Assembly: GCA_022482815.1 (NCBI GenBank)
Contig: JAKVOM010000001.1
Coordinates: forward strand, 248,001-312,000
Direction of reading: 5' to 3'
DNA length: 64,000 bases
DNA from: Acidaminococcus sp.
GTDB taxonomy: Bacteria > Bacillota > Negativicutes > Acidaminococcales > Acidaminococcaceae
In this document: piece after piece, positions 1-64,000 of the stretch
Position numbering within the stretch: position 1 is the stretch's first letter
How the letters are laid out: the number at the start of each line of letters is the position of its first letter
Program-made: the position numbers and the translations under genes
The notes under the pieces: generated by a model
The model's input: only the letters and a program-made list of their open reading frames with translations
Told to the model about the DNA's origin: nothing
Databases searched by the model: none

Positions 1-129
1 AGCACTACCAAAGGGACCTATTTTCATAGATCCTTTTGTTGTTTTTAATAAATCGGTTACCTTACGCCGTTCCCAATCATCAGTGAATCCCTTAAAACGA
101 ATTGCTGGAATCGCTTTCAACTTATTCAT
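1..129 (-). CDS. hsdS: Type I restriction specificity subunit HsdS, N-terminal fragment
   Basis: Only the first 43 codons lie in the window; the gene continues past base 1. The start ATG is 10 bp after the hsdM stop. The fragment contains RFKGFTDDWERRKV, the usual opening of Firmicute HsdS proteins, followed by the beginning of the first target-recognition region. HsdS sets the DNA sequence recognised by the HsdM/HsdR complex. Same strand and close spacing imply one operon with hsdM. Partial because of the window edge, not visibly broken. Confidence 0.85.
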   Translation of the reverse strand, partial: MNKLKAIPAIRFKGFTDDWERRKVTDLLKTTKGSMKIGPFGSA

Positions 130-139
130 TACGAACACC

Positions 140-1747
140 TCATTCCATCAATTTAAGGAATTTCTGAAGAGCCTTGGCCTTTTTTTCATCTTTAGTGGTC
201 AAATTCTGCATCATTTCGAAAAGCGATTTTTCATTTTCTGCAAGTTCAGCGTCTGTCTTTTTTAGTCCTGCATTAACTTCATTCAAATCAATTTCCGGTT
301 CCGGCTCAAAGGTATCTACATAACGGGGAATGTTAAGATTAAATTCATTCTTTTGAATTTCTTCATACGTAGCCACATGGCAGAACCTATCTACGTCTTT
401 CCGTTCCTGATAAGCCATAAAAATCCGTTCAATATTGGCATCAGTCATGATATTCTGCGGTTTGCCCTTTTCAAATTCTTTGCTGCCGTCAATAAAGAGA
501 ACATCACGGCCTGGGCGGTCTTTTTTGAGGATCATGATAATCGTAGGAATCCCCGTTGAATAGAAGATACCCGCAGGAAGCCCGATAACGGCATAAATAG
601 CGCCCTTTTCCAAAAGTTTTTCGCGAATCTTACCTTCTGCAGCCCCACGGAACAGCACGCCATGGGGCAGTACAATGCCCATTGTACCCGTGGCTTTTAA
701 ATGGTAAAAACCGTGCAGCAGAAAGGCATAATCCGCCTTAGATTTAGGAGCCAGTACGCCATAATCCGAAAAACGTGGATCCTGCAAAAAGCCTTTATCG
801 GCACTCCATTTTTGAGAGTAAGGAGGATTCATCATTACGGCATCAAAGTCCGTAATTTCATCAACAGGCCAATCCTTATCCAAAGTATCACCATTCCGCA
901 GGTGCTGATTGGTAGCCGGAATGTTATGGATAATCATGTTCATGCGAGCCAGGTTGTACGTAGAAGTCTTGATTTCCTGCCCATAGTAGTCGATGGAGTC
1001 TTTATCTTCGATATAATTTTTTACGTTCAGCAGCAGAGAACCGGATCCCATTGCCGGATCATAAGCCGTAAATCCTTTTTTATCTATGTAGTTCTGGGTC
1101 GTGATGCGCGTCAATAGTTTAGATACTGACTGCGGCGTATAGAATTCTCCTGCCTTCTGACCCATATCAGAAGCAAAATTACCAATCAAATATTCGTAGG
1201 CATCACCAAGTGTATCCGTGTTGTGGCTGTCCAGATTGAGAGGTGCCAGTGCCAGCATCACGTCAGATATCATTTCATTGCGCTTTTGCGGAGTAGATCC
1301 AAGTTTAGTAGAGTACAAATCTACATCATCGAAAAGATGTCCCAAAAGCTCCGGATTGGATTGTTCTGCATCCCGAAATGCCTGGTTCAGGCGTTCGAGC
1401 TGAAATTTCTTCTGCTGAATTTCATTGACCAGAGCGGTAAAGGTAAATTCCGGCTTGATTTCATAATCCATATTCATGGAAAACAGCAAATCGTCATGGT
1501 AATCGCTGTCTGCATAATATTTTTTATAGGCAGCTTGCCGCTGGGCTTCCGATGCGACATCACTTTTTTCAAGTTCTCCTGCATCCACGAGTGCACTTGC
1601 AGCGTTCTCCAACACTTTATCAGACAAATGTTTATAGAAAATCAGGCCAAGGGCATAATTCATATAATCGGCAGCACCCATCGTCTGACGCATAACATTA
1701 GCAGAATCCAGCAATACTTGTTTCAATCCTTTTTCTTCATTACTCAT
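140..1747 (-). CDS. hsdM: Type I restriction-modification system methyltransferase subunit HsdM
   Basis: 535 aa, normal family length. An alpha-helical HsdM N-domain (about residues 8-150) precedes an N6-adenine methyltransferase domain with the SAM-binding motif DPAMGSGSLLL (about 230-240) and the catalytic motif NPPY (about 307-310). It methylates adenine in the target chosen by HsdS and forms the core of the restriction complex. It lies between a short S-type gene upstream (20 bp gap) and a second hsdS downstream (10 bp gap). No hsdR is inside the window; it may lie beyond base 1. Confidence 0.95.
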   Translation of the reverse strand: MSNEEKGLKQVLLDSANVMRQTMGAADYMNYALGLIFYKHLSDKVLENAASALVDAGELEKSDVASEAQRQAAYKKYYADSDYHDDLLFSMNMDYEIKPEFTFTALVNEIQQKKFQLERLNQAFRDAEQSNPELLGHLFDDVDLYSTKLGSTPQKRNEMISDVMLALAPLNLDSHNTDTLGDAYEYLIGNFASDMGQKAGEFYTPQSVSKLLTRITTQNYIDKKGFTAYDPAMGSGSLLLNVKNYIEDKDSIDYYGQEIKTSTYNLARMNMIIHNIPATNQHLRNGDTLDKDWPVDEITDFDAVMMNPPYSQKWSADKGFLQDPRFSDYGVLAPKSKADYAFLLHGFYHLKATGTMGIVLPHGVLFRGAAEGKIREKLLEKGAIYAVIGLPAGIFYSTGIPTIIMILKKDRPGRDVLFIDGSKEFEKGKPQNIMTDANIERIFMAYQERKDVDRFCHVATYEEIQKNEFNLNIPRYVDTFEPEPEIDLNEVNAGLKKTDAELAENEKSLFEMMQNLTTKDEKKAKALQKFLKLME

Positions 1748-1766
1748 TATCCAGTTCCTCCTCTAT

Positions 1767-2294
1767 TTATTGTTCCTGCATATTTCTTAAAATGGCCATG
1801 ATTCCTTTTAATTTGGAATCAGCGTGCAAAACTTCCAAATAGTGTTGATACAGAGCTGTAGCATACAGGGTTCCTATTTTTTCCTGCTTATCCCTATATG
1901 GCAGCTCTATTTCTACCTGCTTTAATTGCTGAGCAGAAAGCCGGGCAATTACAGATCCCTGCAGCAAGATACTGTACTGCCTTTTTAGCTGTCTCGACTG
2001 GTTAAGGAGATAACATAAGTACCAAGGATTTACTTTGGTTGTATCTACCTTAATAATAGAAAAGACCTGACTGATGAACTTGTTTTTATTTTCATCAGAC
2101 AATATGGTCGCTACCATATGTGGTGCAGTTGATGACTGCTGATATATGATACTGCTTGTCGGACTCGCTAGCTTCATTCGGTAGAAATCTGATTCAAAAT
2201 CAGCATTTGTGTATTTCTTGCTTTTTTCACTTTCAGGTAATCGCGCCACATTACGTCCGGACACAATGTCTGCGATGCTTCCAAGCTTTATCAT
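1767..2294 (-). CDS. Short HsdS-like specificity protein (single target-recognition domain)
   Basis: 175 aa, about half a normal HsdS. It begins MIKLGSIADIVSGRN, the pattern that opens target-recognition domains, and ends with a helical stretch resembling one conserved HsdS spacer helix. The start at 2294 is chosen because AAGGAG lies 7 nt upstream; an earlier in-frame ATG at 2324 lacks this. It is first gene of the hsd operon, 20 bp before hsdM, and is preceded by a strong promoter flanked by palindromes. It could dimerise as a half-S subunit or act with the second hsdS. Exact role is inferred. Confidence 0.7.
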   Translation of the reverse strand: MIKLGSIADIVSGRNVARLPESEKSKKYTNADFESDFYRMKLASPTSSIIYQQSSTAPHMVATILSDENKNKFISQVFSIIKVDTTKVNPWYLCYLLNQSRQLKRQYSILLQGSVIARLSAQQLKQVEIELPYRDKQEKIGTLYATALYQHYLEVLHADSKLKGIMAILRNMQEQ

Positions 2295-2311
2295 GCTGCG
2301 TCTCCTTTCTT

Positions 2312-2398
2312 GTACATTTTCCAATGTACTTTATTTATGCTTTAATCATAGTATCCTTTGTGTACTCTGTCAAGTGTAAATTATAAAATGTACATTTT
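2312..2398 (-). promoter_or_regulatory. hsd operon promoter with flanking TGTACA palindromes
   Basis: Reading the minus strand, TTGACA (2368-2373) and TATGAT (2345-2350) are separated by exactly 17 bp. Palindrome 1 is GTACATT-N4-AATGTAC (2312-2329) just downstream of the promoter. Palindrome 2, AAAATGTACATTTT (2385-2398), is perfect and lies upstream of the -35. Paired palindromes of the same core suggest a repressor or a controller protein; no regulator gene is adjacent. Confidence 0.75.
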
Positions 2399-2427
2399 TA
2401 ATTTTGGTGCAGGCCTAAGCTCTTATC

Positions 2428-2478
2428 AAAAAACAGGGTTCAGAACCATAATTTTGTGGTTTCTGAACCCTGTTTTTT
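2428..2478. terminator. Bidirectional terminator between tRNA-Ala and hsd promoter
   Basis: Long inverted repeat with arms AACAGGGTTCAGAACC and its near-complement, A-run on one side and T-run on the other, so it can act on both strands. Confidence 0.85.
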
Positions 2479-2524
2479 AAAATTAGATTGACTTTTAGAT
2501 TGACTTTTTCATTCCGTCATAAAA

Positions 2525-2561
2525 TGAAAAACACCCATGCAGATAAAGACCCGCATGGATG
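2525..2561 (-). terminator. Terminator directly after tRNA-Ala
   Basis: On the minus strand CATCCATGC pairs with GCATGGGTG and is followed by TTTTTC; it begins 14 bp after the tRNA 3' end. Confidence 0.75.
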
Positions 2562-2574
2562 CTGACTTTTTTAC

Positions 2575-2650
2575 TGGTGGAGCATAGGGGGATCGAACCC
2601 CTGACCTCAAGATTGCGAACCTTGCGCTCTCCCAGCTGAGCTAATGCCCC
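2575..2650 (-). tRNA. tRNA-Ala (anticodon CGC)
   Basis: 76 nt cloverleaf with CCA encoded. The acceptor stem GGGGCAT/ATGCTCC contains the G3-U70 wobble that identifies alanine tRNAs. The D-arm is GCTC/GAGC, the anticodon loop is TTCGCAA (CGC, reading GCG), and the T-arm is AGGGG-TTCGATC-CCCCT. It stands alone with its own terminator, next to the restriction-modification locus. Confidence 0.97.
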
Positions 2651-2815
2651 AATAGTTAGTATTATAGCCCATCCTGAAAAGTGACGCAAGAGAAAACAAG
2701 GTGAAGGAAGCCCATTTTGAAGCCCATTTGGAAGACCATTTAAAAAAATCGCTTTTAGTATCTGGCATTTATATGCAGCTCGAATGCAATAAACTCCTTT
2801 GTATATTAGGTGCAA

Positions 2816-2880
2816 AATTGGCGCAGCAATTTTGCTTCCACGGGCGGGCGGCGGACAGCAGGCTATGGGCGGCGATAATT
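2816..2880 (+). repeat. Fragment of the composite intergenic repeat (module D)
   Basis: Carries TTGCTTCCACGGGCGGGCGG and a following GCGGACAGC-type stretch, matching the module that follows the palindrome in the large copies at 8060-8140, 18070-18140 and 48480-48540. The remaining bases of 2651-2815 show no gene. Confidence 0.6.
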
Positions 2881-2888
2881 AGAATATC

Positions 2889-2936
2889 AAAAAACGACTG
2901 CCACTGCGCAAGTTTACGCGGCGAGCAGTCGTTTTT
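2889..2936 (-). terminator. Terminator after the aquaporin gene
   Basis: Stem AAAACGACTGC / GCAGTCGTTTT around a 23-nt loop, 19 bp past the aquaporin stop, with a T-run on the minus strand. Confidence 0.85.
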
Positions 2937-2954
2937 GTATGCTGTTACACTGAA

Positions 2955-3608
2955 TTATTCCTTGCTGCTGATAAACTTATAAACCAAGGCGCTCAAGGCT
3001 CCGCCGACGAGCGGGGCGGCAATGAATACCCAGACTTCTGCCATAGCTTTGCCGCCGACGATGAGAGCCGGTCCGAAGCTGCGGGCCGGATTGACAGACG
3101 TACCCGTGTAGGCAATGCCGAGAATATGAACCAGCGTCAGGGAAAGCCCGATGACAAGCCCTGCCACACTGCTGTTTTCCACTTTATCCGTGGCACCGAG
3201 CACGGCCATGGTGAAGATAAAGGTCAGTATGACTTCAATCAGGAAGGACAGGCCGACGTCTCCGTGATACAGTGCATTCGTTCCGAGACCGCCGGCAGGA
3301 GAAACAAATAAGGACAAGACACCGGCACCCACAATGGCACCCAGGAACTGGGCAACGACATACCCAATGAAATCTTTAGCGGTCATGCGCCCGGAAAGCA
3401 GACAGGAAAGAGATACGGCCGGATTCACGTGGCAGCCGGAGACATTCCCGATGGAATAGGCCATCGCGACAATGACCAGGCCAAAAGCGAGTGCCGTCAG
3501 GATGTAGCCGGATCCCGCCTTGGGATCACACCCCACTGTGGCCGCTGTGCCGCAGCCCATAAAGACCAACACAAAAGTACCGATGAATTCTGCAATATAC
3601 TTCTTCAT
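2955..3608 (-). CDS. Aquaporin / glycerol facilitator (MIP family)
   Basis: 217 aa membrane channel with six transmembrane segments and the two half-helix NPA motifs: HVNPAVS (NPA at 62-64) and SVNPARSFG (174-176). The arginine after the second NPA is the usual selectivity-filter Arg. The N-terminus MKKYIAEFIGTFVLVF is typical of AqpZ-like proteins, favouring water over glycerol, but substrate is not settled. The start at 3608 is chosen because GGAGG lies 8 nt upstream; upstream in-frame ATGs are unsupported. Monocistronic, with its own terminator; no glycerol kinase is adjacent. Confidence 0.9.
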   Translation of the reverse strand: MKKYIAEFIGTFVLVFMGCGTAATVGCDPKAGSGYILTALAFGLVIVAMAYSIGNVSGCHVNPAVSLSCLLSGRMTAKDFIGYVVAQFLGAIVGAGVLSLFVSPAGGLGTNALYHGDVGLSFLIEVILTFIFTMAVLGATDKVENSSVAGLVIGLSLTLVHILGIAYTGTSVNPARSFGPALIVGGKAMAEVWVFIAAPLVGGALSALVYKFISSKE

Positions 3609-3759
3609 ATACATTACCTCCCTTACTCCGGCCTGATGAAAAGCTCCCAAGTCGTATATAATTATTCTACTTTATTTTACTTCAATTTACCTATATTTTT
3701 TCTTATTATTGGTAACGATTTTGTGAAATCCATGTTTAGAAGAAAAAGTGGCTAGTGAG

Positions 3760-4085
3760 TGGTGGTTAGTACAATTGTGCGGGCAGTTACTTTGGCGGAT
3801 TCTTGAGAAAAAATGCGACAGGTAATTAGATTCGTCTTAGGCAGAGTGGCCCATCACCCAGCGCTTTCCGGAAGTCCCCTCTTCAAGGCCGCGCAACGTC
3901 GTCAAAGAGGGTCGCGATGGGGCTAATGCCCCAATTAGAGATTCGATTTAGATTTTACAGGCGCTTTATCGGACCAATTCCTGTTCTCTGGCTGAATACC
4001 CACCGCAAGCGGTCCCTCCCTCTTATTTTCCGAAGGAAAACAAGAGGGCTGGTGCAATAATTTTTGCTTCCACAAGCGTACTGCG
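3760..4085. repeat. Degenerate composite intergenic repeat
   Basis: Contains a C-module (GTGGTTAGTACAATTGTGCG followed by TTTGGCGGATTCTTGAG), the GTCGCGATGGGGCT-type module also found near 45650, a CCGCAAGCGG module also found near 17708 and 41250, and a short D-type end (GCTTCCACAAGCG). No ORF is supported in this 600-bp gap. The aquaporin promoter should lie in 3609-3720 but is not clear. Confidence 0.65.
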
Positions 4086-4101
4086 ACCAGTGGTTTTTCA
4101 C

Positions 4102-4147
4102 AAAAAGAGGAGTGAAGCGACTCGTCATCGCTTCACTCCTCTTTTTT
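4102..4147 (-). terminator. Terminator after the Rrf2-family regulator gene
   Basis: Strong stem AAGAGGAGTGAAGCGA / TCGCTTCACTCCTCTT with flanking A and T runs; works for the minus-strand gene ending at 4213. Confidence 0.9.
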
Positions 4148-4212
4148 CTTTTAACCCGTTTTTACACCCTGCAGCGCGGCCAGCGACAAGCGACCCGCGG
4201 CCAGCGCTATTT

Positions 4213-4650
4213 TTAATTTGCCTTTCTTTCGGCGTCATGGAGCTTCTGTTTATCTACCAGATCCTGCAGTGTCGTATGGTCAACGATGTGATCAACGGCA
4301 TCCTGGATTTCTTTGTAGAGGTCCAGAGTGATGCAGTCCCGTGCCCGCGCACAAACGGCGTGTCCCGGTTCCAGGCAGGCAACCGGTGCCAGTGAACCTT
4401 CTACGGCACGAAGGATTTCCCCGGCCGTATATTCCTTCGGCGCTTTCACGAGCTGATAACCACCCTGAGCGCCGCGGGCACTCTTTACCAGTTTGGCCCG
4501 GGACAGCTGGGTAATAATCTGTTCCAAATATTTCTCAGAGATCTCCTGGCGCTCTGAAATACTGCGGATTGGTACGAATGTATCCTGCCCATTAAGAGCA
4601 AGGTCAAGCATCAGGCGCAGAGCGTACCGGCCCTTGGTAGAAATCTTCAT
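4213..4650 (-). CDS. Rrf2/IscR-type transcriptional regulator with cysteine cluster
   Basis: 145 aa. The N-terminus MKISTKGRYALRLM and the following winged helix are typical of Rrf2 regulators. The C-terminal half holds three cysteines in C-X7-C-X5-C (CLEPGHAVCARARDC), the arrangement used by IscR-like members to bind an iron-sulfur cluster; the CymR branch lacks it. It probably senses Fe-S status, redox state or a related signal. The start at 4650 has GGAGG 9 nt upstream. No iscS/iscU genes adjoin it, so its targets cannot be read from the context. Confidence 0.88.
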   Translation of the reverse strand: MKISTKGRYALRLMLDLALNGQDTFVPIRSISERQEISEKYLEQIITQLSRAKLVKSARGAQGGYQLVKAPKEYTAGEILRAVEGSLAPVACLEPGHAVCARARDCITLDLYKEIQDAVDHIVDHTTLQDLVDKQKLHDAERKAN

Positions 4651-4749
4651 CTCATTCTTCCTCCAACACAACAAGAAATAAGTAGAAATACATTTCCCTA
4701 ATACATTCGTATTTTACTATATATTTACTAAAAAATCCATAGTAGAGTG

Positions 4750-4965
4750 CAGGGATTTGTGGGCATAGGGGTTAGTGATTAGTGGGAAGTGGCTAGTACA
4801 ATCGTGCGAGCAGTATGTTGAGTACACTTAAAGCAGATGGCAGGCAGCAGTTAGCAGTTAGCAGTTGGCAGCAGATAGCGGAAAGGATATAAAAAGCGCT
4901 TTTAGCATATAGCATATGGTTTTGGCCCCGCCTGCATTCAAGATGCTTTTTTCTAAGTTAAAAGC
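4750..4965. repeat. Degenerate composite intergenic repeat
   Basis: Contains the C-module (AGTGGCTAGTACAATCGTGC), a low-complexity run of GCAGTTAGCAG-type words (4840-4880), the B-module AAAAAGCGCTTTTAGC (about 4892) and the tail GCCCCGCCTGCATTCA. No gene is seen in this 323-bp gap. Confidence 0.65.
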
Positions 4966-4973
4966 GACCAGCT

Positions 4974-5945
4974 TCATTTTCCTAAATACTGGTCTATGAC
5001 CTGATATTTTTCAAGAATCATGTCCCTGGCCTGCTCCATGAAAGCGGTCAGATAGAGCGGTACGTAAAGGCCTTTGAGGCAGTAGAGGTCGGTCCGGACA
5101 CATTCCCCTACTTCCCTTGTGCGGAGCGGAATCAGAAGATCCCGCTCCGGGTGGAGCCGGTTATAGGCGAGCAGTGTCTCAATCATCATTTTGGCACAGA
5201 ATGTCACTCCCAGTCCGCGGCTGCACAGACCGAACTGGGTCTCGTAATCGCTGATGGAGAAAATCTGATGACAATCAATCCCTTCCCTTTTCAGGCTCCG
5301 GTCCACAAGCCGCGACACCGTACTGACGCTCTCATTTCCGATGAGTGAAAGCTGACAAAAATCCTGCAAAGAAACCTTATCTCCGGGTACATAAGGGTGC
5401 CAGGAGGATTTTCCCTGCCAGTTTTCCTGTAAGTAACGATTGGACGCTACGAGATAAATTTCTTCACGCCCGACAGGAAGCCGCGTAAAGAGGGCATCAT
5501 TCTCACCATCGATGCCCAGAAACACATCAAGTTCCCGATTGCGCATCATCCGGGCAAGATTCATCATATCGCCCAGCTTGACGTTCACCGTCACGTTCGG
5601 AAACTTCTGATGATAGGACGCAAACAAATCCGGCAGTAAAATCCGGCTGCGGGCGGCATTCGTACCAAACTGCAAATGCCCTTCCCGCCCTCCGGCTATT
5701 TCCCGCAGATGCGCCCTGCAGCCTGTCTCGAGTTGTTCCATTTCCCGCAGCGTGCGGTAAAAAGCCTCCCCTGCTTCCGTAAGGGAAAGGTGCGGACGGC
5801 GCACAAAAAGCGGCACGCCCAGTTTTTTTTCGAGATTCCGGATATGCTCACTGAGACTTTGCTGCGTCACATGCGCCCTTTTGGCAGCTTTCGTAAAATT
5901 CATTTCTTCCACGGCAAGCAGAAACATCTGATAGGAAGTTTGCAT
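4974..5945 (-). CDS. LysR-family transcriptional regulator
   Basis: 323 aa. N-terminal winged helix-turn-helix (residues 1-60: MNFTKAAKRAHVTQQSLSEH) followed by a periplasmic-binding-protein-like effector domain. The start at 5945 has GGAG 9 nt upstream. It is divergent from the IlvD/Edd-type dehydratase at 6098, with a 10-bp inverted repeat in the shared spacer, so it very likely controls that gene. It is similar in style to the LysR at 21015 (both recognise helix QxLSxHI). Confidence 0.9.
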   Translation of the reverse strand: MQTSYQMFLLAVEEMNFTKAAKRAHVTQQSLSEHIRNLEKKLGVPLFVRRPHLSLTEAGEAFYRTLREMEQLETGCRAHLREIAGGREGHLQFGTNAARSRILLPDLFASYHQKFPNVTVNVKLGDMMNLARMMRNRELDVFLGIDGENDALFTRLPVGREEIYLVASNRYLQENWQGKSSWHPYVPGDKVSLQDFCQLSLIGNESVSTVSRLVDRSLKREGIDCHQIFSISDYETQFGLCSRGLGVTFCAKMMIETLLAYNRLHPERDLLIPLRTREVGECVRTDLYCLKGLYVPLYLTAFMEQARDMILEKYQVIDQYLGK

Positions 5946-5985
5946 AAAAATCAGCTCCCTGAACAAAATCATTAGTTTTCCCCAT

Positions 5986-6045
5986 TATATCACAAGCTAC
6001 AGCCTGTGGCTTTCTTGATAAATAACTGTTTTACGTTGTGATATA
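5986..6045. promoter_or_regulatory. Probable LysR operator pair in divergent promoter region
   Basis: TATATCACAA (5986-5995) and TTGTGATATA (6036-6045) form a perfect 10-bp inverted repeat 40 bp apart. Between them lies the imperfect dyad AAGCTACAGCCTGTGGCTT near 5995-6013. Such two-site layouts suit LysR tetramers. Confidence 0.55.
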
Positions 6046-6097
6046 TTCCTGTTAGACTAGACTTAAGAGAAAAAGCAAAACTGCGTTAAGGAGGAAC

Positions 6098-7753
6098 ATG
6101 ATGAAACATATCGATCAGAACGCGGAAGCCTATTATGTGGGGCTGATGAATTCCGTCGGCTACCGCAGTAAGGATTTGAAGAAGCCCATTATCGGCATCG
6201 TAAATTCCTGGAATGATGTCAATCCGGGACACAAACCACTGCGCGAGCTCGCCCAATACGTCAAGGAAGGCGTCTGGGCTGCAGGCGGTGCGCCTGCCGA
6301 ATTTACCGTGCCCGCTCCCTGCGACGGCATGGCTCAGCTGCGCGGCATGCAGTATGTGCTGCCTTCCCGCGACCTTATTGCCGGATCTATTGAAACCATG
6401 GTCCGCGCCCACAACTTCGACGGGCTTGTCTTCCTCTGCGCCTGTGATAAAATCGTCCCGGCCATGCTGATGGCAGCCGGTTCCCTTGATCTTCCCAGCA
6501 TCTTCCTGACCCCGGGCTCGATGCTGCCCTACGAAGAAAATGGAGTCACTTACGTCACGCCGGACCTCAAGGAATCTATCGGAAAATGGAAAGCCGGTAA
6601 AATCAGTGACGAGACATTCGATCGTTATCGCCGCAATATGTGCGCATCCTGCGGCACCTGCTCCATGTACGGCACGGCTAACACTATGGCCGTATTTGCG
6701 GAAGCCGTTGGTCTTGCTCCGTTCGGTTCCGCGACGATGCCTTTCTGCATCTCCGCTAAAGTCAAGCAGGCCCGCGACGTCGGTGAACGCATTGTAGAGC
6801 TCACCAAGGAAGGCGTCACTGCCCGGCGCTTCCTGACGAAGGAATCGCTGGAAAATGGCATTATGCACGTATCTGCTACGGGCGGTTCCAGCAACTTTGC
6901 CATGCATATCCAGGCCATTGCCAGAACGGCCGGCATCCCGATGGATCTGAAGACTTTTGACGAAATTCAGGAAAGAGTACCCCTTATTGCCAAGTTCAAA
7001 CCGGCTTCCAAGTACAATATCATTGACTATGGAAAGGCCGGCGGAGCACTGGCAAGCCTCAAGACGATTGAAAAGTTCCTGCACCGCGATGTACCTGTCG
7101 TCATGGGCGGCACGCTGGGTGAAGCGCTTGACCGCTTCCAGGAACCCATCGACCGGGAAATCATCCACGCTCTGGACCATCCAATCGCTGAGGGCGGCTG
7201 CTTCAGTGTCCTTTACGGCAATCTGGCCCCTAACGGTGCCGTCGTGAAAAAGAGCGGTGTCGACCCGGAAATGTTCGTGCACCGTGGTCCGGCCGTCGTT
7301 TTCAATTCGGAAGAAGAAGTCATGGACTGCCTGATGCACTCGGATATCAAGCCAGGTTCCGTCCTTATTATCCGCTACGAAGGGCCAAAAGGCGGCCCCG
7401 GCATGCGTGAAATGTCCATTCCTGCCGCTATGCTGGTCGGCATGGGACTCCAGAAGTCCGTTGCCATGGTCACAGACGGACGTTTCTCCGGTGCTTCCCG
7501 CGGGCCCTGCGTCGGTCACGTTGCGCCGGAAGCCTGGGACAACGGTCCTATTGCCTGCATCAAAAACGGGGACATGATTCATATCGACCTCAACAAACAT
7601 CTCCTCGAAGTCGAAATCTCGGATGAAGAAATGGCAAAACGCATGAAAGATATCGTAAAGCCTGACCATCCGGCTTACGGCGTAATGCGTCAATACCGCA
7701 AAGTCGTGGAAGGTTCCGATAAGGGAGCCGTCTGGCTGTATCCGGAGGAGTAA
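6098..7753 (+). CDS. IlvD/Edd-family dehydratase (dihydroxy-acid dehydratase-like)
   Basis: 551 aa, iron-sulfur dehydratase of 2,3-dihydroxy acids or sugar acids. Visible family features are [35 protein letters not shown], the cysteine cluster [16 protein letters not shown], and [11 protein letters not shown] near the C-terminus. AAGGAGG precedes the start (ATGATG). It stands alone under a divergent LysR regulator rather than in an ilv operon, and it departs from standard IlvD in several motif flanks (ACDKI instead of NCDKI). A dedicated catabolic dehydratase of a sugar acid or hydroxy acid is as plausible as branched-chain synthesis. Confidence 0.82.
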
Positions 7754-8140
7754 GCACCAGACGCTTGCCGCTGGCCGCCGGCCGCTCTGTAGGAAGGTGC
7801 TATGAAAAGATAAAAAGCGCTTTTGGCATATAGCCAGTAAAGTGGATAGTGACTAGTGGAGACAGTGGTTAGCGCTGTAGTGCTGGCAGCTGCTTTGGCG
7901 GATTCTTGAAATAGAATGCAGGGGCAGCTGGTAAAAAATAAAGGCGCTTTTGGCTTTTGGTATTTAGCCTCGCCTGCAGCAGTGTGTTGAAGGTTTTGAT
8001 TCAAATCAATATGATGTAAAACCTGAAATTTAGCAGATAACCTAAATTTCAGGTTTTATTTTTTATAAGTTCAAAGAAAAATACCTTGGTCATTTTTCTT
8101 CCATGGGCGGACAACGGACTGGGCTGCGGAAAGCGTGAAA
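7754..8140 (+). repeat. Composite intergenic repeat, copy R1 (plus orientation)
   Basis: Modules in order: GC-rich CCGCTGGCCGCCGGCCGCTC stretch; B (AAAAGCGCTTTTGGC, about 7818); C (GGTTAGCGCTGTAGTGCTGG, then TTTGGCGGATTCTTGA); B again (about 7944); tail GCCTCGCCTGCAGCAGTGTG; palindrome A (8018-8057, perfect 16-bp arms AAAACCTGAAATTTAG around an 8-bp loop); D (8060-8140, TTCTTCCATGGGCGG). Nearly the same order as R4 at 17700-18193. Confidence 0.85.
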
Positions 8141-8156
8141 CAGGAGCTAATACGAC

Positions 8157-8221
8157 TGTACTGACTTCAGCTCTTGATCAGTACCTTTCCCTGTTTTCCT
8201 TCTTCCCTTTTATAGTATAAT
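8157..8221 (+). promoter_or_regulatory. Hairpin and -10 element ahead of hydrogenase operon
   Basis: GTACTGA (8157) pairs with TCAGTAC (ends 8183), a possible end to upstream transcription. A consensus TATAAT lies at 8216-8221, 85 bp before the first gene; the -35 is poor. Confidence 0.5.
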
Positions 8222-8305
8222 GAAAATATATGTGATTTTTTGTCGAGTAATCAGAATTATATTTGTTTTGCGATTTGTAACGTAAGAACGAAGAGAGGTG
8301 CGTTT

Positions 8306-10144
8306 ATGACTCGACTGCTCATAGAAAATACAACGGGCATACAGTCCGTACTCCAGGAGCTGTACCGCAACATGGAACGCCGCATCAGTGCCAGTTCCCC
8401 GGGACTGTGTCCTATTGATATGTCCCTCAACTTTTTACGGCTGTGCCATGCCCAGACATGCGGCAAATGCGTACCCTGCCGAATTGGTCTGGGACAGCTC
8501 GCTGTCTTGATTGAACGTGTACTGGACCGGAGAGCCACGCTGGAAACAATTGACGAAATCGAACGGACGGCGCGCGTCATTGCCGATTCGGCTGACTGCG
8601 CCATCGGCTACGAAGCTGCCAACATGGTGCTGAACAGCGTCCGCGGTTTTCGTGATGATTATGAATCCCATATTTTGAACGGCCGCTGCATTACCGGACT
8701 TACCCATCCGGTTCCCTGCGTGACAGTGTGCCCTGCCCACGTCGATATCCCGGGCTACATTGCGCTCATCCGCGAAAAACGGTACGACGATGCCGTCCGC
8801 CTGATCCGCAAAGACAATCCGTTTCCTTCCGTCTGCGGCTACGTCTGCGAGCATCCCTGCGAAAAACACTGCCGCCGGAGGATGGTTGATGATGCCATCA
8901 ATATCTGCGGCTTGAAACGCTTTGCCGTTGACCATGCCAAAATGATGGCCGCTCCGCCCAATGCGCTGCCAACGGGGAAAAAAGTAGCCGTCATCGGCGG
9001 CGGGCCCGGCGGTCTCACAGCAGCTTTCTACCTGACCCAGATGGGACATGATGTGACGGTCTACGAGCAGCGTCCTCAGCTTGGCGGAATGCTGCGCTAC
9101 GGCATCCCGAACTACCGGCTGCCGGAAGAAGTGCTGGACCGCGATCTGGCCTATGTCCTTTCGGCCGGCATCCACTATAAGACCGGTATTTCTGTCGGCA
9201 GGGATGTCAATATCAAGGATATTCAGAAACAATATGACGCGGTTTACATCGCTATCGGTGCCCACGAAGATAAAAAGCTGCATCTTCCGGGTGAAGATGC
9301 CCAAAATGTTGTCAGTGCCGTCGCATTGCTGCGCGGCATCGGAGAAAACCAGATTCCGGACTTCAGCGGTAAGGACATATGTGTAATCGGAGGCGGCAAC
9401 GTGTCCATGGATGCCGCCCGCACAGCACTGCGCCTGGGTGCCAAATCCGTCACGGTTGTCTACCGCCGCCGTATCGAAGATATGACTGCCCTGGAAGAAG
9501 AAATTATGGCCGCTGTGGCGGAAGGCTGCGAAGTACTGCCGCTGCAGGCACCTGACCATATAGAAAAGGATGAAAACGGCTGCGTATCCGCTTTGTGGAC
9601 GCGCCCTCAAATCATTGGCAATTACAGCCACGACGGCCGCCCGAAGCCCAAAGACGCGGATTTGCCGCCGAAACGGATTCCCTGCGACTACGTCATTGTC
9701 GCCATCGGGCAAGCCATCGTCACCCAGCCCTTCAAAGCTATCGGTGTGGAAACAACCCCGCGAGGTGCCATTCAGGCTGATACGACAAGCAGCGTCCCCG
9801 GCCTTTACAATATTTTTGCCGGCGGTGATGCTGTTTCCGGTCCTGCTACGGTCATTCGTGCCGTTGCGGCCGGTAAAGTGGCAGCCGCCAACATCGATGC
9901 TTTTCTCGGATTCGACCATAAGATTTCAACGCCGGTTCAGGTTCCGCCAGCCCACTTTACCCATACACCGCCCTGCGGCAGAGTCAATTTGAACCATCAC
10001 ACCCCGCAAAACTGTGTCGGCGATTTCACGCTGGCCATTGACGGGATGACGCCGGAAGAAGCGCATCAGGAAGCCAGCCGCTGCCTCAGATGTGATCATT
10101 TCGGCTTTGGCAGTTTCAAGGGAGGGAGGCAGACAGAATGGTAA
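8306..10144 (+). CDS. FAD/NAD(P)-dependent oxidoreductase subunit paired with hydrogenase (NuoF-tail + GltD-like fusion)
   Basis: 612 aa. Residues 40-100 carry CGKCVPCR (Cys 52, 55, 58) plus Cys 98, the cluster pattern of the NuoF C-terminal domain. Residues about 130-190 form a GltD-type Cys-rich Fe-S region. The rest is a GltD-like flavoprotein with FAD motif VIGGGPGGLTAAFYL and NAD(P) motif VIGGGNVSMDAA, closing with SRCLRCDHF. The NuoF FMN/NADH domain itself is absent. It overlaps hydA by 7 nt (ATGGTAA), so the two are translationally coupled and very likely form one NAD(P)H-linked hydrogenase. The start at 8306 has GAGAGG 7 nt upstream; an in-frame ATG at 8240 lacks one. Confidence 0.88.
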   Translation: MTRLLIENTTGIQSVLQELYRNMERRISASSPGLCPIDMSLNFLRLCHAQTCGKCVPCRIGLGQLAVLIERVLDRRATLETIDEIERTARVIADSADCAIGYEAANMVLNSVRGFRDDYESHILNGRCITGLTHPVPCVTVCPAHVDIPGYIALIREKRYDDAVRLIRKDNPFPSVCGYVCEHPCEKHCRRRMVDDAINICGLKRFAVDHAKMMAAPPNALPTGKKVAVIGGGPGGLTAAFYLTQMGHDVTVYEQRPQLGGMLRYGIPNYRLPEEVLDRDLAYVLSAGIHYKTGISVGRDVNIKDIQKQYDAVYIAIGAHEDKKLHLPGEDAQNVVSAVALLRGIGENQIPDFSGKDICVIGGGNVSMDAARTALRLGAKSVTVVYRRRIEDMTALEEEIMAAVAEGCEVLPLQAPDHIEKDENGCVSALWTRPQIIGNYSHDGRPKPKDADLPPKRIPCDYVIVAIGQAIVTQPFKAIGVETTPRGAIQADTTSSVPGLYNIFAGGDAVSGPATVIRAVAAGKVAAANIDAFLGFDHKISTPVQVPPAHFTHTPPCGRVNLNHHTPQNCVGDFTLAIDGMTPEEAHQEASRCLRCDHFGFGSFKGGRQTEW

Positions 10145-11883
10145 CTTTGACCATCAATCACAAAAAAGTAACCGTTCCGGAAGGAACGACCATTCTCCAG
10201 GCAGCCGCGTCTGCCCATATCCATATCCCCCACCTCTGTTATTTAAAGGGAATCAACGAAATCGCCGCCTGCCGCGTATGCTGCGTCGAAGTCGAAGGCG
10301 TTCACGCCATGGTTACTTCCTGCAACAGCCCGGTCAGCGAAGGCATGGTCGTCTATACCAATTCCCCGCGGGCGCGGGAGACGCGCCGGGTCAACGTGGA
10401 GCTGATTCTTTCGCAGCATGACTGCCACTGTGCGGACTGCGTACGCAGCGGTAACTGCCAGCTGCAGCGTATTGCCAACAACCTGGGCATCATCAAGTCC
10501 CCTTACGAAGTGCAGCTGCCCCAGGGCCTGCGCGGTGCTTTTTCAACGACGTTCCCGCTTTTCCGGGATTATCAGAAGTGCATTAAATGTATGCGCTGTA
10601 TCCAGGTCTGTGACAAGATTCAGTCTATGCATGTCTGGGACCTGGCCGGAACCGGCAGCCGGACGACTGTGGATGTTTCAGGCAACCGGGTCATCAAGGA
10701 CTCAGACTGCACCCTCTGCGGACAGTGCGTGACGCATTGCCCGACAGCGGGACTGCGTGAACGGGATGATACGCAAAGGGTCTATAAGGCCCTGGCCGAC
10801 CCGGATAAAATTACCCTGGTCCAGGTCGCTCCGGCTGTACGGGCTGCCTGGGGCGAAGCCTTTGGTCTGAAGCGGGAAGATGCCACCATGGGACGCGTAT
10901 CCGCAGCACTGCACCAGATGGGATTTGACCACGTATACGACACGGGCTTCGGTGCCGATCTTACCATCATGGAAGAAGCGAATGAATTCATCAAGCGTTT
11001 CACTTCCGGTGAACTCAAGAATCATCCTATGTTTACCAGCTGCTGCCCCGGCTGGATTCGCTTCATCAAAGGACAATTTCCGGAGCTGACAGGCTGGCTT
11101 TCGACGTCCAAGTCACCGCAGCAGATGTTCGGCGCCATTGCAAAAACCTGGCTTGCCGAAAAGTTAGGTGTCGACCCGAAGAAACTGTTCCTTGTTTCCA
11201 TCATGCCCTGCCTTGCGAAAAAGGCGGAATGCAATCTTCCGACGATGAAAACAGAAAACGGGCCGGACGTAGACTGCGTCCTGACAACCCGTGAATTTAT
11301 CCGCATGATGCGCGCCGATGAAATTGAGCCGGAATTTTTGGAAGACATGCCCCTTGATAGTCCGATGGGCGCCCATACCGGCGCGGCCACAATTTTTGGC
11401 ACCACGGGCGGCGTCATGGAAGCAGCCCTCCGTACGGCTTATTACGAAATGACGGGTACGAATCCCGATCCCGATTTCTTTTCCGCCATCCGTACCGGCG
11501 GATACGGCCTGCGCGACGCCGAATACACAATCGGCGGAACAAAGATCCGCTGTGCCGTTGTCAGCGGACTGGCCAATACGCGTCAGCTGATGACAGATCT
11601 CAAGGCCGGCAGGGCCCATTATGATTTCGTAGAAGTCATGGCCTGCCCCGGCGGCTGCTCCGGCGGCGGGGGACAGCCGATTTCTATCGATGACGAGGAA
11701 CTGTTCGGTATCCGCGGTGCCCGTCTGCGTGCGCTCGACAAGGGAGCCAAGCTGCGTTTTTCCCACGAGAATCCGGAAATACAGCGGCTGTACCGGGAAT
11801 ACCTGGGCAAACCACTCAGCGAAAAAGCAGAAAAATTACTGCACACGGATCACTTTGCTTGGAACCTCACTGATTGTTATTGA
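10138..11883 (+). CDS. hydA: [FeFe]-hydrogenase catalytic subunit
   Basis: 581 aa. Domains: N-terminal 2Fe-2S ferredoxin-like domain (CRVCC, residues 45-49), His/Cys cluster region (HDCHCADC-x5-C, about 94-107), two 4Fe-4S motifs (CIKCMRCIQVCDK about 148-160; CTLCGQCVTHCP about 191-202), then the H-cluster domain with L1 FTSCCPGW (299-306), L2 IMPCLAKKAEC (355-365) and L3 MACPGGCSGGGGQP (501-514). All H-cluster ligands are present, so it should be active in proton reduction or H2 oxidation. Gene pairing with a GltD-like partner matches the glutamate-synthase-linked type of [FeFe]-hydrogenase. Maturases HydEFG are not in the window. Confidence 0.95.
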   Translation: MVTLTINHKKVTVPEGTTILQAAASAHIHIPHLCYLKGINEIAACRVCCVEVEGVHAMVTSCNSPVSEGMVVYTNSPRARETRRVNVELILSQHDCHCADCVRSGNCQLQRIANNLGIIKSPYEVQLPQGLRGAFSTTFPLFRDYQKCIKCMRCIQVCDKIQSMHVWDLAGTGSRTTVDVSGNRVIKDSDCTLCGQCVTHCPTAGLRERDDTQRVYKALADPDKITLVQVAPAVRAAWGEAFGLKREDATMGRVSAALHQMGFDHVYDTGFGADLTIMEEANEFIKRFTSGELKNHPMFTSCCPGWIRFIKGQFPELTGWLSTSKSPQQMFGAIAKTWLAEKLGVDPKKLFLVSIMPCLAKKAECNLPTMKTENGPDVDCVLTTREFIRMMRADEIEPEFLEDMPLDSPMGAHTGAATIFGTTGGVMEAALRTAYYEMTGTNPDPDFFSAIRTGGYGLRDAEYTIGGTKIRCAVVSGLANTRQLMTDLKAGRAHYDFVEVMACPGGCSGGGGQPISIDDEELFGIRGARLRALDKGAKLRFSHENPEIQRLYREYLGKPLSEKAEKLLHTDHFAWNLTDCY

Positions 11884-12362
11884 AAAACGCGAGGCGCAGG
11901 CCGCTGGCCGCCGGTCGCTCTATAGGACGCAAACCGCCGAGCGGTTTGCCATAAAAAACCATCTGTTACCTGAGACCAGCCTTAAGGGCTGTGAAAAAAT
12001 AAAAAGGCGCCTTTGGGCTTTTGGCTTTTAGCCTCGTCTGCAACAGTATGGTAAGGCTTTTGATTCAAATAAAATAATAAAAACCTGAAATTTAGCAGAT
12101 AACCTAAATTTCAGGTTTTATTTTAAAAAGGCGCTTTTAGCTTTTGGCATCCGGCATATAGCCATGGATGGGTACTATCTTCCGCCACTTCGTGGCCTCC
12201 TCCTTCCGACTGCGTGGAAGGAGGTCCCAAAGGAATACCCAACCTGACGGTCTGGTTTAATGAAAGGCAATTTTTCTTCCACGGGCGGCACGCGGCCAGC
12301 GACTGGCGACCTGCGTAAAAGGGACTGCGAAATAATATGTATGCATTATTTCACAGTCCCTT
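11884..12362 (+). repeat. Composite intergenic repeat, copy R2 (plus orientation)
   Basis: Contains the GC-rich GGCCGCTGGCCGCCGGTCGC stretch (about 11900), B (about 12003), tail, palindrome A (12080-12119, perfect 16-bp arms), a second B (about 12128), an M9 module (12179-12260: CTCCTTCC and GGAAGGAGG arms plus CGTGGC and ACGGTCTGGTTTAAT), D (12262-12310) and an E hairpin (GGGACTGCGAAATAATATG pairing with CATTATTTCACAGTCCC, about 12319-12361). It lacks module C. Confidence 0.8.
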
Positions 12363-12554
12363 GTCTATTTCTGTCACAAAAGGATCATTTTCGCCAAGTT
12401 TTATCACAATTGTTCGGCAAATACCGAGTCTTTACAGTTTTTTTATATATTATTTTTATAGCAATGTACCGTGATAAATCAATAATACGAATCTTTATAA
12501 ATAGTTTACAGTCGATTTTTGCTAGCTTTTTGTTAATATATATACGTAATTCTG

Positions 12555-12568
12555 TACTGTATACAGTA
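12555..12568. promoter_or_regulatory. Perfect 14-bp palindrome upstream of NRAMP-like gene
   Basis: TACTGTATACAGTA lies 94 bp before the start codon in a very AT-rich leader (12363-12661). Nearby are two direct GTGAACT words (12573, 12585) and a small hairpin ATCATC-GTTCA-GATGAT (12624-12640). No metal riboswitch signature was recognised. Operator role is inferred. Confidence 0.45.
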
Positions 12569-12661
12569 TTCTGTGAACTATTTGTGAACTGGTTTATATT
12601 CGAACTATTTTTGATATATTATTATCATCGTTCAGATGATGAACGCAAAGGAGGGGTAAAT

Positions 12662-13921
12662 ATGACTACATCGAAGACTACAGAAAAAAAGACGATGTGG
12701 CAAAGAATTAAGAACATGGGACCAGGTGCTATCGTAACAGCAGCCGTTGTCGGCCCCGGCACGGTAACGACGTGCGGATTATCCGGCTATGGTTTTGGCT
12801 ACGGCCTGGCATGGGCACTGATTTTCAGTGTAATCGCCATGTTCATCATGCAGCTGATGACTTCCAAAATCGGTATCATCGGAGAAATGGGACTGGCAGA
12901 CTCCATTCGCAAAGTCTTTGCAAAGAGTCCTTTCCGCATTCCCCTGTTCATTCTCCTGATTGCCGCTATTTTCTGCGGCAACTGTGCTTACCAGGCAGGT
13001 AACGTGGTCGGTGCTTCCGTAGGACTCAGCATTCTGTTTGGGCCGTACCGCACGCTCTTCTGCATCGTGATTTCCGGCGCTGCCCTGGCCATCGTGCTCA
13101 GCGGCAATATTAAATACATATCTAACGCCTTAACAGCACTTGTCTTCGTTATGGCTATGGTATTTTTGCTGACTGCTTTCATCGTAGGCGCCGATTTTAC
13201 TTCCCTGCTCCACGGCATGTTCGTTCCGAGCATTCCTAACGGAGCTATGCTGAACGCTATCGGCCTCATCGGTACGACGCTCGTTCCTTACTGCCTGTAT
13301 CTGCACGCATCCACAACGGCCAGCGAAAAGATTGTTGACAAGGAAGATGCCTTGATTGATGCCAAGTATGATTCTGTGACCAATGCGATTCTTACGGCAA
13401 TCATTTCTATCAGCATCATGATTGTTGGTCACAGCCTGGCAGTGCGCGGTGAAACCGTAAAGGGCGTAGCTGACCTGGCTATGGGCCTGGAACCTCTTGC
13501 CGGTGCTGGCGCTAAAGCCATTTTCTCCATCGGGATTTTCGCAGCAGGCATCAGCTCCGCAACGACGGCTCCGCTCGCTGCAACCTATGTCATCACGGGT
13601 ATTTTAGGCTGGTCTACGGATCTGAAAGATAAGAAATTCCGTATGATTACGACGGTTGTGTTTATTTTGGGCTGCATCGTTGCCATCATGGGCGGCACCC
13701 CGACGAACATCATCACCATCGCTCAGGCCGTCAACGGTGTGGCACTGCCTTTGAGCGTCTGCCTCGTTGTATATGTAGCTAACGATATGAACCTGCTCGG
13801 CAGCTACAAGAATACCGGTATCCTGAACGGCGCCGGTGCTGCGGTATTCGTCATCACGCTCTTCATGGCTTACCGTACATTTATTGTATACGCACCGAAA
13901 CTTGCCCACATGGCTGCGTAA
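12662..13921 (+). CDS. NRAMP-superfamily transporter, divergent type (YcsG-like)
   Basis: 419 aa with about 11 transmembrane segments. The family opening GPGAIVTAAVVGPGTVTT is clear, but the metal-binding DPGN of helix 1 reads GPGT (residues 31-34), and the helix 6 motif MPHNLYLH reads VPYCLYLH (208-215). The Asp, Asn and Met that bind Mn/Fe in classical NRAMPs are therefore all replaced. The start at 12662 follows AAGGAGGGG; the longer in-frame extension is noncoding leader. Followed after a terminator by a YcsI-like gene. In Bacillus subtilis a related pair (YcsG, YcsI) sits in the 5-oxoprolinase operon, so a metal other than Mn/Fe, or an organic substrate, is possible. Confidence 0.85.
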   Translation: MTTSKTTEKKTMWQRIKNMGPGAIVTAAVVGPGTVTTCGLSGYGFGYGLAWALIFSVIAMFIMQLMTSKIGIIGEMGLADSIRKVFAKSPFRIPLFILLIAAIFCGNCAYQAGNVVGASVGLSILFGPYRTLFCIVISGAALAIVLSGNIKYISNALTALVFVMAMVFLLTAFIVGADFTSLLHGMFVPSIPNGAMLNAIGLIGTTLVPYCLYLHASTTASEKIVDKEDALIDAKYDSVTNAILTAIISISIMIVGHSLAVRGETVKGVADLAMGLEPLAGAGAKAIFSIGIFAAGISSATTAPLAATYVITGILGWSTDLKDKKFRMITTVVFILGCIVAIMGGTPTNIITIAQAVNGVALPLSVCLVVYVANDMNLLGSYKNTGILNGAGAAVFVITLFMAYRTFIVYAPKLAHMAA

Positions 13922-13936
13922 AAACAGTACAAACAG

Positions 13937-13980
13937 AAAAACTCTATCGTCTGTCCCACAGCGGACAGCCTAGAGTTTTT
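13937..13980 (+). terminator. Hairpin terminator/attenuator between NRAMP-like and YcsI-like genes
   Basis: AAAAACTCTA pairs with TAGAGTTTTT, with an inner TCTGTCC/GGACAG stem; ends in TTTTTC. It lies 16 bp past the transporter stop and 37 bp before the next start, so it may reduce rather than abolish read-through. Confidence 0.8.
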
Positions 13981-14016
13981 CTTTGTTCAACTTATGTTTT
14001 CAGGGAGGTAGTAACA

Positions 14017-14823
14017 ATGGAAAACAAATATGCACACTCTACTCCGAAAGAAGTTCGCGAACTAATCCGCAAGGGAACTATCACTTCAAGTACATCAGGA
14101 ATGGCAGCCGGCTACGTTCAGGCCAACCTGATCTGTCTTCCCGGAGATTATGCGGAAGAATTTTATGAGTTTGCAAAGCTGAATCCGCAGCCTTGTCCGG
14201 TGCTGGAAGTTTTTAAGAAAAAACCGGTTTCCACGTTCCTGGCACCCGGCGAAAACGTGCTCAGCAGTATTCCCTGGTACAACATATACCGAAACGGGAA
14301 ACTGGAAAAAACGGTTCCCGACGCCAATTCATACTGGACAGATGACATGGTCGGATTTTTAATCGGCTGCAGCTATTCCTTCGAAGAAGCGCTGCTGAAA
14401 AACGGGATTGAAATCCGGCACATGACTCTTGGCACACCGGTTCCCATGTTCCGTACGACCATAGCCTGCAAACCTTACGGCCGTTTCCACGGCAATTATG
14501 TCGTCAGCATGAGACCAATGACGCCGGAGAACGCCCAAAAAGCTAAAGTCATTACGGAACAGTTCCCCCGCGTCCATGGCGGTCCTGTTGAAATAGGCAA
14601 TCCTGCCGCCATCGGAATCAAAGACGTAATGAAGCCTGATTACGGGGAACCCGTTCCTTTCAACGACGGGGAAATCCCGGTATTCTGGGCCTGCGGGGTA
14701 ACGCCGCAGTTTGTTGTGGAAAACGTAAAACCGCCGCTTGCTATTTCGCATAAACCAGGATTCATGTTTGTCAGTGATATCCTGAATACAGAGATTGAAG
14801 CAAAGCTGGCAGAAAGAGAATAA
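14017..14823 (+). CDS. DUF1445/YcsI-family putative hydro-lyase
   Basis: 268 aa, normal length for the family. Typical stretches are MAAGYVQANL near the N-terminus, FLIGCSYSFEEAL in the centre, and VHGGPVEIGNP and FWACGVTPQ toward the end. The biochemical reaction of stand-alone members is not established; the same domain is joined to a D-glutamate cyclase domain in mammalian DGLUCY, which makes 5-oxo-D-proline. Placement after a YcsG-like transporter and beside pyroglutamyl-peptidase supports a role in 5-oxoproline or glutamate metabolism, but this is inference. GGGAGG precedes the start. Confidence 0.85.
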   Translation: MENKYAHSTPKEVRELIRKGTITSSTSGMAAGYVQANLICLPGDYAEEFYEFAKLNPQPCPVLEVFKKKPVSTFLAPGENVLSSIPWYNIYRNGKLEKTVPDANSYWTDDMVGFLIGCSYSFEEALLKNGIEIRHMTLGTPVPMFRTTIACKPYGRFHGNYVVSMRPMTPENAQKAKVITEQFPRVHGGPVEIGNPAAIGIKDVMKPDYGEPVPFNDGEIPVFWACGVTPQFVVENVKPPLAISHKPGFMFVSDILNTEIEAKLAERE

Positions 14824-14840
14824 AGCAAATGAGGGGATAG

Positions 14841-15185
14841 AAAGGGGCTGTGAAACGATGACTCATCGTTTCACAGCCCCTTTTCGCTGGTCGCCGGTCG
14901 CTGACCGCGGGTCGCCCGTGGAAACAAAATGAACAAGGCATTTTGCTTTGAACTTATAAAAATAAAACCTGAAATTTAGATTAACTGCTAAATTTCAGGT
15001 TTTATATTATTTTTTATTTAAATCAAAACCTTCAATACACTGCTGCAGGCGAGGCTAAATGCCATAGGCCAAAAGCGCTTTTTTGACGTTCTTCCGCTAT
15101 CAGCAGCTAACTGCAAACTGCCATCTGCTATCTGCCTCATGTTGAGCCCAACAAGCTGACCGCACCAGCGTGCTAACCACTGGAC
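14841..15185 (-). repeat. Composite intergenic repeat, copy R3 (minus orientation), with E-hairpin terminator
   Basis: Read on the plus strand: E hairpin (14841-14884, GGGGCTGTGAAACGATG pairing with CATCGTTTCACAGCCCC then TTTT, terminating the YcsI-like gene), D inverted (14885-14960), palindrome A (14964-15003, perfect 16-bp arms), tail inverted (CTGCTGCAGGCGAGGCTAAA), B (about 15072), low-complexity CTATCTGC words and C inverted (GTGCTAACCACTGG). It abuts the pcp stop codon. Confidence 0.85.
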
Positions 15186-15186
15186 A

Positions 15187-15843
15187 CTATTCTCTAGCCA
15201 CTCCGCCTGACCTTTTCCATTCTTCCACTGCAGTTTCAATAACAATCCGCAGCGCTTTAACAATCGTATCCACGGACATGCTTGCTTCGGGTACGGTCAT
15301 CTTTGCAGTCTGCTCCGGCAGGTACGGCACGTGGATAAAGCCGCCGATTCTTTTTACCGGCTCATGGGCAAGCGTGTCCATCAGCGTATAGAACACATGA
15401 TTGCAGACGAAGGTACCTGCCGAATTTGAAATAACGGCAGGAATGCCCTCGGCAAGAAGAGCCGTCTTCATCGCTCTGATAGGCAGCGTTGAAAAATACG
15501 CGGCCGGCCCGTCTTTTACGATTGTTTCGTCAACCGGCTGGTTACCCCCGTTATCGGGAATGCGGAAATCATCGCAGTTAATAGCTACGCGCTCCAGGGA
15601 AATCCCTGTGCTGCCGCCGGCCTGCCCTACGCAGATAACGATTTCCGGATGAAACCTGCCCATATACTCCCGCACTTTGGCAATGCATTGATAACGAATA
15701 GTCGGGATTTCGCCTGTATGGACTTCCGCTCCGGCCAGCGTCACTCCATCCAATTTTTTAGCAGCTTCGAAGGCCGGATTGACGGCTTCTCCCCCGAAAG
15801 GATCAAACCCTGTCACGAGTACCGTTAAGTTCTTTTCTCCCAT
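15187..15843 (-). CDS. pcp: Pyroglutamyl-peptidase I (pyrrolidone-carboxylate peptidase)
   Basis: 218 aa cysteine peptidase of family C15, normal length. It opens VLVTGFDPFGGEAVNP, has the catalytic Glu region STGISLERVAIN, the catalytic Cys in SNSAGTFVCNHVFY and the catalytic His in GGFIHVPYLPEQ. It removes N-terminal pyroglutamate from peptides in the cytoplasm, giving free 5-oxoproline, the substrate of PxpABC encoded at 34210-37056. It starts 2 bp after the stop of the upstream DUF805 gene, so the two are coupled. No strong Shine-Dalgarno is seen, consistent with translational coupling. Confidence 0.95.
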   Translation of the reverse strand: MGEKNLTVLVTGFDPFGGEAVNPAFEAAKKLDGVTLAGAEVHTGEIPTIRYQCIAKVREYMGRFHPEIVICVGQAGGSTGISLERVAINCDDFRIPDNGGNQPVDETIVKDGPAAYFSTLPIRAMKTALLAEGIPAVISNSAGTFVCNHVFYTLMDTLAHEPVKRIGGFIHVPYLPEQTAKMTVPEASMSVDTIVKALRIVIETAVEEWKRSGGVARE

Positions 15844-15845
15844 GG

Positions 15846-16397
15846 TCAGACCCGCCCTTTCGCCGGCGCCAGTGGATCCGGTCCGAAACGATTCGCCCCT
15901 TCCGTCCCCTTAGAAAGCCAAAGTTTAAAGATAGCGTACAAATTCACGATAGGAATAAAGAGCAGCAGCAGGAACCAGCCGGATTTGTTAAGGTCGTGAC
16001 TGCGGCGAATTGTCAGGGAAATACCGGACAGGGAAAGCGCCACATCAAGCGCGATAAAAATCAAGTTCCCGCTGCCGGCTGTCAGTCCCCCTGATTCAAC
16101 AGCCGCACGCAGTGCCGCGTCAGGTCCGAAGGCCTCGGGAAAGAGCAGCATTTCAAGAAGACCCAGTACCGAGCTGACGGCACTCAGTAAAATGCCCCGT
16201 AAAAAATACGGTTTCCGGTTCAGACGACCGCGGTAGGAGAAAAATTTATCTTTGAGCGTTTCCTCGTGCCCCGCCTCATACGTCGGATATGTTTCCCAGC
16301 TTTCGGCAGAAGTCTCATCCACCGGAAGACCACAGTTCGGACAGAACTTACTTCCCGGACGCAATTCATGTCCGCAGTTTTTACAAAATAAACTCAT
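15846..16397 (-). CDS. Zinc-ribbon DUF805 membrane protein
   Basis: 183 aa. An N-terminal zinc ribbon (CKNCGHELRPGSKFCPNCG, residues 5-23) is followed by a DUF805 membrane domain opening FFSYRGRLNRKPYF, with hydrophobic helices and the motif RRSHDLNKSGWF, ending GANRFGPDPL. Function of DUF805 proteins is unknown. It is a close relative of the protein at 23542-24258. The start at 16397 follows AAGGAG; upstream in-frame codons lie in the promoter. First gene of a two-gene unit with pcp. Confidence 0.85.
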   Translation of the reverse strand: MSLFCKNCGHELRPGSKFCPNCGLPVDETSAESWETYPTYEAGHEETLKDKFFSYRGRLNRKPYFLRGILLSAVSSVLGLLEMLLFPEAFGPDAALRAAVESGGLTAGSGNLIFIALDVALSLSGISLTIRRSHDLNKSGWFLLLLFIPIVNLYAIFKLWLSKGTEGANRFGPDPLAPAKGRV

Positions 16398-16494
16398 AAT
16401 AACTCCTTTATGACAGATGTCTTTCGACTTAACTTTTATAGATTGTCCTTTATTATACCGCATTCTGTGAAAAAGGGGAAAAAAGTTGATAAGA

Positions 16495-16625
16495 GGCAGT
16501 GGGTAGTGGATAGTGTCAAGTGGTTAGCACACCCGTGCAGATAGCTGCCTTTGGCTGATTCTTAAGGCAGATAGCCGATAGCTGCCCATCAGCGGAAGGG
16601 ATATAAATAGCGCTTAGGACTTTTT
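16495..16625. repeat. Degenerate composite intergenic repeat
   Basis: Carries C-module words (GTGGATAGTGTCAAGTGGTTAGCA, split by decay, then TTTGGCTGATTCTTAAGG), CAGATAGCCGATAGCTGCC low-complexity words and a trace of B (AAATAGCGCTT). Confidence 0.55.
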
Positions 16626-16665
16626 CATTGACAGATGGCGCCAGAAGCAGGGTAATGAGGCATGG

Positions 16666-16728
16666 TTGACAAAAAATGGCAAACCTGTTATATTACATCT
16701 AAAATATATCTAATTAGATATATTTTAG
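16666..16728 (+). promoter_or_regulatory. Strong promoter overlapped by a 30-bp perfect palindrome
   Basis: TTGACA (16666-16671), 17-bp spacer, TATATT (16689-16694). A perfect 30-bp palindrome spans 16699-16728, centred on CTAATTAG, covering the expected transcription start. This is the geometry of a repressor operator. It drives the small ORF at 16736 and/or the pirin gene at 16842. No adjacent regulator gene is seen. Confidence 0.8.
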
Positions 16729-16735
16729 GAGGTGT

Positions 16736-16771
16736 ATGAAGCTAAAAATAACGTATTTAAATAATGACTAG
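16736..16771 (+). CDS. Possible 11-codon leader ORF
   Basis: ATG at 16736 follows AGGAGG by 4-5 nt, immediately after the palindrome, and reads MKLKITYLNND before TAG. It is in the 5' leader of the pirin gene. It could be a leader peptide or the remnant start of a lost regulator gene. Evidence is only the Shine-Dalgarno and position. Confidence 0.3.
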   Translation: MKLKITYLNND

Positions 16772-16841
16772 TCTGTAGATAGAGAGTGCCTGTCAGGATA
16801 CTTAAAATCTGTATGCTTAGATTAAAGGAGGTTCTACCATT

Positions 16842-17684
16842 ATGGAACGCAAAATTACGCATCGTGTAAAAGGTTATGCAACTGTGGATGGTGCCGGCGT
16901 GCATCTGATCCGCGTCTTAGGAAATGAAACGGTAAAAGATTTTGATCCTTTCCTCATGCTGGATTCTTTTGATTCCAGTAATCCTGATGATTACACTGCC
17001 GGATTCCCTATGCATCCGCACAGAGGCATCGAGACGATTACCTTTCTGGCCCATGGCAGCATAAGCCATCGTGATACCATGGGATTTGAAGATACGATTA
17101 CTGACGGAGAAGTACAGTATATGAATGCCGGGTCCGGTGTGCTCCACGAAGAACAAATTCCTGCCGTTCCGAGAGAATACGGTCTGCAGTTATGGCTCAA
17201 CCTTCCGGCAAAGGAAAAGATGTCATCTCCTCTCTACCACGCAATCAAGAAAAACGAGATTCAGGAGATTCCCTTTGACGGAGGAACGCTTCGGCTGCTT
17301 ATGGGGTCCTTCAAGACATGGAAAGGCTATGAAAGCCGTCACCTGCCCCTCGATTACTACCACATCAAAATCGAAGCAGGTAAATCCCTTACCATCCAAA
17401 CTGAAAGAGACCGTTCCTGCATGGCTTTCACCCTCCAGGGCAGTGCCGTCATTGGCGGAGAAGAAGTCGGAGAAAAAACAGCCGTTAAGTTTTCAGAAGG
17501 AGATACAGTGACTATCCAGGGCGGAAAAGAAGGAGCCGAAGTGATGTTTATGAGTTCCAAGGCTCTTGGTGAACCAGTATACTGGGGCGGTCCGGTTGTC
17601 ATGGACAGCAAGGCAGGTTTGTACGAAGCCTTTTCCGAATTAAGGAGAGGAACATTTTTGAAGGAAAAAATGGCAAAAGAGTGA
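16842..17684 (+). CDS. Pirin-family cupin protein
   Basis: 280 aa bicupin. The N-terminal cupin carries the metal-binding signature FPMHPHRGIETITF (about residues 50-63) and the later ligands in GVLHEEQ (about 100-106), all intact, so an iron-binding active site is expected. The C-terminal cupin is more variable. Pirins include quercetin-dioxygenase-like enzymes and regulators; which applies here cannot be told. AAAGGAGG precedes the start. Expression is probably repressible through the palindromic promoter at 16666-16728. Confidence 0.9.
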   Translation: MERKITHRVKGYATVDGAGVHLIRVLGNETVKDFDPFLMLDSFDSSNPDDYTAGFPMHPHRGIETITFLAHGSISHRDTMGFEDTITDGEVQYMNAGSGVLHEEQIPAVPREYGLQLWLNLPAKEKMSSPLYHAIKKNEIQEIPFDGGTLRLLMGSFKTWKGYESRHLPLDYYHIKIEAGKSLTIQTERDRSCMAFTLQGSAVIGGEEVGEKTAVKFSEGDTVTIQGGKEGAEVMFMSSKALGEPVYWGGPVVMDSKAGLYEAFSELRRGTFLKEKMAKE

Positions 17685-17699
17685 AGAACTGTTGGCTAC

Positions 17700-18193
17700 C
17701 ATTCACCGCAAGCGGTTCCCCTTCCTCCGACTTCACTGCGTGAAGTGGAAGAAGGTCTTAGCGGAGTGCCAAATCTGACGAAAGCGAAAAAGAACCGGTG
17801 AAAAAATAAAAAGCGCTTTTGGCTTTTTGGCCTATGGCATATAGCCCAGTAAAGTGGATAGTGGCTAGTGGAGAGTGGTTAGCACTGTAGTGCTGGCAGC
17901 TACTTTGGCGGATTCTTGAGATAGAATGCAGCGAGCAGCTAGTAGAAAATAAAGGCGCTTTTGGCTTATGGTATTTAGCCTCGCTGCAGCAGTGTAGTGA
18001 AGGTTTTGATTCAAATAAATATTATGTAAAACCTGAAATTTAGCAAATAACCTAAATTTCAGGTTTTATTTTTTATAAGTTCAAAGAAAAATGCCTTGTC
18101 ATTTTTCGTCCACAGGCGGAATGCGGGCTGCGGGCGGCGGAAAGCGTGAAAAAGGACTGTGAAATAATGTGCACGCATTATTTCACAGCCCCT
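17700..18193 (+). repeat. Composite intergenic repeat, copy R4 (plus orientation)
   Basis: Modules in order: M9 (17700-17790, CACCGCAAGCGGTTCCCC, later GGAAGAAGGTC), B (about 17812), C (about 17850-17925), B (about 17955), tail, palindrome A (18028-18067, perfect 16-bp arms), D (18070-18140) and an E hairpin (about 18154-18192) that ends next to the C26 hydrolase stop and can terminate it. The C-B-tail-A-D part is nearly identical to R1, 10 kb away. Confidence 0.85.
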
Positions 18194-18204
18194 TATCACA
18201 TCGG

Positions 18205-19188
18205 TTATTTACTTGCCGCCTTTACCAGGCCTTTAATGATGTTAAGGCAGGTATCAACGTCACACAGCGCTTCGTCAGGCTTTCCTTCGGCAATGGCCAG
18301 GGAGCAGTCATTTTCGGGATGGAACTGAACCCCAACGATAAAATCCTTGGAAGGATTTTCAACGCCTTCCACGATGCTCACGCCGTTGTCAACGGTTTTA
18401 GCCGTTTGGATCAGGCCGCTGCCGATCAGGCTGTCAATGGCCTGATGGTGCCAGGAAGAAACGTTAGCCAACTTGGTATCGCCCACCAGTTCATACAAGT
18501 GAGACTTCTTATTGGTGATGACTATATCATGACGGGCGTACGTTCTGTTCGGTGCCCCCACGGGCATTCTGTGCAGGTCATGATAAGCAGCGCCCTTTTC
18601 GGCATAATAGGTCGGGATATCCTGGATGAAAGTCACCCCGGAAACGATACCCAGCATCTGTTCGCCGCGGCAAACACCGAGTGCCGGAATATTCTTATCG
18701 ATGCAGTATGCCCACAGCGTATAATCGGAAATATCACGGGTTGCATTGATTTCTTCTCCCTTGTTAGCTTCCTTCTGCGGGACTTTAAAAAGGGAAGGAC
18801 TGATATCTTCGCCGCCGGTAAAGAACACACCATCAATGCCCTTCATGACCTCTGCCACATTGGTCTTATCGTAAGTGCGGGCCTTGATTTTATCGGCGTA
18901 ACTTTGTTTCAGCATGCCGGAGGGTTCCAGGCAGCTTTCATCGACTGTACCGTCTGCTTTGTACTTGACATCCTTGCTGGTTACCTGTTTGAGTTCCACC
19001 GGAATTCCGCCGGCTGCCTCAATGACTTTTTTCAGGTTATCATAGCCATCCCTGCTGCTCTCCCAGGAAATACCGATTACTGGCTTTTTGGCCTCGGCAG
19101 CCATTGCGAGCGCCGGCAAAAGAGCACAGAATGCCATGGCAATCATCAGGAAGAATGCGGTGAATTTTCGTTTGAAGCCGATTTTCAT
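18205..19188 (-). CDS. Exported class I glutamine amidotransferase-like hydrolase (peptidase C26, PuuD-like)
   Basis: 327 aa. A clear signal peptide (FTAFFLMIAMAFCALLPALAMA, split after about residue 30) precedes a C26 domain with DGVFFTGGEDISP, nucleophile motif LGVCRGEQMLG and catalytic His in VGVQFHPEND. PuuD-type enzymes cleave gamma-glutamyl bonds (gamma-glutamyl-GABA, folate polyglutamates) in the cytoplasm; here the signal peptide places the enzyme in the periplasm or envelope. Monocistronic. A strong Shine-Dalgarno (GGAGGGATTGTT) precedes the start. Confidence 0.85.
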   Translation of the reverse strand: MKIGFKRKFTAFFLMIAMAFCALLPALAMAAEAKKPVIGISWESSRDGYDNLKKVIEAAGGIPVELKQVTSKDVKYKADGTVDESCLEPSGMLKQSYADKIKARTYDKTNVAEVMKGIDGVFFTGGEDISPSLFKVPQKEANKGEEINATRDISDYTLWAYCIDKNIPALGVCRGEQMLGIVSGVTFIQDIPTYYAEKGAAYHDLHRMPVGAPNRTYARHDIVITNKKSHLYELVGDTKLANVSSWHHQAIDSLIGSGLIQTAKTVDNGVSIVEGVENPSKDFIVGVQFHPENDCSLAIAEGKPDEALCDVDTCLNIIKGLVKAASK

Positions 19189-19274
19189 AACAATCCCTCC
19201 AATTCATATAAGTCTGCCGCCAGAATAGACAGCAGACCTTTTATATGAATAATTTTATCAGGATTATAAATATT

Positions 19275-19358
19275 TATAAGAAAATTTTCAGTATATGCGT
19301 TCAATACCCGTACTTAAATCTATTTTGTGTAAAATTTTATACATAAAATTTTCTTATA
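19275..19358. promoter_or_regulatory. Spaced perfect inverted repeat upstream of the C26 gene
   Basis: TATAAGAAAATTTT (19275-19288) and AAAATTTTCTTATA (19345-19358) are perfect 14-bp arms 56 bp apart in an AT-rich gap (19189-19442). Could be two operator sites or a long stem. The remainder of the gap shows no gene. Confidence 0.4.
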
Positions 19359-19442
19359 CTGAGATTTATTCCGAACGAAATAATTTTATAACTTTCACTC
19401 GCTGTATTTGTAAAGGTCTGATGCCTGCAGACTGTAAAAAAG

Positions 19443-19479
19443 AGCCATGAGGCAATGATTGCACATTGCTTCATGGCTC
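19443..19479 (-). terminator. Terminator after the GntP-type permease gene
   Basis: GAGCCATGAGGCAATG pairs with CATTGCTTCATGGCTC; on the minus strand a T-run follows. A variant of the E-type hairpin seen elsewhere in the window. Confidence 0.85.
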
Positions 19480-19501
19480 CATTTCTTACAAATTCAACTT
19501 G

Positions 19502-20839
19502 TCAATGTACAAGAGACCCAATGACCCAGGCCGCAGCCAGACCAGACAGGGACATGACGACGTTCTGGCAGAAGCACAGCGTTTTCATAGTCGTCTTGAT
19601 GTCATAACCCATGAATTCGCTGAATACCCAGGTAAAGCTGTTGTTGACGTGAGATCCGAGAGATGCACCGGCACTGATAGAAAGGAAAGCCTGAAGCGGA
19701 GTCAGGAGCCCACTCTCACACAGCGGCACGGCAAGGCCTGCAGCCATGATTTCTGCTACAGAACCGGATCCTTGGGCAAACTTGGAAAAACCGGTAATCA
19801 GGAACGGAATCAAAAAGACCGGAATGGGAGATGCAGCAAGCGCATTTGCAATCTGAGTACCTACGCCCGTGACGCTGACGATGTTGGCCAATGCGCCGCC
19901 GGCAGCCGTGATAAAGACAATCGGGCCGGCCGTTGTCAATGCGTCCGTCATAGGAGCAAATTTTTTATCTTTTTCCAGGTAATCTCCGAGAAGAAGGACT
20001 GCTGCCAGGATACCGATGCACAAGGCAATGTTCTTATCGCCAAGGAAATTAATGACCATAAGCGCCGGAGATCCTTTGGCCAGGATAAATTTGCCAATGG
20101 ATTTCATTAAAATCAGGACAATAGGGAGAAGAATAGGTGCCATGGAAGCCACGAAGGAAGGCATCCTGGAAGGATCATTTTCTTCTGCTTCGTCATTTGT
20201 ATGTTCATTTTCAAGGGGTACAAACCAGTTTTCCGGTTTCCGTGCAAGATAAAATTCACCAAAAGCCCAGGAAGCAATGGTGACTACGAGCGCTGCCGGA
20301 AGGCCCCACATAATGGAAGTCCCGACATCAAGACCCAGTACAGCGACGACGGCGAGCGGCGCCGGTGTCGGTGCAACGAATGCGTTAGTGGCAAGGAGCG
20401 AGCAGGCAGTAACAACACCCAGCGAGCAGGCAGTTTTACCACTCTTGCGGGCCACAGATTTCACGAGCGGAGAAAGTAAGACCAGAGCCACATCGCTGAA
20501 AACAGGAATAGCGACGACGTAGCCCGTAGCAGCCAGGGCTCCGCTGGCATTTTTGGTGCCCGTAAAACGCAGCAGCGTTTCAGCAATCTGCTGACATGCC
20601 TTGGATTTTTCGAGATAAATCCCGAGGATCGTACCGAAAATGACCATCAGACCAATACTGCGGCAAGTCTTTGCAAAACCATCTACGACTGCTTTAATGG
20701 TCGCATCCGTCCCCAAACCACAGAACAGACCGATGCCAAGACTGGCAATCAGCATGCAGATAAAGGGACCCAGCTTCGTTTTCATCATCATCATGAGCAT
20801 AATAATGAGGCCGATTAAAAAGATCCAGATTTGAAACAT
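19502..20839 (-). CDS. GntP-family permease
   Basis: 445 aa, about 12-14 transmembrane segments. The N-terminus has WIFLIGLIIMLMMMM, the family's VFSDVALVLLSPL-type region lies at about 115-130, and the C-terminal SLGSHVNNSFTWV is characteristic. Family members import gluconate and related hydroxy acids or D-serine. The start at 20839 follows AAAGGGTGG. It is divergent from a LysR regulator with an inverted repeat in the shared spacer, so it is probably induced by its substrate. No sugar-acid enzyme is adjacent, so the substrate is open. Confidence 0.88.
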   Translation of the reverse strand: MFQIWIFLIGLIIMLMMMMKTKLGPFICMLIASLGIGLFCGLGTDATIKAVVDGFAKTCRSIGLMVIFGTILGIYLEKSKACQQIAETLLRFTGTKNASGALAATGYVVAIPVFSDVALVLLSPLVKSVARKSGKTACSLGVVTACSLLATNAFVAPTPAPLAVVAVLGLDVGTSIMWGLPAALVVTIASWAFGEFYLARKPENWFVPLENEHTNDEAEENDPSRMPSFVASMAPILLPIVLILMKSIGKFILAKGSPALMVINFLGDKNIALCIGILAAVLLLGDYLEKDKKFAPMTDALTTAGPIVFITAAGGALANIVSVTGVGTQIANALAASPIPVFLIPFLITGFSKFAQGSGSVAEIMAAGLAVPLCESGLLTPLQAFLSISAGASLGSHVNNSFTWVFSEFMGYDIKTTMKTLCFCQNVVMSLSGLAAAWVIGSLVH

Positions 20840-20925
20840 TCGATTCCACCCTTTCCGCAAATGTTTTCCGAAAATTCTTTACAATTTCTTTATATCATAG
20901 GGATACCCCAAAGTAAATCAGATAA

Positions 20926-20965
20926 TTACCGCTCATATTTAAAGTAAAAACTTGTAATGCGGTAA
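20926..20965. promoter_or_regulatory. Probable LysR operator (TTACCGC / GCGGTAA)
   Basis: TTACCGC (20926-20932) and GCGGTAA (20959-20965) form a 7-bp inverted repeat in the spacer between the divergent permease and LysR genes. Confidence 0.45.
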
Positions 20966-21014
20966 CAAATTTAATATAATTGAGAAAAACATGGCGACAA
21001 GGAAGGGAGTTATC

Positions 21015-22022
21015 GTGAAAACTGCTTTTGAAATGTTTCTTCTCGCCGCGGAAGAATTAAATTTTTCCCGCGCTGCAGAACGAGCCTACGTTACTCCGCA
21101 GTGCCTGAGTGATCATATCAAGCGTCTGGAAGCGCACTATCACGTCAAACTGTTCGAACGCCGCCCCCACCTTCGTTTGACAGCCGAGGGGGCAGCCATG
21201 CTGCGCTTTCTTTCGAGAACGCAGGCCCTGGAACTCAGTCTGATTAACGAACTGGCCGATATCAGCCATGGCATCCGCGGTGTACTCAGGCTGGGAATTC
21301 CGCTTACGCGCGGAGAACTCCTCGTCCCCACCCTGGTGCCGGAATTTCAAAAAAAGTATCCCAACGTAGATGTCAGGATACGGCTTAACGATACCCAGAA
21401 ACTCGAAGAAATGCTGCTCAGCGGGGAAATCGATCTCTTTCTTGGCGTAGATGCAAGAGAACACCCTCTCTTTGACAAAGAAGTCATTGCCAATGAACCT
21501 CTTTATCTTGTCATTCCGGAGAAACTGCTGAAAAAGTATTTCGGGTCCCGTACCGAAGATAAAATTCGTGAATGTTACACAAGCCGCATTGATTTAAAAG
21601 GGCTTTCCGACATTCCGCTGATTATGGGATATAAAAATTCCACTTCAACGATTGCAGTGGAAAATTTCCTGATGAAAGACCATATTTCCGCATCCATGCC
21701 CATTCAGGTCAGCAATTTCAGTATTACACTCGATCTCTGCCGCAGCGGCAACTACTCCACCTTTTGCTCCCTGGCCATACTTCGTCAGCTGCAAAGAGAT
21801 GAAGAAAAGGGGCACAAATTCGGCGACAGACTGCACATTTTCCGGGTAAATGATTTGGATAAGGAAATGGAAATCAGCATTGTTACCCATCGTGACAGTC
21901 AGTCACTTCGCTATATGACAGATTTTAAAGAACTCTTAAAAAAGTATGCATGCCGGGAAATGCAAAATGCAAAGCTTCTGGTGGAAAAAGAACAAGAAAA
22001 TTATTTGAAGGAAAATTCTTAA
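21015..22022 (+). CDS. LysR-family transcriptional regulator
   Basis: 335 aa. Helix-turn-helix LNFSRAAERAYVTPQCLSDH in residues about 14-33, then a substrate-binding domain. Start chosen at GTG 21015 because GGAAGGGAG lies just upstream; the ATG at 20991 lacks a ribosome-binding site. Divergently paired with the GntP-type permease, its likely target. Confidence 0.88.
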   Translation: MKTAFEMFLLAAEELNFSRAAERAYVTPQCLSDHIKRLEAHYHVKLFERRPHLRLTAEGAAMLRFLSRTQALELSLINELADISHGIRGVLRLGIPLTRGELLVPTLVPEFQKKYPNVDVRIRLNDTQKLEEMLLSGEIDLFLGVDAREHPLFDKEVIANEPLYLVIPEKLLKKYFGSRTEDKIRECYTSRIDLKGLSDIPLIMGYKNSTSTIAVENFLMKDHISASMPIQVSNFSITLDLCRSGNYSTFCSLAILRQLQRDEEKGHKFGDRLHIFRVNDLDKEMEISIVTHRDSQSLRYMTDFKELLKKYACREMQNAKLLVEKEQENYLKENS

Positions 22023-22077
22023 GTTACTATCACGTCCCTCCGTGGTAGTATGTGACCTCAGATACGTAATTAGAATC

Positions 22078-22119
22078 AAGAAGAGCTGTGAAGGAGCAAC
22101 CGTCCTTCACAGCTCTTTT
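22078..22119. terminator. Terminator between LysR and L,D-transpeptidase genes
   Basis: AAGAGCTGTGAAGGA pairs with TCCTTCACAGCTCTT, T-run on the plus side; convergent genes on both sides. Confidence 0.85.
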
Positions 22120-22193
22120 ATACGTAAATCTTACCAGTATTCTTTTTTCCAATTACGTAAAAGAATATTGCAGGGGATCATCACTTGTTTTGC

Positions 22194-22865
22194 TCACTCT
22201 ACAATCGTAACTTTCGTCCCTACTTTCACGACTTTCTTCAGTTTCCGCAGATTTTCGTTTTTCAGACGGATACAGCCTTCCGAAGCATTGGTCTCGATGG
22301 AAGCCGGATCATGGGTGCCATGAATACCGATTCCATCCCATTTTCCCTTGCTGACAGAAGTCGTATCAAGACTCAGGAACCATGGCCCGTAAGCGTGCTC
22401 AATGACGCCCTTCCCATCATGAAAATCATGGGACCAGGACGACGCATCATCAATTTCATCAATGTAAAAATTTCCCGTCGGAGTCATGTTATCGCCGGGT
22501 TTCGTTTTCTGCCCGGCACCACCTTTGCCGATGGCACAGCCCCAGGCAGCGACTTTTTCTCCATGGTCCAGTAAGTACAGGGTATGTTCTCCCTTGACAA
22601 TCAGGATTGAATAATCATGATCTCCCGCTGTCTCAGGAATCGTTTCCGGCAGTTTCTGCACGTCCTGCTTTGCGTTTTCAGGAGCAAGCTCGGTTTGAGC
22701 GGCTTGTGGGGAAGATTCTTCTTTGTGCAATAAGTTCCCGACTGTATCGGCAAGATAAAATGCTCCAAAAGCCGCCGCAGCCACCACAAGGAGAAGAAAA
22801 ATCAATTTACCGTAGGCCGGTCTGCGCTTCCGCGGCCTTCTTCCATATTCCTGGTTCATCATCAT
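22194..22865 (-). CDS. L,D-transpeptidase (YkuD) with membrane anchor
   Basis: 223 aa. A basic N-terminus and one membrane segment (about residues 20-42) are followed by a linker and a YkuD domain with catalytic motif IGIHGTHDPASIETN-ASEGCIRL (His and the SxGC Cys present). It crosslinks peptidoglycan or attaches proteins to it, in the periplasm. Its start overlaps the upstream stop (ATGA), so it is coupled to the zinc-ribbon/SH3 gene. Last gene of a five-gene minus-strand cluster from 26047. Confidence 0.92.
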   Translation of the reverse strand: MMMNQEYGRRPRKRRPAYGKLIFLLLVVAAAAFGAFYLADTVGNLLHKEESSPQAAQTELAPENAKQDVQKLPETIPETAGDHDYSILIVKGEHTLYLLDHGEKVAAWGCAIGKGGAGQKTKPGDNMTPTGNFYIDEIDDASSWSHDFHDGKGVIEHAYGPWFLSLDTTSVSKGKWDGIGIHGTHDPASIETNASEGCIRLKNENLRKLKKVVKVGTKVTIVE

Positions 22866-23518
22866 TCTGCCCTGCAGTATTGCCGATAAACCCAGCCGAC
22901 CTGTCCGCTGCTGCGTCTGACTTCATACCAGTCCCCGGCAATTTTAAGGATCTGCACAGTCTCCCCTTTATCAAAATAATCCAGGGATTCGTAGTTCGTA
23001 CCCGGCCCTTCCCGGACGTAGACTTCGGTACCGGTAATGACGCCGCGGGTCTTAGGCTTGGGTGCAGGCGCTGCCTGCTCATCGCTGCCGGACTGCTTGG
23101 CCGTTTCCTGCTTAGCCAGTTCGGCTTTAGCCTCATTTTTGGCCTGCACTTTGATAGCCTCAGCTTCTGCCTGCCGTTTCGGAATCACGACGGACTGATA
23201 ATAATAGTATCCGCCGAATCCGGCACATAATCCGATAATCACGGCAATCAAAATCAGCATCATAGGATTCTTATTTTTCTTAGGCGCAGCCGGAGCCGGG
23301 ACAGGCGGTACCTGCGAACCCGTCTGACGTGCGCGGCGGGAAGTCGAACCGGCAGCATTTTGTGTCAGCGGTGTTCCGCACGCCACACAAAACTGCGACT
23401 CTGCCTTATTCACCTTTCCGCACTTCGGGCAGCGCTGGATCCGTGTGCCGCAGTGAGTACAAAAAGAAGCACCCTCATTAATTTTATTACCACAAACTGG
23501 ACAAATCTCTTCCACCAT
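22862..23518 (-). CDS. Double zinc-ribbon membrane protein with SH3b domain
   Basis: 218 aa. Two zinc ribbons (CPVCGNKINEGASFCTHCG; CPKCGKVNKAESQFCVACG) in residues 1-50, a Pro/Ala linker, one transmembrane helix (about 88-108), an Ala/Glu/Lys-rich coil, and a C-terminal bacterial SH3 domain (VYVREGPGTNYESLDY, GWVYRQYC). The ribbon end should be cytoplasmic and the SH3 end periplasmic, where it may contact peptidoglycan. Coupled by ATGA overlap to the L,D-transpeptidase. AAAGGA precedes the start. Confidence 0.85.
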   Translation of the reverse strand: MVEEICPVCGNKINEGASFCTHCGTRIQRCPKCGKVNKAESQFCVACGTPLTQNAAGSTSRRARQTGSQVPPVPAPAAPKKNKNPMMLILIAVIIGLCAGFGGYYYYQSVVIPKRQAEAEAIKVQAKNEAKAELAKQETAKQSGSDEQAAPAPKPKTRGVITGTEVYVREGPGTNYESLDYFDKGETVQILKIAGDWYEVRRSSGQVGWVYRQYCRAE

Positions 23519-23541
23519 TCACATTCCTTTCTTTTTGGACT

Positions 23542-24258
23542 TCAGTACTGTTTATACAAATCAGGCCGTTGGAGCGGATCCGGGCCGAAGCGGTTCGGAC
23601 CCACCGTGCCTTTGGCAAAAAGCAAATAAAGATAGTACAAATTTCCGAAAATCGGTACAAAAAGAAGTGCCGCAAACCATCCGCTTTTGTTGAGGTCATG
23701 GACTCTCCGGATATCTAACGGCAGCGTGAGAAGGTTCACCAGTGCATCAAAGGCCACATTCGTATCCGAGAAGATATCGTCGTCTCCAAAAATAAGGGCC
23801 ATCACCATGAACGCAATCGTAAATACAATGCTGCGCATCAGATAGCGTTTGCGGTTCAGCCTGCCCCGCGTACGCAGGAACACATCCTGCAAAGAGTCTT
23901 CCGGTGTGCCCTCGTACGTCGGCGGCACTGCCGGCCCGCCTGCATTACCGTAACCATAATTCTGATAACCGTTTCCTTGGTAATAGGATTCGCCCGGACC
24001 TGCCTGCGTACCGCTCCAGGCAGCTCCCTGTGCGCCGTTTCCCGGTCCGCCGCAGCCATTACCGTCAGGCTGTCCTGCTCCGCCGTAACCGGCCTTCTGC
24101 TGCGGTCCCGATGCTGTGTTTTTCCGGCCCTGCCAGGCTTCCCCTGCCGCACCTGCGGATGACTGCGCCTGCGCATCCGCTACCGGAGCCCCACAGTTTG
24201 GGCAAAAGCGGGCACCGTCCGGAATTTCACGGCCGCACTGAGTGCAAAATCCTGCCAT
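23542..24258 (-). CDS. Zinc-ribbon DUF805 membrane protein with Gly/Gln/Tyr-rich linker
   Basis: 238 aa. Zinc ribbon CTQCGREIPDGARFCPNCG (residues 5-23), a long low-complexity linker rich in Gly, Gln, Asn and Tyr (about 30-115), and a DUF805 membrane domain (VFLRTRGRLNRKRYL, RRVHDLNKSGWFAALLF, GPNRFGPDPL). Paralogous to the protein at 15846-16397 but with a much longer linker. Function unknown. Gap to the next gene 23 bp, same operon. Confidence 0.85.
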   Translation of the reverse strand: MAGFCTQCGREIPDGARFCPNCGAPVADAQAQSSAGAAGEAWQGRKNTASGPQQKAGYGGAGQPDGNGCGGPGNGAQGAAWSGTQAGPGESYYQGNGYQNYGYGNAGGPAVPPTYEGTPEDSLQDVFLRTRGRLNRKRYLMRSIVFTIAFMVMALIFGDDDIFSDTNVAFDALVNLLTLPLDIRRVHDLNKSGWFAALLFVPIFGNLYYLYLLFAKGTVGPNRFGPDPLQRPDLYKQY

Positions 24259-24277
24259 TTCCTGTCATCACCTTTCT

Positions 24278-25198
24278 TCAGCCGGGGTTTCCACTTTCCA
24301 CGTAGGCCCGGTAAACCTGACGGGAGATATCGGCCATGCGGCTGTACGCACAATAGTTCCCGGAAAAAATTACCAGCACATACGCGCCTTTCGGAGAGTA
24401 AACGATACCCCCGTCATGACGTACATCGTTGACTTCGCCCGTTTTATGGGCAATTTCAATACCCGCAGGAACTCCTGCTGGAAGAATTTCCCGGTCCTTC
24501 TGCTTTTTATAAATAGCGAGCATTTCCTGATCCAGCTCCGGACTGACGCATTTTCCCTGATGCAGTCTGGTAAAAAGGAGGCCTATATCCTGCACATCAG
24601 TCAGATTGTCCCGTCCTGCCCGGATAGCTTCATAATCCATCATTTTGCGCCGCAGTTTACTATGAGTATAGCCATGAGTTTCCATGTAGCGGTTGATGGA
24701 ATCCATACCCAGCCGGTCAATCATGATATTGGTAGCCGTATTGTCGCTGTCGACAATCATCGTTTCAAGAACCCTGGCAAGGGACACCCGCGTGCCGTAA
24801 TCCAGGCCCTGCAGTACGCCGGAACCGCCGACGACATTGTCACGGCTCAGCACAAAAGACTCATCCCGCTTCAGCTCTCCGTCAGCCATGGCCTCATAGG
24901 CTCTGGCGAGGATAAACACTTTAATCATACTGGCAGAAGACATGGTCTGAGGCTTGCGCGTGTAAACCTTGCCCGTCTCCATATCGGCAAAGTAAAGGGA
25001 ACAGGGGCTCCCCTGCTGTACGGCTTTTTCCACGGCCGACAGGTCACGCACAGGTTTTTGTGGTTCCTGCGGCGTTTTGGCAGTTTTTTCTACAGTCTTA
25101 CCCGGTTCTTTTTCAGGAAAGACGTCCGCCTTCAAAAAGCCGCATCCACTAACCGTCACTGCACAAAGAACGGCTGCTATGGCTTGTTTTATGTTCAC
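24278..25198 (-). CDS. Lipoprotein with class A beta-lactamase-type serine hydrolase domain
   Basis: 306 aa. Lipobox VTVSGC at residues about 14-19 predicts a lipid-anchored periplasmic protein. The hydrolase domain carries SxxK (SASMIK), SDN (DSDNTATN) and KTG (HKTGEVND). The Glu166 position is uncertain: the corresponding region reads MMDYEAIRAGRDN. It may be a beta-lactamase, a DD-peptidase-like enzyme or a penicillin-binding sensor. A paralogue with the same motifs lies at 29081-29956. Part of the envelope gene cluster 26047-22194. Confidence 0.85.
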   Translation of the reverse strand: MNIKQAIAAVLCAVTVSGCGFLKADVFPEKEPGKTVEKTAKTPQEPQKPVRDLSAVEKAVQQGSPCSLYFADMETGKVYTRKPQTMSSASMIKVFILARAYEAMADGELKRDESFVLSRDNVVGGSGVLQGLDYGTRVSLARVLETMIVDSDNTATNIMIDRLGMDSINRYMETHGYTHSKLRRKMMDYEAIRAGRDNLTDVQDIGLLFTRLHQGKCVSPELDQEMLAIYKKQKDREILPAGVPAGIEIAHKTGEVNDVRHDGGIVYSPKGAYVLVIFSGNYCAYSRMADISRQVYRAYVESGNPG

Positions 25199-25210
25199 GC
25201 TGCAGTCTCC

Positions 25211-26047
25211 TTACTTTTTCGGCAGACTTCTTAAATCATTCTCAAAGCGCCCATTCAGTTCATGGTAAGCGTCATAAGCGTCGCCGCCATCCTTATAACC
25301 GGCCCTATCTCCCTGAATTCCGCGCAGCATCCCGTCAGAACGCTGCCGTTCATATTGGAAAAGCTGACGCAGTTCATCGATGACCTTCTGCGTCTCTTGA
25401 TTTCCCTTGAGCTTATTTAGATCGGCCAGTGCGGCATCAATGTCCTTATTCAGATCCTTCAGCGGCTGCTCTGCCCCGCCGGGATCCCCTCCGTTGATGG
25501 TATTGGCTGCATTGGTCAGGCGGCTGTCGAACTCATTTTTTCGCGAAGACAGTTCGTAAATCCTGGAAACAACCTCTTCCTGCTTTGCAGTCTGTTCCTG
25601 CGCTGTCTTTTTCTTTGTCTCATTCGCCAGAATTTCCTGCTCAATCTTTTTCTGAGGTTCGAGTATAGTCTTGTAATAGACGGCTCCGCCCCCTATGCCC
25701 ACAATAAGAACCGCAGCAAGAAGGATGGCCGTCAGGCTGTGCTTTTTTGCCGGCTGTACATTTGGGGGCGGCACAGGCGGAACCGGGACCTGATTTGCCT
25801 GGTACCGGGGATTACGCTTATGCTGCCCGGATACCGCTGCCCCTCCCGGAGAAACATTCGTCTGCCGGACTTTCCCCATCCCCGGAGTGTCCTCAGCCTG
25901 TAAAGGAGCCCCGCAGGCAGTGCAGAATTTGCGCCCCGGAAGGTAAGGGGTACCGCACTTTGGGCAGCGGACAATCGGGGTTCCGCAGGAAGTACAGAAT
26001 TTTTCATTAGCTTTGATTTCTTTACCGCATTTCGGACAAGTATTCAT
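25211..26047 (-). CDS. Double zinc-ribbon membrane protein with coiled-coil domain
   Basis: 278 aa. Two zinc ribbons (CPKCGKEIKANEKFCTSCG; CPKCGTPYLPGRKFCTACG), a Pro-rich linker (VPVPPVPPPNVQP), a transmembrane helix (about 105-125) and a Lys/Glu/Gln-rich helical region predicted to form a coiled coil. Function unknown; the architecture matches the SH3 protein at 22862, with a coil replacing the SH3 domain. The start at 26047 follows GAGGAG. First gene of the cluster. Confidence 0.82.
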   Translation of the reverse strand: MNTCPKCGKEIKANEKFCTSCGTPIVRCPKCGTPYLPGRKFCTACGAPLQAEDTPGMGKVRQTNVSPGGAAVSGQHKRNPRYQANQVPVPPVPPPNVQPAKKHSLTAILLAAVLIVGIGGGAVYYKTILEPQKKIEQEILANETKKKTAQEQTAKQEEVVSRIYELSSRKNEFDSRLTNAANTINGGDPGGAEQPLKDLNKDIDAALADLNKLKGNQETQKVIDELRQLFQYERQRSDGMLRGIQGDRAGYKDGGDAYDAYHELNGRFENDLRSLPKK

Positions 26048-26268
26048 CAGGGAAGCTCCTCTCTTCACTGCATGATGTCAAAAGTAATTCTTATTACGAC
26101 TTTAATAATAGTATACTGTGGGCTTCCTGTAAACCTGCAAGTTCGGCGAATATGGGTAAATTTTTTACCTGTTTTTGCTGTATTTTGGCTTATGACGCAC
26201 AAAACCGGATTTGATTTCAAAATTTGGTGTACAATAGAAGAAAAGCACACATAAGAGGAGGAAGTTTG

Positions 26269-27294
26269 ATGAGTGAAACCATGAAGAAATGGGTGCTGGG
26301 AGCCGTGGCAATTGTACTGGCCGTGATTGCTGTGGTATTGGGGTACATCAAAATTTACAAACCGCGGACACCTGAGTATTCCCTCGAGAAACTGCAGCTT
26401 GCCTGTCAGGCACAGGATGCTGCAGGAATGCAGCGCTACCTCGACTGGGAAAGCATCGTCAGCAATGGGACGGACGAAATTACCCAGGCCGTCCAGGATA
26501 CTTATATTGCCGCCGAATGTTCCAAATTCTATATTCCAAGCCAACGGGCAGACGACATAAGGGAACATCCGGAAAATGAAGCAGGGCGCATCGAAAAGCG
26601 CATCGCTGCCCTGGCGGAAGAAAGAAGTTCTGAAGGCAAGCCGAGCTTTTTCAATATGAAGTTTGCTTTTGTCAAATCATCCGGCGGCAAGGGCAGTGCC
26701 GTCATTATTCTGCGCCCGTCGGAAACACTTTCCGCTTCGGATGATTTTGCCCGCAATTTCCATGTCGCCCTCACGCAGCAGTCTGATGGTCACTGGAAAG
26801 TCACCGCCATCAAAAACGCCGGGGAATTTTACCATTACATCGCCGAAACCGACCGCTACCGGACGAAAATGGCAATCCGGGATGTCAATAAAATCTACAA
26901 AGAGCGCTTTGCCAGACTTGAAAAACGTTACCCTGAGTTTCCGGCTTCAGCATCAGGCAGACGTGAATACCGCACGCTTCTGAAGCAGATGAAAGTGAAA
27001 GATCCACCTTATTATGCCAGATACTACGTATTCACCGTAAACGCAGTACTGGATGACATGGATCATATCACGGAAATTACCCTGACCCCTGGCATTGACA
27101 GATACGTGGGCGTTATGCTCTCCTGCTTGAGGGAGATGAAATGGGCCAAAGAAAAAATAGAGCATGACGAAGCCGTCGTAAATCGTCTCCTTTCCTCGCT
27201 GAACGATATCGAGCTGGCAGGTACTGAAGAAGGCAGCAGCGACGATTCGAATTTCAGTGCCAATGATTTAAGCCGGTATGGGCATACTATCTGA
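26269..27294 (+). CDS. Membrane-anchored DUF2939-like protein
   Basis: 341 aa. An N-terminal transmembrane helix (about residues 8-26) is followed by KPRTPEYSLEKLQLACQAQD and a YLDWESI stretch, the pattern of DUF2939 proteins, then a helical C-terminal region. Function unknown. AGGAGG precedes the start at 26269. Divergent from the zinc-ribbon operon and convergent with 27316-28569 with only 21 bp between the stops and no clear terminator. Confidence 0.65.
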   Translation: MSETMKKWVLGAVAIVLAVIAVVLGYIKIYKPRTPEYSLEKLQLACQAQDAAGMQRYLDWESIVSNGTDEITQAVQDTYIAAECSKFYIPSQRADDIREHPENEAGRIEKRIAALAEERSSEGKPSFFNMKFAFVKSSGGKGSAVIILRPSETLSASDDFARNFHVALTQQSDGHWKVTAIKNAGEFYHYIAETDRYRTKMAIRDVNKIYKERFARLEKRYPEFPASASGRREYRTLLKQMKVKDPPYYARYYVFTVNAVLDDMDHITEITLTPGIDRYVGVMLSCLREMKWAKEKIEHDEAVVNRLLSSLNDIELAGTEEGSSDDSNFSANDLSRYGHTI

Positions 27295-27315
27295 TAAGTC
27301 AATAAAGCCCGGCAC

Positions 27316-28569
27316 TTATTTTGCCCACTGAACACCTGTAAGCCGGTACCCGGCATAACGGGCTCCGATATCCTCACTGCTTCCGTTAAGAGCCAGATAA
27401 AGCAGATAATTTTCATAATCTATGACAACGGGATCAGCTCCCTGCTGCAGCATCTTTTCTCCATTTTGAACAAGCTGCGACAAAGCTGCGTAGTTTTCCT
27501 GCGTCATCAGGCAGTGTCCTTCAGGCACTGCCTGTTCTTTTTCACCAGTCACTGCTGAATCCAAAGCCTTTTTTGCTTCCGACAGGGCTTTCTTTAAGAT
27601 AATGGGCGCACTCTTTCCCGAAGTAAAGCCGGCCGGTGCGCCCTGCTCCCCGGAACGCGTCGGCACAAACCACAGCGTCACAGGAACTTGTTCCTTCCCT
27701 CCGACAAAGCCAAAATACTTCAGAGCGTTGATAAATTCCCCGCAGCGATTGGAAATCGGCAGATTGTCCCGGGAAAAACGCATCGCGTCATGATACTTGA
27801 TTCCATCGATCTGGTAATACTCATGGTCGGAAGCCGCCTCAAGAATACCCGTAACGGCTCTCGCCCGGTTCACATGCCAGCCTTTTGCGGTCTTTGAAAA
27901 AAGAGCCATATCTCCTGCTTTCAGTTTCTTGTCCAGCAAAAAATCCGGCACAGTAACAGGATTTTCCGCCGTAAAAAGAGTCCCGTCATAGCGCCGCCCT
28001 TCTCCCGGCACAGGCTGAGGGAAATCGCTGTCAGCAAGACGCCGTACCTCATACGCCTTGCCTTTGCGTACAATGGAAGAAGGAATGAATGCTTCGACTA
28101 CATCGGCCATGACTTCATCTGCGGCGCCGTTGCCGTCATGGTCGTAGAGGCTGATTTCGATTCCCGCCGGAATCCGTGCTGCAAGCGCCGGGAGCGCCTC
28201 TTCATAACGAGGATAGACCTTTTTATCTACGAGGAAGCCTTTCTCCTGTTTTTGCAGCCAAACGCTGCCATTAACTGTGTAGATTCCTTTTAATTGATCA
28301 TCTAACTCCTGCTCTGATGCTGGAACTGCATTGCCATTAATATAGAACTTCCCGCGCTGCATCAGTTCGGGAATCGCCTGCGAAGCTGTTTCCCTGTCAA
28401 AATAGCGATTATATTTTGCATCCGTTAAAGGAACCACACGCATGCCCTCGCTTTGGAGCACAATCCTTGCCAAAGGTTTTTCCTGGCGGCCGAAAGCATC
28501 TGCCTGACCTGTCACTCCCATGCCTATCACAACTGCCGCAAGAGCAGCGGCGACTCTTATTCCCTTCAT
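27316..28569 (-). CDS. Secreted protein of unknown function
   Basis: 417 aa with a signal peptide ending at about GQADA (residue 25). No catalytic motif is recognised. A stretch DHDGNGAADEVMAD (about 143-156) resembles a calcium-binding EF-hand-like loop. Tyr- and Asp-rich segments (YENYLLYLALNG) near the end recall periplasmic modules but no family could be named. GGAGG precedes the start. Monocistronic. Confidence 0.7.
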   Translation of the reverse strand: MKGIRVAAALAAVVIGMGVTGQADAFGRQEKPLARIVLQSEGMRVVPLTDAKYNRYFDRETASQAIPELMQRGKFYINGNAVPASEQELDDQLKGIYTVNGSVWLQKQEKGFLVDKKVYPRYEEALPALAARIPAGIEISLYDHDGNGAADEVMADVVEAFIPSSIVRKGKAYEVRRLADSDFPQPVPGEGRRYDGTLFTAENPVTVPDFLLDKKLKAGDMALFSKTAKGWHVNRARAVTGILEAASDHEYYQIDGIKYHDAMRFSRDNLPISNRCGEFINALKYFGFVGGKEQVPVTLWFVPTRSGEQGAPAGFTSGKSAPIILKKALSEAKKALDSAVTGEKEQAVPEGHCLMTQENYAALSQLVQNGEKMLQQGADPVVIDYENYLLYLALNGSSEDIGARYAGYRLTGVQWAK

Positions 28570-28689
28570 TTCAGCGCCTCCAATTCATACTGGATCAGTA
28601 TTATTGTTTAAAGTTATTGCTTTATTGTACGCCAAAAAAGAAAAATTTTCCTATAGAAAAAGTTGATGAGGAGGAGTTGAAAGTCTTGA

Positions 28690-28985
28690 GGCTTGAGTTT
28701 TAAGTTTTGAGTACTGTAGTGCAGGAAGATTGTTGGGCAGAATCTAAGGCAGATAGCCGGCAGCAGTTAGCAGATAGCTGCAGCCAGCGAAAAATAAAAA
28801 TGCGCATTTAGCCTCACCCCTGTGGCGGGACAGTGGTTAGTGAGTAGTGTTTAGGTTAGCACACTAGTACATGTAGCTGCTTTGTACAAATTCTTGAAGA
28901 AGATTCCGGATAATCGTTAGTTTTCTTCCTTTGCAAATTAAGGATCTATTTGCTTCCACGAGCAAACTGCGAACAAGGGCTTTTT
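28690..28985. repeat. Degenerate composite intergenic repeat
   Basis: Low-complexity words GGCAGATAGCCGGCAGCAG, B remnant (AAAAATGCGCATTTAGCC), C-module (GGACAGTGGTTAGTGAG, TAGCACACTAGTAC, then ATTCTTGAAG) and D remnant (TTGCTTCCACGAGC). Bases 28570-28690 are AT-rich and should hold the promoter of the secreted-protein gene, not clearly resolved. Confidence 0.6.
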
Positions 28986-29031
28986 TTGCATCCGATGTAA
29001 ATTTCAGAAGCTAGTTTTGTAGTCTTAAAGC

Positions 29032-29071
29032 AAAAATCGAGGACTGCCATTATAACAGTCCTCGATTTTTT
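29032..29071 (-). terminator. Terminator after the second serine hydrolase gene
   Basis: AAAAATCGAGGACTG pairs with CAGTCCTCGATTTTT; T-run on both strands. Confidence 0.9.
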
Positions 29072-29080
29072 AATTCAGCC

Positions 29081-29956
29081 TTACTCTACATAAGCATCAT
29101 AGATTTTCTTTGACAGCGCTGCCATATCCTCATAAGGATAATAGTTTGATGTGAAGATGACGAGTACGTAATTTCCTTTCGGGGTATAGACGATACCGCC
29201 GTCATGCCGCACGTCGTTCACTTCCCCGGTCTTGTGGGCGACGACAGTCCCTGCCGGCAGCCCGGCCGGAATTTTGTCATTGTCGGTCTGACGTTTGTAG
29301 ATGGACAGCATCTCATCATCCAGCGCTTTATTTACACACTTTCCTTTATAGAGACGCTTGAACAGAAGTCCGACGTCCCGAACACTCGTCAGATTGTCCC
29401 TTCCCGCCGCAATGGCATCATAATCCATCATTTTACGTTTCAAAACGCTGTGCTGATAACCGTGTGCCTGCATGTAAGCATTGATATTGTTCATGCCCAG
29501 CCGTTCAATCATGATATTAGTCGCCGTATTATCACTGTCGATAATCATCGTTTCCAGGACTTTTTTCAGCGATACCCTGGTGCCATACGGCAAACTCTGC
29601 AGCGTTCCCGAGCCGCCTACTACGTTTTCATCGGAGAGTGTAAAAGTTTCGTCCCGGCTGAGGGTACCATCCGCAATATCCTGATACGCTTTGGCAAGAA
29701 TAAATACTTTAATCATACTGGCCGAAGACATGGCCTCATTGCCGCGGTGAAAGCTATACTTTGACGAAAGATCCGAAAAATAAACGCGGCACGGAGCTGC
29801 CGCAGCGATGATGCTCGCTACTCTTTTAAGCCGCGGACTTAACTGCACCGCAGCCGCCGTATTTTGTGCCGCCGCTGCCACAGGCGGAAACACAGCCTGC
29901 GGGAGCAGAAGCAGCCCTGCTGCCAGGAGGCCGGATAAAACTTTTTTCAGTTTCAA
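29081..29956 (-). CDS. Secreted class A beta-lactamase-type serine hydrolase
   Basis: 291 aa with a signal peptide (LLAAGLLLLPQAVFPPVAAA). Motifs SxxK (SASMIK), SDN (DSDNTATN) and KTG (HKTGEVND) are intact. The region matching the Glu166 loop reads MMDYDAIAAGRDN, with Asp where the paralogue at 24278 has Glu, so deacylation may differ. The two proteins are very similar outside the N-termini. Coupled by ATGA overlap to the upstream amidase gene, suggesting a shared cell-wall role. Confidence 0.87.
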   Translation of the reverse strand: MKLKKVLSGLLAAGLLLLPQAVFPPVAAAAQNTAAAVQLSPRLKRVASIIAAAAPCRVYFSDLSSKYSFHRGNEAMSSASMIKVFILAKAYQDIADGTLSRDETFTLSDENVVGGSGTLQSLPYGTRVSLKKVLETMIIDSDNTATNIMIERLGMNNINAYMQAHGYQHSVLKRKMMDYDAIAAGRDNLTSVRDVGLLFKRLYKGKCVNKALDDEMLSIYKRQTDNDKIPAGLPAGTVVAHKTGEVNDVRHDGGIVYTPKGNYVLVIFTSNYYPYEDMAALSKKIYDAYVE

Positions 29957-30660
29957 AAGAACTTCACTCCTTCCTTGCTGAGACCCTTTTTAAGGCCTTT
30001 CATAAAAATGGGGCCCGGATCGATTTTACCATGATAATAACCCTTGATATTTTCTTTCCAGAGTTCTGTATGCATGGCCTTGTCCTGCTGGTAATGCCCC
30101 AGGACCCAGGTAATCGTGGGATACTTTTTGTGAAGATAGGAAATCAGTTTGATATTGGCTTCGAGCTGAGCTTCCGTCAAATCTTCCCGGCCGTCCACTC
30201 CGCCGACATTTTCTATACCGATGGCACACCAGTTAAGGCCGATAGCGTGGCGGTTCAGCGCTGTCTCCGGCGTCAGCTGCCAAATTGTCCCGTCCTTGCC
30301 GACAAGATAGTGAGAAGCGACGTTCAGGGTACCATTCTTCAGGCTCTTTTTCTCCTCATCATAGAAGAAACGGTACACCCCTTCCATGGAATTTGAAGCT
30401 GTCCAGTGCACGACAACAGCCTTCGGCTCGATTGTCTCCATTTCCTGCCCGTAATGGATGCGGGAATATTCTCTCATCAGTTGTCGCCGTTTATCGGTAA
30501 AGGCAATCGGCTTTTCTACAATAGCCGGTTTTTCGATAGCTTTTTCCTGTACGACCGGCGCCGCGCTCTGCGGTGTTTCTTTGGGTACTGCCTTCTGGGA
30601 AGAAGCACAGGCGCTCACACCCAGTGCAAAAATAAGTACCATCAACGCAATTTTTTTCAA
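29953..30660 (-). CDS. N-acetylmuramoyl-L-alanine amidase (amidase_2) lipoprotein
   Basis: 235 aa. Lipobox LGVSAC (residues about 13-18) gives a lipid anchor. The amidase_2/PGRP-like domain has the zinc ligands in VVVHWTAS and in DPGP-type C-terminal region (KIDPGPIF), a GHYQQDKAMHTE stretch, and AIGIENVG. It should cleave the muramoyl-peptide bond in peptidoglycan, in the periplasm. Middle gene of a tight operon MATE - amidase - serine hydrolase (gaps 2 bp and a 4-nt overlap). Confidence 0.88.
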   Translation of the reverse strand: MKKIALMVLIFALGVSACASSQKAVPKETPQSAAPVVQEKAIEKPAIVEKPIAFTDKRRQLMREYSRIHYGQEMETIEPKAVVVHWTASNSMEGVYRFFYDEEKKSLKNGTLNVASHYLVGKDGTIWQLTPETALNRHAIGLNWCAIGIENVGGVDGREDLTEAQLEANIKLISYLHKKYPTITWVLGHYQQDKAMHTELWKENIKGYYHGKIDPGPIFMKGLKKGLSKEGVKFF

Positions 30661-30662
30661 GA

Positions 30663-32018
30663 TTATTCTCCTTTTTTATCCTTTGCAAAAGCGATTTCCG
30701 TTTCTTTGAGTGACTGCCGCAGCACAGGAATAGAAGCACAGGCTCCGGCAAACCAGGCAATCTGATCCGCCCATGTAACGGCGTCATATCCGAGTGCACC
30801 GACAAAGCCGATACAAACGACGATGCGGCCTGCCATGCTGATAAGCCCCGTATCCATCGCCCGGCCGGCATACCCCATGCCCTGCAGTCCGCCGCGGCAT
30901 ACGTTCGTAATGCCCAAAAGCCAGAGACAGTACCCCAGTCTGCGTAAATACAACGATGCAAAGTACAGCTCACCCACATGGGACTCATCCAGGAAAAGCC
31001 GGTTCAGCGGTTCATCAAATAAAACCATCATAATCCCCGCGCAAAGACCGTATCCCACAGCAGCTGCCAGTCCCTTGCGAAGTCCCTGACGGATTCGCTG
31101 CATTTGCCGGGCGCCATAATTCTGCGCCACAAAAGTAGAAACAGAAGTCGCAATGGCGTCAAAAGGACACAGGGCAAACTGTTTGATTTTGGAAGCAGCC
31201 GTAAAGGCCGCTACATAAAGCGTTCCCAGACTGTTATTAGCGCTCTGCATCACCATGGCACCGATGGCAATCACAGACCATTGCATGCCCATAGGAACGC
31301 CCATCGTTAAGAGCTCACGGCCATGGGAGAACGAAAGTCTTCGTTCCTCGGAAGCGATATGCAGCACCGGAAACTTACGCATAACAGCGCGCAGGCACAA
31401 AAAGGCCGATACAGCCTGAGAAATCGAAGTTGCCAGTGCCGCCCCGAAGACACCCAGATGAAATACAATGATGAAAAGACAATCGAGCACAATATTGAGC
31501 AGCGAGGCCGCGGATAAATACAGAAAAGGCGTCCTTGAGTCCCCGACCGCACGCATGATGCCGGCCAGCCAATTATACATAATGGTAAAAGGGATGGTGA
31601 GAAAGATGACGAAAAGGTACTGCCAGGAAGCTTCAAAAATTTCCTGCGGCACCTGAAGCATATGCAGGATATTGCGGCAAAAAAAGGCGGTTCCTGCTGT
31701 CAAAAGCAAAGCAATGAGTACAGCAAGCAGGGAGCCTGCGGCCTCGTACCGATGCATTTCCGGCAAATCTTTTGCCCCGAAGCGCTGTCCCACCGGAATG
31801 GCAAACCCCAGGCAGAGGCCCTGACAAAATCCGGTCACAAGAAACTGTACACTTGATGTGGAGCCGACGGCGGCAAGGGCCATGGATCCCAGTGTCTGAC
31901 CTACAATGGCGGCATCCGCCAGATGATAAGCCTGCTGAAATAAATTTCCCAGCAAAAGAGGCAGACTGAACGTCAGGATGAGTTTCAGCGGACTGCCGGT
32001 AGTCATATCCTGCATCAT
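30663..32018 (-). CDS. MATE-family efflux transporter
   Basis: 451 aa, 12 transmembrane segments in two pseudo-symmetric halves (DAAIVGQTLG in the first half; VMQSANNSLG in the second). Exports drugs or metabolites with Na+ or H+. AAGGAGG precedes ATGATG. First gene of the operon with the amidase and serine hydrolase, which hints at export linked to cell-wall stress; substrate unknown. Confidence 0.93.
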   Translation of the reverse strand: MMQDMTTGSPLKLILTFSLPLLLGNLFQQAYHLADAAIVGQTLGSMALAAVGSTSSVQFLVTGFCQGLCLGFAIPVGQRFGAKDLPEMHRYEAAGSLLAVLIALLLTAGTAFFCRNILHMLQVPQEIFEASWQYLFVIFLTIPFTIMYNWLAGIMRAVGDSRTPFLYLSAASLLNIVLDCLFIIVFHLGVFGAALATSISQAVSAFLCLRAVMRKFPVLHIASEERRLSFSHGRELLTMGVPMGMQWSVIAIGAMVMQSANNSLGTLYVAAFTAASKIKQFALCPFDAIATSVSTFVAQNYGARQMQRIRQGLRKGLAAAVGYGLCAGIMMVLFDEPLNRLFLDESHVGELYFASLYLRRLGYCLWLLGITNVCRGGLQGMGYAGRAMDTGLISMAGRIVVCIGFVGALGYDAVTWADQIAWFAGACASIPVLRQSLKETEIAFAKDKKGE

Positions 32019-32189
32019 TCTGCCTCCTTTTCGAAAAAATAGATGTCACGTATAGTATAAAGCATTCGGAAGATTTTTGAAAACGATCAGTCCGTTCATG
32101 ACTGCTGATACTGTCTGTATCTCGGCATTCCCTGCTGTTTACTGTATGGCAAAAATAAGTATAATGGAAGAAAGACCGCGTGTCGCGGG

Positions 32190-32545
32190 TTGCATTAATT
32201 AAACCAAACCGCCAGGTTTGGCATTCCTCTGTCACCTCCTTCCACGCAGTCAGAAGGAGGAGGCCACGAAGCGGCGAAAGATAGCAAAAAAAAACGCTTT
32301 CCGCCGTCCGCAGCCCGTATTCCGCCGGTGGAAGGAAAATTACCACGGCAATTTTCCTTTGAATTTATAAAAACAGCGTCTTGAGTGCAGGCGGGGCTAA
32401 ATGCCATAGGCCAAACGCTATATGCGCATTTTTATTTTTCGCTATCAGCTAACTGCTATCGGCTATCTGCCCTTGGCATTTTACCTGATAATCTGCCCGC
32501 ACAAGTGTATTAATCACCAACGACCAACCACTTCCCCGCCATATC
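32190..32545 (-). repeat. Composite intergenic repeat, copy R5 (minus orientation, no palindrome)
   Basis: M9 inverted (32200-32275: AAACCAAACCGCCAGGTTTG, then CTCCTTCC/GGAGGAGG arms), D inverted (32290-32350), tail inverted (GTGCAGGCGGGGCTAAATGC), B degraded (32420), low-complexity CTATCGGCTATCTGCC words and C inverted (CACAAGTGTATTAATCACC). Palindrome A is missing where expected, near 32370. The rest of the gap 32019-32189 shows no gene. Confidence 0.75.
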
Positions 32546-32569
32546 CTTTAAGAAAGGACTGAACGTAAG

Positions 32570-33691
32570 TTGACCTCTTTTTCTAAAAAAATCTGCATTC
32601 CTGTACTGCTTGCAATCATTACCTTACTCGAACTGCCATCGGCGAACACTGCTACAACAGCCGAAAAAACACTCTCCTACCCCAGCGTTCAGCAAGTGGA
32701 ACTGACATCTGCCCCTGTACAGCCGCAGCCGGCTAACATAGACTCGCAGCTTTCTGCCAAACCGATGGAAGCTGTCCGGGACCCTCTGACAAGAATCACG
32801 ACGCTTACCATTACGGCCGCCGGTGACTGCACACTTGGCACGGATGAACACTTCGGTTATGAAGGTACTTTCCCCGCTGCCTACGATGAAGCAGGCGACG
32901 CCTCCGTTTTTCTGCAGGGTGTCAAAGATGTTTTCCAAAATGATGACCTGACCATCGTCAATATGGAAGGTCCTTTGACGAACCGAACTACCCGGGCTGA
33001 AAAGACATTTGCTTTTAAAGGCAGTCCCGATTATGTCAACGTTCTTAAGGAAGGCAGCGTAGAAGCTGCCTCGCTGGCTAACAACCACAGTTTTGATTAC
33101 GGAAATGATGCCTTCTGGGATACCTTTCTGACGCTGGGAAATGCCGGCATCATGCTTTTTGGATATGAAGAGAGCCCGGTCATGACAGTCAAGGATATTC
33201 CTGTAGGGCTTGTCGGTATCAACGTACTCGAAGGCAGTGCGGAAAGTGTGCTCCTTCCGCAGCTGCAGAAAGTCAAGGATCAGGGAGCACAGCTTATCAT
33301 CGTTTATTTTCACTGGGGCTCGGAACTTGATACTTATCCGGACGAAGACCAGCGTTATCTTGCCCATACCGCCATTGATAACGGTGCCCATCTTGTGCTG
33401 GGTTCCCATCCGCACGTCATTCAGGGCACTGAAACATATAACGGACGCACCATTTGCTACAGCCTGGGTAATTTCTGTTTTGGCGGAAACAGCAATCCCA
33501 GCGACAAAGATACCATGATTTTCCGTCAGACCTTTACCTTCAAAAACGGCCAGCTTGACAGCATCGAAACGGGAGAAACAATTCCGGCCCGCATCTCCTC
33601 CACGCCCTGGTACAATGACTATCGGCCTGTCATACTTACCGGGGATGAAGCCGCAAGGGTAAAAGCAAAAATTAAAGAAAGATCGATATAA
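32570..33691 (+). CDS. CapA-family metallophosphatase-like protein, exported
   Basis: 373 aa. An N-terminal hydrophobic signal (VLLAIITLLELPSANTAT) precedes a CapA/PgsA domain with AAGDCTLGTD, VNMEGPLTNR, SLANNHSFDYG, VYFHWGSEL, GSHPHVIQG and YSLGNFCFGG, all typical metal-site motifs. CapA proteins take part in poly-gamma-glutamate or related polymer handling; no pgsBC-type genes adjoin it, so the role here is open. Start is TTG at 32570 with AAAGGA 11 nt upstream, a somewhat long spacing. Confidence 0.88.
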   Translation: MTSFSKKICIPVLLAIITLLELPSANTATTAEKTLSYPSVQQVELTSAPVQPQPANIDSQLSAKPMEAVRDPLTRITTLTITAAGDCTLGTDEHFGYEGTFPAAYDEAGDASVFLQGVKDVFQNDDLTIVNMEGPLTNRTTRAEKTFAFKGSPDYVNVLKEGSVEAASLANNHSFDYGNDAFWDTFLTLGNAGIMLFGYEESPVMTVKDIPVGLVGINVLEGSAESVLLPQLQKVKDQGAQLIIVYFHWGSELDTYPDEDQRYLAHTAIDNGAHLVLGSHPHVIQGTETYNGRTICYSLGNFCFGGNSNPSDKDTMIFRQTFTFKNGQLDSIETGETIPARISSTPWYNDYRPVILTGDEAARVKAKIKERSI

Positions 33692-33693
33692 TG

Positions 33694-33945
33694 AAAACGG
33701 GGCTGTGAAATAGTGCATACGCATTATTTCACAGCCCCGTTTTCACGCTTTCCTCACTCCGCCGTCCGCAGCCCGCCCATGGAAGAAAAATGGCCAAGTC
33801 ATTTTTCTTCGAACTTATAAAAATAAAATCTAAAATTTGGGTTATCTGCTAAATTTCAGCTTTTACATCATATTTTATTTAATCAAAAGCTTTAATACAC
33901 TGCTGCAACCGAGGATAAACGCCAAAGGCCAGAAGCGCTTTTTAT
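33694..33945 (-). repeat. E-hairpin terminator plus composite repeat, copy R6 (minus orientation)
   Basis: E hairpin (33694-33743, CGGGGCTGTGAAATAGTGC pairing with GCATTATTTCACAGCCCCG, T-run) terminates capA. Then D inverted, palindrome A in decayed form (33825-33864, two mismatches and one G-T), tail inverted, B (GAAGCGCTTTTTA near 33930). Confidence 0.8.
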
Positions 33946-33970
33946 TTTTCTCAGTCCATGTCTTAAATGT

Positions 33971-33995
33971 TCGTATTTTCTTTAAGAATACGAAA
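33971..33995 (+). promoter_or_regulatory. Hairpin in AT-rich leader of pxpA
   Basis: TTCGTATT and AATACGAA flank a 9-nt loop, followed by an A/T stretch. It lies about 215 bp before pxpA; could be operator or structure. The gap 33946-34209 otherwise shows only AT-rich sequence. Confidence 0.35.
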
Positions 33996-34209
33996 AATTT
34001 ATTGTTTAAAGGTATATTGCTAAGTCCGCTTTATATCAGCTTTTCCGTATAATTCAGTCCAAAAAAGAGGATAATGCAAAAACTTTTATATAAAATTTGA
34101 TACAGATTTTGCATAAATTTATGAATATTAATTTCATTTTTACGTTTTTTATTCACTTTTTAAGAAAATACATTATAATAAAGTCAACATGAATTTGGGA
34201 GGCAGCGCC

Positions 34210-34977
34210 ATGAAAATTGATTTGAATTCAGATTTAGGTGAAAGTTTCGGTAACTATAAAATCGGCATGGATGACCAAATCATTCCGCTCATTATCTCGG
34301 CAAATATTGCTTGTGGTTTTCATGCCGGTGATCCTGCCGTTATGCAAAAGACGGTTGCACTGGCTGTAAAAAACGGTACAGCCATCGGTGCCCACCCTGG
34401 TTATCCGGATCTGGTCGGCTTCGGACGCCGCAAGCTGGCTGCTTCGCCTGCCGATGTGTATGCCATGATTATCTATCAGGTCGGGGCTCTCGCTGCTTTC
34501 GCTGAAGCCGCTGGTTCAAAGCTCCAGCACGTCAAGCCCCATGGGGCACTCTACAATACAGCAGCCAAGGACGCAGCCCTGACGGAAGCCATTGCCCAGG
34601 CTGTTTACGATGTCGATAAAGACCTGATTCTCTACGCGCAGCCAGGTACGGAAAGTATCAAGGCAGCCCGGAAGATTGGCCTCAAAACAGCCTGCGAAGT
34701 CTTCGCTGACCGCAGTTACCAGGACGACGGCAGCCTGACCCCGCGTTCACAGCCCGGCGCCATGATTACGGACGAAGCAAAATCCATCGCCCAGGTTCTT
34801 TCCATGGTGATCGATCACAAAGTGACAACGCTTTCCGGCAAGGTCATTCCGATTGAGGCCGATTCTATCTGTGTGCATGGAGACGGGCCCAAGGCGCTGG
34901 CCTTTGTAACCAAGATCCGTGAAACGTTACAGGCCAAAGGTGTAGAAATTGCTGCTTCCGGCAGTTTCATTAAATAG
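34210..34977 (+). CDS. pxpA: 5-oxoprolinase subunit PxpA (LamB/YcsF family)
   Basis: 255 aa, normal length. It opens MKIDLNSDLGESFG and has IISANIACGFHAGDP, HPGYPDLVGFGRR, VKPHGALYN and SICVHGDGP, all family hallmarks. With PxpB and PxpC it hydrolyses 5-oxoproline to glutamate using ATP, in the cytoplasm. Start at 34210 after GGGAGG. First gene of pxpA - small ORF - pxpB - pxpC. Fits with pyroglutamyl-peptidase at 15187, which generates the substrate. Confidence 0.95.
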   Translation: MKIDLNSDLGESFGNYKIGMDDQIIPLIISANIACGFHAGDPAVMQKTVALAVKNGTAIGAHPGYPDLVGFGRRKLAASPADVYAMIIYQVGALAAFAEAAGSKLQHVKPHGALYNTAAKDAALTEAIAQAVYDVDKDLILYAQPGTESIKAARKIGLKTACEVFADRSYQDDGSLTPRSQPGAMITDEAKSIAQVLSMVIDHKVTTLSGKVIPIEADSICVHGDGPKALAFVTKIRETLQAKGVEIAASGSFIK

Positions 34978-35051
34978 AAAATAACAGACGCTGTGTTTCT
35001 GTGATGAAAGAAGCATGCGTCAGAAAAGTAGGTGCAGAGGGGGTATTAGTT

Positions 35052-35171
35052 ATGGTAAAGAAAGTCGCATATTCTGAGGCGGTATGTTTGTATGTCATTA
35101 CCGGATTTATGGTTTCCACCGCAGCCTTATTTGCCTATATCGGACATACTAATATTCTCTTATCATTCTGA
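35052..35171 (+). CDS. Small hydrophobic protein between pxpA and pxpB
   Basis: 39 codons, MVKKVAYSEAVCLYVITGF onward, one predicted membrane helix (about residues 10-32) and a short polar tail. A GAGGGGG Shine-Dalgarno lies 8-9 nt before the ATG. It lies in the operon, 74 bp after pxpA and 117 bp before pxpB. No family is recognised. Position inside an oxoproline operon suggests a transporter accessory or small regulator, but this is inference. Confidence 0.55.
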   Translation: MVKKVAYSEAVCLYVITGFMVSTAALFAYIGHTNILLSF

Positions 35172-35247
35172 TTGCAAAAAATGGAAACAGCGGGCTTTTC
35201 CTATGGAAATTGCTCGCTGTTCTTCGTTTCATTCAATTTCTAAAAAT

Positions 35248-35266
35248 GTACCGGCTGCTCCGGTAC
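35248..35266 (+). promoter_or_regulatory. Hairpin just before the pxpB ribosome-binding site
   Basis: GTACCGG-CTGCT-CCGGTAC, a perfect 7-bp stem with a 5-nt loop, 7 bp upstream of GGAGGAGG. Possibly a stability or translation-control element within the transcript. Confidence 0.4.
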
Positions 35267-35288
35267 TTTCCCGGAGGAGGAAACAACT

Positions 35289-36065
35289 ATGGAAACTGCA
35301 GAAGACTATCTGAAGCAGGCATCTTTTCACCCCGTAGGCGAAACGGCACTCATGGTTTCATTTGGTAATGTCATTTCTCCCGAAATCCTGCGCTGCACCT
35401 CAGCTCTGATGAAAGAGCTCAAGGCGCAGCCTTTTCCCGGTATAATCGAGTGCACAGCTTCTTATACAGGTTATACAGGCGTTACCATTTTCTACAATCC
35501 GGCTGCAGCTGTCAGGGAATCCACCAGCACGGACCTTGCAGAAAGCAAAGGTTATTCCGCAGTAATGGACCATGTGAAGACCTTGCTCAAAAACATCGTA
35601 CTCACGGACAACGCCGACTCCCCTGTCGTCAAGATCCCGGTCTGCTTCGGAGGGGAATACGGACCTGATCTGGATGACCTGGCGGCCCAGCATCACCTGA
35701 CACCGGAAGAAGTCATCCGCATCTATACAGAAGCAGATTATCTCGTCTATATGATTGGTTTCGCCCCCGGCTATCCCTACATGGGAGGACTGCCGGAAAC
35801 ATTGGCCACGCCGCGCCGCAAGACGCCGCGCCTCGTCATCCCGAAGGGCAGTGTAGCCATCGGCGGAGCCCAGGCCGGCATCTATCCCATGGAATCGCCT
35901 GGCGGATTCAATCTGATAGGCCGCACGCCGCTGGAACTGTTCCGTCCTGAAAACAAAGAAGATCCGACCGTGCTCCATTCAGGTGACCACGTAAAATTTT
36001 ATGCAGTCAGCAGCGAGGAATACCAGGAAATTTCACAGAAAGAAGGGGCACAGCCATGCAAATAG
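35289..36065 (+). CDS. pxpB: 5-oxoprolinase subunit PxpB (KipI family)
   Basis: 258 aa. Contains the family signatures SYTGYTGVTIFYNP-like region, VKIPVCFGGEYGPDLDDLA, YMIGFAPGYPYMGGLPE and VAIGGAQAGIYPMESPGGFNLIGRT. Forms the catalytic PxpBC pair that phosphorylates and opens 5-oxoproline. GGAGGAGG precedes the start. It overlaps pxpC by 10 nt, so the two should be translated together. Confidence 0.95.
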   Translation: METAEDYLKQASFHPVGETALMVSFGNVISPEILRCTSALMKELKAQPFPGIIECTASYTGYTGVTIFYNPAAAVRESTSTDLAESKGYSAVMDHVKTLLKNIVLTDNADSPVVKIPVCFGGEYGPDLDDLAAQHHLTPEEVIRIYTEADYLVYMIGFAPGYPYMGGLPETLATPRRKTPRLVIPKGSVAIGGAQAGIYPMESPGGFNLIGRTPLELFRPENKEDPTVLHSGDHVKFYAVSSEEYQEISQKEGAQPCK

Positions 36066-37056
36066 AATTCATCAAGGGCGGTTCTCTGACAACAATCCAG
36101 GATCTGGGGCGGCATGGATATCAGCAGTACGGCGTCATTGTGAGCGGCGCCATGGATCCGGTTTCCCTCAAAATCGGAAATATGCTCGTTCAAAACTCTG
36201 TCAATGAAGGGTGCCTTGAAATGACGCTCAGCGGTGCTTTGTTAAAAGTGCCGGCAGGACTCGTTTTTGCGCTGACAGGTGCCGATATGGGCGCACGGCT
36301 GAACGGGATTCCCGTTCCTCGTTATAAACCGGTTTGTGCCACGCGGGATGCCCAATTGAGTTTTGGGTTTGCCAAAAAAGGAGCCCGTGCCTATATGGCT
36401 GTGGCCGGCGGTTTTGATGTTCCCATTGTCATGAACAGTAAAAGCACCTATCTCCGCGCCAAACTGGGCGGCTATCAAGGCCGCGCCTTAAAGGACGGCG
36501 ACAAGCTCAGTCTCGGGGCACTCTCTCCCGCCCAGAAAGCACTGGGAGACCGTCTCTCCAGAAGGGCTAAACAGGGAGCTCCTTTCGGTGCAGCACCCTG
36601 GTCCATCGACTGCGATTATATCTTTGAAGATGCACCGATACACGTCACCGAGGGACTCCAGTATGACTGGTTCACGGAAAAGGGAATCTCTACCTTCTTC
36701 TCTTCCGACTACACCATTACTGCCAATGCAGACCGCATGGGCTACCGCATGGAAGGCCCACAGCTGGAATTCAAGGAAAAGAAGGATCTGATTTCCGAAC
36801 CCATTAATCTGGGAGCCATCCAGGTTCCGCCGGATGGCAAACCCATCATACTCATGGCAGACAGACGACAGGAGGCTACCCCAAAATCGGGCAAGTCATG
36901 ATGTCTGATATCCCGCATCTGGCACAGCTGCTGCCCGGCAAAACCATACGCTTTAAGAAAGTGACAATGGAAGAAGCTGAGACGTCCTTTATCCACGAGG
37001 AAGAGTATCTTAAGATGCTGGCAGACCATATCCCTCAAATGGAGCGGTTGTTATAG
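36056..37056 (+). pseudogene. pxpC: 5-oxoprolinase subunit PxpC (KipA family), frameshifted near the C-terminus
   Basis: The opening LTTIQDLGRHGYQQYGV and the run up to PPDGKPIILMADR are normal PxpC. Then the frame changes at 36860-36870: the usual DRQTTGGYPKIG is read as DRRQEATPKSGKS and stops at 36899-36901. In the -1 frame the sequence continues GGYPKIGQVMMSDIPHLAQ and runs to TAG at 37054-37056. The local bases GACAGACGACA look like a GACAGACAGACGACA tract that lost one GACA unit. The full gene would give about 334 aa. This may be an inactivating mutation, slipped-strand switching, or a sequence error. A CCCAAAA heptamer at 36880-36886 could allow -1 slippage but too late to restore the conserved motif. 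Confidence 0.85.
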
Positions 37057-37087
37057 TGTACGTCAGACGAATACAACCATGAATCAA

Positions 37088-37125
37088 AATAGGACTGCGA
37101 AAATATAATCGCAGCCCTATTTTTT
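37088..37125 (+). terminator. Terminator after the pxp operon
   Basis: AATAGGACTGCGA pairs with TCGCAGCCCTATT, followed by TTTTT. Variant of the E-type hairpin. Confidence 0.85.
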
Positions 37126-37288
37126 ATTCCTTTTTCTGCTGAAAAAGGCAAAAATTTTGCAGGATTTTAGAGTTATCTTTATTTCACGTAATTTAAGAAT
37201 TTTTAGGCAATTTCCGGAAGCGGCTTAAATTCTACTTCTGCATTACTTTTATAATTTTTCCCTTATGTGATTATTCTCAACTTCTTAT

Positions 37289-37317
37289 TTGAGGCACGTT
37301 TCAAACTGTGTTACGAT
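37289..37317 (+). promoter_or_regulatory. Probable promoter of citF
   Basis: TTGAGG (37289-37294) and TACGAT (37312-37317) with a 17-bp spacer, 46 bp before the start codon. The gap 37126-37288 is AT-rich without a gene. Confidence 0.55.
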
Positions 37318-37363
37318 TTTTTTAGAAAACATTAGAGGCGTGTAATAACAAGGAGGCAGCACG

Positions 37364-38926
37364 ATGAAAAATGCAGTCGGCCGTGACATTCCAGATGGAC
37401 TTCTCGCTCAAACGGGAAAAGATATTTTCCGGGGCAGTTTCCATAAGGACGGAATCCTTTATCAAAAGGCTGTCCACAAGGCACGGGCCCAGGTAAGTCC
37501 CCGGCGCAGTAAAGTGAAAGCCTCCCTGCGTGAAGCGCTTCTATCCTGTAATCTCCACGATGGCATGACCTTCGGGTTTCACCATCATTTCCGGGAAGGC
37601 GACTATGTCGTTTCCCTTGTCATGGATGCCGTTCACGAACTTGGTCTTAAAGATATCACCATATGTGCCAGCTCCCTTGGCAAGGCCCAGGAATCCATCG
37701 TTCCCTACATCGAGGACGGAACCATTACGGGCATCGAATCATCCGGTGTCCGCGGTAAAATTGGTGAAGCCATCTCCACGGGCAAGCTGAAGAATCTTGC
37801 CATTATGCGGAGCCATGGCGGCCGCGTACGTGCCATCGAATCGGGAGAGACCCACATTGATATTGCCTTCATCGGAGCTCCCACCTGCGACCCGATGGGA
37901 AATTGCCGGGCTGTGGGAGGAAAGAGCGACTGCGGTGTACTGAGCTATTCTATGGTGGACGCGCAATACGCTGATTACGTCATAGCGATTACAGATACAC
38001 TAGTACCCTTTCCCAATATCCCCGCTTCCATTTCCATGGTCGACGTCGATGCTGTCGTTGTAGTTGATGCCATCGGGGATCCCCAAAAGATTGCCACGGG
38101 GCCTGCCAAACCGACGACAGACATGCGCAAGCTCCTTATGGCTCGCTATACTACAGAGTTTTTGGTCCACACCCCCTTTTATAAAGATGGATTTACCTAC
38201 CAGACAGGTGCCGGCGGGGCCTCTCTCGCCTCTACGGGATACCTCGCCGAGCACATGCGTAGGGACGGAATCCATATGGGCCTTGCCCTGGGAGGCATCA
38301 CGAAGACCATGTGCGACATGATGGACGAGGGACTCATCGACCGCATCGTCGATGCCCAGGTCTTTGACACAGGTGCCATCGAGAGCATCAAGGCCCATCC
38401 CGACCGTCACATTGAGATTTCCACCAGCGAATATGCTGACCCCTTCAACAAGGGATCTTATGTCAATAACCTGGACTTTGTCATCCTGGCTTCTCTCGAA
38501 GTAGATACCCACTTCAACTGCAATGTGGTCGTCGATTCAAGCGGCATGATTACAGGCGCCCAGGGCGGTCATCCGGATACGGCCGCCGGAGCCCGCTGTA
38601 CGATCGTCGTTGTCCCCCTCCTGCAAAGCCGCATCCCAGCGGTACGGACAGAATGCACGACCATCACGACCCCGGGAGAAACGGTGGATGTTGTCGTCAC
38701 GGATTACGGCATCGCCATCAATCCCAGGCGGCAGGACCTGATGGAAGCCATGAAAGACGTTGACCTTCCCTTCTGTACTATCGAGGAGCTGCGCGACCGA
38801 GCCTACGCCATCGCGGGCACACCCGATCCCGTCCGCTTCAAGGACCACATTGTTGGGATTATTGAAGCTCGTGACGGCAGTATCATCGATATCGTTCGGC
38901 AGATTGATCCTGTCGTTCAGATATAA
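37364..38926 (+). CDS. citF: Citrate lyase alpha subunit (citrate CoA-transferase component)
   Basis: 520 aa, normal CitF length. Family stretches include MTFGFHHHFREGDY, DIAFIGAPTCDPMGNCRA, VDVDAVVVVDAIGDPQKIATGP, YQTGAGGASLASTGYLAEHM and GAQGGHPDTAAGARC. CitF exchanges acetyl for citryl on the acyl carrier protein CitD, before CitE cleaves citrate to acetate and oxaloacetate. No citC, D, E, X or G lies nearby, so the rest of the complex must be elsewhere, or this works differently. AAGGAGG precedes the start. Followed 170 bp later by a citrate-type transporter. Confidence 0.93.
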   Translation: MKNAVGRDIPDGLLAQTGKDIFRGSFHKDGILYQKAVHKARAQVSPRRSKVKASLREALLSCNLHDGMTFGFHHHFREGDYVVSLVMDAVHELGLKDITICASSLGKAQESIVPYIEDGTITGIESSGVRGKIGEAISTGKLKNLAIMRSHGGRVRAIESGETHIDIAFIGAPTCDPMGNCRAVGGKSDCGVLSYSMVDAQYADYVIAITDTLVPFPNIPASISMVDVDAVVVVDAIGDPQKIATGPAKPTTDMRKLLMARYTTEFLVHTPFYKDGFTYQTGAGGASLASTGYLAEHMRRDGIHMGLALGGITKTMCDMMDEGLIDRIVDAQVFDTGAIESIKAHPDRHIEISTSEYADPFNKGSYVNNLDFVILASLEVDTHFNCNVVVDSSGMITGAQGGHPDTAAGARCTIVVVPLLQSRIPAVRTECTTITTPGETVDVVVTDYGIAINPRRQDLMEAMKDVDLPFCTIEELRDRAYAIAGTPDPVRFKDHIVGIIEARDGSIIDIVRQIDPVVQI

Positions 38927-39096
38927 CCATTTTTACGTGGGTGATGGACACCCCACGCAGGATTTATTCATGGAGTTACACTACCACAGACCGCCATCTT
39001 TATCCTATTCCATGAACTCTTTCCTGCCGGCATAAGATTTACCTTATGGGTTTTCACACTCACACCTAGCATCAAAGTTATGAAAGGAGTTTAATT

Positions 39097-40404
39097 ATGA
39101 GCGACGAAAAAAAGAAAAGTTTTACCCCCTTTGGCTTGAAATGGCAATTGTGCCTCGGGTTCATTGTCATCATCCTGGCAGGGGCATGGACCGGTTCGCT
39201 GAGCACGGACCTGGCCGGCGGATTTGCCTTCATGTTGGCTCTTGGTATTATCTTTAATGAAATCGGTGAACGAATTCCGTTCTGGAACTCCTACATCGGC
39301 GGCGGTCTGGTACTTACCTTTATTGCATCGGCTTATTTATTTACCAACAAGTTGATTCCGGCCAAGTACGCAAAAACTGTTAGCCTGGTCATGGATGATG
39401 CCGACTTCCTGAGCTTCTTCATCGTCTTCCTGATTTGCGGTTCTATCCTGGGTCTGGAAAAGAAGCTCCTTCTGAGATCCTTTGCCGGATACCTGCCGGC
39501 TATCTTCGGCGGCCTCATTGGTGCTGCTATTCTCGGTATTGCAGGCGGCTTCATTTTTGGGATTGATCCTCAAAACATCCTCCTGAACTACGTACTTCCT
39601 ATCATGGGCGGCGGCAACGGCGCCGGTGCAGTTCCTCTGTCTCAGATTTATGAAACCATTACAGGCGATAAGGCGGCAAACTACTACACCTTCGCTATTA
39701 CCATTCTGACCATTGCAAATATCTTCGCCATCCTGACGGCAGCCCTTCTGGATCAGCTTGGTCATAAACATCCTGAACTCACCGGTGACGGCAACACGCT
39801 GATGCGCACCTCCGGTAAAGAAGTTGAAGCTGAAAAGACCGATGCTATTCCGACCATCAAGGATATTGGCGGTGCCTTCTTCATGGGCGTTGGCTTCTAT
39901 GCAGCAGGCCGTCTGATGGGCAAAGCTATTCTGCCGACGGTCTTCGGTGTTGCTATTCACCCGTTCGCCTGGATGATCATCCTTGTCACCATCGCTGCTA
40001 TGCTGGGTATTGTTCCTGAAAAGACCAAGGCCGCTGCTAAGCGCCTGCAGTCCTTCATGAGCTCCTGCCTGGTACTCGTCATCATGGTCGGCGTCGGTGC
40101 CGACACGAACCTGAACCAGCTGATTGCTGCTATCAACCCGAGCAACGTTGTTATTGCGTTCCTCATCGTTGTAGGTGCCATCATCGGTTCCGCTATCGTT
40201 GGTAACCTCGTTGGTTTTTATCCGATCGACTCTGCTATTACGGCCGGCCTCTGCATGGCTAACCGTGGTGGTTCCGGTGACCTCGCCGTTCTGGGTGCTT
40301 CTCACCGTATGGGCCTGATTGCTTATGCACAGCTCTCCAGCCGTCTTGGCGGTGGTATCGTACTGATTATCGGTTCCGTACTGTTCGGTGCTTTCCTGAA
40401 ATAA
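39097..40404 (+). CDS. 2-hydroxycarboxylate transporter (CitS/MaeN family)
   Basis: 435 aa, about 11-13 transmembrane segments with two GGxG reentrant-loop motifs: MGGGNGAGAVPLS (about residues 169-181) and NRGGSGDLAVLGAS (about 389-402). The family imports citrate, malate or lactate with Na+ or H+. Neighbouring citF makes citrate the likely substrate. AAAGGAG precedes the start. The 170-bp gap from citF has a CGTGGG/CCCACG hairpin near 38935-38957 but no T-run, so co-transcription is possible. Confidence 0.93.
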   Translation: MSDEKKKSFTPFGLKWQLCLGFIVIILAGAWTGSLSTDLAGGFAFMLALGIIFNEIGERIPFWNSYIGGGLVLTFIASAYLFTNKLIPAKYAKTVSLVMDDADFLSFFIVFLICGSILGLEKKLLLRSFAGYLPAIFGGLIGAAILGIAGGFIFGIDPQNILLNYVLPIMGGGNGAGAVPLSQIYETITGDKAANYYTFAITILTIANIFAILTAALLDQLGHKHPELTGDGNTLMRTSGKEVEAEKTDAIPTIKDIGGAFFMGVGFYAAGRLMGKAILPTVFGVAIHPFAWMIILVTIAAMLGIVPEKTKAAAKRLQSFMSSCLVLVIMVGVGADTNLNQLIAAINPSNVVIAFLIVVGAIIGSAIVGNLVGFYPIDSAITAGLCMANRGGSGDLAVLGASHRMGLIAYAQLSSRLGGGIVLIIGSVLFGAFLK

Positions 40405-40431
40405 GTAAAAAACTTGTGTAGACAAAAAAAT

Positions 40432-40700
40432 AGGGGCTGTGAAATAATGTGTGTGCATTATTTCACAGCCCCTTTTACGCTGGTCGCCGGTCGCTGGCCG
40501 CGGGTCGCTCGTGGAAGAAAAATTGCCAGGGCATTTTTCTACGAACTTATAAAAATAAAACCTAAAAATTAGGTTAAGTGCTAAATTTCAGGTTTTATAT
40601 CATATCTTATTTGAATCAAAAGCTTTAACACTCTGCTGCGGGCTAGGCTAAATGCCATATGCTAAAAGCCAAAAGCGCTTTTTATTTTTTCACAGCTCCT
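40432..40700 (-). repeat. E-hairpin terminator plus composite repeat, copy R7 (minus orientation)
   Basis: E hairpin (40432-40474, AGGGGCTGTGAAATAATG pairing with CATTATTTCACAGCCCCT, T-run) ends the transporter transcript. Then D inverted (GGTCGCTGGCCGCGGGTCGC near 40482), palindrome A (40557-40596, one or two mismatches), tail inverted, and B (AAAAGCGCTTTTTA near 40674). Confidence 0.82.
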
Positions 40701-40715
40701 ATTTTTTATCTGTGA

Positions 40716-40990
40716 TAAAAGGCACCTGCCTCTCCCTGGTGCTTGGTAGGACCTCGCACGCTAGGTAGATTTCTTATGTCGAGTCAGTGTATTTTAAAGG
40801 CACCTCAGATAATCTGGTGCTCGGCTGGCCTCGCACGCATCTTATCTGAGAGCTTTTTAAAGGAATCTTTTTATGTCTGGCGCAGAAATATGGACGCATC
40901 TATTGTGTCAGACGGACTTAGGAACCACTCGATATACTATTTTTGTATTATCTCGGGTTCCTAAGTCCGCCTTCCTCGTAACTGCGCCTA
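40716..40990 (+). other. Structured noncoding region with tandem related units and long hairpin
   Basis: Two units start AAAGGCACCT and share CTGGTGCT and CCTCGCACGC (about 40720-40765 and 40797-40842). The second is closed by CTCAGATAA (40804-40812) / TTATCTGAG (40842-40850) and followed by CTTTTT. Next is a long hairpin with 14-bp arms CGGACTTAGGAACC (40913-40926) / GGTTCCTAAGTCCG (40956-40969), itself enclosed by GGCGCAG (40879-40885) / CTGCGCC (40982-40988). No ORF is convincing. The rest, 40991-41235, shows no gene. Confidence 0.55.
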
Positions 40991-41234
40991 TCTTCAGTGC
41001 CAGCCATAAAAAGAAAATGAAAAATTGGAGTGAAATGGAGTAAGGCGTAATGGAGGTTACTTATCTGTGGCTGTCTTGCATCAGAGTCCATCAGAAACAA
41101 ATTAAAAACATAATGATATTTAGTTGCACTTTTCTAAGTTGAACATGTGCCTTATTTTTTATTTTATTAAAGAATCGACTTCATCCGGACGAGCTGCTAT
41201 TTTGTGTTCCTTCTTTCGTACCGCCACTTGTTAT

Positions 41235-41320
41235 CGTACTGATTTTCCACCGCAAGCGTTCCCCTTCTTCTTCGCGGCGCTCAAAGAAGGCCAAATGCAG
41301 CTGCTATGGAAAAATCATCT
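41235..41320. repeat. M9 module of the intergenic mosaic
   Basis: CCACCGCAAGCGTTCCCCTT followed by a CTTC-rich/GAAG inverted pair (CTTCTTCGCGGCGCTCAAAG) as at 17705-17755 and 3998-4040. Confidence 0.55.
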
Positions 41321-41326
41321 ACTGCA

Positions 41327-41384
41327 AACAAAACGACCCCCGCACGTAATCAATTGTCGATTGCGTGCGGGGTTCGTTTTGTTT
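41327..41384 (-). terminator. Terminator after the LUD gene
   Basis: Long stem: AACAAAACGA and CCCCGCACG pair with CGTGCGGGG and TCGTTTTGTT around a 17-nt loop; about 37 bp past the LUD stop. Confidence 0.88.
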
Positions 41385-41420
41385 CATTTAGTTAAGTTAG
41401 CGGACATCCAAAGTCAGCAC

Positions 41421-42062
41421 TCAGAACCCAAGGTTTTCGTTCACCAGAATCACCTTAATGCGTCCCTTCTCACGGGAATAGCGCGTGATGAGAAGGTTGC
41501 AGCAGAGCGTATCAGGGGATTTACAGTCAGCGCAGGCACCATTTACTTTACACGGGGTCTTGATATGAGGAAAATGCTGTGCATTAATAGGTGCGGCCAC
41601 GTTCCGCGTCCTGAGGACGGCGTGTTCCAGGTTCTTCGTAACTTTGTTCATACCCACAATCATGAGAACCGTCTTGGGACCGTAGGCAATGCAGGACACA
41701 CGGTTGGAATTGCCGTCCATATTCACCAGGATGCCATCTTCCGTAATGGCATTGGTACTCGACAGGAATGTATCGCAGCTATGGGCTTTCAGCATCATTT
41801 CCCGTTTTTCTTCCGGAGTTTTCTTCGTAAACGGATTAAAGACCGTATAGTGGCCGTGGACAAGAACGTCTTTCAAACCGATTTCCTCAACAGAATGAGT
41901 TCCGCCCCAGCTGACACTCGACCCCTGCGGAATGAGATCCAGCGCAAGGCCCAGTGCCTCTTCCTTTGTCTCGACAAAATAGCCTTCCATATTGCGGCTT
42001 CTGAGGCCCGCAATGACTTTTTGAGCAACCTTCCGGTTGCGTTCTTTTTCTTCCGGCAGCAT
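41421..42062 (-). CDS. LUD-domain protein (LutC/DUF162 type)
   Basis: 213 aa. The LUD fold is shown by SSVSWGGTHSVEEIGL, VFNPFTKKTPEEK, FLSSTNAITEDGILVNMDGNSNRVS and GPKTVLMIVGMNKV. The C-terminus has the Cys motif CKVNGACADCKSPDTLC found in Clostridial relatives. LUD proteins are implicated in lactate oxidation; this single-domain form without LutA/LutB has no certain role. Last gene of the TRAP operon (71 bp after dctM), under the T-box. AGGAGG precedes the start. Confidence 0.87.
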   Translation of the reverse strand: MLPEEKERNRKVAQKVIAGLRSRNMEGYFVETKEEALGLALDLIPQGSSVSWGGTHSVEEIGLKDVLVHGHYTVFNPFTKKTPEEKREMMLKAHSCDTFLSSTNAITEDGILVNMDGNSNRVSCIAYGPKTVLMIVGMNKVTKNLEHAVLRTRNVAAPINAQHFPHIKTPCKVNGACADCKSPDTLCCNLLITRYSREKGRIKVILVNENLGF

Positions 42063-42133
42063 GTGCTTCCCTCCTGTCAGACTTCTAATAATGCCCTATT
42101 ATTATACCATGATAGGAATAGAAAAATGCGCCG

Positions 42134-43411
42134 CTACTTCACGATGCTGGGAAGCCAGGTTGCCAGTTCCGGGAAGAAGCAAATCACAAGGATTCCCAGA
42201 GCCATGACGCAGATATACGGGATAACCCCGCGGATGATATCTTCCATCCGGCTGTCAGGGCTTACGCCTTTGAGGACAAAGAGGTTCATGCCGACAGGAG
42301 GCGTGATAAGAGCCATTTCCATGTTAATCTGCATCACAACGTTGAACCAGATGGGATCAAACCCCAGCTGTTTGATGACCGGGTACAGAATAGGAACGGT
42401 AATAAAGATAATGGAAACCGTTTCGAGGATGCACCCCAAAAAGAGAAGCAGGATATTGATCAGGAGGAAGAATACCCAGCGGCTTACATCCACTTCTGTC
42501 ACCATCGTCGTGAGGGCCTGCGGAACCTGAAGGATGGTAAGGACGAAGCCGAACAGAGAGGCTCCGACCATAATGGCAAAGATCATGGCCGAAGTTCCGA
42601 CGGTATCCATGAGGATTCCCGGAAGGTCGCGGAAGCTCAGGGTCCGGTAAATTACAAAAGTAATGAAAAGGGAATAAACCGTCCCTACAGCAGCCGCTTC
42701 AGTCGGCGTAAAGGCGCCTGTATAAATACCGCCCACAACAAGAATCGGAAGGAAAAGGCCCCAAATGGATGACCTGAGGGCCTTCATGCGTTCCTTGAAA
42801 GGTGCCTTGGGCTGAAGAGCCAGATGTTTCGATTGGTGCACCACAATGATAATGAAGAAAAGAGTCATCAAAACGCCGGGGATGACGCCGCTCATGAACA
42901 ACTGCCCAATGGATTCTCCCGTAATGGAGCCGTAGAGAATCATCGGAATCGAAGGCGGAATAAGGATGCCCAGCGTCCCGCCGCCGGCGACTGCACCAAG
43001 AACGACAGAGCGGTCATAGCCGCGCTTCAGCATTTCCGGAATTGCCATGGCCCCAATCGTGACCGCACAGGCCACACTGGATCCTGTAATAGCAGCAAAG
43101 ATGCCGCAGGCAACAATCGTTGCAATACCGAGACCGCCGGGAAGGTGACCGAGCCACTTATTGCCGAGTTCAAAGAGGTCGGAGCCTACATGTCCCTTGA
43201 GCAGAATGGCACTCATGAGGATGTAGAGCGGCACGGCACACAGCACGAAATCATCCAGTGCCTTATAAGCAAGGATTGGAATCTGTTCCAGGACGCCGTC
43301 GCCGGGCATAAAGAGCAGCATGCCCAGAAGGCCTGATGCTCCGAGGGAAAAGGCCACAGGAACACCGATGGCAAGAAGGATCAGCAAGGCAAGTGTAAAA
43401 AGAATAATCAT
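42134..43411 (-). CDS. dctM: TRAP transporter large permease subunit DctM
   Basis: 425 aa, about 12 transmembrane segments, normal length. Typical stretches: GVPVAFSLGASGLLG at the start, LGILIPPSIPMILYG, GAFTPTEAAAVGTVY and NMEMALITPPVGMNLFVLKG. It is the channel-forming subunit that uses a Na+ gradient to take up solute delivered by DctP. Overlaps dctQ by 4 nt (ATGA). Confidence 0.95.
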   Translation of the reverse strand: MIILFTLALLILLAIGVPVAFSLGASGLLGMLLFMPGDGVLEQIPILAYKALDDFVLCAVPLYILMSAILLKGHVGSDLFELGNKWLGHLPGGLGIATIVACGIFAAITGSSVACAVTIGAMAIPEMLKRGYDRSVVLGAVAGGGTLGILIPPSIPMILYGSITGESIGQLFMSGVIPGVLMTLFFIIIVVHQSKHLALQPKAPFKERMKALRSSIWGLFLPILVVGGIYTGAFTPTEAAAVGTVYSLFITFVIYRTLSFRDLPGILMDTVGTSAMIFAIMVGASLFGFVLTILQVPQALTTMVTEVDVSRWVFFLLINILLLFLGCILETVSIIFITVPILYPVIKQLGFDPIWFNVVMQINMEMALITPPVGMNLFVLKGVSPDSRMEDIIRGVIPYICVMALGILVICFFPELATWLPSIVK

Positions 43412-43926
43412 GCGGCCGCTCCTCCTTTCTTTTCACCATGGGATGCAAGAGCCTGCACATTTTCTATCAGCATCCGGACAAACTGCAGGAGCAGGACAAT
43501 CGTCCCGACCGGCAGGGATAACTGCGGAATCCACAGCGGCATGCGCAGGGTACTGGCAGCGAGCATATCCAGGTCGTAAGACATGTACGCCATTTCAGCC
43601 GACTTCCAGCAAAAAATGACAGTAAATATAATGCAAATGATGCAGGATACAATGCGCAGAATGATGTTCGTGCGCTCTGACAAATGGGAAATGACCATAT
43701 CGACATGGATGTGGCGGCCCTTGGCAAGGGCCGTCCCCATCCCCAGAAATCCTGCCATGAGAACACAATAGGTCGAAATTTCCGTCGCCCACTCTGTGGG
43801 TTGATTAAAGACCCCACGAGAAATGACTTCATAGAAAATCGCAAACACGGGAATAAAGAGAAGGATACCCGCCATAATGCCCGTGATGCGCGTTATGACG
43901 TCAAGGAAACGATTAAATGCTTTCAT
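43408..43926 (-). CDS. dctQ: TRAP transporter small permease subunit DctQ
   Basis: 172 aa, four transmembrane segments, with the family stretches NQPTEWATEISTYCVLMAGFLG and ALAKGRHIHVDM. Partner of DctM in the membrane. Gap of 15 bp from dctP. GGCGAGG precedes the start. Confidence 0.92.
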   Translation of the reverse strand: MKAFNRFLDVITRITGIMAGILLFIPVFAIFYEVISRGVFNQPTEWATEISTYCVLMAGFLGMGTALAKGRHIHVDMVISHLSERTNIILRIVSCIICIIFTVIFCWKSAEMAYMSYDLDMLAASTLRMPLWIPQLSLPVGTIVLLLQFVRMLIENVQALASHGEKKGGAAA

Positions 43927-43941
43927 GAACCTCGCCTTCCC

Positions 43942-44976
43942 TCATGCATTAGCAGCCATATCCAGAACCTTCTTACCGATTTCGCCGGTATGTTTCAGGA
44001 ACGTATCCCATACGGATTTCGTCGCGTCACGCCAAGCCTGAAGCTCAGCTTCCGGGACCACATAGACTTCCATGCCCTTTGCCTTCAGATCATTGAGGCC
44101 CTTTTCATCCATGGCCTTTGCATTTTTACGGATTTCGTCCCGGACTTCATTGGCTGCTTCCATGAAGGCCTTCTGCTGGTTGGCGTTCATCTTTTTGAAA
44201 GAACGGTCATTCATAGCCAGGATAAATTCAGGCGATGCATGATTCGTAATGGTCAGGTACTTGGCAACCTCATAGATTTTGCGGTCACGCATAGCGCTGG
44301 TACCGGAACTTTGTCCGTCAATCGTACCGCGCTGCAGAGCCATATAGACTTCACCGGAGCCCATCGTTACCGGGGAAGCGCCCAGTGCCTTGATGGTTTC
44401 CGAGGAAAGTTCGCTATAACCGCGCATCTTCAGGCCTTCAAAATCTTTCGGGGTCTTGATGGGTTTCTTATTGTTGGCAAACTGTACAAAACCGTAGTCT
44501 GCCCAATAAACAACCTTCACGTGCTTCTTTGCCAGTTCATCGGCCAGAATCTTGCCCATACCGCCGTCGATGGCACGGTCAATCTTCGCATAGTCCGGGA
44601 AAACAAAAGGCACATCAAAAACTTCCATGGCCGGAACAACCGTGGCCCAACGTCCTACCGTGTTGAGACCCATATCGACGCCGCCCGTCATGATGGCATC
44701 GTTCATACTCTTATCGTTATAAAGCTGGCCTGCCGGATACGCCGTGATAGACACTTCACCGTTGGTCTTATCCTTTACTTTCTGGATAAAAGAATCCACA
44801 CTCTTGGCAAGGGGATGATCGGCCGGTAAATGGTAGGCGAGCTTGTACTCAATTTTTCCGCCCTTTCCCGCGGATCCCGTATCCTTCGCTTCCTTCTTAC
44901 CGCAGCCGGCAGATACCACCATAATGGAGGCCATGCAGGCAGTGAGCACCATCTTCATGAATTTCCCTTTTTTCAT
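43942..44976 (-). CDS. dctP: TRAP transporter solute-binding lipoprotein DctP
   Basis: 344 aa. Start at 44976 after GAGGAGG; the longer frame upstream runs through the T-box leader and is not coding. Lipobox VVSAGC (residues about 20-25) anchors it. The DctP fold shows KLAYHLPADHPLAKSVDSF, FQGxMRGYSEL-type core (GLKMRGYSELSSE) with the substrate-gripping Arg, and ALQRGTIDGQSSG. The solute is not known; T-box control suggests that it is an amino acid, a derivative, or a linked compound. Confidence 0.93.
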   Translation of the reverse strand: MKKGKFMKMVLTACMASIMVVSAGCGKKEAKDTGSAGKGGKIEYKLAYHLPADHPLAKSVDSFIQKVKDKTNGEVSITAYPAGQLYNDKSMNDAIMTGGVDMGLNTVGRWATVVPAMEVFDVPFVFPDYAKIDRAIDGGMGKILADELAKKHVKVVYWADYGFVQFANNKKPIKTPKDFEGLKMRGYSELSSETIKALGASPVTMGSGEVYMALQRGTIDGQSSGTSAMRDRKIYEVAKYLTITNHASPEFILAMNDRSFKKMNANQQKAFMEAANEVRDEIRKNAKAMDEKGLNDLKAKGMEVYVVPEAELQAWRDATKSVWDTFLKHTGEIGKKVLDMAANA

Positions 44977-45040
44977 TTTTACTTCCTCCTCATTGCAAAC
45001 TTGAATGACAGGGACCGCTGTATACTGTATCCAAAAATAT

Positions 45041-45273
45041 TCAGGTATTAAAAACGCCCCTGCTGGATTTCTTCCAGCAGGGGCGACGGTTCGCGGTACC
45101 ACCCTACCATTGTACTCTTGGCCTTGTAACGCATCCACAGCGCCTTGCCCTAGGGACTCATGTCTTTCAGGTAAGGGGTTCGCAGGCGAGAAGCACGAAT
45201 TATTGGTCGCACCGTCTCACACCCACCGACGGCTCTCTGAGTTCCCTCTTTCGCGCTATTCCTGGTCATTACC
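45041..45273 (-). promoter_or_regulatory. T-box riboswitch upstream of the TRAP-LUD operon (specifier probably CCC, proline)
   Basis: On the minus strand the leader opens at 45273 with GGTAA pairing to TTACC (45170-45174). Stem I shows AGAGAG, a distal CCGTC/GACGG stem with GGTGGGTG loop, and the GAA motif (45179-45181) directly followed by CCC (45176-45178), the expected specifier position. The T-box AGGGTGGTACCGCG lies at 45092-45105, with TGGT fitting a tRNA ending ACCA. A terminator (45055-45085, CGCCCCTGCTGG / CCAGCAGGGGCG, then TTTTT) follows. The conserved elements are certain; the specifier is read by eye and could be off. Confidence 0.9.
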
Positions 45274-45302
45274 TTTAAATTTTGAAATTTGATATTGGGA
45301 CA

Positions 45303-45330
45303 ATTATAACATGCTTTTCTTCATTGTCAA
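45303..45330 (-). promoter_or_regulatory. Promoter of the T-box-TRAP operon
   Basis: TTGACA (45325-45330) and TATAAT (45303-45308), both perfect consensus, 16-bp spacer; transcription would start about 25 bp before stem I. Confidence 0.88.
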
Positions 45331-45414
45331 CATTTTATTTGATATATATTCTTGTTTCAGTAAAACATGTAAAGTAAGTGACAACATTTTTGTAATTTGT
45401 GCGTTTTGAGAAAA

Positions 45415-45695
45415 CATGAGAGAGTGGTTAGTTTGTAGCGGTTAGTACAATCGTCTGAGCAAGCTGTGGCGCTTCGCGCAAAAAAATGCTGTGACGCTGT
45501 GGCCGCCCAGGGCGGCGAAAGAAAAAAGCTATCCTCCCCCACTTCGTGGTTCTTCCTCCTTTCGAAGCCGCGAAGCGGCTTGAAAGGAGGTCCTAGAGGA
45601 ATTCCAAACCTTACGGTTTGGCTTAATTAAGGCGGCTTGAAAGGAGGTCGCGATAGGGGCTGGTACCCTAATTGGAGATTTGACTTGGCTTGAGT
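45415..45695. repeat. Degenerate composite intergenic repeat with M9 module
   Basis: C-module (AGAGAGTGGTTAGTTTGTAG, GGTTAGTACAATCGTCTGAG), then M9 (CTTCGTGGTTCTTCCTCCTT, GCCGCGAAGCGGC, GAAAGGAGGTCCTAGAGG, CCAAACCTTACGGTTTGG) and GGTCGCGATAGGGGCTGGTA, the last two shared with 12179-12260 and 3910-3945. Confidence 0.65.
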
Positions 45696-45718
45696 GGACG
45701 TCTGCTAACCTGCGGATA

Positions 45719-45727
45719 TGCTATAAT
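45719..45727 (+). promoter_or_regulatory. Extended -10 promoter of the M48 protease gene
   Basis: TGCTATAAT, an extended -10, 33 bp before the start codon; no clear -35. Confidence 0.55.
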
Positions 45728-45759
45728 AAGCAGGACAATCATACCGGGAGGTTCCTACG

Positions 45760-46641
45760 TTGAACTTATTCTTACTGATTCTTCAATTTGGTCTGGACTA
45801 TATTCTTCTGTCCATATATGTTTTCTTTTTCTACAGCCTGGCTGCCATGATTTTGCCGCCTTCCTCCATGGCCGAGCTCAATGCTTCACCCATGCTGCAG
45901 TCATCGGGGCTCTGTATGTGCCTCATCATACCGGCTATCCTGAGTCGCTTCCCCTTCTTCCAGCGCTTTCTCATCTACCTCATGGGCGTCAGGAAGGCAA
46001 AGGGAACGGAACGGGATATTCTGGAAGCCGCCGCGGCGCCAATTTTCCAGCGTGCACATGCGGAAAGAGAAGATTATCATCTCTTCGTAGATAATAAAAA
46101 ACAGCTCAATGCTTACGCCATCGGGGATAACAATATCGTCGTCACAAGGCCGGTTCTCTCGGCTCTTCCCATCCCCGAAATCAGCGGCATTCTGGCCCAT
46201 GAAATGGGACACCTTCAGCACCGCCACACGCGCTGGCTCCTCATAAGCTATGGCATGAGCATGCCCCTCGCCGTTTCAAATTTTCTCTACCGCATCATCG
46301 TCATGGTGCTTAGTCTCTTCCTTGCTATCCCCATTTTGGGTTTTCTTATTGCCCTTTTTGTTTTCGTTTTCAATGTCTTGATCCGCATTACAAGCGCCTG
46401 CATGGGACTTCCAATTCATTTGCTGGAACTTTACAACTCAAGACAGAATGAATACGAAGCCGACCGCTATGCCTGCAGCATCGGTCTTGGCGCCGAACTT
46501 TACGCTGCCCTGTCAGCTATCACACAGAACGGAGCCTATGAACAGACCGGATTTCTTGCCACCCTTTTCTCGGACCATCCTTTGACAAGGGATCGGCTGG
46601 AGCGGTTAGCTGAGATGGTGCAAAACGGCGTTGGAGAGTAA
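45760..46641 (+). CDS. M48-family membrane metalloprotease (HtpX-like)
   Basis: 293 aa. Two N-terminal membrane helices, then zinc motif HEMGH (in ISGILAHEMGHLQHRH), a membrane segment pair and the third zinc ligand in NEYEADRYA. These endopeptidases handle membrane-protein quality control. Start is TTG at 45760 with GGGAGG 8 nt upstream. Monocistronic, convergent with the MATE gene. Confidence 0.92.
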   Translation: MNLFLLILQFGLDYILLSIYVFFFYSLAAMILPPSSMAELNASPMLQSSGLCMCLIIPAILSRFPFFQRFLIYLMGVRKAKGTERDILEAAAAPIFQRAHAEREDYHLFVDNKKQLNAYAIGDNNIVVTRPVLSALPIPEISGILAHEMGHLQHRHTRWLLISYGMSMPLAVSNFLYRIIVMVLSLFLAIPILGFLIALFVFVFNVLIRITSACMGLPIHLLELYNSRQNEYEADRYACSIGLGAELYAALSAITQNGAYEQTGFLATLFSDHPLTRDRLERLAEMVQNGVGE

Positions 46642-46681
46642 AAGGCACCTGCCTCAGTGAGCGGAGGCGCTTCGTCGTGTT

Positions 46682-46736
46682 GAAAAAATCCTCGTACCCA
46701 GGCAATGATTGCCCAGGTGCGAGGACTATTTTTATG
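46682..46736. terminator. Bidirectional terminator between M48 and MATE genes
   Basis: ATCCTCGTACCCAGGCAAT pairs with ATTGCCCAGGTGCGAGGA, flanked by A-run and TATTTTTAT. Confidence 0.85.
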
Positions 46737-46805
46737 CAATTACCAATATATCACTGGCTGACGGTTTATCGACACATGGTTAAGAATGATTGCGCCCATG
46801 CATTG

Positions 46806-48152
46806 TCACTTCGCTGCACTCATTCTCCCATCCTTCTTCATTTTCCAGAACAAGGCCCCGATAAGTACATCGGCTGCGATCCAGCTAATCGGGTAGCAGT
46901 ACATAATATTCCGAAATGTCGGGTTCGCTGCATAGGCCGTGTAAAGCCACAGAAGGCGGCTCCCGACGATGCTCACCAGCATAGCAACAGCCGGCGGCAG
47001 GGAATTGCCAAAGCCCCGCATGGAAGCGGCCATGCTTTCGTAAATCGTGCAAAGGAAATAGAATCCTATAATCAGATGGATTCTCATCATACCGAGTTCT
47101 ACGCCTTCCTCACTAAGCCCAAAGAATCCCAGGAAAGGACGCGCCAGGAGGAATACAATACCTGTGAGGATGCAAGTGAAAATGAAGTTCAGCTTCATGC
47201 CCCTCCGCACGATCTCATCGCACCGTTTCAGGTTCCCGGCCCCATAATTCTGGCTTGTAAAAGTCGTAATTGCCTGGCCAAAAGCAATGATAAACGGATA
47301 GGTATTGATTTCCATCACAAAGGCAGCTGCCGATGCCGCCATGGCAAGAGCCCCTTCACTATTGATGGCTGACTGGATGACCAGATTGGAAAGATTAAAG
47401 ACCATGCCCTGAATGCCGGCTGGCACCCCGATGCGAAGAATCTCCCTGATATCATTCATGCGAACCCGGATAGCACCCGGATAAAAATGCAGGACACCGT
47501 GGCCATGCCGCAGCATCCGAACCAGGAGTCCGGAACTGACATAATTGGCAATGGCCGTCATAGCCACCACGCCGGTAAGACCAAGACCGCAGGCAACGGC
47601 CGCCAGATTTCCCACGATGTTGACAATACTTGCCGTCAAAAGAGCCAGCAGGGGCGTCCGTACGTTCCCATGACTGCGGTAAATAGCCGAGAAGAAATCA
47701 TAGAGTGTCATCCCCGGCATGCCAAGCAAATAAATGCGTAGATAATGTTCCGAGGCATCACGCACTTCCATTGGCACGTCCATCCAGACCATAAGCGGAT
47801 CCGCAAAAATTTCTCCGACAAGAAGAATAAAAAGACCTGTCAGAACAGCCATAAGTACCGTCGTATGAATGGCCTCGGAGGCTTCCTTAAGACGGTTTCC
47901 GCCCAAAAAGCGGGCAATGAGAACATTGGCCCCCAGGGAAATTCCCAGAAACAGATTGACCAGAATGCCAATAATGGGGGCATTGTTGCCCACAGCTGCC
48001 AGTGCCTCCGTCCCGACAAAACGGCCAAGCACAAGAATATCTGCCGTATTGAACATCTGCTGCAGAATTCCTATGAGAGCCACCGGAACGGCAAACCTGA
48101 ATAAAGGTCTCGTCAAAGACCCATGAAGCATATCAATTTCGGAACGACTCAT
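46806..48152 (-). CDS. MATE-family efflux transporter
   Basis: 448 aa, 12 membrane segments. Typical stretches: QQMFNTADILVLGRFVG in helix 1-2 and FTSQNYGAGNLKRCDEIVRRG in the middle. Second MATE protein of the window, unrelated in neighbours to that at 30663. The start at ATG 48152 is preferred over a GTG at 48161. Substrate unknown. Confidence 0.92.
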   Translation of the reverse strand: MSRSEIDMLHGSLTRPLFRFAVPVALIGILQQMFNTADILVLGRFVGTEALAAVGNNAPIIGILVNLFLGISLGANVLIARFLGGNRLKEASEAIHTTVLMAVLTGLFILLVGEIFADPLMVWMDVPMEVRDASEHYLRIYLLGMPGMTLYDFFSAIYRSHGNVRTPLLALLTASIVNIVGNLAAVACGLGLTGVVAMTAIANYVSSGLLVRMLRHGHGVLHFYPGAIRVRMNDIREILRIGVPAGIQGMVFNLSNLVIQSAINSEGALAMAASAAAFVMEINTYPFIIAFGQAITTFTSQNYGAGNLKRCDEIVRRGMKLNFIFTCILTGIVFLLARPFLGFFGLSEEGVELGMMRIHLIIGFYFLCTIYESMAASMRGFGNSLPPAVAMLVSIVGSRLLWLYTAYAANPTFRNIMYCYPISWIAADVLIGALFWKMKKDGRMSAAK

Positions 48153-48234
48153 AATACCCACTCACCCTTTGCATATCCCTTTTCCCTGGTTTCATTATAC
48201 GCTATACGTCCAGAGGGAGAAAGTACCGGTAGAA

Positions 48235-48543
48235 CAGAAGTAAGTGGGGAGTACAATCGTGCGGGCAAATTGTCGGCTGAAGCAGGAGGCTGTCAGCAGC
48301 TAGCTTGCAGATAGCAATTGGCTGCAGCCAACGGAAGGCAATGAAAGGCGCTTTTGGCCTATGGCATTTAGCCTTGGCGATAGCAGTGTGTTAAAGCTTT
48401 TAATTCAAGTAAAATATGATATAAAACCTGAAATTTAGCACTTCTCCTGAATTTCAGGTTTTATTTTTATAAGTTCTTAGAAAAATGCCCTGGCAATTTT
48501 TCTTCCACGGGCGGGAAGCGGACGGCGGGCTGCGGAAAGCATG
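48235..48543 (+). repeat. Composite intergenic repeat, copy R8 (plus orientation)
   Basis: C remnant (AGTACAATCGTGCGGGC), GCAG/TAGC words (CTGTCAGCAGCTAGCTTGC), B (GAAAGGCGCTTTTGGCC near 48340), tail (AGCAGTGTGTTAAAGC), palindrome A (48423-48462, one mismatch), D (48475-48540, TTCTTCCACGGGCGGG). Confidence 0.8.
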
Positions 48544-48578
48544 AAGGCCAACGAGAACAGGACGTTCCCGTTGGCCTT
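48544..48578. terminator. Hairpin after the DAACS transporter gene
   Basis: AAGGCCAACG-A-GAAC pairs with GTTC-C-CGTTGGCCTT. No T-run on the minus strand, so termination strength is unclear. The interval 48579-48659 shows no gene. Confidence 0.55.
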
Positions 48579-48659
48579 CTTGATTCGTTTTTAGGGGGAT
48601 AGATCGAATCTGTCATCAAAATTACAGGTATTCTCGATTCAGCAACAAACTGTTTTTAC

Positions 48660-49886
48660 TCAATTCTCTCTGAAGGTTCCTTCACTCTTGGAAACCATAA
48701 CCGCTGTAGCAGCATCACCCATAATGTTAGGAACAACACGGCCCATATTCAGGATACGGTCGATGCCTGCCAAAAGGCCGATAGCTTCCATAGGAAGATT
48801 GACCGATGAAAGAACGATAGTCAGCATCACGAGACCGGAGCCAGGAATACCGGCAGTCCCGATAGATGCCAGGGTTCCCGACAGCATAATCATGATCTGC
48901 TGCGTAAAAGTAAGATCCACTCCGAAAATCTGTGCCGTAAATACAACGGCTACGGCTTCATAGATAGCGGTCCCGTTCATATTCATGACGGCCCCGAAAG
49001 GAATGACGAAGTTAGCAGTTTCTTCATCAACACCCAGTCTCTTGACACCTTCCAGGTTCAGCGGAATTGTCGCTACACTGGAGCACGTCGCGAAAACAAA
49101 GGTCATAGCCTCTTTCATGGTCTTTAAGAACTTCACCGGGGACACATGCGACATAACGCCTACCATCAGCCCGGCCTGTACAACAATCAGGTAGAACAAG
49201 GAGCAGATATAGAGTGCCGCAATCGTCTTAAGATACGGAATCAAGATTGCCGTTCCGTTCTTCCCTACGACCGTCGCCATAAGGCCAAGGACACCATAGG
49301 GCGTGAATTCGAGCACGATGTTAGTAATTTCCTTCATCGCTTCCTGACCGCTGCGGCAGAACTCAAGAACAGCCTTTCCTTTATCGCCTATCTTGAGAAG
49401 TGCAAATCCCAGGAAGAGGGAGAAGAAAATGATCTGCAGCAAGTTCATCTTTGCCAGCGATTCAAAGACGTTCTTCGGAATAATATTGAGCAGCGTATTA
49501 ATGAACGATACATTCTCCACGGTCTTAGGTTTGGCTGCGGTAGAAATATCGACAAGAGAAACGCCGGACCCGATATTCATGACGTTCGAAACAACAAGAC
49601 CCAGCACGATAGCAACGGCGGTACTTACCAGAAAGATAATGACTGTCTTGACGCCGATTCGTCCCAATCTCTTTCCGTCACCTACATCGGCCGCTGCACA
49701 GACGAGCAGCGTAAAGACGAGGGGTGCCACAACCATCGTAAGAAGTTTCGTCAAGATAGTTCCAAGAGGTGCAAGCACTGCTGCTTCAGGGCCCATGACC
49801 AGCCCCAGCAAAATACCCACAACAAAGCCTATCATAATGCGGGTAAACAGGCTCAGGCGATTCCAAGGTTTAAAGAAGAATCCCAT
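48660..49886 (-). CDS. Dicarboxylate/amino acid:cation symporter (DAACS, GltP-like)
   Basis: 408 aa. Family motifs: TKLLTMVVAPLVF, the serine-rich hairpin CSSVATIPLN, NMNGTAIYEAVAVVF, the second hairpin TAGIPGSG, and the substrate-binding helix GIDRILNMGRVVPNIMGD. The family imports glutamate, aspartate, C4-dicarboxylates or serine/threonine. It is 18 bp downstream of a UxaA-type dehydratase, so it probably imports that enzyme's substrate, an acidic hydroxy acid. Confidence 0.93.
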   Translation of the reverse strand: MGFFFKPWNRLSLFTRIMIGFVVGILLGLVMGPEAAVLAPLGTILTKLLTMVVAPLVFTLLVCAAADVGDGKRLGRIGVKTVIIFLVSTAVAIVLGLVVSNVMNIGSGVSLVDISTAAKPKTVENVSFINTLLNIIPKNVFESLAKMNLLQIIFFSLFLGFALLKIGDKGKAVLEFCRSGQEAMKEITNIVLEFTPYGVLGLMATVVGKNGTAILIPYLKTIAALYICSLFYLIVVQAGLMVGVMSHVSPVKFLKTMKEAMTFVFATCSSVATIPLNLEGVKRLGVDEETANFVIPFGAVMNMNGTAIYEAVAVVFTAQIFGVDLTFTQQIMIMLSGTLASIGTAGIPGSGLVMLTIVLSSVNLPMEAIGLLAGIDRILNMGRVVPNIMGDAATAVMVSKSEGTFREN

Positions 49887-49904
49887 GATTTTCGCTTCCT
49901 TTCC

Positions 49905-51065
49905 TCACACAAAACGGCAGATATGATCTACTGCAATGTCAGAGAATCCATAAATCTCCGCTTTTGTCATTTTCCCATTGCAGACATCTTTCATTTCTTC
50001 AAGCAGCTCTTTCCCACATTCCTTAAAGGTTTTCGTACCTTTGATAATGGGGCTCAAGTCAAAGTCCATATTGTCTTCCATCCGGCGATACGTATTTTCA
50101 TTGGCAGTCACCTTATAGACAGGAGCAATGGCGTTGCCTGTCGGGGTTCCCCGCCCCGTCGTAAAGATAACAGCGCTGCATCCGGCAGCCACCATGGAAG
50201 TGACGGAAGAAATATCATACCCTGCCGTATCCATGACGATAGCCCCCGTCTTGGACGGTTTTACGGCCTGGTCCAGTACCTCCACAATAGGACGTGTTCC
50301 GCCCTTCCGGATACAGCCGAGACTTTTCTCATCGATTGTAGAAAGGCCGCCGGCCTTATTGCCGGGTGTCGGCTGGCCTGCGCGGCAGTCCTGTCCGGCC
50401 AGTTTCAGATGCTCTTCGTACCGTTCGCAAATGCGGATGATGGCGTTGTGAAGAGCCGGGGAAGCGGCGCGCTTGGCGAGTACGTGTTCGCCCCCGATCC
50501 ATTCAATGGATTCACTCATAATCGTGGAAGCACCTAAATCGACGAGCAGGTCACTCAGTTCACCTACGGCCGGGTTACTGGCAATGCCGGACGTCGCATC
50601 CGATCCGCCGCACTCGATGCCAAGGAGAAGATTGGAGATATCCACCAGTTCACGCTGCTGCAGCGAAGCGTCCATTACCATTTTCCGAGCGGCACGGATG
50701 GCTTTTTCAGCAGTTTTAACGGTTCCGCCTTCTTCCTGAATTCCATAGGAAACTACCGGTTTACTGGTCATCTTCTTGATTTTGTCCCGCAGCGCGGCAT
50801 GACCTACGGTCTCACAGCCCAGCCCGATGATGACCACGCCATAGACATTCGGATTCGTCGCAAATCCCGTCAGGATTCTCTGCGACATCTCCGTATTGGC
50901 AGCCACATCAGAGCAGCCCGTATTGAATATGATATTTTTGGTTCCCTTTACCTGGCTCGAAACCACCCGGCACGTCTCACTGGCACAGGCACAAGTCGGC
51001 AGAATCAGAACATGATTTCTGATTCCCGCTCTTCCTTCCGGTCTCTTATAGCCCCAAATCTGCAT
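49905..51065 (-). CDS. UxaA-family dehydratase/lyase large subunit
   Basis: 386 aa. Start at 51065 after AAGGAGG. It contains GRAGIRNHVLILPTCACASE, FNTGCSDVAAN, GLGCETVGH, IECGGSDATSGIASNPAVG and IFTTGRGTPTGNAIAPVYKVTAN, all conserved in altronate/galactarate dehydratases and in (2R)-sulfolactate sulfo-lyase large subunit. Partnered with the SAF-domain gene 13 bp upstream. Enzymes of this two-gene type remove water or sulfite from hydroxy acids. Substrate undetermined. Confidence 0.88.
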   Translation of the reverse strand: MQIWGYKRPEGRAGIRNHVLILPTCACASETCRVVSSQVKGTKNIIFNTGCSDVAANTEMSQRILTGFATNPNVYGVVIIGLGCETVGHAALRDKIKKMTSKPVVSYGIQEEGGTVKTAEKAIRAARKMVMDASLQQRELVDISNLLLGIECGGSDATSGIASNPAVGELSDLLVDLGASTIMSESIEWIGGEHVLAKRAASPALHNAIIRICERYEEHLKLAGQDCRAGQPTPGNKAGGLSTIDEKSLGCIRKGGTRPIVEVLDQAVKPSKTGAIVMDTAGYDISSVTSMVAAGCSAVIFTTGRGTPTGNAIAPVYKVTANENTYRRMEDNMDFDLSPIIKGTKTFKECGKELLEEMKDVCNGKMTKAEIYGFSDIAVDHICRFV

Positions 51066-51078
51066 GATTCCTTCCTCC

Positions 51079-51378
51079 TTATTCCTTGACCAGTTCACTT
51101 TCGTAATCACGGGGCACGCTGTAAATATTTTTATCGGAAACCCAGTGCCCCGCCTCAATCGGACATGTCGTCCTTCCAATCATTTCGCCGTACTTCAGGA
51201 CAACATCGCCTTTTTCCAAATTGCAAAGTGCAATCTTATGGCAAAAAGGAATAGCCTCCTCCGCTGTTATGGATTTCAAGGTATCCCCATCCATATAGCT
51301 GACAAGTTCGCCCGCAGCAACAGCAGCTACGCAGGTAACGACGTTATCTTTGGCATCCATCAGCAATGCGTTGATCAT
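51079..51378 (-). CDS. UxaA-family small subunit (SAF domain)
   Basis: 99 aa, a single SAF domain: MINALLMDAKDNVVTCVAAV, AIPFCHKIALCNLEKGDVVLKYGEMIGR, typical of the altronate dehydratase N-terminal part, here as a separate gene. Start at 51378 rests on AGGAG about 12 nt upstream; a longer start at 51420 is possible. Divergent from LysR at 51497. Confidence 0.87.
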   Translation of the reverse strand: MINALLMDAKDNVVTCVAAVAAGELVSYMDGDTLKSITAEEAIPFCHKIALCNLEKGDVVLKYGEMIGRTTCPIEAGHWVSDKNIYSVPRDYESELVKE

Positions 51379-51496
51379 TTTGTATCGCGCTCCTATTTGA
51401 ATTTTCTGTATGTTCATCATATAATAGGGCTACAGTAAAAACAATTTATGTTTATTAAAAGCTTATTAAATATTTTTTAATTAGGAAGGAACAGTT

Positions 51497-52438
51497 ATGC
51501 AGGCAGATGACAAATATATCCTTGAAATTTATCGAAAGGGAACATTGTCGGCAGCAGCGGATGCGCTCTACATGACCTCTCCTGCCCTTTGCATTTCTCT
51601 TCATAAAATAGAAAAAAGACTGGGCGTTCCCCTGTTCACCCGGACGCCCCATAAAATGATTCCTACAGAAGCCGGCAAAGAATATATCGGCATGTTAGAG
51701 GACATTGAGATGAGGGAACGCAATTTTACCCGTTATCTGGAGGACGTCAAACACCTGGAAACAGGAGAACTGATCATTGGCGGGACCCATTATATCAATG
51801 CCTATATTCTTCCTGATGTCCTTACCCGGTACAGTCAGCAGTATCCTCACATCCGTATTACCATCTATGAGAAAAGTGCCAAGCATCTGGAAGAAGATCT
51901 TTTAAAGCAAAAGATTGACGTGACACTGAGCTGTGATGAAAAAATCGTCCATACTATCAAAAGTTCTCCTGCTTTTACTGACCATATCCTGATAGGAGTC
52001 CCGCAGGAACATCCCATCAACAATGAGCTGCATCCGTTTGCCCTGTCCGCCGGTGATATCGCTGCTGGACGCCATATGGAAGACGACTGCCCCAGCCTTC
52101 CGATTTCCCGATTTAAGGATCTTGAATTTATCATGCTTTCCGAAGGGAATAACCTCCATGACCGTGCCTACGAATTGTTTCATCAGGCCGAACTGAATCC
52201 GAAAGTAAAACTTGAGATTTCCCAGATGATTACAGCTTTACATTTGGCAGAGCATGGATTTGCTGCCACCTTCATCAGCGACCGAAGCATCTCTCCCCAT
52301 TGTCCCCTCCGCTTTTATAAAATCGACTCTGACATCGCAGTTCGTCAATTTTACCTGATTACAGGAACCAAACCGTATCTTCCCTTTGCTCTGCGGCGCT
52401 TTATGGACTTTTTCCCGCTCTCATCGAAAATGAGCTGA
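51497..52438 (+). CDS. LysR-family transcriptional regulator
   Basis: 313 aa. Helix-turn-helix GTLSAAADALYMTSPALCISLH at residues 15-36 (split here for length by its two helices), then an effector domain with an inserted acidic stretch. AAGGAA precedes the ATG. Divergent from the SAF-UxaA-DAACS operon, its presumed target. The spacer 51379-51496 is AT-rich with a TATAAT at about 51421. Confidence 0.87.
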   Translation: MQADDKYILEIYRKGTLSAAADALYMTSPALCISLHKIEKRLGVPLFTRTPHKMIPTEAGKEYIGMLEDIEMRERNFTRYLEDVKHLETGELIIGGTHYINAYILPDVLTRYSQQYPHIRITIYEKSAKHLEEDLLKQKIDVTLSCDEKIVHTIKSSPAFTDHILIGVPQEHPINNELHPFALSAGDIAAGRHMEDDCPSLPISRFKDLEFIMLSEGNNLHDRAYELFHQAELNPKVKLEISQMITALHLAEHGFAATFISDRSISPHCPLRFYKIDSDIAVRQFYLITGTKPYLPFALRRFMDFFPLSSKMS

Positions 52439-52499
52439 TACTTGCTAAAAGATAAATAAGGAAATCAAGACGAACTTATCTTGCTGAGTCTCAAGCCAC

Positions 52500-52725
52500 A
52501 ATTTTCCTTTTCGCTGTTCGGTCGCTGGCCGCGAGCCGCCCGTGGAAGAAAAATTGTCAGGGCATTTTTCTACGAACTTATAAAAATAAAACCTAAGATT
52601 TAGGTTAAGTGCTAAATCTTAGGTTTTTATTATTTTATTTGAATCAAAAGTCTTACCACACTGCTGCAAACGAGGCTAAATGCTATAAGCCAAAGGCGCT
52701 TTTTTATTTTTTCGCAGTCCCTTTC
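52500..52725 (-). repeat. Composite intergenic repeat, copy R9 (minus orientation), compensated palindrome
   Basis: D inverted (TCGGTCGCTGGCCGCGAGCC near 52514), TACGAACTTATAAAAATAAA, palindrome A (52588-52627) whose arms read AAAACCTAAGATTTAG and CTAAATCTTAGGTTTT: three changed bases are mirrored in the other arm, keeping all 16 pairs. Then tail inverted (CACTGCTGCAAACGAGGCTA) and B (AAAGGCGCTTTTTTA). No gene in 52439-52759. Confidence 0.85.
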
Positions 52726-52759
52726 GCTGTCCGTTGAAGCAGATATCCTTGTGCGCACT

Positions 52760-53953
52760 TTATTTTGCATACAGCCCGTCCCAAACGATACGGCGGTAAT
52801 TTTCTCTATCCGTATCCCCTTCCGTATTAAAGAAGAGAATCTTGGAATTCTCGTCGAGCTCCAGTGCTTCCTTAAATTCCTTGAGTTCGGGATTCCTCAA
52901 AATTTCGCTCACGGCGCCAAAGGCAGCCGCACCGCTTTCACCGGAAATAATTTTCTGATCGTGTCCCATAGGATTACCCAAAATTCTCATTCCCTGGGCC
53001 GCCGCATAGTCCGGACAGGAGATGAAGAAATCTGCATAATCCGAAAGCACCTGCCACCCGATACTGCACGGCTCACCGCAGGCAAGACCAGCCATGATGG
53101 TGCGCATATGCCCCTTTACCGAATGGAGCTTTCCATCATTTGCCTTTGCGGTACGATAGAGGCAGTCGGCCTGATCAGGCTCCACAATGCCGATGATCGG
53201 TTTTTCGTCACCATAAATGGAGGAAAACAGCCCCGTAATGGCACCTGCCAAAGATCCAACACCAGCCTGGATGAAGATATGGGTCGGTTTTTCAGGCAGC
53301 TGCTCATACGCTTCAATTCCCATCGTTCCGTATCCCTGCATAATCCAGCGGGGAATTTCTTCATATCCTTCCCAAGCTGTATCCTGAACCATGACCCAGC
53401 CATTTTCTTTCGCCTTGCGGTTTGCCAGACGAACGGCATCGTCGTAATTCATGTCTGTAATCGTGGCATCTGCCCCTTCCGCACGAATATTCATGAGGCG
53501 TTCCTGTTTAGATCCTTCCGGCATATAGACTACAGCATGCTGATGCAGCTGCCGGGCCGTCCATGCCACGCCTCGTCCGTGATTGCCGTCTGTTGCGGTC
53601 ACAAAGGTGATATCACCCAGCAGTTTGCGGGTTTCATCGCTCGTCAGTCTGGCATAAGTCGCGTCCTTTATATCGATGCCGAGCCGGTCGGCCAGGTAAT
53701 GCCCCATTGCATAGCTGCCGCCCAGAACTTTAAAAGCGTTGAGGCCAAAGCGATAGGACTCATCCTTCACATACATGGACGAAATACCCAGTGCACGGGC
53801 CGTATCTTTTAAAGAAACAAGCGGCGTTTCCTTGTAAACGGGGAAGGTTCGATGGTATCTGAGGACCTTCTCTTCCACATCTTTGCTGAGAAAATCCAAA
53901 CTGCATTTTTGGCCTTCATGATTCCTGTGAACCATGTGGAAATCTCTTTTCAT
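52760..53953 (-). CDS. ygeX: Diaminopropionate ammonia-lyase
   Basis: 397 aa PLP enzyme of fold type II. The PLP-lysine motif is RFGLNAFKVLGGSYA (about residues 60-75), followed by TATDGNHGRGVAWTAR and a Gly-rich phosphate cup (GVGSLAGAITG). It converts 2,3-diaminopropionate to pyruvate and two ammonia. Start at 53953 after GGGAGGAG. Monocistronic; the usual ygeW/ygeY partners are not adjacent. Fits amino-acid fermentation. Confidence 0.92.
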   Translation of the reverse strand: MKRDFHMVHRNHEGQKCSLDFLSKDVEEKVLRYHRTFPVYKETPLVSLKDTARALGISSMYVKDESYRFGLNAFKVLGGSYAMGHYLADRLGIDIKDATYARLTSDETRKLLGDITFVTATDGNHGRGVAWTARQLHQHAVVYMPEGSKQERLMNIRAEGADATITDMNYDDAVRLANRKAKENGWVMVQDTAWEGYEEIPRWIMQGYGTMGIEAYEQLPEKPTHIFIQAGVGSLAGAITGLFSSIYGDEKPIIGIVEPDQADCLYRTAKANDGKLHSVKGHMRTIMAGLACGEPCSIGWQVLSDYADFFISCPDYAAAQGMRILGNPMGHDQKIISGESGAAAFGAVSEILRNPELKEFKEALELDENSKILFFNTEGDTDRENYRRIVWDGLYAK

Positions 53954-54343
53954 AAGTTCATCTCCTCCCATATTTTTCGATACGTCTGGCATACAAAAGC
54001 CATGCCAATTTTTATAAATCCATTATTTTTTATCCGACTTCGGATTCTGGAACTTGCTTAAGACAATAAATCTTCCGAATGCTCCCACGTACTTTGTTAT
54101 ATGCTATTTCATTTTTACAAAAATTGCAAAGAGGGAAAACAGCGCCTGCAAACGCCTCATTTTTCTACTTCATTACAAATCTTTTCCTATTTTCCAAATA
54201 CTCTTTCCGTTGTCAGCAAATAAGAAGCCCTTGCAAAATCCTAGTTAATTCATATGTTATCTGGATAATTAGCAAAATTTATCTTATTTTTACAATTTTC
54301 CTCCATTTTTCTCAAATTTACATACTTTTTCTCTTATGCGTGA

Positions 54344-54349
54344 TATAAT
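54344..54349 (+). promoter_or_regulatory. Extended -10 promoter of the desulfidase-YfcC-M20 operon
   Basis: TGATATAAT (TATAAT 54344-54349) 29 bp before the start codon. The 424-bp gap 53954-54377 is AT-rich, with no ORF or hairpin I could support. Confidence 0.6.
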
Positions 54350-54377
54350 TTAATCATCATACTAGGGGAGATGGTTA

Positions 54378-55679
54378 ATGATGTCAATAGCCGCAGCTGA
54401 TTTCCAAAACTATATACAGATCTTAGAAGAAGAACTGATACCTGCTATGGGATGCACTGAACCAATCGCAATCGCCTACGCTGCCGCAAAAGCAAAATCC
54501 TACTTGCCAGAAGACGTACAATCTTATGTAGTACGATGTTCAGGCAACATCATCAAGAATGTGAAGGGGGTCACTGTCCCGAATTCCGGTGGGCAAAAAG
54601 GGATTCCCGCTGCCGCTGCACTAGGGATTGTCGGCGGTAATCCGGACAGCGTTCTTGAAGTCATTGCCAGGGTAACTGACGCTGACAAAGAAGCGTGTAA
54701 AGAGTTAGTTGCAAAAAATGTCTGTGATGTCGAACTTGTGGAAGGGGTCCCCGGGCTTTACATCGACGTGATGCTTAAAGGAAAGGCCCATTCTTCGGAG
54801 GTCATTTTATCCGGAACCCATACGAATATTGCCCTGATCAAACAAGATGGGAAAACTCTCTTTGATCAGAAAAACGACGTGTCTGAATCCGGTCAAAAAG
54901 GAGACCGTACCAAGATGTCGCTGCACGGCCTCCTGGAGTTTGCCAATACAGTGCCTATCGAAAAAGTCAAAGCCATTCTCGACAAACAGATTGAAATGAA
55001 TACCGCTATTTCCAACGAAGGTCTGACCCACCCCTGGGGTGCTGAGGTCGGCCGGACAATCAAAGAAATCTATGGAGATACTGTGGAGGCGAGGGCCGTT
55101 GCTGCGGCCGCCGCCGGGTCTGACGCGCGCATGAGCGGATGCCCGAAACCGGTTGTCATCAATTCCGGTTCAGGCAACCAGGGCATTACCGTTTCGATGC
55201 CGGTTGTAGTGTATGCGAAAGAATGGAAGGCCAGCGCCGAAAAGAGATACCGTGCGCTTCTTGTCAGCAACCTGGTTTCCATCTATATCAAGCATTACAT
55301 CGGTCCGCTGTCCGCTTTCTGCGGTGCTGTAAGTGCCTCCTGCGGATCCGGGGCCGCCATTACATACCTGGCTGACGGTGATGAAGCAGCTATCGGCAGG
55401 ACGATTACCAATATGCTGGCTAACGTCAGCGGCATTGTCTGCGATGGTGCAAAACCGAGCTGTGCCGCAAAGATTGCTTCCAGTCTCCAGGCCGCTATCC
55501 TCGCCCATAAAATGGCGATGAAAGGCAATGCTTTTAAGGGCGGCGAAGGCCTCGTGGAAGAAAATGTGGAAGATACAATCAAGAACATCGGTTATCTGGG
55601 GAAAATCGGCATGAAGGAAACGGATATTGCCGTACTTAACACGATGATCCACAAGATCGACGTTTCTAAAGCTTTGTAA
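54378..55679 (+). CDS. L-cysteine desulfidase family protein (CyuA/UPF0597, YhaM-like)
   Basis: 433 aa, normal length. It opens with LEEELIPAMGCTEPIAIAYA and contains VPNSGGQKGIPAAAALG, VINSGSGNQGITVSMPVV, AFCGAVSASCGSG and CDGAKPSCAAKIASS; the several conserved Cys could hold a 4Fe-4S cluster. CyuA-type enzymes break cysteine to pyruvate, sulfide and ammonia; serine is an alternative substrate. First gene of an operon with a YfcC transporter and an M20 hydrolase. GGGGAG precedes the start. Confidence 0.87.
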   Translation: MMSIAAADFQNYIQILEEELIPAMGCTEPIAIAYAAAKAKSYLPEDVQSYVVRCSGNIIKNVKGVTVPNSGGQKGIPAAAALGIVGGNPDSVLEVIARVTDADKEACKELVAKNVCDVELVEGVPGLYIDVMLKGKAHSSEVILSGTHTNIALIKQDGKTLFDQKNDVSESGQKGDRTKMSLHGLLEFANTVPIEKVKAILDKQIEMNTAISNEGLTHPWGAEVGRTIKEIYGDTVEARAVAAAAAGSDARMSGCPKPVVINSGSGNQGITVSMPVVVYAKEWKASAEKRYRALLVSNLVSIYIKHYIGPLSAFCGAVSASCGSGAAITYLADGDEAAIGRTITNMLANVSGIVCDGAKPSCAAKIASSLQAAILAHKMAMKGNAFKGGEGLVEENVEDTIKNIGYLGKIGMKETDIAVLNTMIHKIDVSKAL

Positions 55680-55699
55680 AAATGGGGAGAGAATTGAAT

Positions 55700-57097
55700 A
55701 TGGAAAAGAAGAAAAAGACGGGTTCAATCAATGCGTTTGTCATTGTTGCAGGCGTCATTTTTGCCTGCTGGGTACTGTCCTTCTTCATTGCACCGGGCGC
55801 CTTTGAAAGACAGGTCATGAACGGACGTACTGTAGTCATTGCAAATTCATTCCATCCGGTACCTAAGGTTTATCTCGGGCCGCAGGCGCTGTTCCAGGCG
55901 ATTCCTAACGGCCTGGTGTCCAGTGCCAGCATGATGTTTCTCGTCATGCTGGTGGCAGGCTGCATCGAAGTCTATAAAAGAACCGGTACCCTGGATAAGG
56001 CCATGGCCGGTGTCCTTGCAAAGTCTGACACGCTGGGCTCCGAAAAGATTCTTGTTGCCATTATGATCATTTTCGGATGCCTTGGTGGTTTTCTGGGATG
56101 GAACGAACAGATTGTGCCGTTTATCCCGATTGTCATTTCCCTCTGTATTGCCCTGGGATATGATTTGATGACAGGTCTAGCCTGCTCTGCCATGATCGAC
56201 ATGATCAGCTTCTCCTTCTCACCTACGAGCGTGTATACGGTCGGCATCTCGGACGAAATCGCAGAACTGCCGATGTTCTCCGGATTCCTGTTCCGCTTTA
56301 TCCTGCTGGTCATTGCAAACATCATTATGTACATCTATGTACTGAGATACGCGAGATCCGTAAAAAACGGGAAGCGCGAATCACTCACGGCTGACCTTGA
56401 TGACAGCAAATTCCATGTGGACTACAGTGAAGCCCTGAGCAATCCGATGAATGGCCGCCAGAAGCTGTCCCTCATCGTTTTCCTGGTTACGTTCGTCGCT
56501 TCCATCGCGGGTGTATCCAGTTTCGGCTGGTCCATGAATGACCTGTCCGCCTGCTTTCTCTTCACTGCAGTTGCAGCCGGCGTCATCAATCGTGTCAAGG
56601 CCAATGATCTTGTAAACATCATCATTGCCGGTGCCAAAGATGGTCTCACTCCGGCCCTTGTTATCGGCCTGGCCAGAGGTATCCAGTGGATTCTGACTGC
56701 ATCTGCCATCATCGACCCGATCATCAACGCCATTTCCAAACCGCTGATGGCGATGCCGAAATACGCTACGCCGATTGCCGTCATGGTTGTCATTGCCCTC
56801 TTTAACGGACTTATTACGTCCGGTTCCGCAAAAGCAATGGCCCTGATGCCGATTCTGATTCCGCTCGCCGACCTCGTCGGCATGACGCGTCAGACTATGA
56901 TTCTGGCCTTCCAGTTTGGTGATGGCTTAACAAACTCCGCCTGGTTTACAAGCGGTACCCTGCTGATTTTCCTGACCATCGCCGGCATTCCGCTGAAGAA
57001 ATGGTGGAAATTCGTCACGCCGCTGCTTCTGATATTAACGGTCGTCTGCGTCATCGCACTGATCGTGGCTACTAAAATTAATTACGGTCCATTCTGA
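55700..57097 (+). CDS. YfcC-family transporter
   Basis: 465 aa, about 12 membrane segments. The family signatures are FFIAPGAFERQ, GGFLGWNEQIVPFIPI, SFSFSPTSVYTVGISDEIAELP and the C-terminal GSAKAMALMPILIPLADLVG. YfcC proteins are related to C4-dicarboxylate and AbgT-like carriers; substrates are poorly known. Start at 55700 after GGGGAGAG. Lies 20 bp after the desulfidase gene and 21 bp before the M20 hydrolase, so it likely imports that hydrolase's substrate. Confidence 0.88.
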   Translation: MEKKKKTGSINAFVIVAGVIFACWVLSFFIAPGAFERQVMNGRTVVIANSFHPVPKVYLGPQALFQAIPNGLVSSASMMFLVMLVAGCIEVYKRTGTLDKAMAGVLAKSDTLGSEKILVAIMIIFGCLGGFLGWNEQIVPFIPIVISLCIALGYDLMTGLACSAMIDMISFSFSPTSVYTVGISDEIAELPMFSGFLFRFILLVIANIIMYIYVLRYARSVKNGKRESLTADLDDSKFHVDYSEALSNPMNGRQKLSLIVFLVTFVASIAGVSSFGWSMNDLSACFLFTAVAAGVINRVKANDLVNIIIAGAKDGLTPALVIGLARGIQWILTASAIIDPIINAISKPLMAMPKYATPIAVMVVIALFNGLITSGSAKAMALMPILIPLADLVGMTRQTMILAFQFGDGLTNSAWFTSGTLLIFLTIAGIPLKKWWKFVTPLLLILTVVCVIALIVATKINYGPF

Positions 57098-57118
57098 TCG
57101 TAAGAGGAGGTAATTCCA

Positions 57119-58291
57119 TTGGATGTGAAACAAGAAATTGAAAGTATACAAGATGAACTGGTGGGAATGCGCCGCTATCTGCATGAGCATCCGGAGCAAT
57201 CGTGGCACGAATATGAAACCCAGGCATACATTATCAAATACCTGGAAAAATTAGGCATTCCCTATGTGAAATCCACGAAATCCGGTGTCATTGCGACCAT
57301 CAAGGGGCCGCACTCCTCCGATAAAATTCTCGGTATCCGGGCCGATATCGATGCGCTGCCGATCACAGAGCTCGGTTCCTGCGAATACAAATCCCAAAAT
57401 GAAGGCACCATGCATGCCTGCGGACACGATACTCACATCACGATTTTGCTCGGTACGGCAAAGATGCTGGCAAAGATGAAAGATGAACTCACCATCACGG
57501 TGAGACTTATTTTCCAGCCTGCCGAAGAAAAAATCGACGACAGCGGTGCCTACTACATGAAAAACGATCCTCTGGTCAATGAATGTTCCCGCCTGATTGC
57601 GCTTCATATCTGGAGCGAGATTCCCATTGGCTGTGCTTCCCTTCGCTACGGGCCGGTCATGAGTGCCGCTGATACCTTTGATGTCTACATTGAAGGCAAG
57701 GGCGGCCACGGCGCGCTGCCGCACCAGACCATTGACCCCATCGTGGCGGGTGCTCAGTTCGTCAACGAAGTGCAGACGGTAGTAAGCCGCGAAGTCAGTC
57801 CCCTGGAACCGGCCGTAATCAGCGTAACCGCCTTCAATTCCGGCACGACTTCCAACGTCATTCCGGGAACCGCTCACCTTCAGGGCACGACCAGAACCTT
57901 CAACGATGACCTGCGGAACGCCTATCCCGGGATTCTCGAAAGAATCGCAAAAGGCGTCGCCGAAACGTCCAGAACGAACATCAAAGTAGATTACCACTTT
58001 GGCCCGCCTCCCATGATCAACGATGATGACTGCGTCAAGACCGGACGCGTCGCCTGCGCCAAAGTCTTTGACAAGGACAAAATCATCGATTGGGAACTAC
58101 AGATGGGCGGCGAAGACTTCGCAAAGTATAAAGTGCCGAAATGCCTGCTGCTCTTAGGCGGCGGCTTCGAGGACAAAAACAGAAGATATCCGCAGCATAG
58201 TCCTTACTTCGACATCGATGAAAGAGCCTTGGGATTAGGTGTGAATTACTTTGTTGAGTATGTGCGTGCCTATGAGGATGAACTTAAATAA
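57119..58291 (+). CDS. M20-family amidohydrolase (N-acyl-amino acid hydrolase type)
   Basis: 390 aa, M20D subfamily. Metal ligands are visible in LGIRADIDALPI, MHACGHDTH, the AEE of FQPAEEKI, an HIW and the final QHSPYF; dimerisation domain region GGHGALPHQTIDP. Cleaves N-acyl or conjugated amino acids. Start TTG at 57119 with AGGAGG 8 nt upstream. Third gene of the operon; the combination suggests import of an acylated or conjugated amino acid, release by this enzyme, then breakdown by the desulfidase. Confidence 0.9.
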   Translation: MDVKQEIESIQDELVGMRRYLHEHPEQSWHEYETQAYIIKYLEKLGIPYVKSTKSGVIATIKGPHSSDKILGIRADIDALPITELGSCEYKSQNEGTMHACGHDTHITILLGTAKMLAKMKDELTITVRLIFQPAEEKIDDSGAYYMKNDPLVNECSRLIALHIWSEIPIGCASLRYGPVMSAADTFDVYIEGKGGHGALPHQTIDPIVAGAQFVNEVQTVVSREVSPLEPAVISVTAFNSGTTSNVIPGTAHLQGTTRTFNDDLRNAYPGILERIAKGVAETSRTNIKVDYHFGPPPMINDDDCVKTGRVACAKVFDKDKIIDWELQMGGEDFAKYKVPKCLLLLGGGFEDKNRRYPQHSPYFDIDERALGLGVNYFVEYVRAYEDELK

Positions 58292-58301
58292 ATAACTAAA
58301 A

Positions 58302-58343
58302 CAGGGCTGTGAAGCAATGATTTCGCATTGTTTCACAGCCCTG
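58302..58343. terminator. E-type terminator between M20 and FCD regulator genes
   Basis: CAGGGCTGTGAAGCAATG pairs with CATTGTTTCACAGCCCTG; convergent genes on both sides. Confidence 0.88.
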
Positions 58344-58387
58344 CGTTTGTAATAGCAAATAATTTAAGCTTGCCTAAACCTATCCCT

Positions 58388-59098
58388 CTAATTCTCGGAA
58401 TATTTACGTGTATGTTCCAATAGTAACTGCAAATGTTTTTTCATAGCTTCTGCAGCTTTATCAGCATCTCGTTCTTTGAGTGCGTCGGTTATGGCTACAT
58501 GATTAGATAATTTTTCCAGATGCATAACATTTGTAATTTTAGTGAATGTCTGATATACGCTGTTTTCCGTAAGAATCAACTTTAAAATTTTATATATCGT
58601 ACTATTGTGGGAAAGTTCAGCAAGTTTCAAATGATACTGCAGGTCAGCCTCGCTCCCGGTTCCGCCATTACGGACCTTGTATTGCTGTTCAAATGTTAAA
58701 TATTCTAATTCTTTGAGATCTTCATCAGTAAGATTTTTACAAGCCTCACGAACGGTATAAGTTTCAAGAAGGATACGTACTACCAGAATTTCTTCCAAGG
58801 ATTTTTTCTGTGTACTGTTTGTAGCACGAATAATTTCATAAGCAATTTTCTTTTTTTCGTTTTTTAGCTCTTCCTGATGCAAGTAATCCTTGCCTGCTTC
58901 GGTCAGACATCTTCCCTTATTACTAACACTTGCAATGAGACCCTCATTTTCAGCTTCCTTCATCATCCTTCCAACCGTAGCAGAAGGTACGTTTAAAATA
59001 TGACTTAAATAAATTGCCCCAACGGGAGAATTCTCCTTACTCATTGTTTCGAGCAATTGACGAATACTTAATTTTTCTTTTTTTCTCAACGAAGCCAT
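58388..59098 (-). CDS. FCD-domain transcriptional regulator (FadR-like C-terminus)
   Basis: About 236 aa. The N-terminus is a winged helix (LSIRQLLETMSKENSPVGA, VPSATVGRMMKEAENEGLI) and the C-terminal half is an all-helical FCD ligand domain (VVRILLETYTVREA, ADLQYHLKLAELSHN, ITDALKERDADKAAEAMKKH). Start is uncertain: ATG 59098 lies only 3 nt from GAGG; a TTG at 59089 has better spacing. It probably controls the eutH/ADH/serine dehydratase genes upstream, which are on the same strand. Confidence 0.8.
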   Translation of the reverse strand: MASLRKKEKLSIRQLLETMSKENSPVGAIYLSHILNVPSATVGRMMKEAENEGLIASVSNKGRCLTEAGKDYLHQEELKNEKKKIAYEIIRATNSTQKKSLEEILVVRILLETYTVREACKNLTDEDLKELEYLTFEQQYKVRNGGTGSEADLQYHLKLAELSHNSTIYKILKLILTENSVYQTFTKITNVMHLEKLSNHVAITDALKERDADKAAEAMKKHLQLLLEHTRKYSEN

Positions 59099-59191
59099 TC
59101 TCCTCTCACATATACAAAATAATGCATATTTATTATGATGAGACACAACTCATTTTATATAATTTTAACCAAAATCTCAAGAATAGAAAAA

Positions 59192-59227
59192 GGACTGTGA
59201 AGCAATGAAAATCATTTTTCACAGTCC
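59192..59227 (-). terminator. Terminator after eutH
   Basis: GGACTGTGAAGCAATGAAAA and TTTTTCACAGTCC form an E-type stem with a T-run on the minus strand, about 90 bp past the full-length eutH end. Confidence 0.8.
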
Positions 59228-59315
59228 CAACCTTTTGCTTTTTTCAGTAAAGTTCAAGCAAATCAGGGCAAATAAGCATACTTGCCCGCCTTAATAAAAT
59301 TCTCTTTTTATTGTG

Positions 59316-60407
59316 TTATTTAATATTACCCGCATTTTCGTATTTCATAATCAGATTACCAAGAAAAAGTGCAGTTATGCCAGCCCCCAGTTTAGACAAA
59401 ATAACGGGGATAACTACGTCGGGATGAGTTTGTACCACAAATCCCAAATGATCTCCCAGCATTCATGCCCCTGATACAGCAAAGGCCGTATTCAAAACCA
59501 CATCACGTTTCGGCATACTTCTCATCTGGGTAAAAGTTGCCATACTATTTACAAGGGTCATCATGATGCCGCTTGTTCCTTCTTCAGAAAGGTGGAAAAT
59601 AGATAAACAAGCTTTTATGCAAGGCCGAAAAAGCTTATAAAGGATGCAGACAAAAGGATAAGCTCCTCCAAGCAGTAAAGCAATACCTCCGATAATGACG
59701 GCCGCCTCATCAAATGGGAGCAATCCTGGAAGAATCGACCAGGAAAAGAGTTTTTGTGCAAGGGCGCACACGAGCCCTCCGTAAGTAATCATAAGACTTA
59801 ACCGCGCTACATATACAAGGCAGGAAGCCATAATATGCGGAAATTTTACCAGGGCGGCGGCGAGAAGTAATACGCAGGCAATCAAGGGTATCATCTGCCG
59901 TGTAAGAACCGGTATGGAAAGTCCCATCAGGATTCCCCCGGCAAAAATGCCCACCGGCGAAGCAATGATGCCAGCCAGAAGCCCCTGAATCAAAGGGAAA
60001 GATTCCTCTCGATTTTTCCCCATGAGGGCAACAGGGACTGTAAAAGTTAAGGTAGGTCCTAAAACACTCCCTACAATGTAGCCGCTGAAGATACCTAACT
60101 GCTGATCATTGGCAATTTGAGCGGCAAGAGGAGCTCCGCCAGAATCAACGGCCAAAAACAGACCCACAATGAAAGAAGGATCTACACCCAGGATATTGGA
60201 CAAGGGAAGTAAGTGCGGTTTTAAGAAATCGGCAAGTACGGGAGCCAAACAGATATACCCGCCAGCAAGAAGCAGCAGAGGTCCTGCCATATCAAAACCT
60301 TTGCGCAGTTCCTCTCCTATACCCCAAGGACTCCCTCGAAAAAGGTCAACAATAGCAAGCATGAATGATATAAGGATACATCCCATCAGACAATGATAGA
60401 AAATCAT
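59316..60407 (-). pseudogene. eutH: eutH-like ethanolamine permease gene with in-frame TGA
   Basis: Read from ATG 60407 (RBS AGAGGTG), 314 codons of a multi-spanning EutH-type membrane protein end at TGA (59463-59465). After that stop the same frame continues for 48 codons to TAA (59316-59318), and the continuation MLGDHLGFVVQTHPDVVIPV is the conserved EutH C-terminus, so the ancestral gene spans both parts (about 363 aa). It is interrupted by a nonsense codon, a sequence error, or recoding. An ATG directly follows the TGA. No other ethanolamine gene or eut shell gene is nearby. Confidence 0.82.
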
Positions 60408-60612
60408 TTCTTCACCTCTTATCCCCTTCAAATACAATAAAGACCTTAGAATCTGCTCTTAAATCACCGTACGAGGTTATATGCTTTTCATAAATTCTTT
60501 TAACAGGTGCATCCAGAAAAACACAAAACAACGCATTGAATACAGGCGACACGAATGTTTCTGTTGTTTTCCCCCTTTGGACAAACCTGTCTTTCTAAAC
60601 TCATCTAAACAT

Positions 60613-60657
60613 AAAAAAAGAGCCGTGAAGAAATGAATCATCATTGCTTCACGGCTC
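60613..60657 (-). terminator. Terminator after the ADH operon
   Basis: GAGCCGTGAAG pairs with CTTCACGGCTC, with an A-run at 60613-60619 giving a T-run on the minus strand. Separates the ADH operon from eutH; the interval 60438-60612 shows no gene. Confidence 0.85.
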
Positions 60658-60683
60658 CCTTTTATCATGATATGGCTGACTAA

Positions 60684-61862
60684 TTAGCGATAGCTTTCTT
60701 TTAAGATATCAACAATGTCTTCTTTTGTGATTGTGTAATGCTCCCAATCAATTTTAGTGCTGTCAACCGTGATATCAGCAATCTTTTGGAAATCATCTGG
60801 AGTAATACCATATTCGGACATTGCCAGACGGCGTACCCCCGTTTCATCCATAAGACGAGTCAATGCCGTAACAAAACCATTCCCAGGGCAGGTAGGATCT
60901 TTTTTAACGCCCATCATTTCACCTAATTCATCAAGCAGCTCTGGTCTCAATTTTTTAACTTTATTGTAATAAGCTTCCGCGATAAAAATCAGAGACAAAC
61001 CATGAGCAACTTTCGGGAAAAGTCCGCCAATTGTCTGCGCAATAATGTGATGAGATGTCGTATTGATAATAGACTGAGTGTAACCGCCTAAAATATCTGC
61101 CGCATAGGCCATCCAAGAACGAGCTTCCAAGTTGTTTCCGTCTTTTGCCACTTCAGGGAGCCACTTGTTGATTGTTTTAACAGCTTCCGTAGAGTAAACA
61201 TCAAGAAGACGATTGCTATGTTCATTAGAAATATAGCATTCCGAAACGTGGAACAAGGCATCAAATCCCTGATAGAGCGTCAGTTTATGAGGAAGCGTCA
61301 GCATAAGTTCAGGATCGATGAAGGAAATGGTCGGGAAAATAGCATCCATAGCGAAATCCAATTTTTCTCCCGTATTCTCGTTAGTAATGACAGCGTACGG
61401 ATCAGTTTCCGTCCCGGTCCCACAGGTCGTGGAGACTGTAACAATAGGTGCTGCACCTTTAACTTCTTTTCTCCCGCCTGAGCCAGTGTTTGCATAGTCC
61501 CAAATATCACCGTCATTCTTCAACATGATGGCAGCTGCCTTTGCAGTATCCACACTGCTTCCTCCGCCCAGGCCCAGCGTAAAGTCGCAATTTTCCTTTT
61601 TGGCAAGGGTCGTTGCTTCCATAACACCTTTTCTGGTCGGATTCGGCGTAATCTTGTCATAGACCACGTAATCAACATGATTTTCCTTTAGGTACTCCTC
61701 AACTTTATCCTGGATACCCAGTTTTTTCATCAAGCCATCTTCCGTCACACAGATCAGAGCTTTTTTACCAGGAAGTTTTGCGGTTGCTAACTCTTTGAGC
61801 CGACCTGCGCCAAATACGATTCGTGTCGGAATATAAGTATCTACTTTTACCATTCTAGTCAT
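60684..61862 (-). CDS. Iron-containing alcohol dehydrogenase
   Basis: 392 aa. Type III ADH: nucleotide motif GLGGGSSVDTAKAAA (about residues 97-111), then the metal-binding region with ligands in DALFHVSECY and further His in SHHIIAQTIGG and KVAHGLSLIF. Reduces an aldehyde to alcohol or the reverse with NAD(P)H. In the same unit as the serine dehydratase (17-bp gap) and the DapA-like enzyme, so it may act on an aldehyde from that pathway. Confidence 0.92.
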   Translation of the reverse strand: MTRMVKVDTYIPTRIVFGAGRLKELATAKLPGKKALICVTEDGLMKKLGIQDKVEEYLKENHVDYVVYDKITPNPTRKGVMEATTLAKKENCDFTLGLGGGSSVDTAKAAAIMLKNDGDIWDYANTGSGGRKEVKGAAPIVTVSTTCGTGTETDPYAVITNENTGEKLDFAMDAIFPTISFIDPELMLTLPHKLTLYQGFDALFHVSECYISNEHSNRLLDVYSTEAVKTINKWLPEVAKDGNNLEARSWMAYAADILGGYTQSIINTTSHHIIAQTIGGLFPKVAHGLSLIFIAEAYYNKVKKLRPELLDELGEMMGVKKDPTCPGNGFVTALTRLMDETGVRRLAMSEYGITPDDFQKIADITVDSTKIDWEHYTITKEDIVDILKESYR

Positions 61863-61879
61863 CCTTTCAAACTGAACAA

Positions 61880-63466
61880 TTACTCTTCGGGAAGAAAATG
61901 TCTTTCCGTCTTTTTAAGAATCTCACGGGCCGTCTTCGTTTTGCCAAGACCGCCGAAAGTGCAGCGTAATTCCAAGGGAAGCGAGAGACCGATTTCCAGG
62001 ATAGCTTTAATGGTCTCATCCAGAGGAATTACCTTGTCATATCCTGCAAGAATCATATTTGCACTTGCAATGGCATTAGTGCCGGCCATGATATTCTTTC
62101 CAAGGCAGGGAACTTCTACACGGTTGCCCACAGGATCGCAGGCAAGACCGGTAATATTCTGCAGCGCTACAGAAGCAGCGTCGAGGCATTCCTGAATACT
62201 GCCTCCCATGATAGCTGCGATTGCATCAGCAGTCATTCCCGAAGCGGCTCCACATTCCACCTGACAACCCGCAACTTCTGCTGAGAACGTTGCCTGTTCA
62301 GCGAAGAATACCCCAACGAGCCCTGCCACAAAGAGTCCTTCAATCAATTGCTGACGAGACCATCCCAGCATCTTAGCCATGCCAAGAAGTGTGCCGGGAA
62401 GGCAGCCGCAGGAACCACAAGTAGGCGCAGCCACGATAACTCCCATGGAGCTCTTGCACTCCATTACAGCTGTAATCTGCGCAATAACTGCATTCACAAG
62501 AGGATCGGGAACCAATCTCTTTTTCTCTTCTTCAATCTTGGAACATTGAACCCCTAGGATACGGTCACGATACTGAGTTCCCCTAAGCCCTGTATCGACT
62601 GCTTTTTCCATGATGGAAAGAATTTCATCCATCTGCTTGATTACTTCATTCTCGGACTTACCACCGCGACGCATCTCGTACAGAGTAGCATATTTCCAGG
62701 CATCCATGGGTTCATGTCGTTTGGAATAATTAATCAACTGTTCCGCACTCGAAAAAGGTACATTGCTCTCTTTACTCGAAAGTGTCGGCAGCACAGGATC
62801 CAGAGTAAAACAATCCGTAACACCCGTCATCCCAGAAATTTTCTTTACAAGTTCAGGGGAAAGAGGATGTGCAAACTTCCAATTAACGATGGCTTTCTTC
62901 CCATTTTCATCAGGTAAACGAAATTCATAGGGAGGAAGGATACGGTCTGCAGCGCTCTGGAAAGCAGAAAGTGCCTTCTGAGAAAGGTCAAAATAGACAA
63001 GGAGTTCATAGAAATCGCCCTGAATTTGAACCTTAAAGCCATCCAGCTTTTGCATCTCTACCATTCCACCGCCAATGGAAATAGCTTCCCAATTGCGTTT
63101 CTTACCGTTTTTTCCTTCAGCAGAAACCCTGTAGTTACCAGGATGAACAGCACCATAATCGAGGATACGATATTCTACATCGATATTCTTTTCCTTTAGC
63201 AGTTCTTCATAGCGGTCTACTTCAGGGCTTGCCAGTGGAATATCAAGCAAGCCACATGCAAAACCCATATCGCTGCCATGACCGGTGTGAGATGCTGCAA
63301 GAGATCCGTTGACATCAAAATCACATACAACTTTTTTAACATCATTTCCCAAAGATTGCCGAATAAGAGCTGCAATTCTCGCAGCTCCGGCAACATGAGA
63401 ACTGGAAGGGCCGCGCATAACAGGACCAAGTACGTCATTAAAGATGCTGCAAGGCAATTTTTCCAT
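61880..63466 (-). CDS. L-serine ammonia-lyase, iron-sulfur-dependent, single-chain
   Basis: 528 aa, alpha and beta domains fused. N-terminal GPVMRGPSSSHVAGAARIA (beta domain signature); the alpha domain has MGVIVAAPTCGSCGCLPG, GCQVECGAASGM and CDPVGNRVEVPCLGKN with cluster cysteines. Converts serine (possibly threonine or a relative) to pyruvate and ammonia. Lies 16 bp after the DapA-like gene and 17 bp before the ADH. The SHVAG motif differs from the usual SHTVG, so another substrate is possible. Confidence 0.88.
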   Translation of the reverse strand: MEKLPCSIFNDVLGPVMRGPSSSHVAGAARIAALIRQSLGNDVKKVVCDFDVNGSLAASHTGHGSDMGFACGLLDIPLASPEVDRYEELLKEKNIDVEYRILDYGAVHPGNYRVSAEGKNGKKRNWEAISIGGGMVEMQKLDGFKVQIQGDFYELLVYFDLSQKALSAFQSAADRILPPYEFRLPDENGKKAIVNWKFAHPLSPELVKKISGMTGVTDCFTLDPVLPTLSSKESNVPFSSAEQLINYSKRHEPMDAWKYATLYEMRRGGKSENEVIKQMDEILSIMEKAVDTGLRGTQYRDRILGVQCSKIEEEKKRLVPDPLVNAVIAQITAVMECKSSMGVIVAAPTCGSCGCLPGTLLGMAKMLGWSRQQLIEGLFVAGLVGVFFAEQATFSAEVAGCQVECGAASGMTADAIAAIMGGSIQECLDAASVALQNITGLACDPVGNRVEVPCLGKNIMAGTNAIASANMILAGYDKVIPLDETIKAILEIGLSLPLELRCTFGGLGKTKTAREILKKTERHFLPEE

Positions 63467-63482
63467 TTTAATCTAACTCCTC

Positions 63483-64000
63483 TCAGCGGAACTCAATAGA
63501 AGAAGCCAGTTTTTCGACATAAGCAATTTCATTATTCGTAAGTTCGAGACGATGTCTTCTCACATATCCTGATTCCAGACCGCAGTAGTGTTTTACGATA
63601 TATTTATTAACCTGTACGGGTTTTGGGAATGTTTCCAGAAGTTCAAGGAGCGGCAAGATTCTCCGATAGATATCCCTGGCTTTGGCGTAATCTTTTTCCT
63701 TACATACAGCATCGAAAATAGCTACGCAGTCTTGCGGTGCAAAGTTGGCTCCCATGCTAATCCATCCGCAGGCGCCGGAAGCAAAGCTTTCAAAAGCAAG
63801 AGTATCACATCCGCAGAACACACTTGTCGTCTCCGGAGCTTCGTTGACGACTTCCGTGAGCCTTTGAATTTCACCGGTAGATTCCTTAACAATGGCAGCT
63901 CTGGGGATAGATAGGAGTTTTCTATACGTTGCAGGTTCGATGTTAACCCCCGCTGATCCAGGATTGTTATAAACCACAAACGGAATATTCGTGTGATCAC
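63483..64000 (-). CDS. DapA/NAL-family aldolase, C-terminal part (gene continues past the window)
   Basis: About 172 codons, open at the window edge. The reading frame continues upstream as DHTNIPFVVYNNPGSAGVN; the YNNPG motif and the Schiff-base lysine in AAIVKESTGE are diagnostic of dihydrodipicolinate synthase / N-acetylneuraminate lyase-type enzymes. They condense or cleave pyruvate with an aldehyde. Start not seen. Operon with a serine dehydratase and ADH points to a catabolic aldolase rather than lysine synthesis. Confidence 0.88.
   Translation of the reverse strand, partial: DHTNIPFVVYNNPGSAGVNIEPATYRKLLSIPRAAIVKESTGEIQRLTEVVNEAPETTSVFCGCDTLAFESFASGACGWISMGANFAPQDCVAIFDAVCKEKDYAKARDIYRRILPLLELLETFPKPVQVNKYIVKHYCGLESGYVRRHRLELTNNEIAYVEKLASSIEFR

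Follow-up and report, generated by a model that had tools for sequence, protein, structure and literature searches.

A leucine T-box leader precedes a dctPQM TRAP transporter operon in Acidaminococcus and related Negativicutes

The window, i.e., the whole 64-kb stretch of Acidaminococcus sp. DNA that was analysed, carries on its minus strand the three consecutive genes of a TRAP transporter. Pfam matches identify the receptor gene dctP (43942-44976; PF03480, 4.6e-81), the small membrane subunit gene dctQ (43408-43926; PF04290, 9.2e-29) and the large membrane subunit gene dctM (42134-43411; PF06808, 2.8e-112), the last of which overlaps dctQ by 4 nt and also scores above the cut-off of TIGR00786. 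The dctP product is a TRAP solute-binding protein with a lipoprotein-like signal, and its ATG at 44976 has a Shine-Dalgarno sequence just upstream. A gene for a LUD-domain protein (41421-42062, minus strand; PF02589, 7.3e-45) lies 71 nt past dctM. All four assignments agree with an earlier sequence-only reading of this DNA, which had also placed the LUD gene under the same control as the transporter. Its membership of the operon is uncertain. The gap between dctM and the LUD gene carries a TATAAT-like -10 element, and the gene may have its own promoter; among the neighbourhoods inspected, this genome and one other of the same genus (G003) alone have LUD next to dctM.

Two further features of the window were recorded. 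The intergenic region at 45430-45690, upstream of the promoter described below, contains GC-rich palindromes (AAGCCGCGAAGCGGCTTGAAAGGAGG; the 26-mer occurs once in the window). The stretch at 48660-53992 holds a cluster of genes for a diaminopropionate ammonia-lyase, a galactarate/altronate dehydratase-like pair and a dicarboxylate/glutamate symporter, along with a divergent regulator-like gene.

The leader upstream of dctP is a genuine T-box, extending on the minus strand from Stem I at 45278 to the terminator at 45050. It is preceded by a sigma-70-type promoter (45330-45303, minus strand), in which TTGACA and TATAAT, separated by 16 nt, match the consensus at 12 of 12 positions, with a TG before the -10 hexamer (extended -10). 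Stem I shows its specifier loop together with the AG bulge and the apical loop: the lower helix under the specifier loop pairs CAGG (45264-45261) with CCUG (45186-45183), and the apical hairpin with its AG-bulge region (CAGAGA...GGGUGUGA) occupies 45239-45212. Downstream lie the T-box sequence AGGGTGGTACCGCG (45105-45092), an exact match and the single exact copy in the 64-kb window, and a predicted intrinsic terminator with a 13-bp stem and U5 (45085-45050), which competes with the antiterminator. The two structures are mutually exclusive, as CGCCCCU has two possible pairing partners, AGGG...GCG in the T-box and the 3' arm of the terminator. Promoter, Stem I landmarks, T-box sequence and overlapping terminator had all been proposed from the sequence beforehand, and each was recovered here.

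A covariance-model search with RF00230 yielded a full-length match at 45278-45076 (model positions 1-219) with 77.7 bits and an E-value of 4e-17, although this score falls under the gathering score of 93. Hence, a default Rfam scan of the 64-kb window reports a tRNA and nothing else. Two further T-boxes of the same genome, upstream of a trpE-like gene and of glyQ, likewise lie under the threshold. Folding of 45045-45280 gave a z-score of -2.8. The low Rfam score is probably explained in part by an atypical specifier loop: the loop-E pair AGUA/GAA is absent from the dctP leader, which has AAUA on the 5' side and CUU on the 3' side. Among 30 aligned dctP leaders, AGUA is found in one (L153), the 5' loop being otherwise usually AAUA or AAUG. 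Most T-boxes of the genome have AGUA/GAA, yet the thrS T-box does not, and the motif is therefore better regarded as typical than as defining.

The specifier was read with a positional rule, in which it is the triplet that a single base separates from the covarying lower helix following it. In the Rfam alignment this gives CUC (45190-45188, minus strand), a leucine codon, followed by a G and then by the CCUG of the lower helix. The default register of TBDB corresponds to the same specifier position (PMC7778990). The rule was checked on 15 other T-boxes of the same genome (17 were found in total), with gene names assigned from the downstream protein sequences. It read UUC for pheS, AUC for ilvC, ilvD and ileS, CUG for leuA, AUG for metA, GUC for valS, ACC for thrS, UCC for serA and UGG for trpE. 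The automatic rule missed one case, that of a metY-like gene, for which the Rfam alignment reads AUG.

The sequence-only reading had instead taken CCC (45178-45176) as specifier, implying a T-box read by tRNA-Pro and a transporter that may import proline or a relative. In favour of such a reading are the GAA-like context directly before CCC, and a tRNA-Pro(GGG) in the genome whose ACCA end would place A73 opposite the UGGU bulge. The T-box model, however, assigns the specifier to CUC: GAA and CCC (45180-45176) lie outside the specifier loop, the triplet coming after both the lower helix and GCGAA at the Stem I base, in the linker that follows the 3' base of Stem I. It also varies among orthologues (CCC, CUC, UUC, UUU and others). 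Given its position and this comparison, the proline reading was rejected, and we consider it hardly credible.

A register shifted by one or two bases, which would read UUC or UCU for phenylalanine or serine, was also considered, since GUGCUUCUCG is pyrimidine-rich and the missing loop-E landmarks leave the register less certain than usual. Nevertheless, the neighbouring frames are inconsistent across orthologues, giving mixtures of Ser, Pro and Ala or of Ser and Trp, and the changes from CUC to CUG observed among relatives are synonymous solely in the chosen register. For serine in particular, the serA T-box has UGGC, as suits a serine tRNA with G73; the dctP leader has UGGU instead. A shift of this kind is thus very unlikely.

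With the leucine codon CUC at the specifier position, a matching tRNA-Leu(GAG) is found in the genome at C1:2831056, as checked on extracted stretches of the genome. It ends in ACCA (A73) and matches the UGGU bulge. Given that the proline tRNA of the genome ends in ACCA as well, the discriminator alone cannot separate leucine from proline; they are separated by position and conservation.

Close DctP orthologues number 21 in 61 related genomes, all belonging to the family of the window's organism, and 18 of them have a T-box motif upstream. In a scan of named genomes, which covered 65 dctP loci, a T-box was found before dctP in 42, of which 41 were detected by motif, while the one in Schwartzia was missed by the regular expression and recovered with Rfam. 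Two further matches of the regular expression (L170 and L173) were removed as they are not T-boxes. The hosts include Acidaminococcus, Succiniclasticum, Phascolarctobacterium, Schwartzia, Sporomusa and uncultured relatives; no T-box was detected at the Selenomonas and Mitsuokella dctP loci among the 65 scanned. A leucine codon occupies the specifier in all 42 cases (40 read by the helix rule and two, L162 and L188, by eye), with 39 CUC and three CUG (L137, L138 and L174).

The alignment of 30 leaders contains 28 CUC and two CUG specifiers, and UGGUACC in 30 of 30. The lower helix occurs as CAGG/CCUG, UGGG/CCCA, CGGG/CCCG, CGGA/UCCG and other variants, with 100% of its cells paired and changes on both sides in three of its four pairs, and all six pairs of the apical hairpin covary. 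Over lower helix, apical hairpin and terminator together, 98.7% of cells are paired and 15 pairs present both-sided changes, with a covariation score of 0.548 against 0.06-0.15 for slid partners and no equal in 500 shuffles; the cells count related sequences, and these figures are accordingly not probabilities. The pairing of a leucine T-box with dctP is thus supported as conserved in about 40 other genomes.

Taken with this conservation, the anatomy, specifier and tRNA computed above favour a leucine T-box controlling dctPQM, a reading to which we assign a probability of roughly 88%, a figure that does not extend to any one substrate. Switching in the cell and its direction are inferred: the leader would act as a transcription-terminating riboswitch for tRNA-Leu(GAG). 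Under leucine shortage, the GAG anticodon of uncharged tRNA-Leu would pair with the CUC specifier of Stem I, and the ACCA end of this tRNA with the UGGU bulge, favouring the antiterminator over the 13-bp terminator and allowing transcription of dctPQM; with tRNA-Leu charged, the terminator would form. The TRAP system would then import either leucine itself or, with greater likelihood, a branched-chain acid from which leucine can be made.

The closest known counterpart is the leucine T-box of the B. subtilis ilv-leu operon, whose specifier, in the work of Marta et al. from 1996, is reportedly CUC. Both have Stem I, the same specifier position and codon, a UGGN bulge and competing antiterminator and terminator; in contrast, the dctP leader has no AGUA/GAA loop-E, and its target is a TRAP transporter rather than biosynthesis. 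In the available part of Wels et al. 2008 (PMC2494555), the transporter families regulated by T-boxes are ABC, APC, DAACS, LIVCS, MFS, NHAC and NSS. The specifier is used there, as here, for substrate inference, but no TRAP system is among those described in that part. A full-text literature search found no T-box-controlled TRAP transporter, although TBDB may list some of the leaders, nor did it return anything apparently relevant tying a T-box to a dicarboxylate or a TRAP system to isopropylmalate. The mechanism is an ordinary one, while the target is unusual, conserved and not described in the T-box literature searchable here.

Because the same leucine switch precedes the same transporter in about 40 relatives, the data suggest the transporter imports leucine or something convertible to it. 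The earlier expectation that a T-box before a TRAP system points to import of an amino acid or one of its precursors is supported, with leucine in place of proline. From regulation and context, 4-methyl-2-oxopentanoate, 2-hydroxyisocaproate or a dicarboxylate of the isopropylmalate type are the candidate substrates. A precedent for the binding of a branched 2-oxo acid by a TRAP receptor is TakP, the alpha-keto-acid receptor of Rhodobacter sphaeroides, for which 4-methyl-2-oxovalerate is a ligand, though a weaker one than the straight-chain 2-oxo acids (PMC1839085); the parallel is one of ligand rather than of demonstrated sequence kinship.

Assigning the ligand from structure was also attempted and set aside. 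The DctP model has a mean pLDDT of 86, and its best structural match is 4p47 (Z = 36.8), but many DctP receptors with differing ligands match with Z between 31 and 37, i.e., a strong fold match with no ligand discrimination. In this clade DGQ[ST]SG stands in place of the DGQEN seen in the closest solved receptors that were aligned, so the ligand is not inferable from these.

A second leucine T-box, with specifier CUG, occurs in this genome and in a related one (G001), where it precedes a gene for a protein that, among solved structures, is closest to L-2-hydroxyisocaproate dehydrogenase. In the present genome (L006/L213; G000:C1:2903704-2904653, minus strand) the dehydrogenase-like gene is shortened and has a transposase gene just downstream, while the frame in G001 is longer. 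2-hydroxyisocaproate dehydrogenase connects 2-hydroxyisocaproate with the keto acid of leucine, and this T-box links leucine sensing to 2-hydroxy and 2-oxo acids.

TRAP receptors mostly have organic acids as ligands, which counts against leucine itself as the substrate. The lyase co-regulated in many genomes (see below) and the 2-hydroxyacid-type dehydrogenase also point to an organic acid. Import of leucine would nonetheless be the simplest reading of a transporter behind a leucine T-box, and T-box specificity has served before to assign the substrates of amino-acid transporters, as in the available part of PMC2494555; we regard it as a serious possibility, albeit one held at well under even odds. 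A branched-chain acid is favoured over leucine, without certainty, because leucine-tRNA control, the upstream lyase and the hydroxyisocaproate-dehydrogenase-like gene behind a leucine T-box coincide.

Another explanation is that dctPQM is a main catabolic transporter, e.g., for succinate, and its leucine control incidental. Several hosts, namely Succiniclasticum, Schwartzia and Phascolarctobacterium, are succinate users, and DctP belongs to the C4-dicarboxylate superfamily. Yet leucine specificity is kept across several Negativicutes families while the neighbouring genes change, and one would not expect abundant leucine to switch off a transporter that serves mainly catabolism. These considerations make the explanation improbable.

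Such import would not substitute for a missing pathway, given that the window's genome carries genes of the LeuA and LeuB types, the LeuA-type gene behind its own leucine T-box. The idea that transporter and lyase replace a missing LeuA found no support either: all but a few genomes of the family have near-full-length LeuA-like matches, albeit with scores under the curated cut-off.

In 20 of the 65 dctP loci, an isocitrate-lyase-family protein with the motif KRCGH or KCGH is encoded just upstream of dctP, in nearly all of them between the T-box and dctP; the window's own operon has no lyase gene. The best solved relative of this upstream lyase is the petal death protein (1zlp, 254 bits), and the KRCGH motif is common to that protein, 2,3-dimethylmalate lyase and methylisocitrate lyase. 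Against the PrpB equivalog for methylisocitrate lyase it scores 288 bits, below the cut-off of 354. No T-box motif was found upstream of homologues about 50% identical to it outside the operon (L120-L127). In two of these loci (L124 and L125) the lyase lies beside a PrpF-like gene and may be of the dimethylmalate type.

A more speculative proposal, which we hold as doubtful, is that the leucine T-box of these Negativicutes runs a salvage route, in which a branched acid imported by the TRAP system would be turned into a leucine precursor with the help of the lyase. For example, isovalerate and glyoxylate might be joined into 3-isopropylmalate, or the lyase might act on a 2-isopropylmalate-type acid. 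If true, leucine synthesis would have a novel point of entry.

The analysis points to a role connected with leucine for a TRAP transporter of gut and rumen bacteria, and in relatives for a so far unassigned lyase. It also narrows the substrate to a short list suited to a binding assay, which the proline prediction would have misdirected.

Two other T-box arrangements were observed in the same genome. The glyQ T-box (L017/L201; G000:C1:126733-126902, minus strand) has an ultrashort Stem I of about 35 nt with no apical AG-bulge hairpin, an apparent GGC specifier, a UGGA bulge and a transcription terminator. To our knowledge, ultrashort Stem I is known only from actinobacterial translational ileS T-boxes. 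Nine genomes from the genus to which the window belongs share the glyQ form, and so does G019. Lastly, a MetN-like ABC transporter gene has two tandem cysteine T-boxes upstream (L009 and L010; G000:C1:184477-185101, minus strand), both with UGC and UGGA and spaced by about 190 nt.
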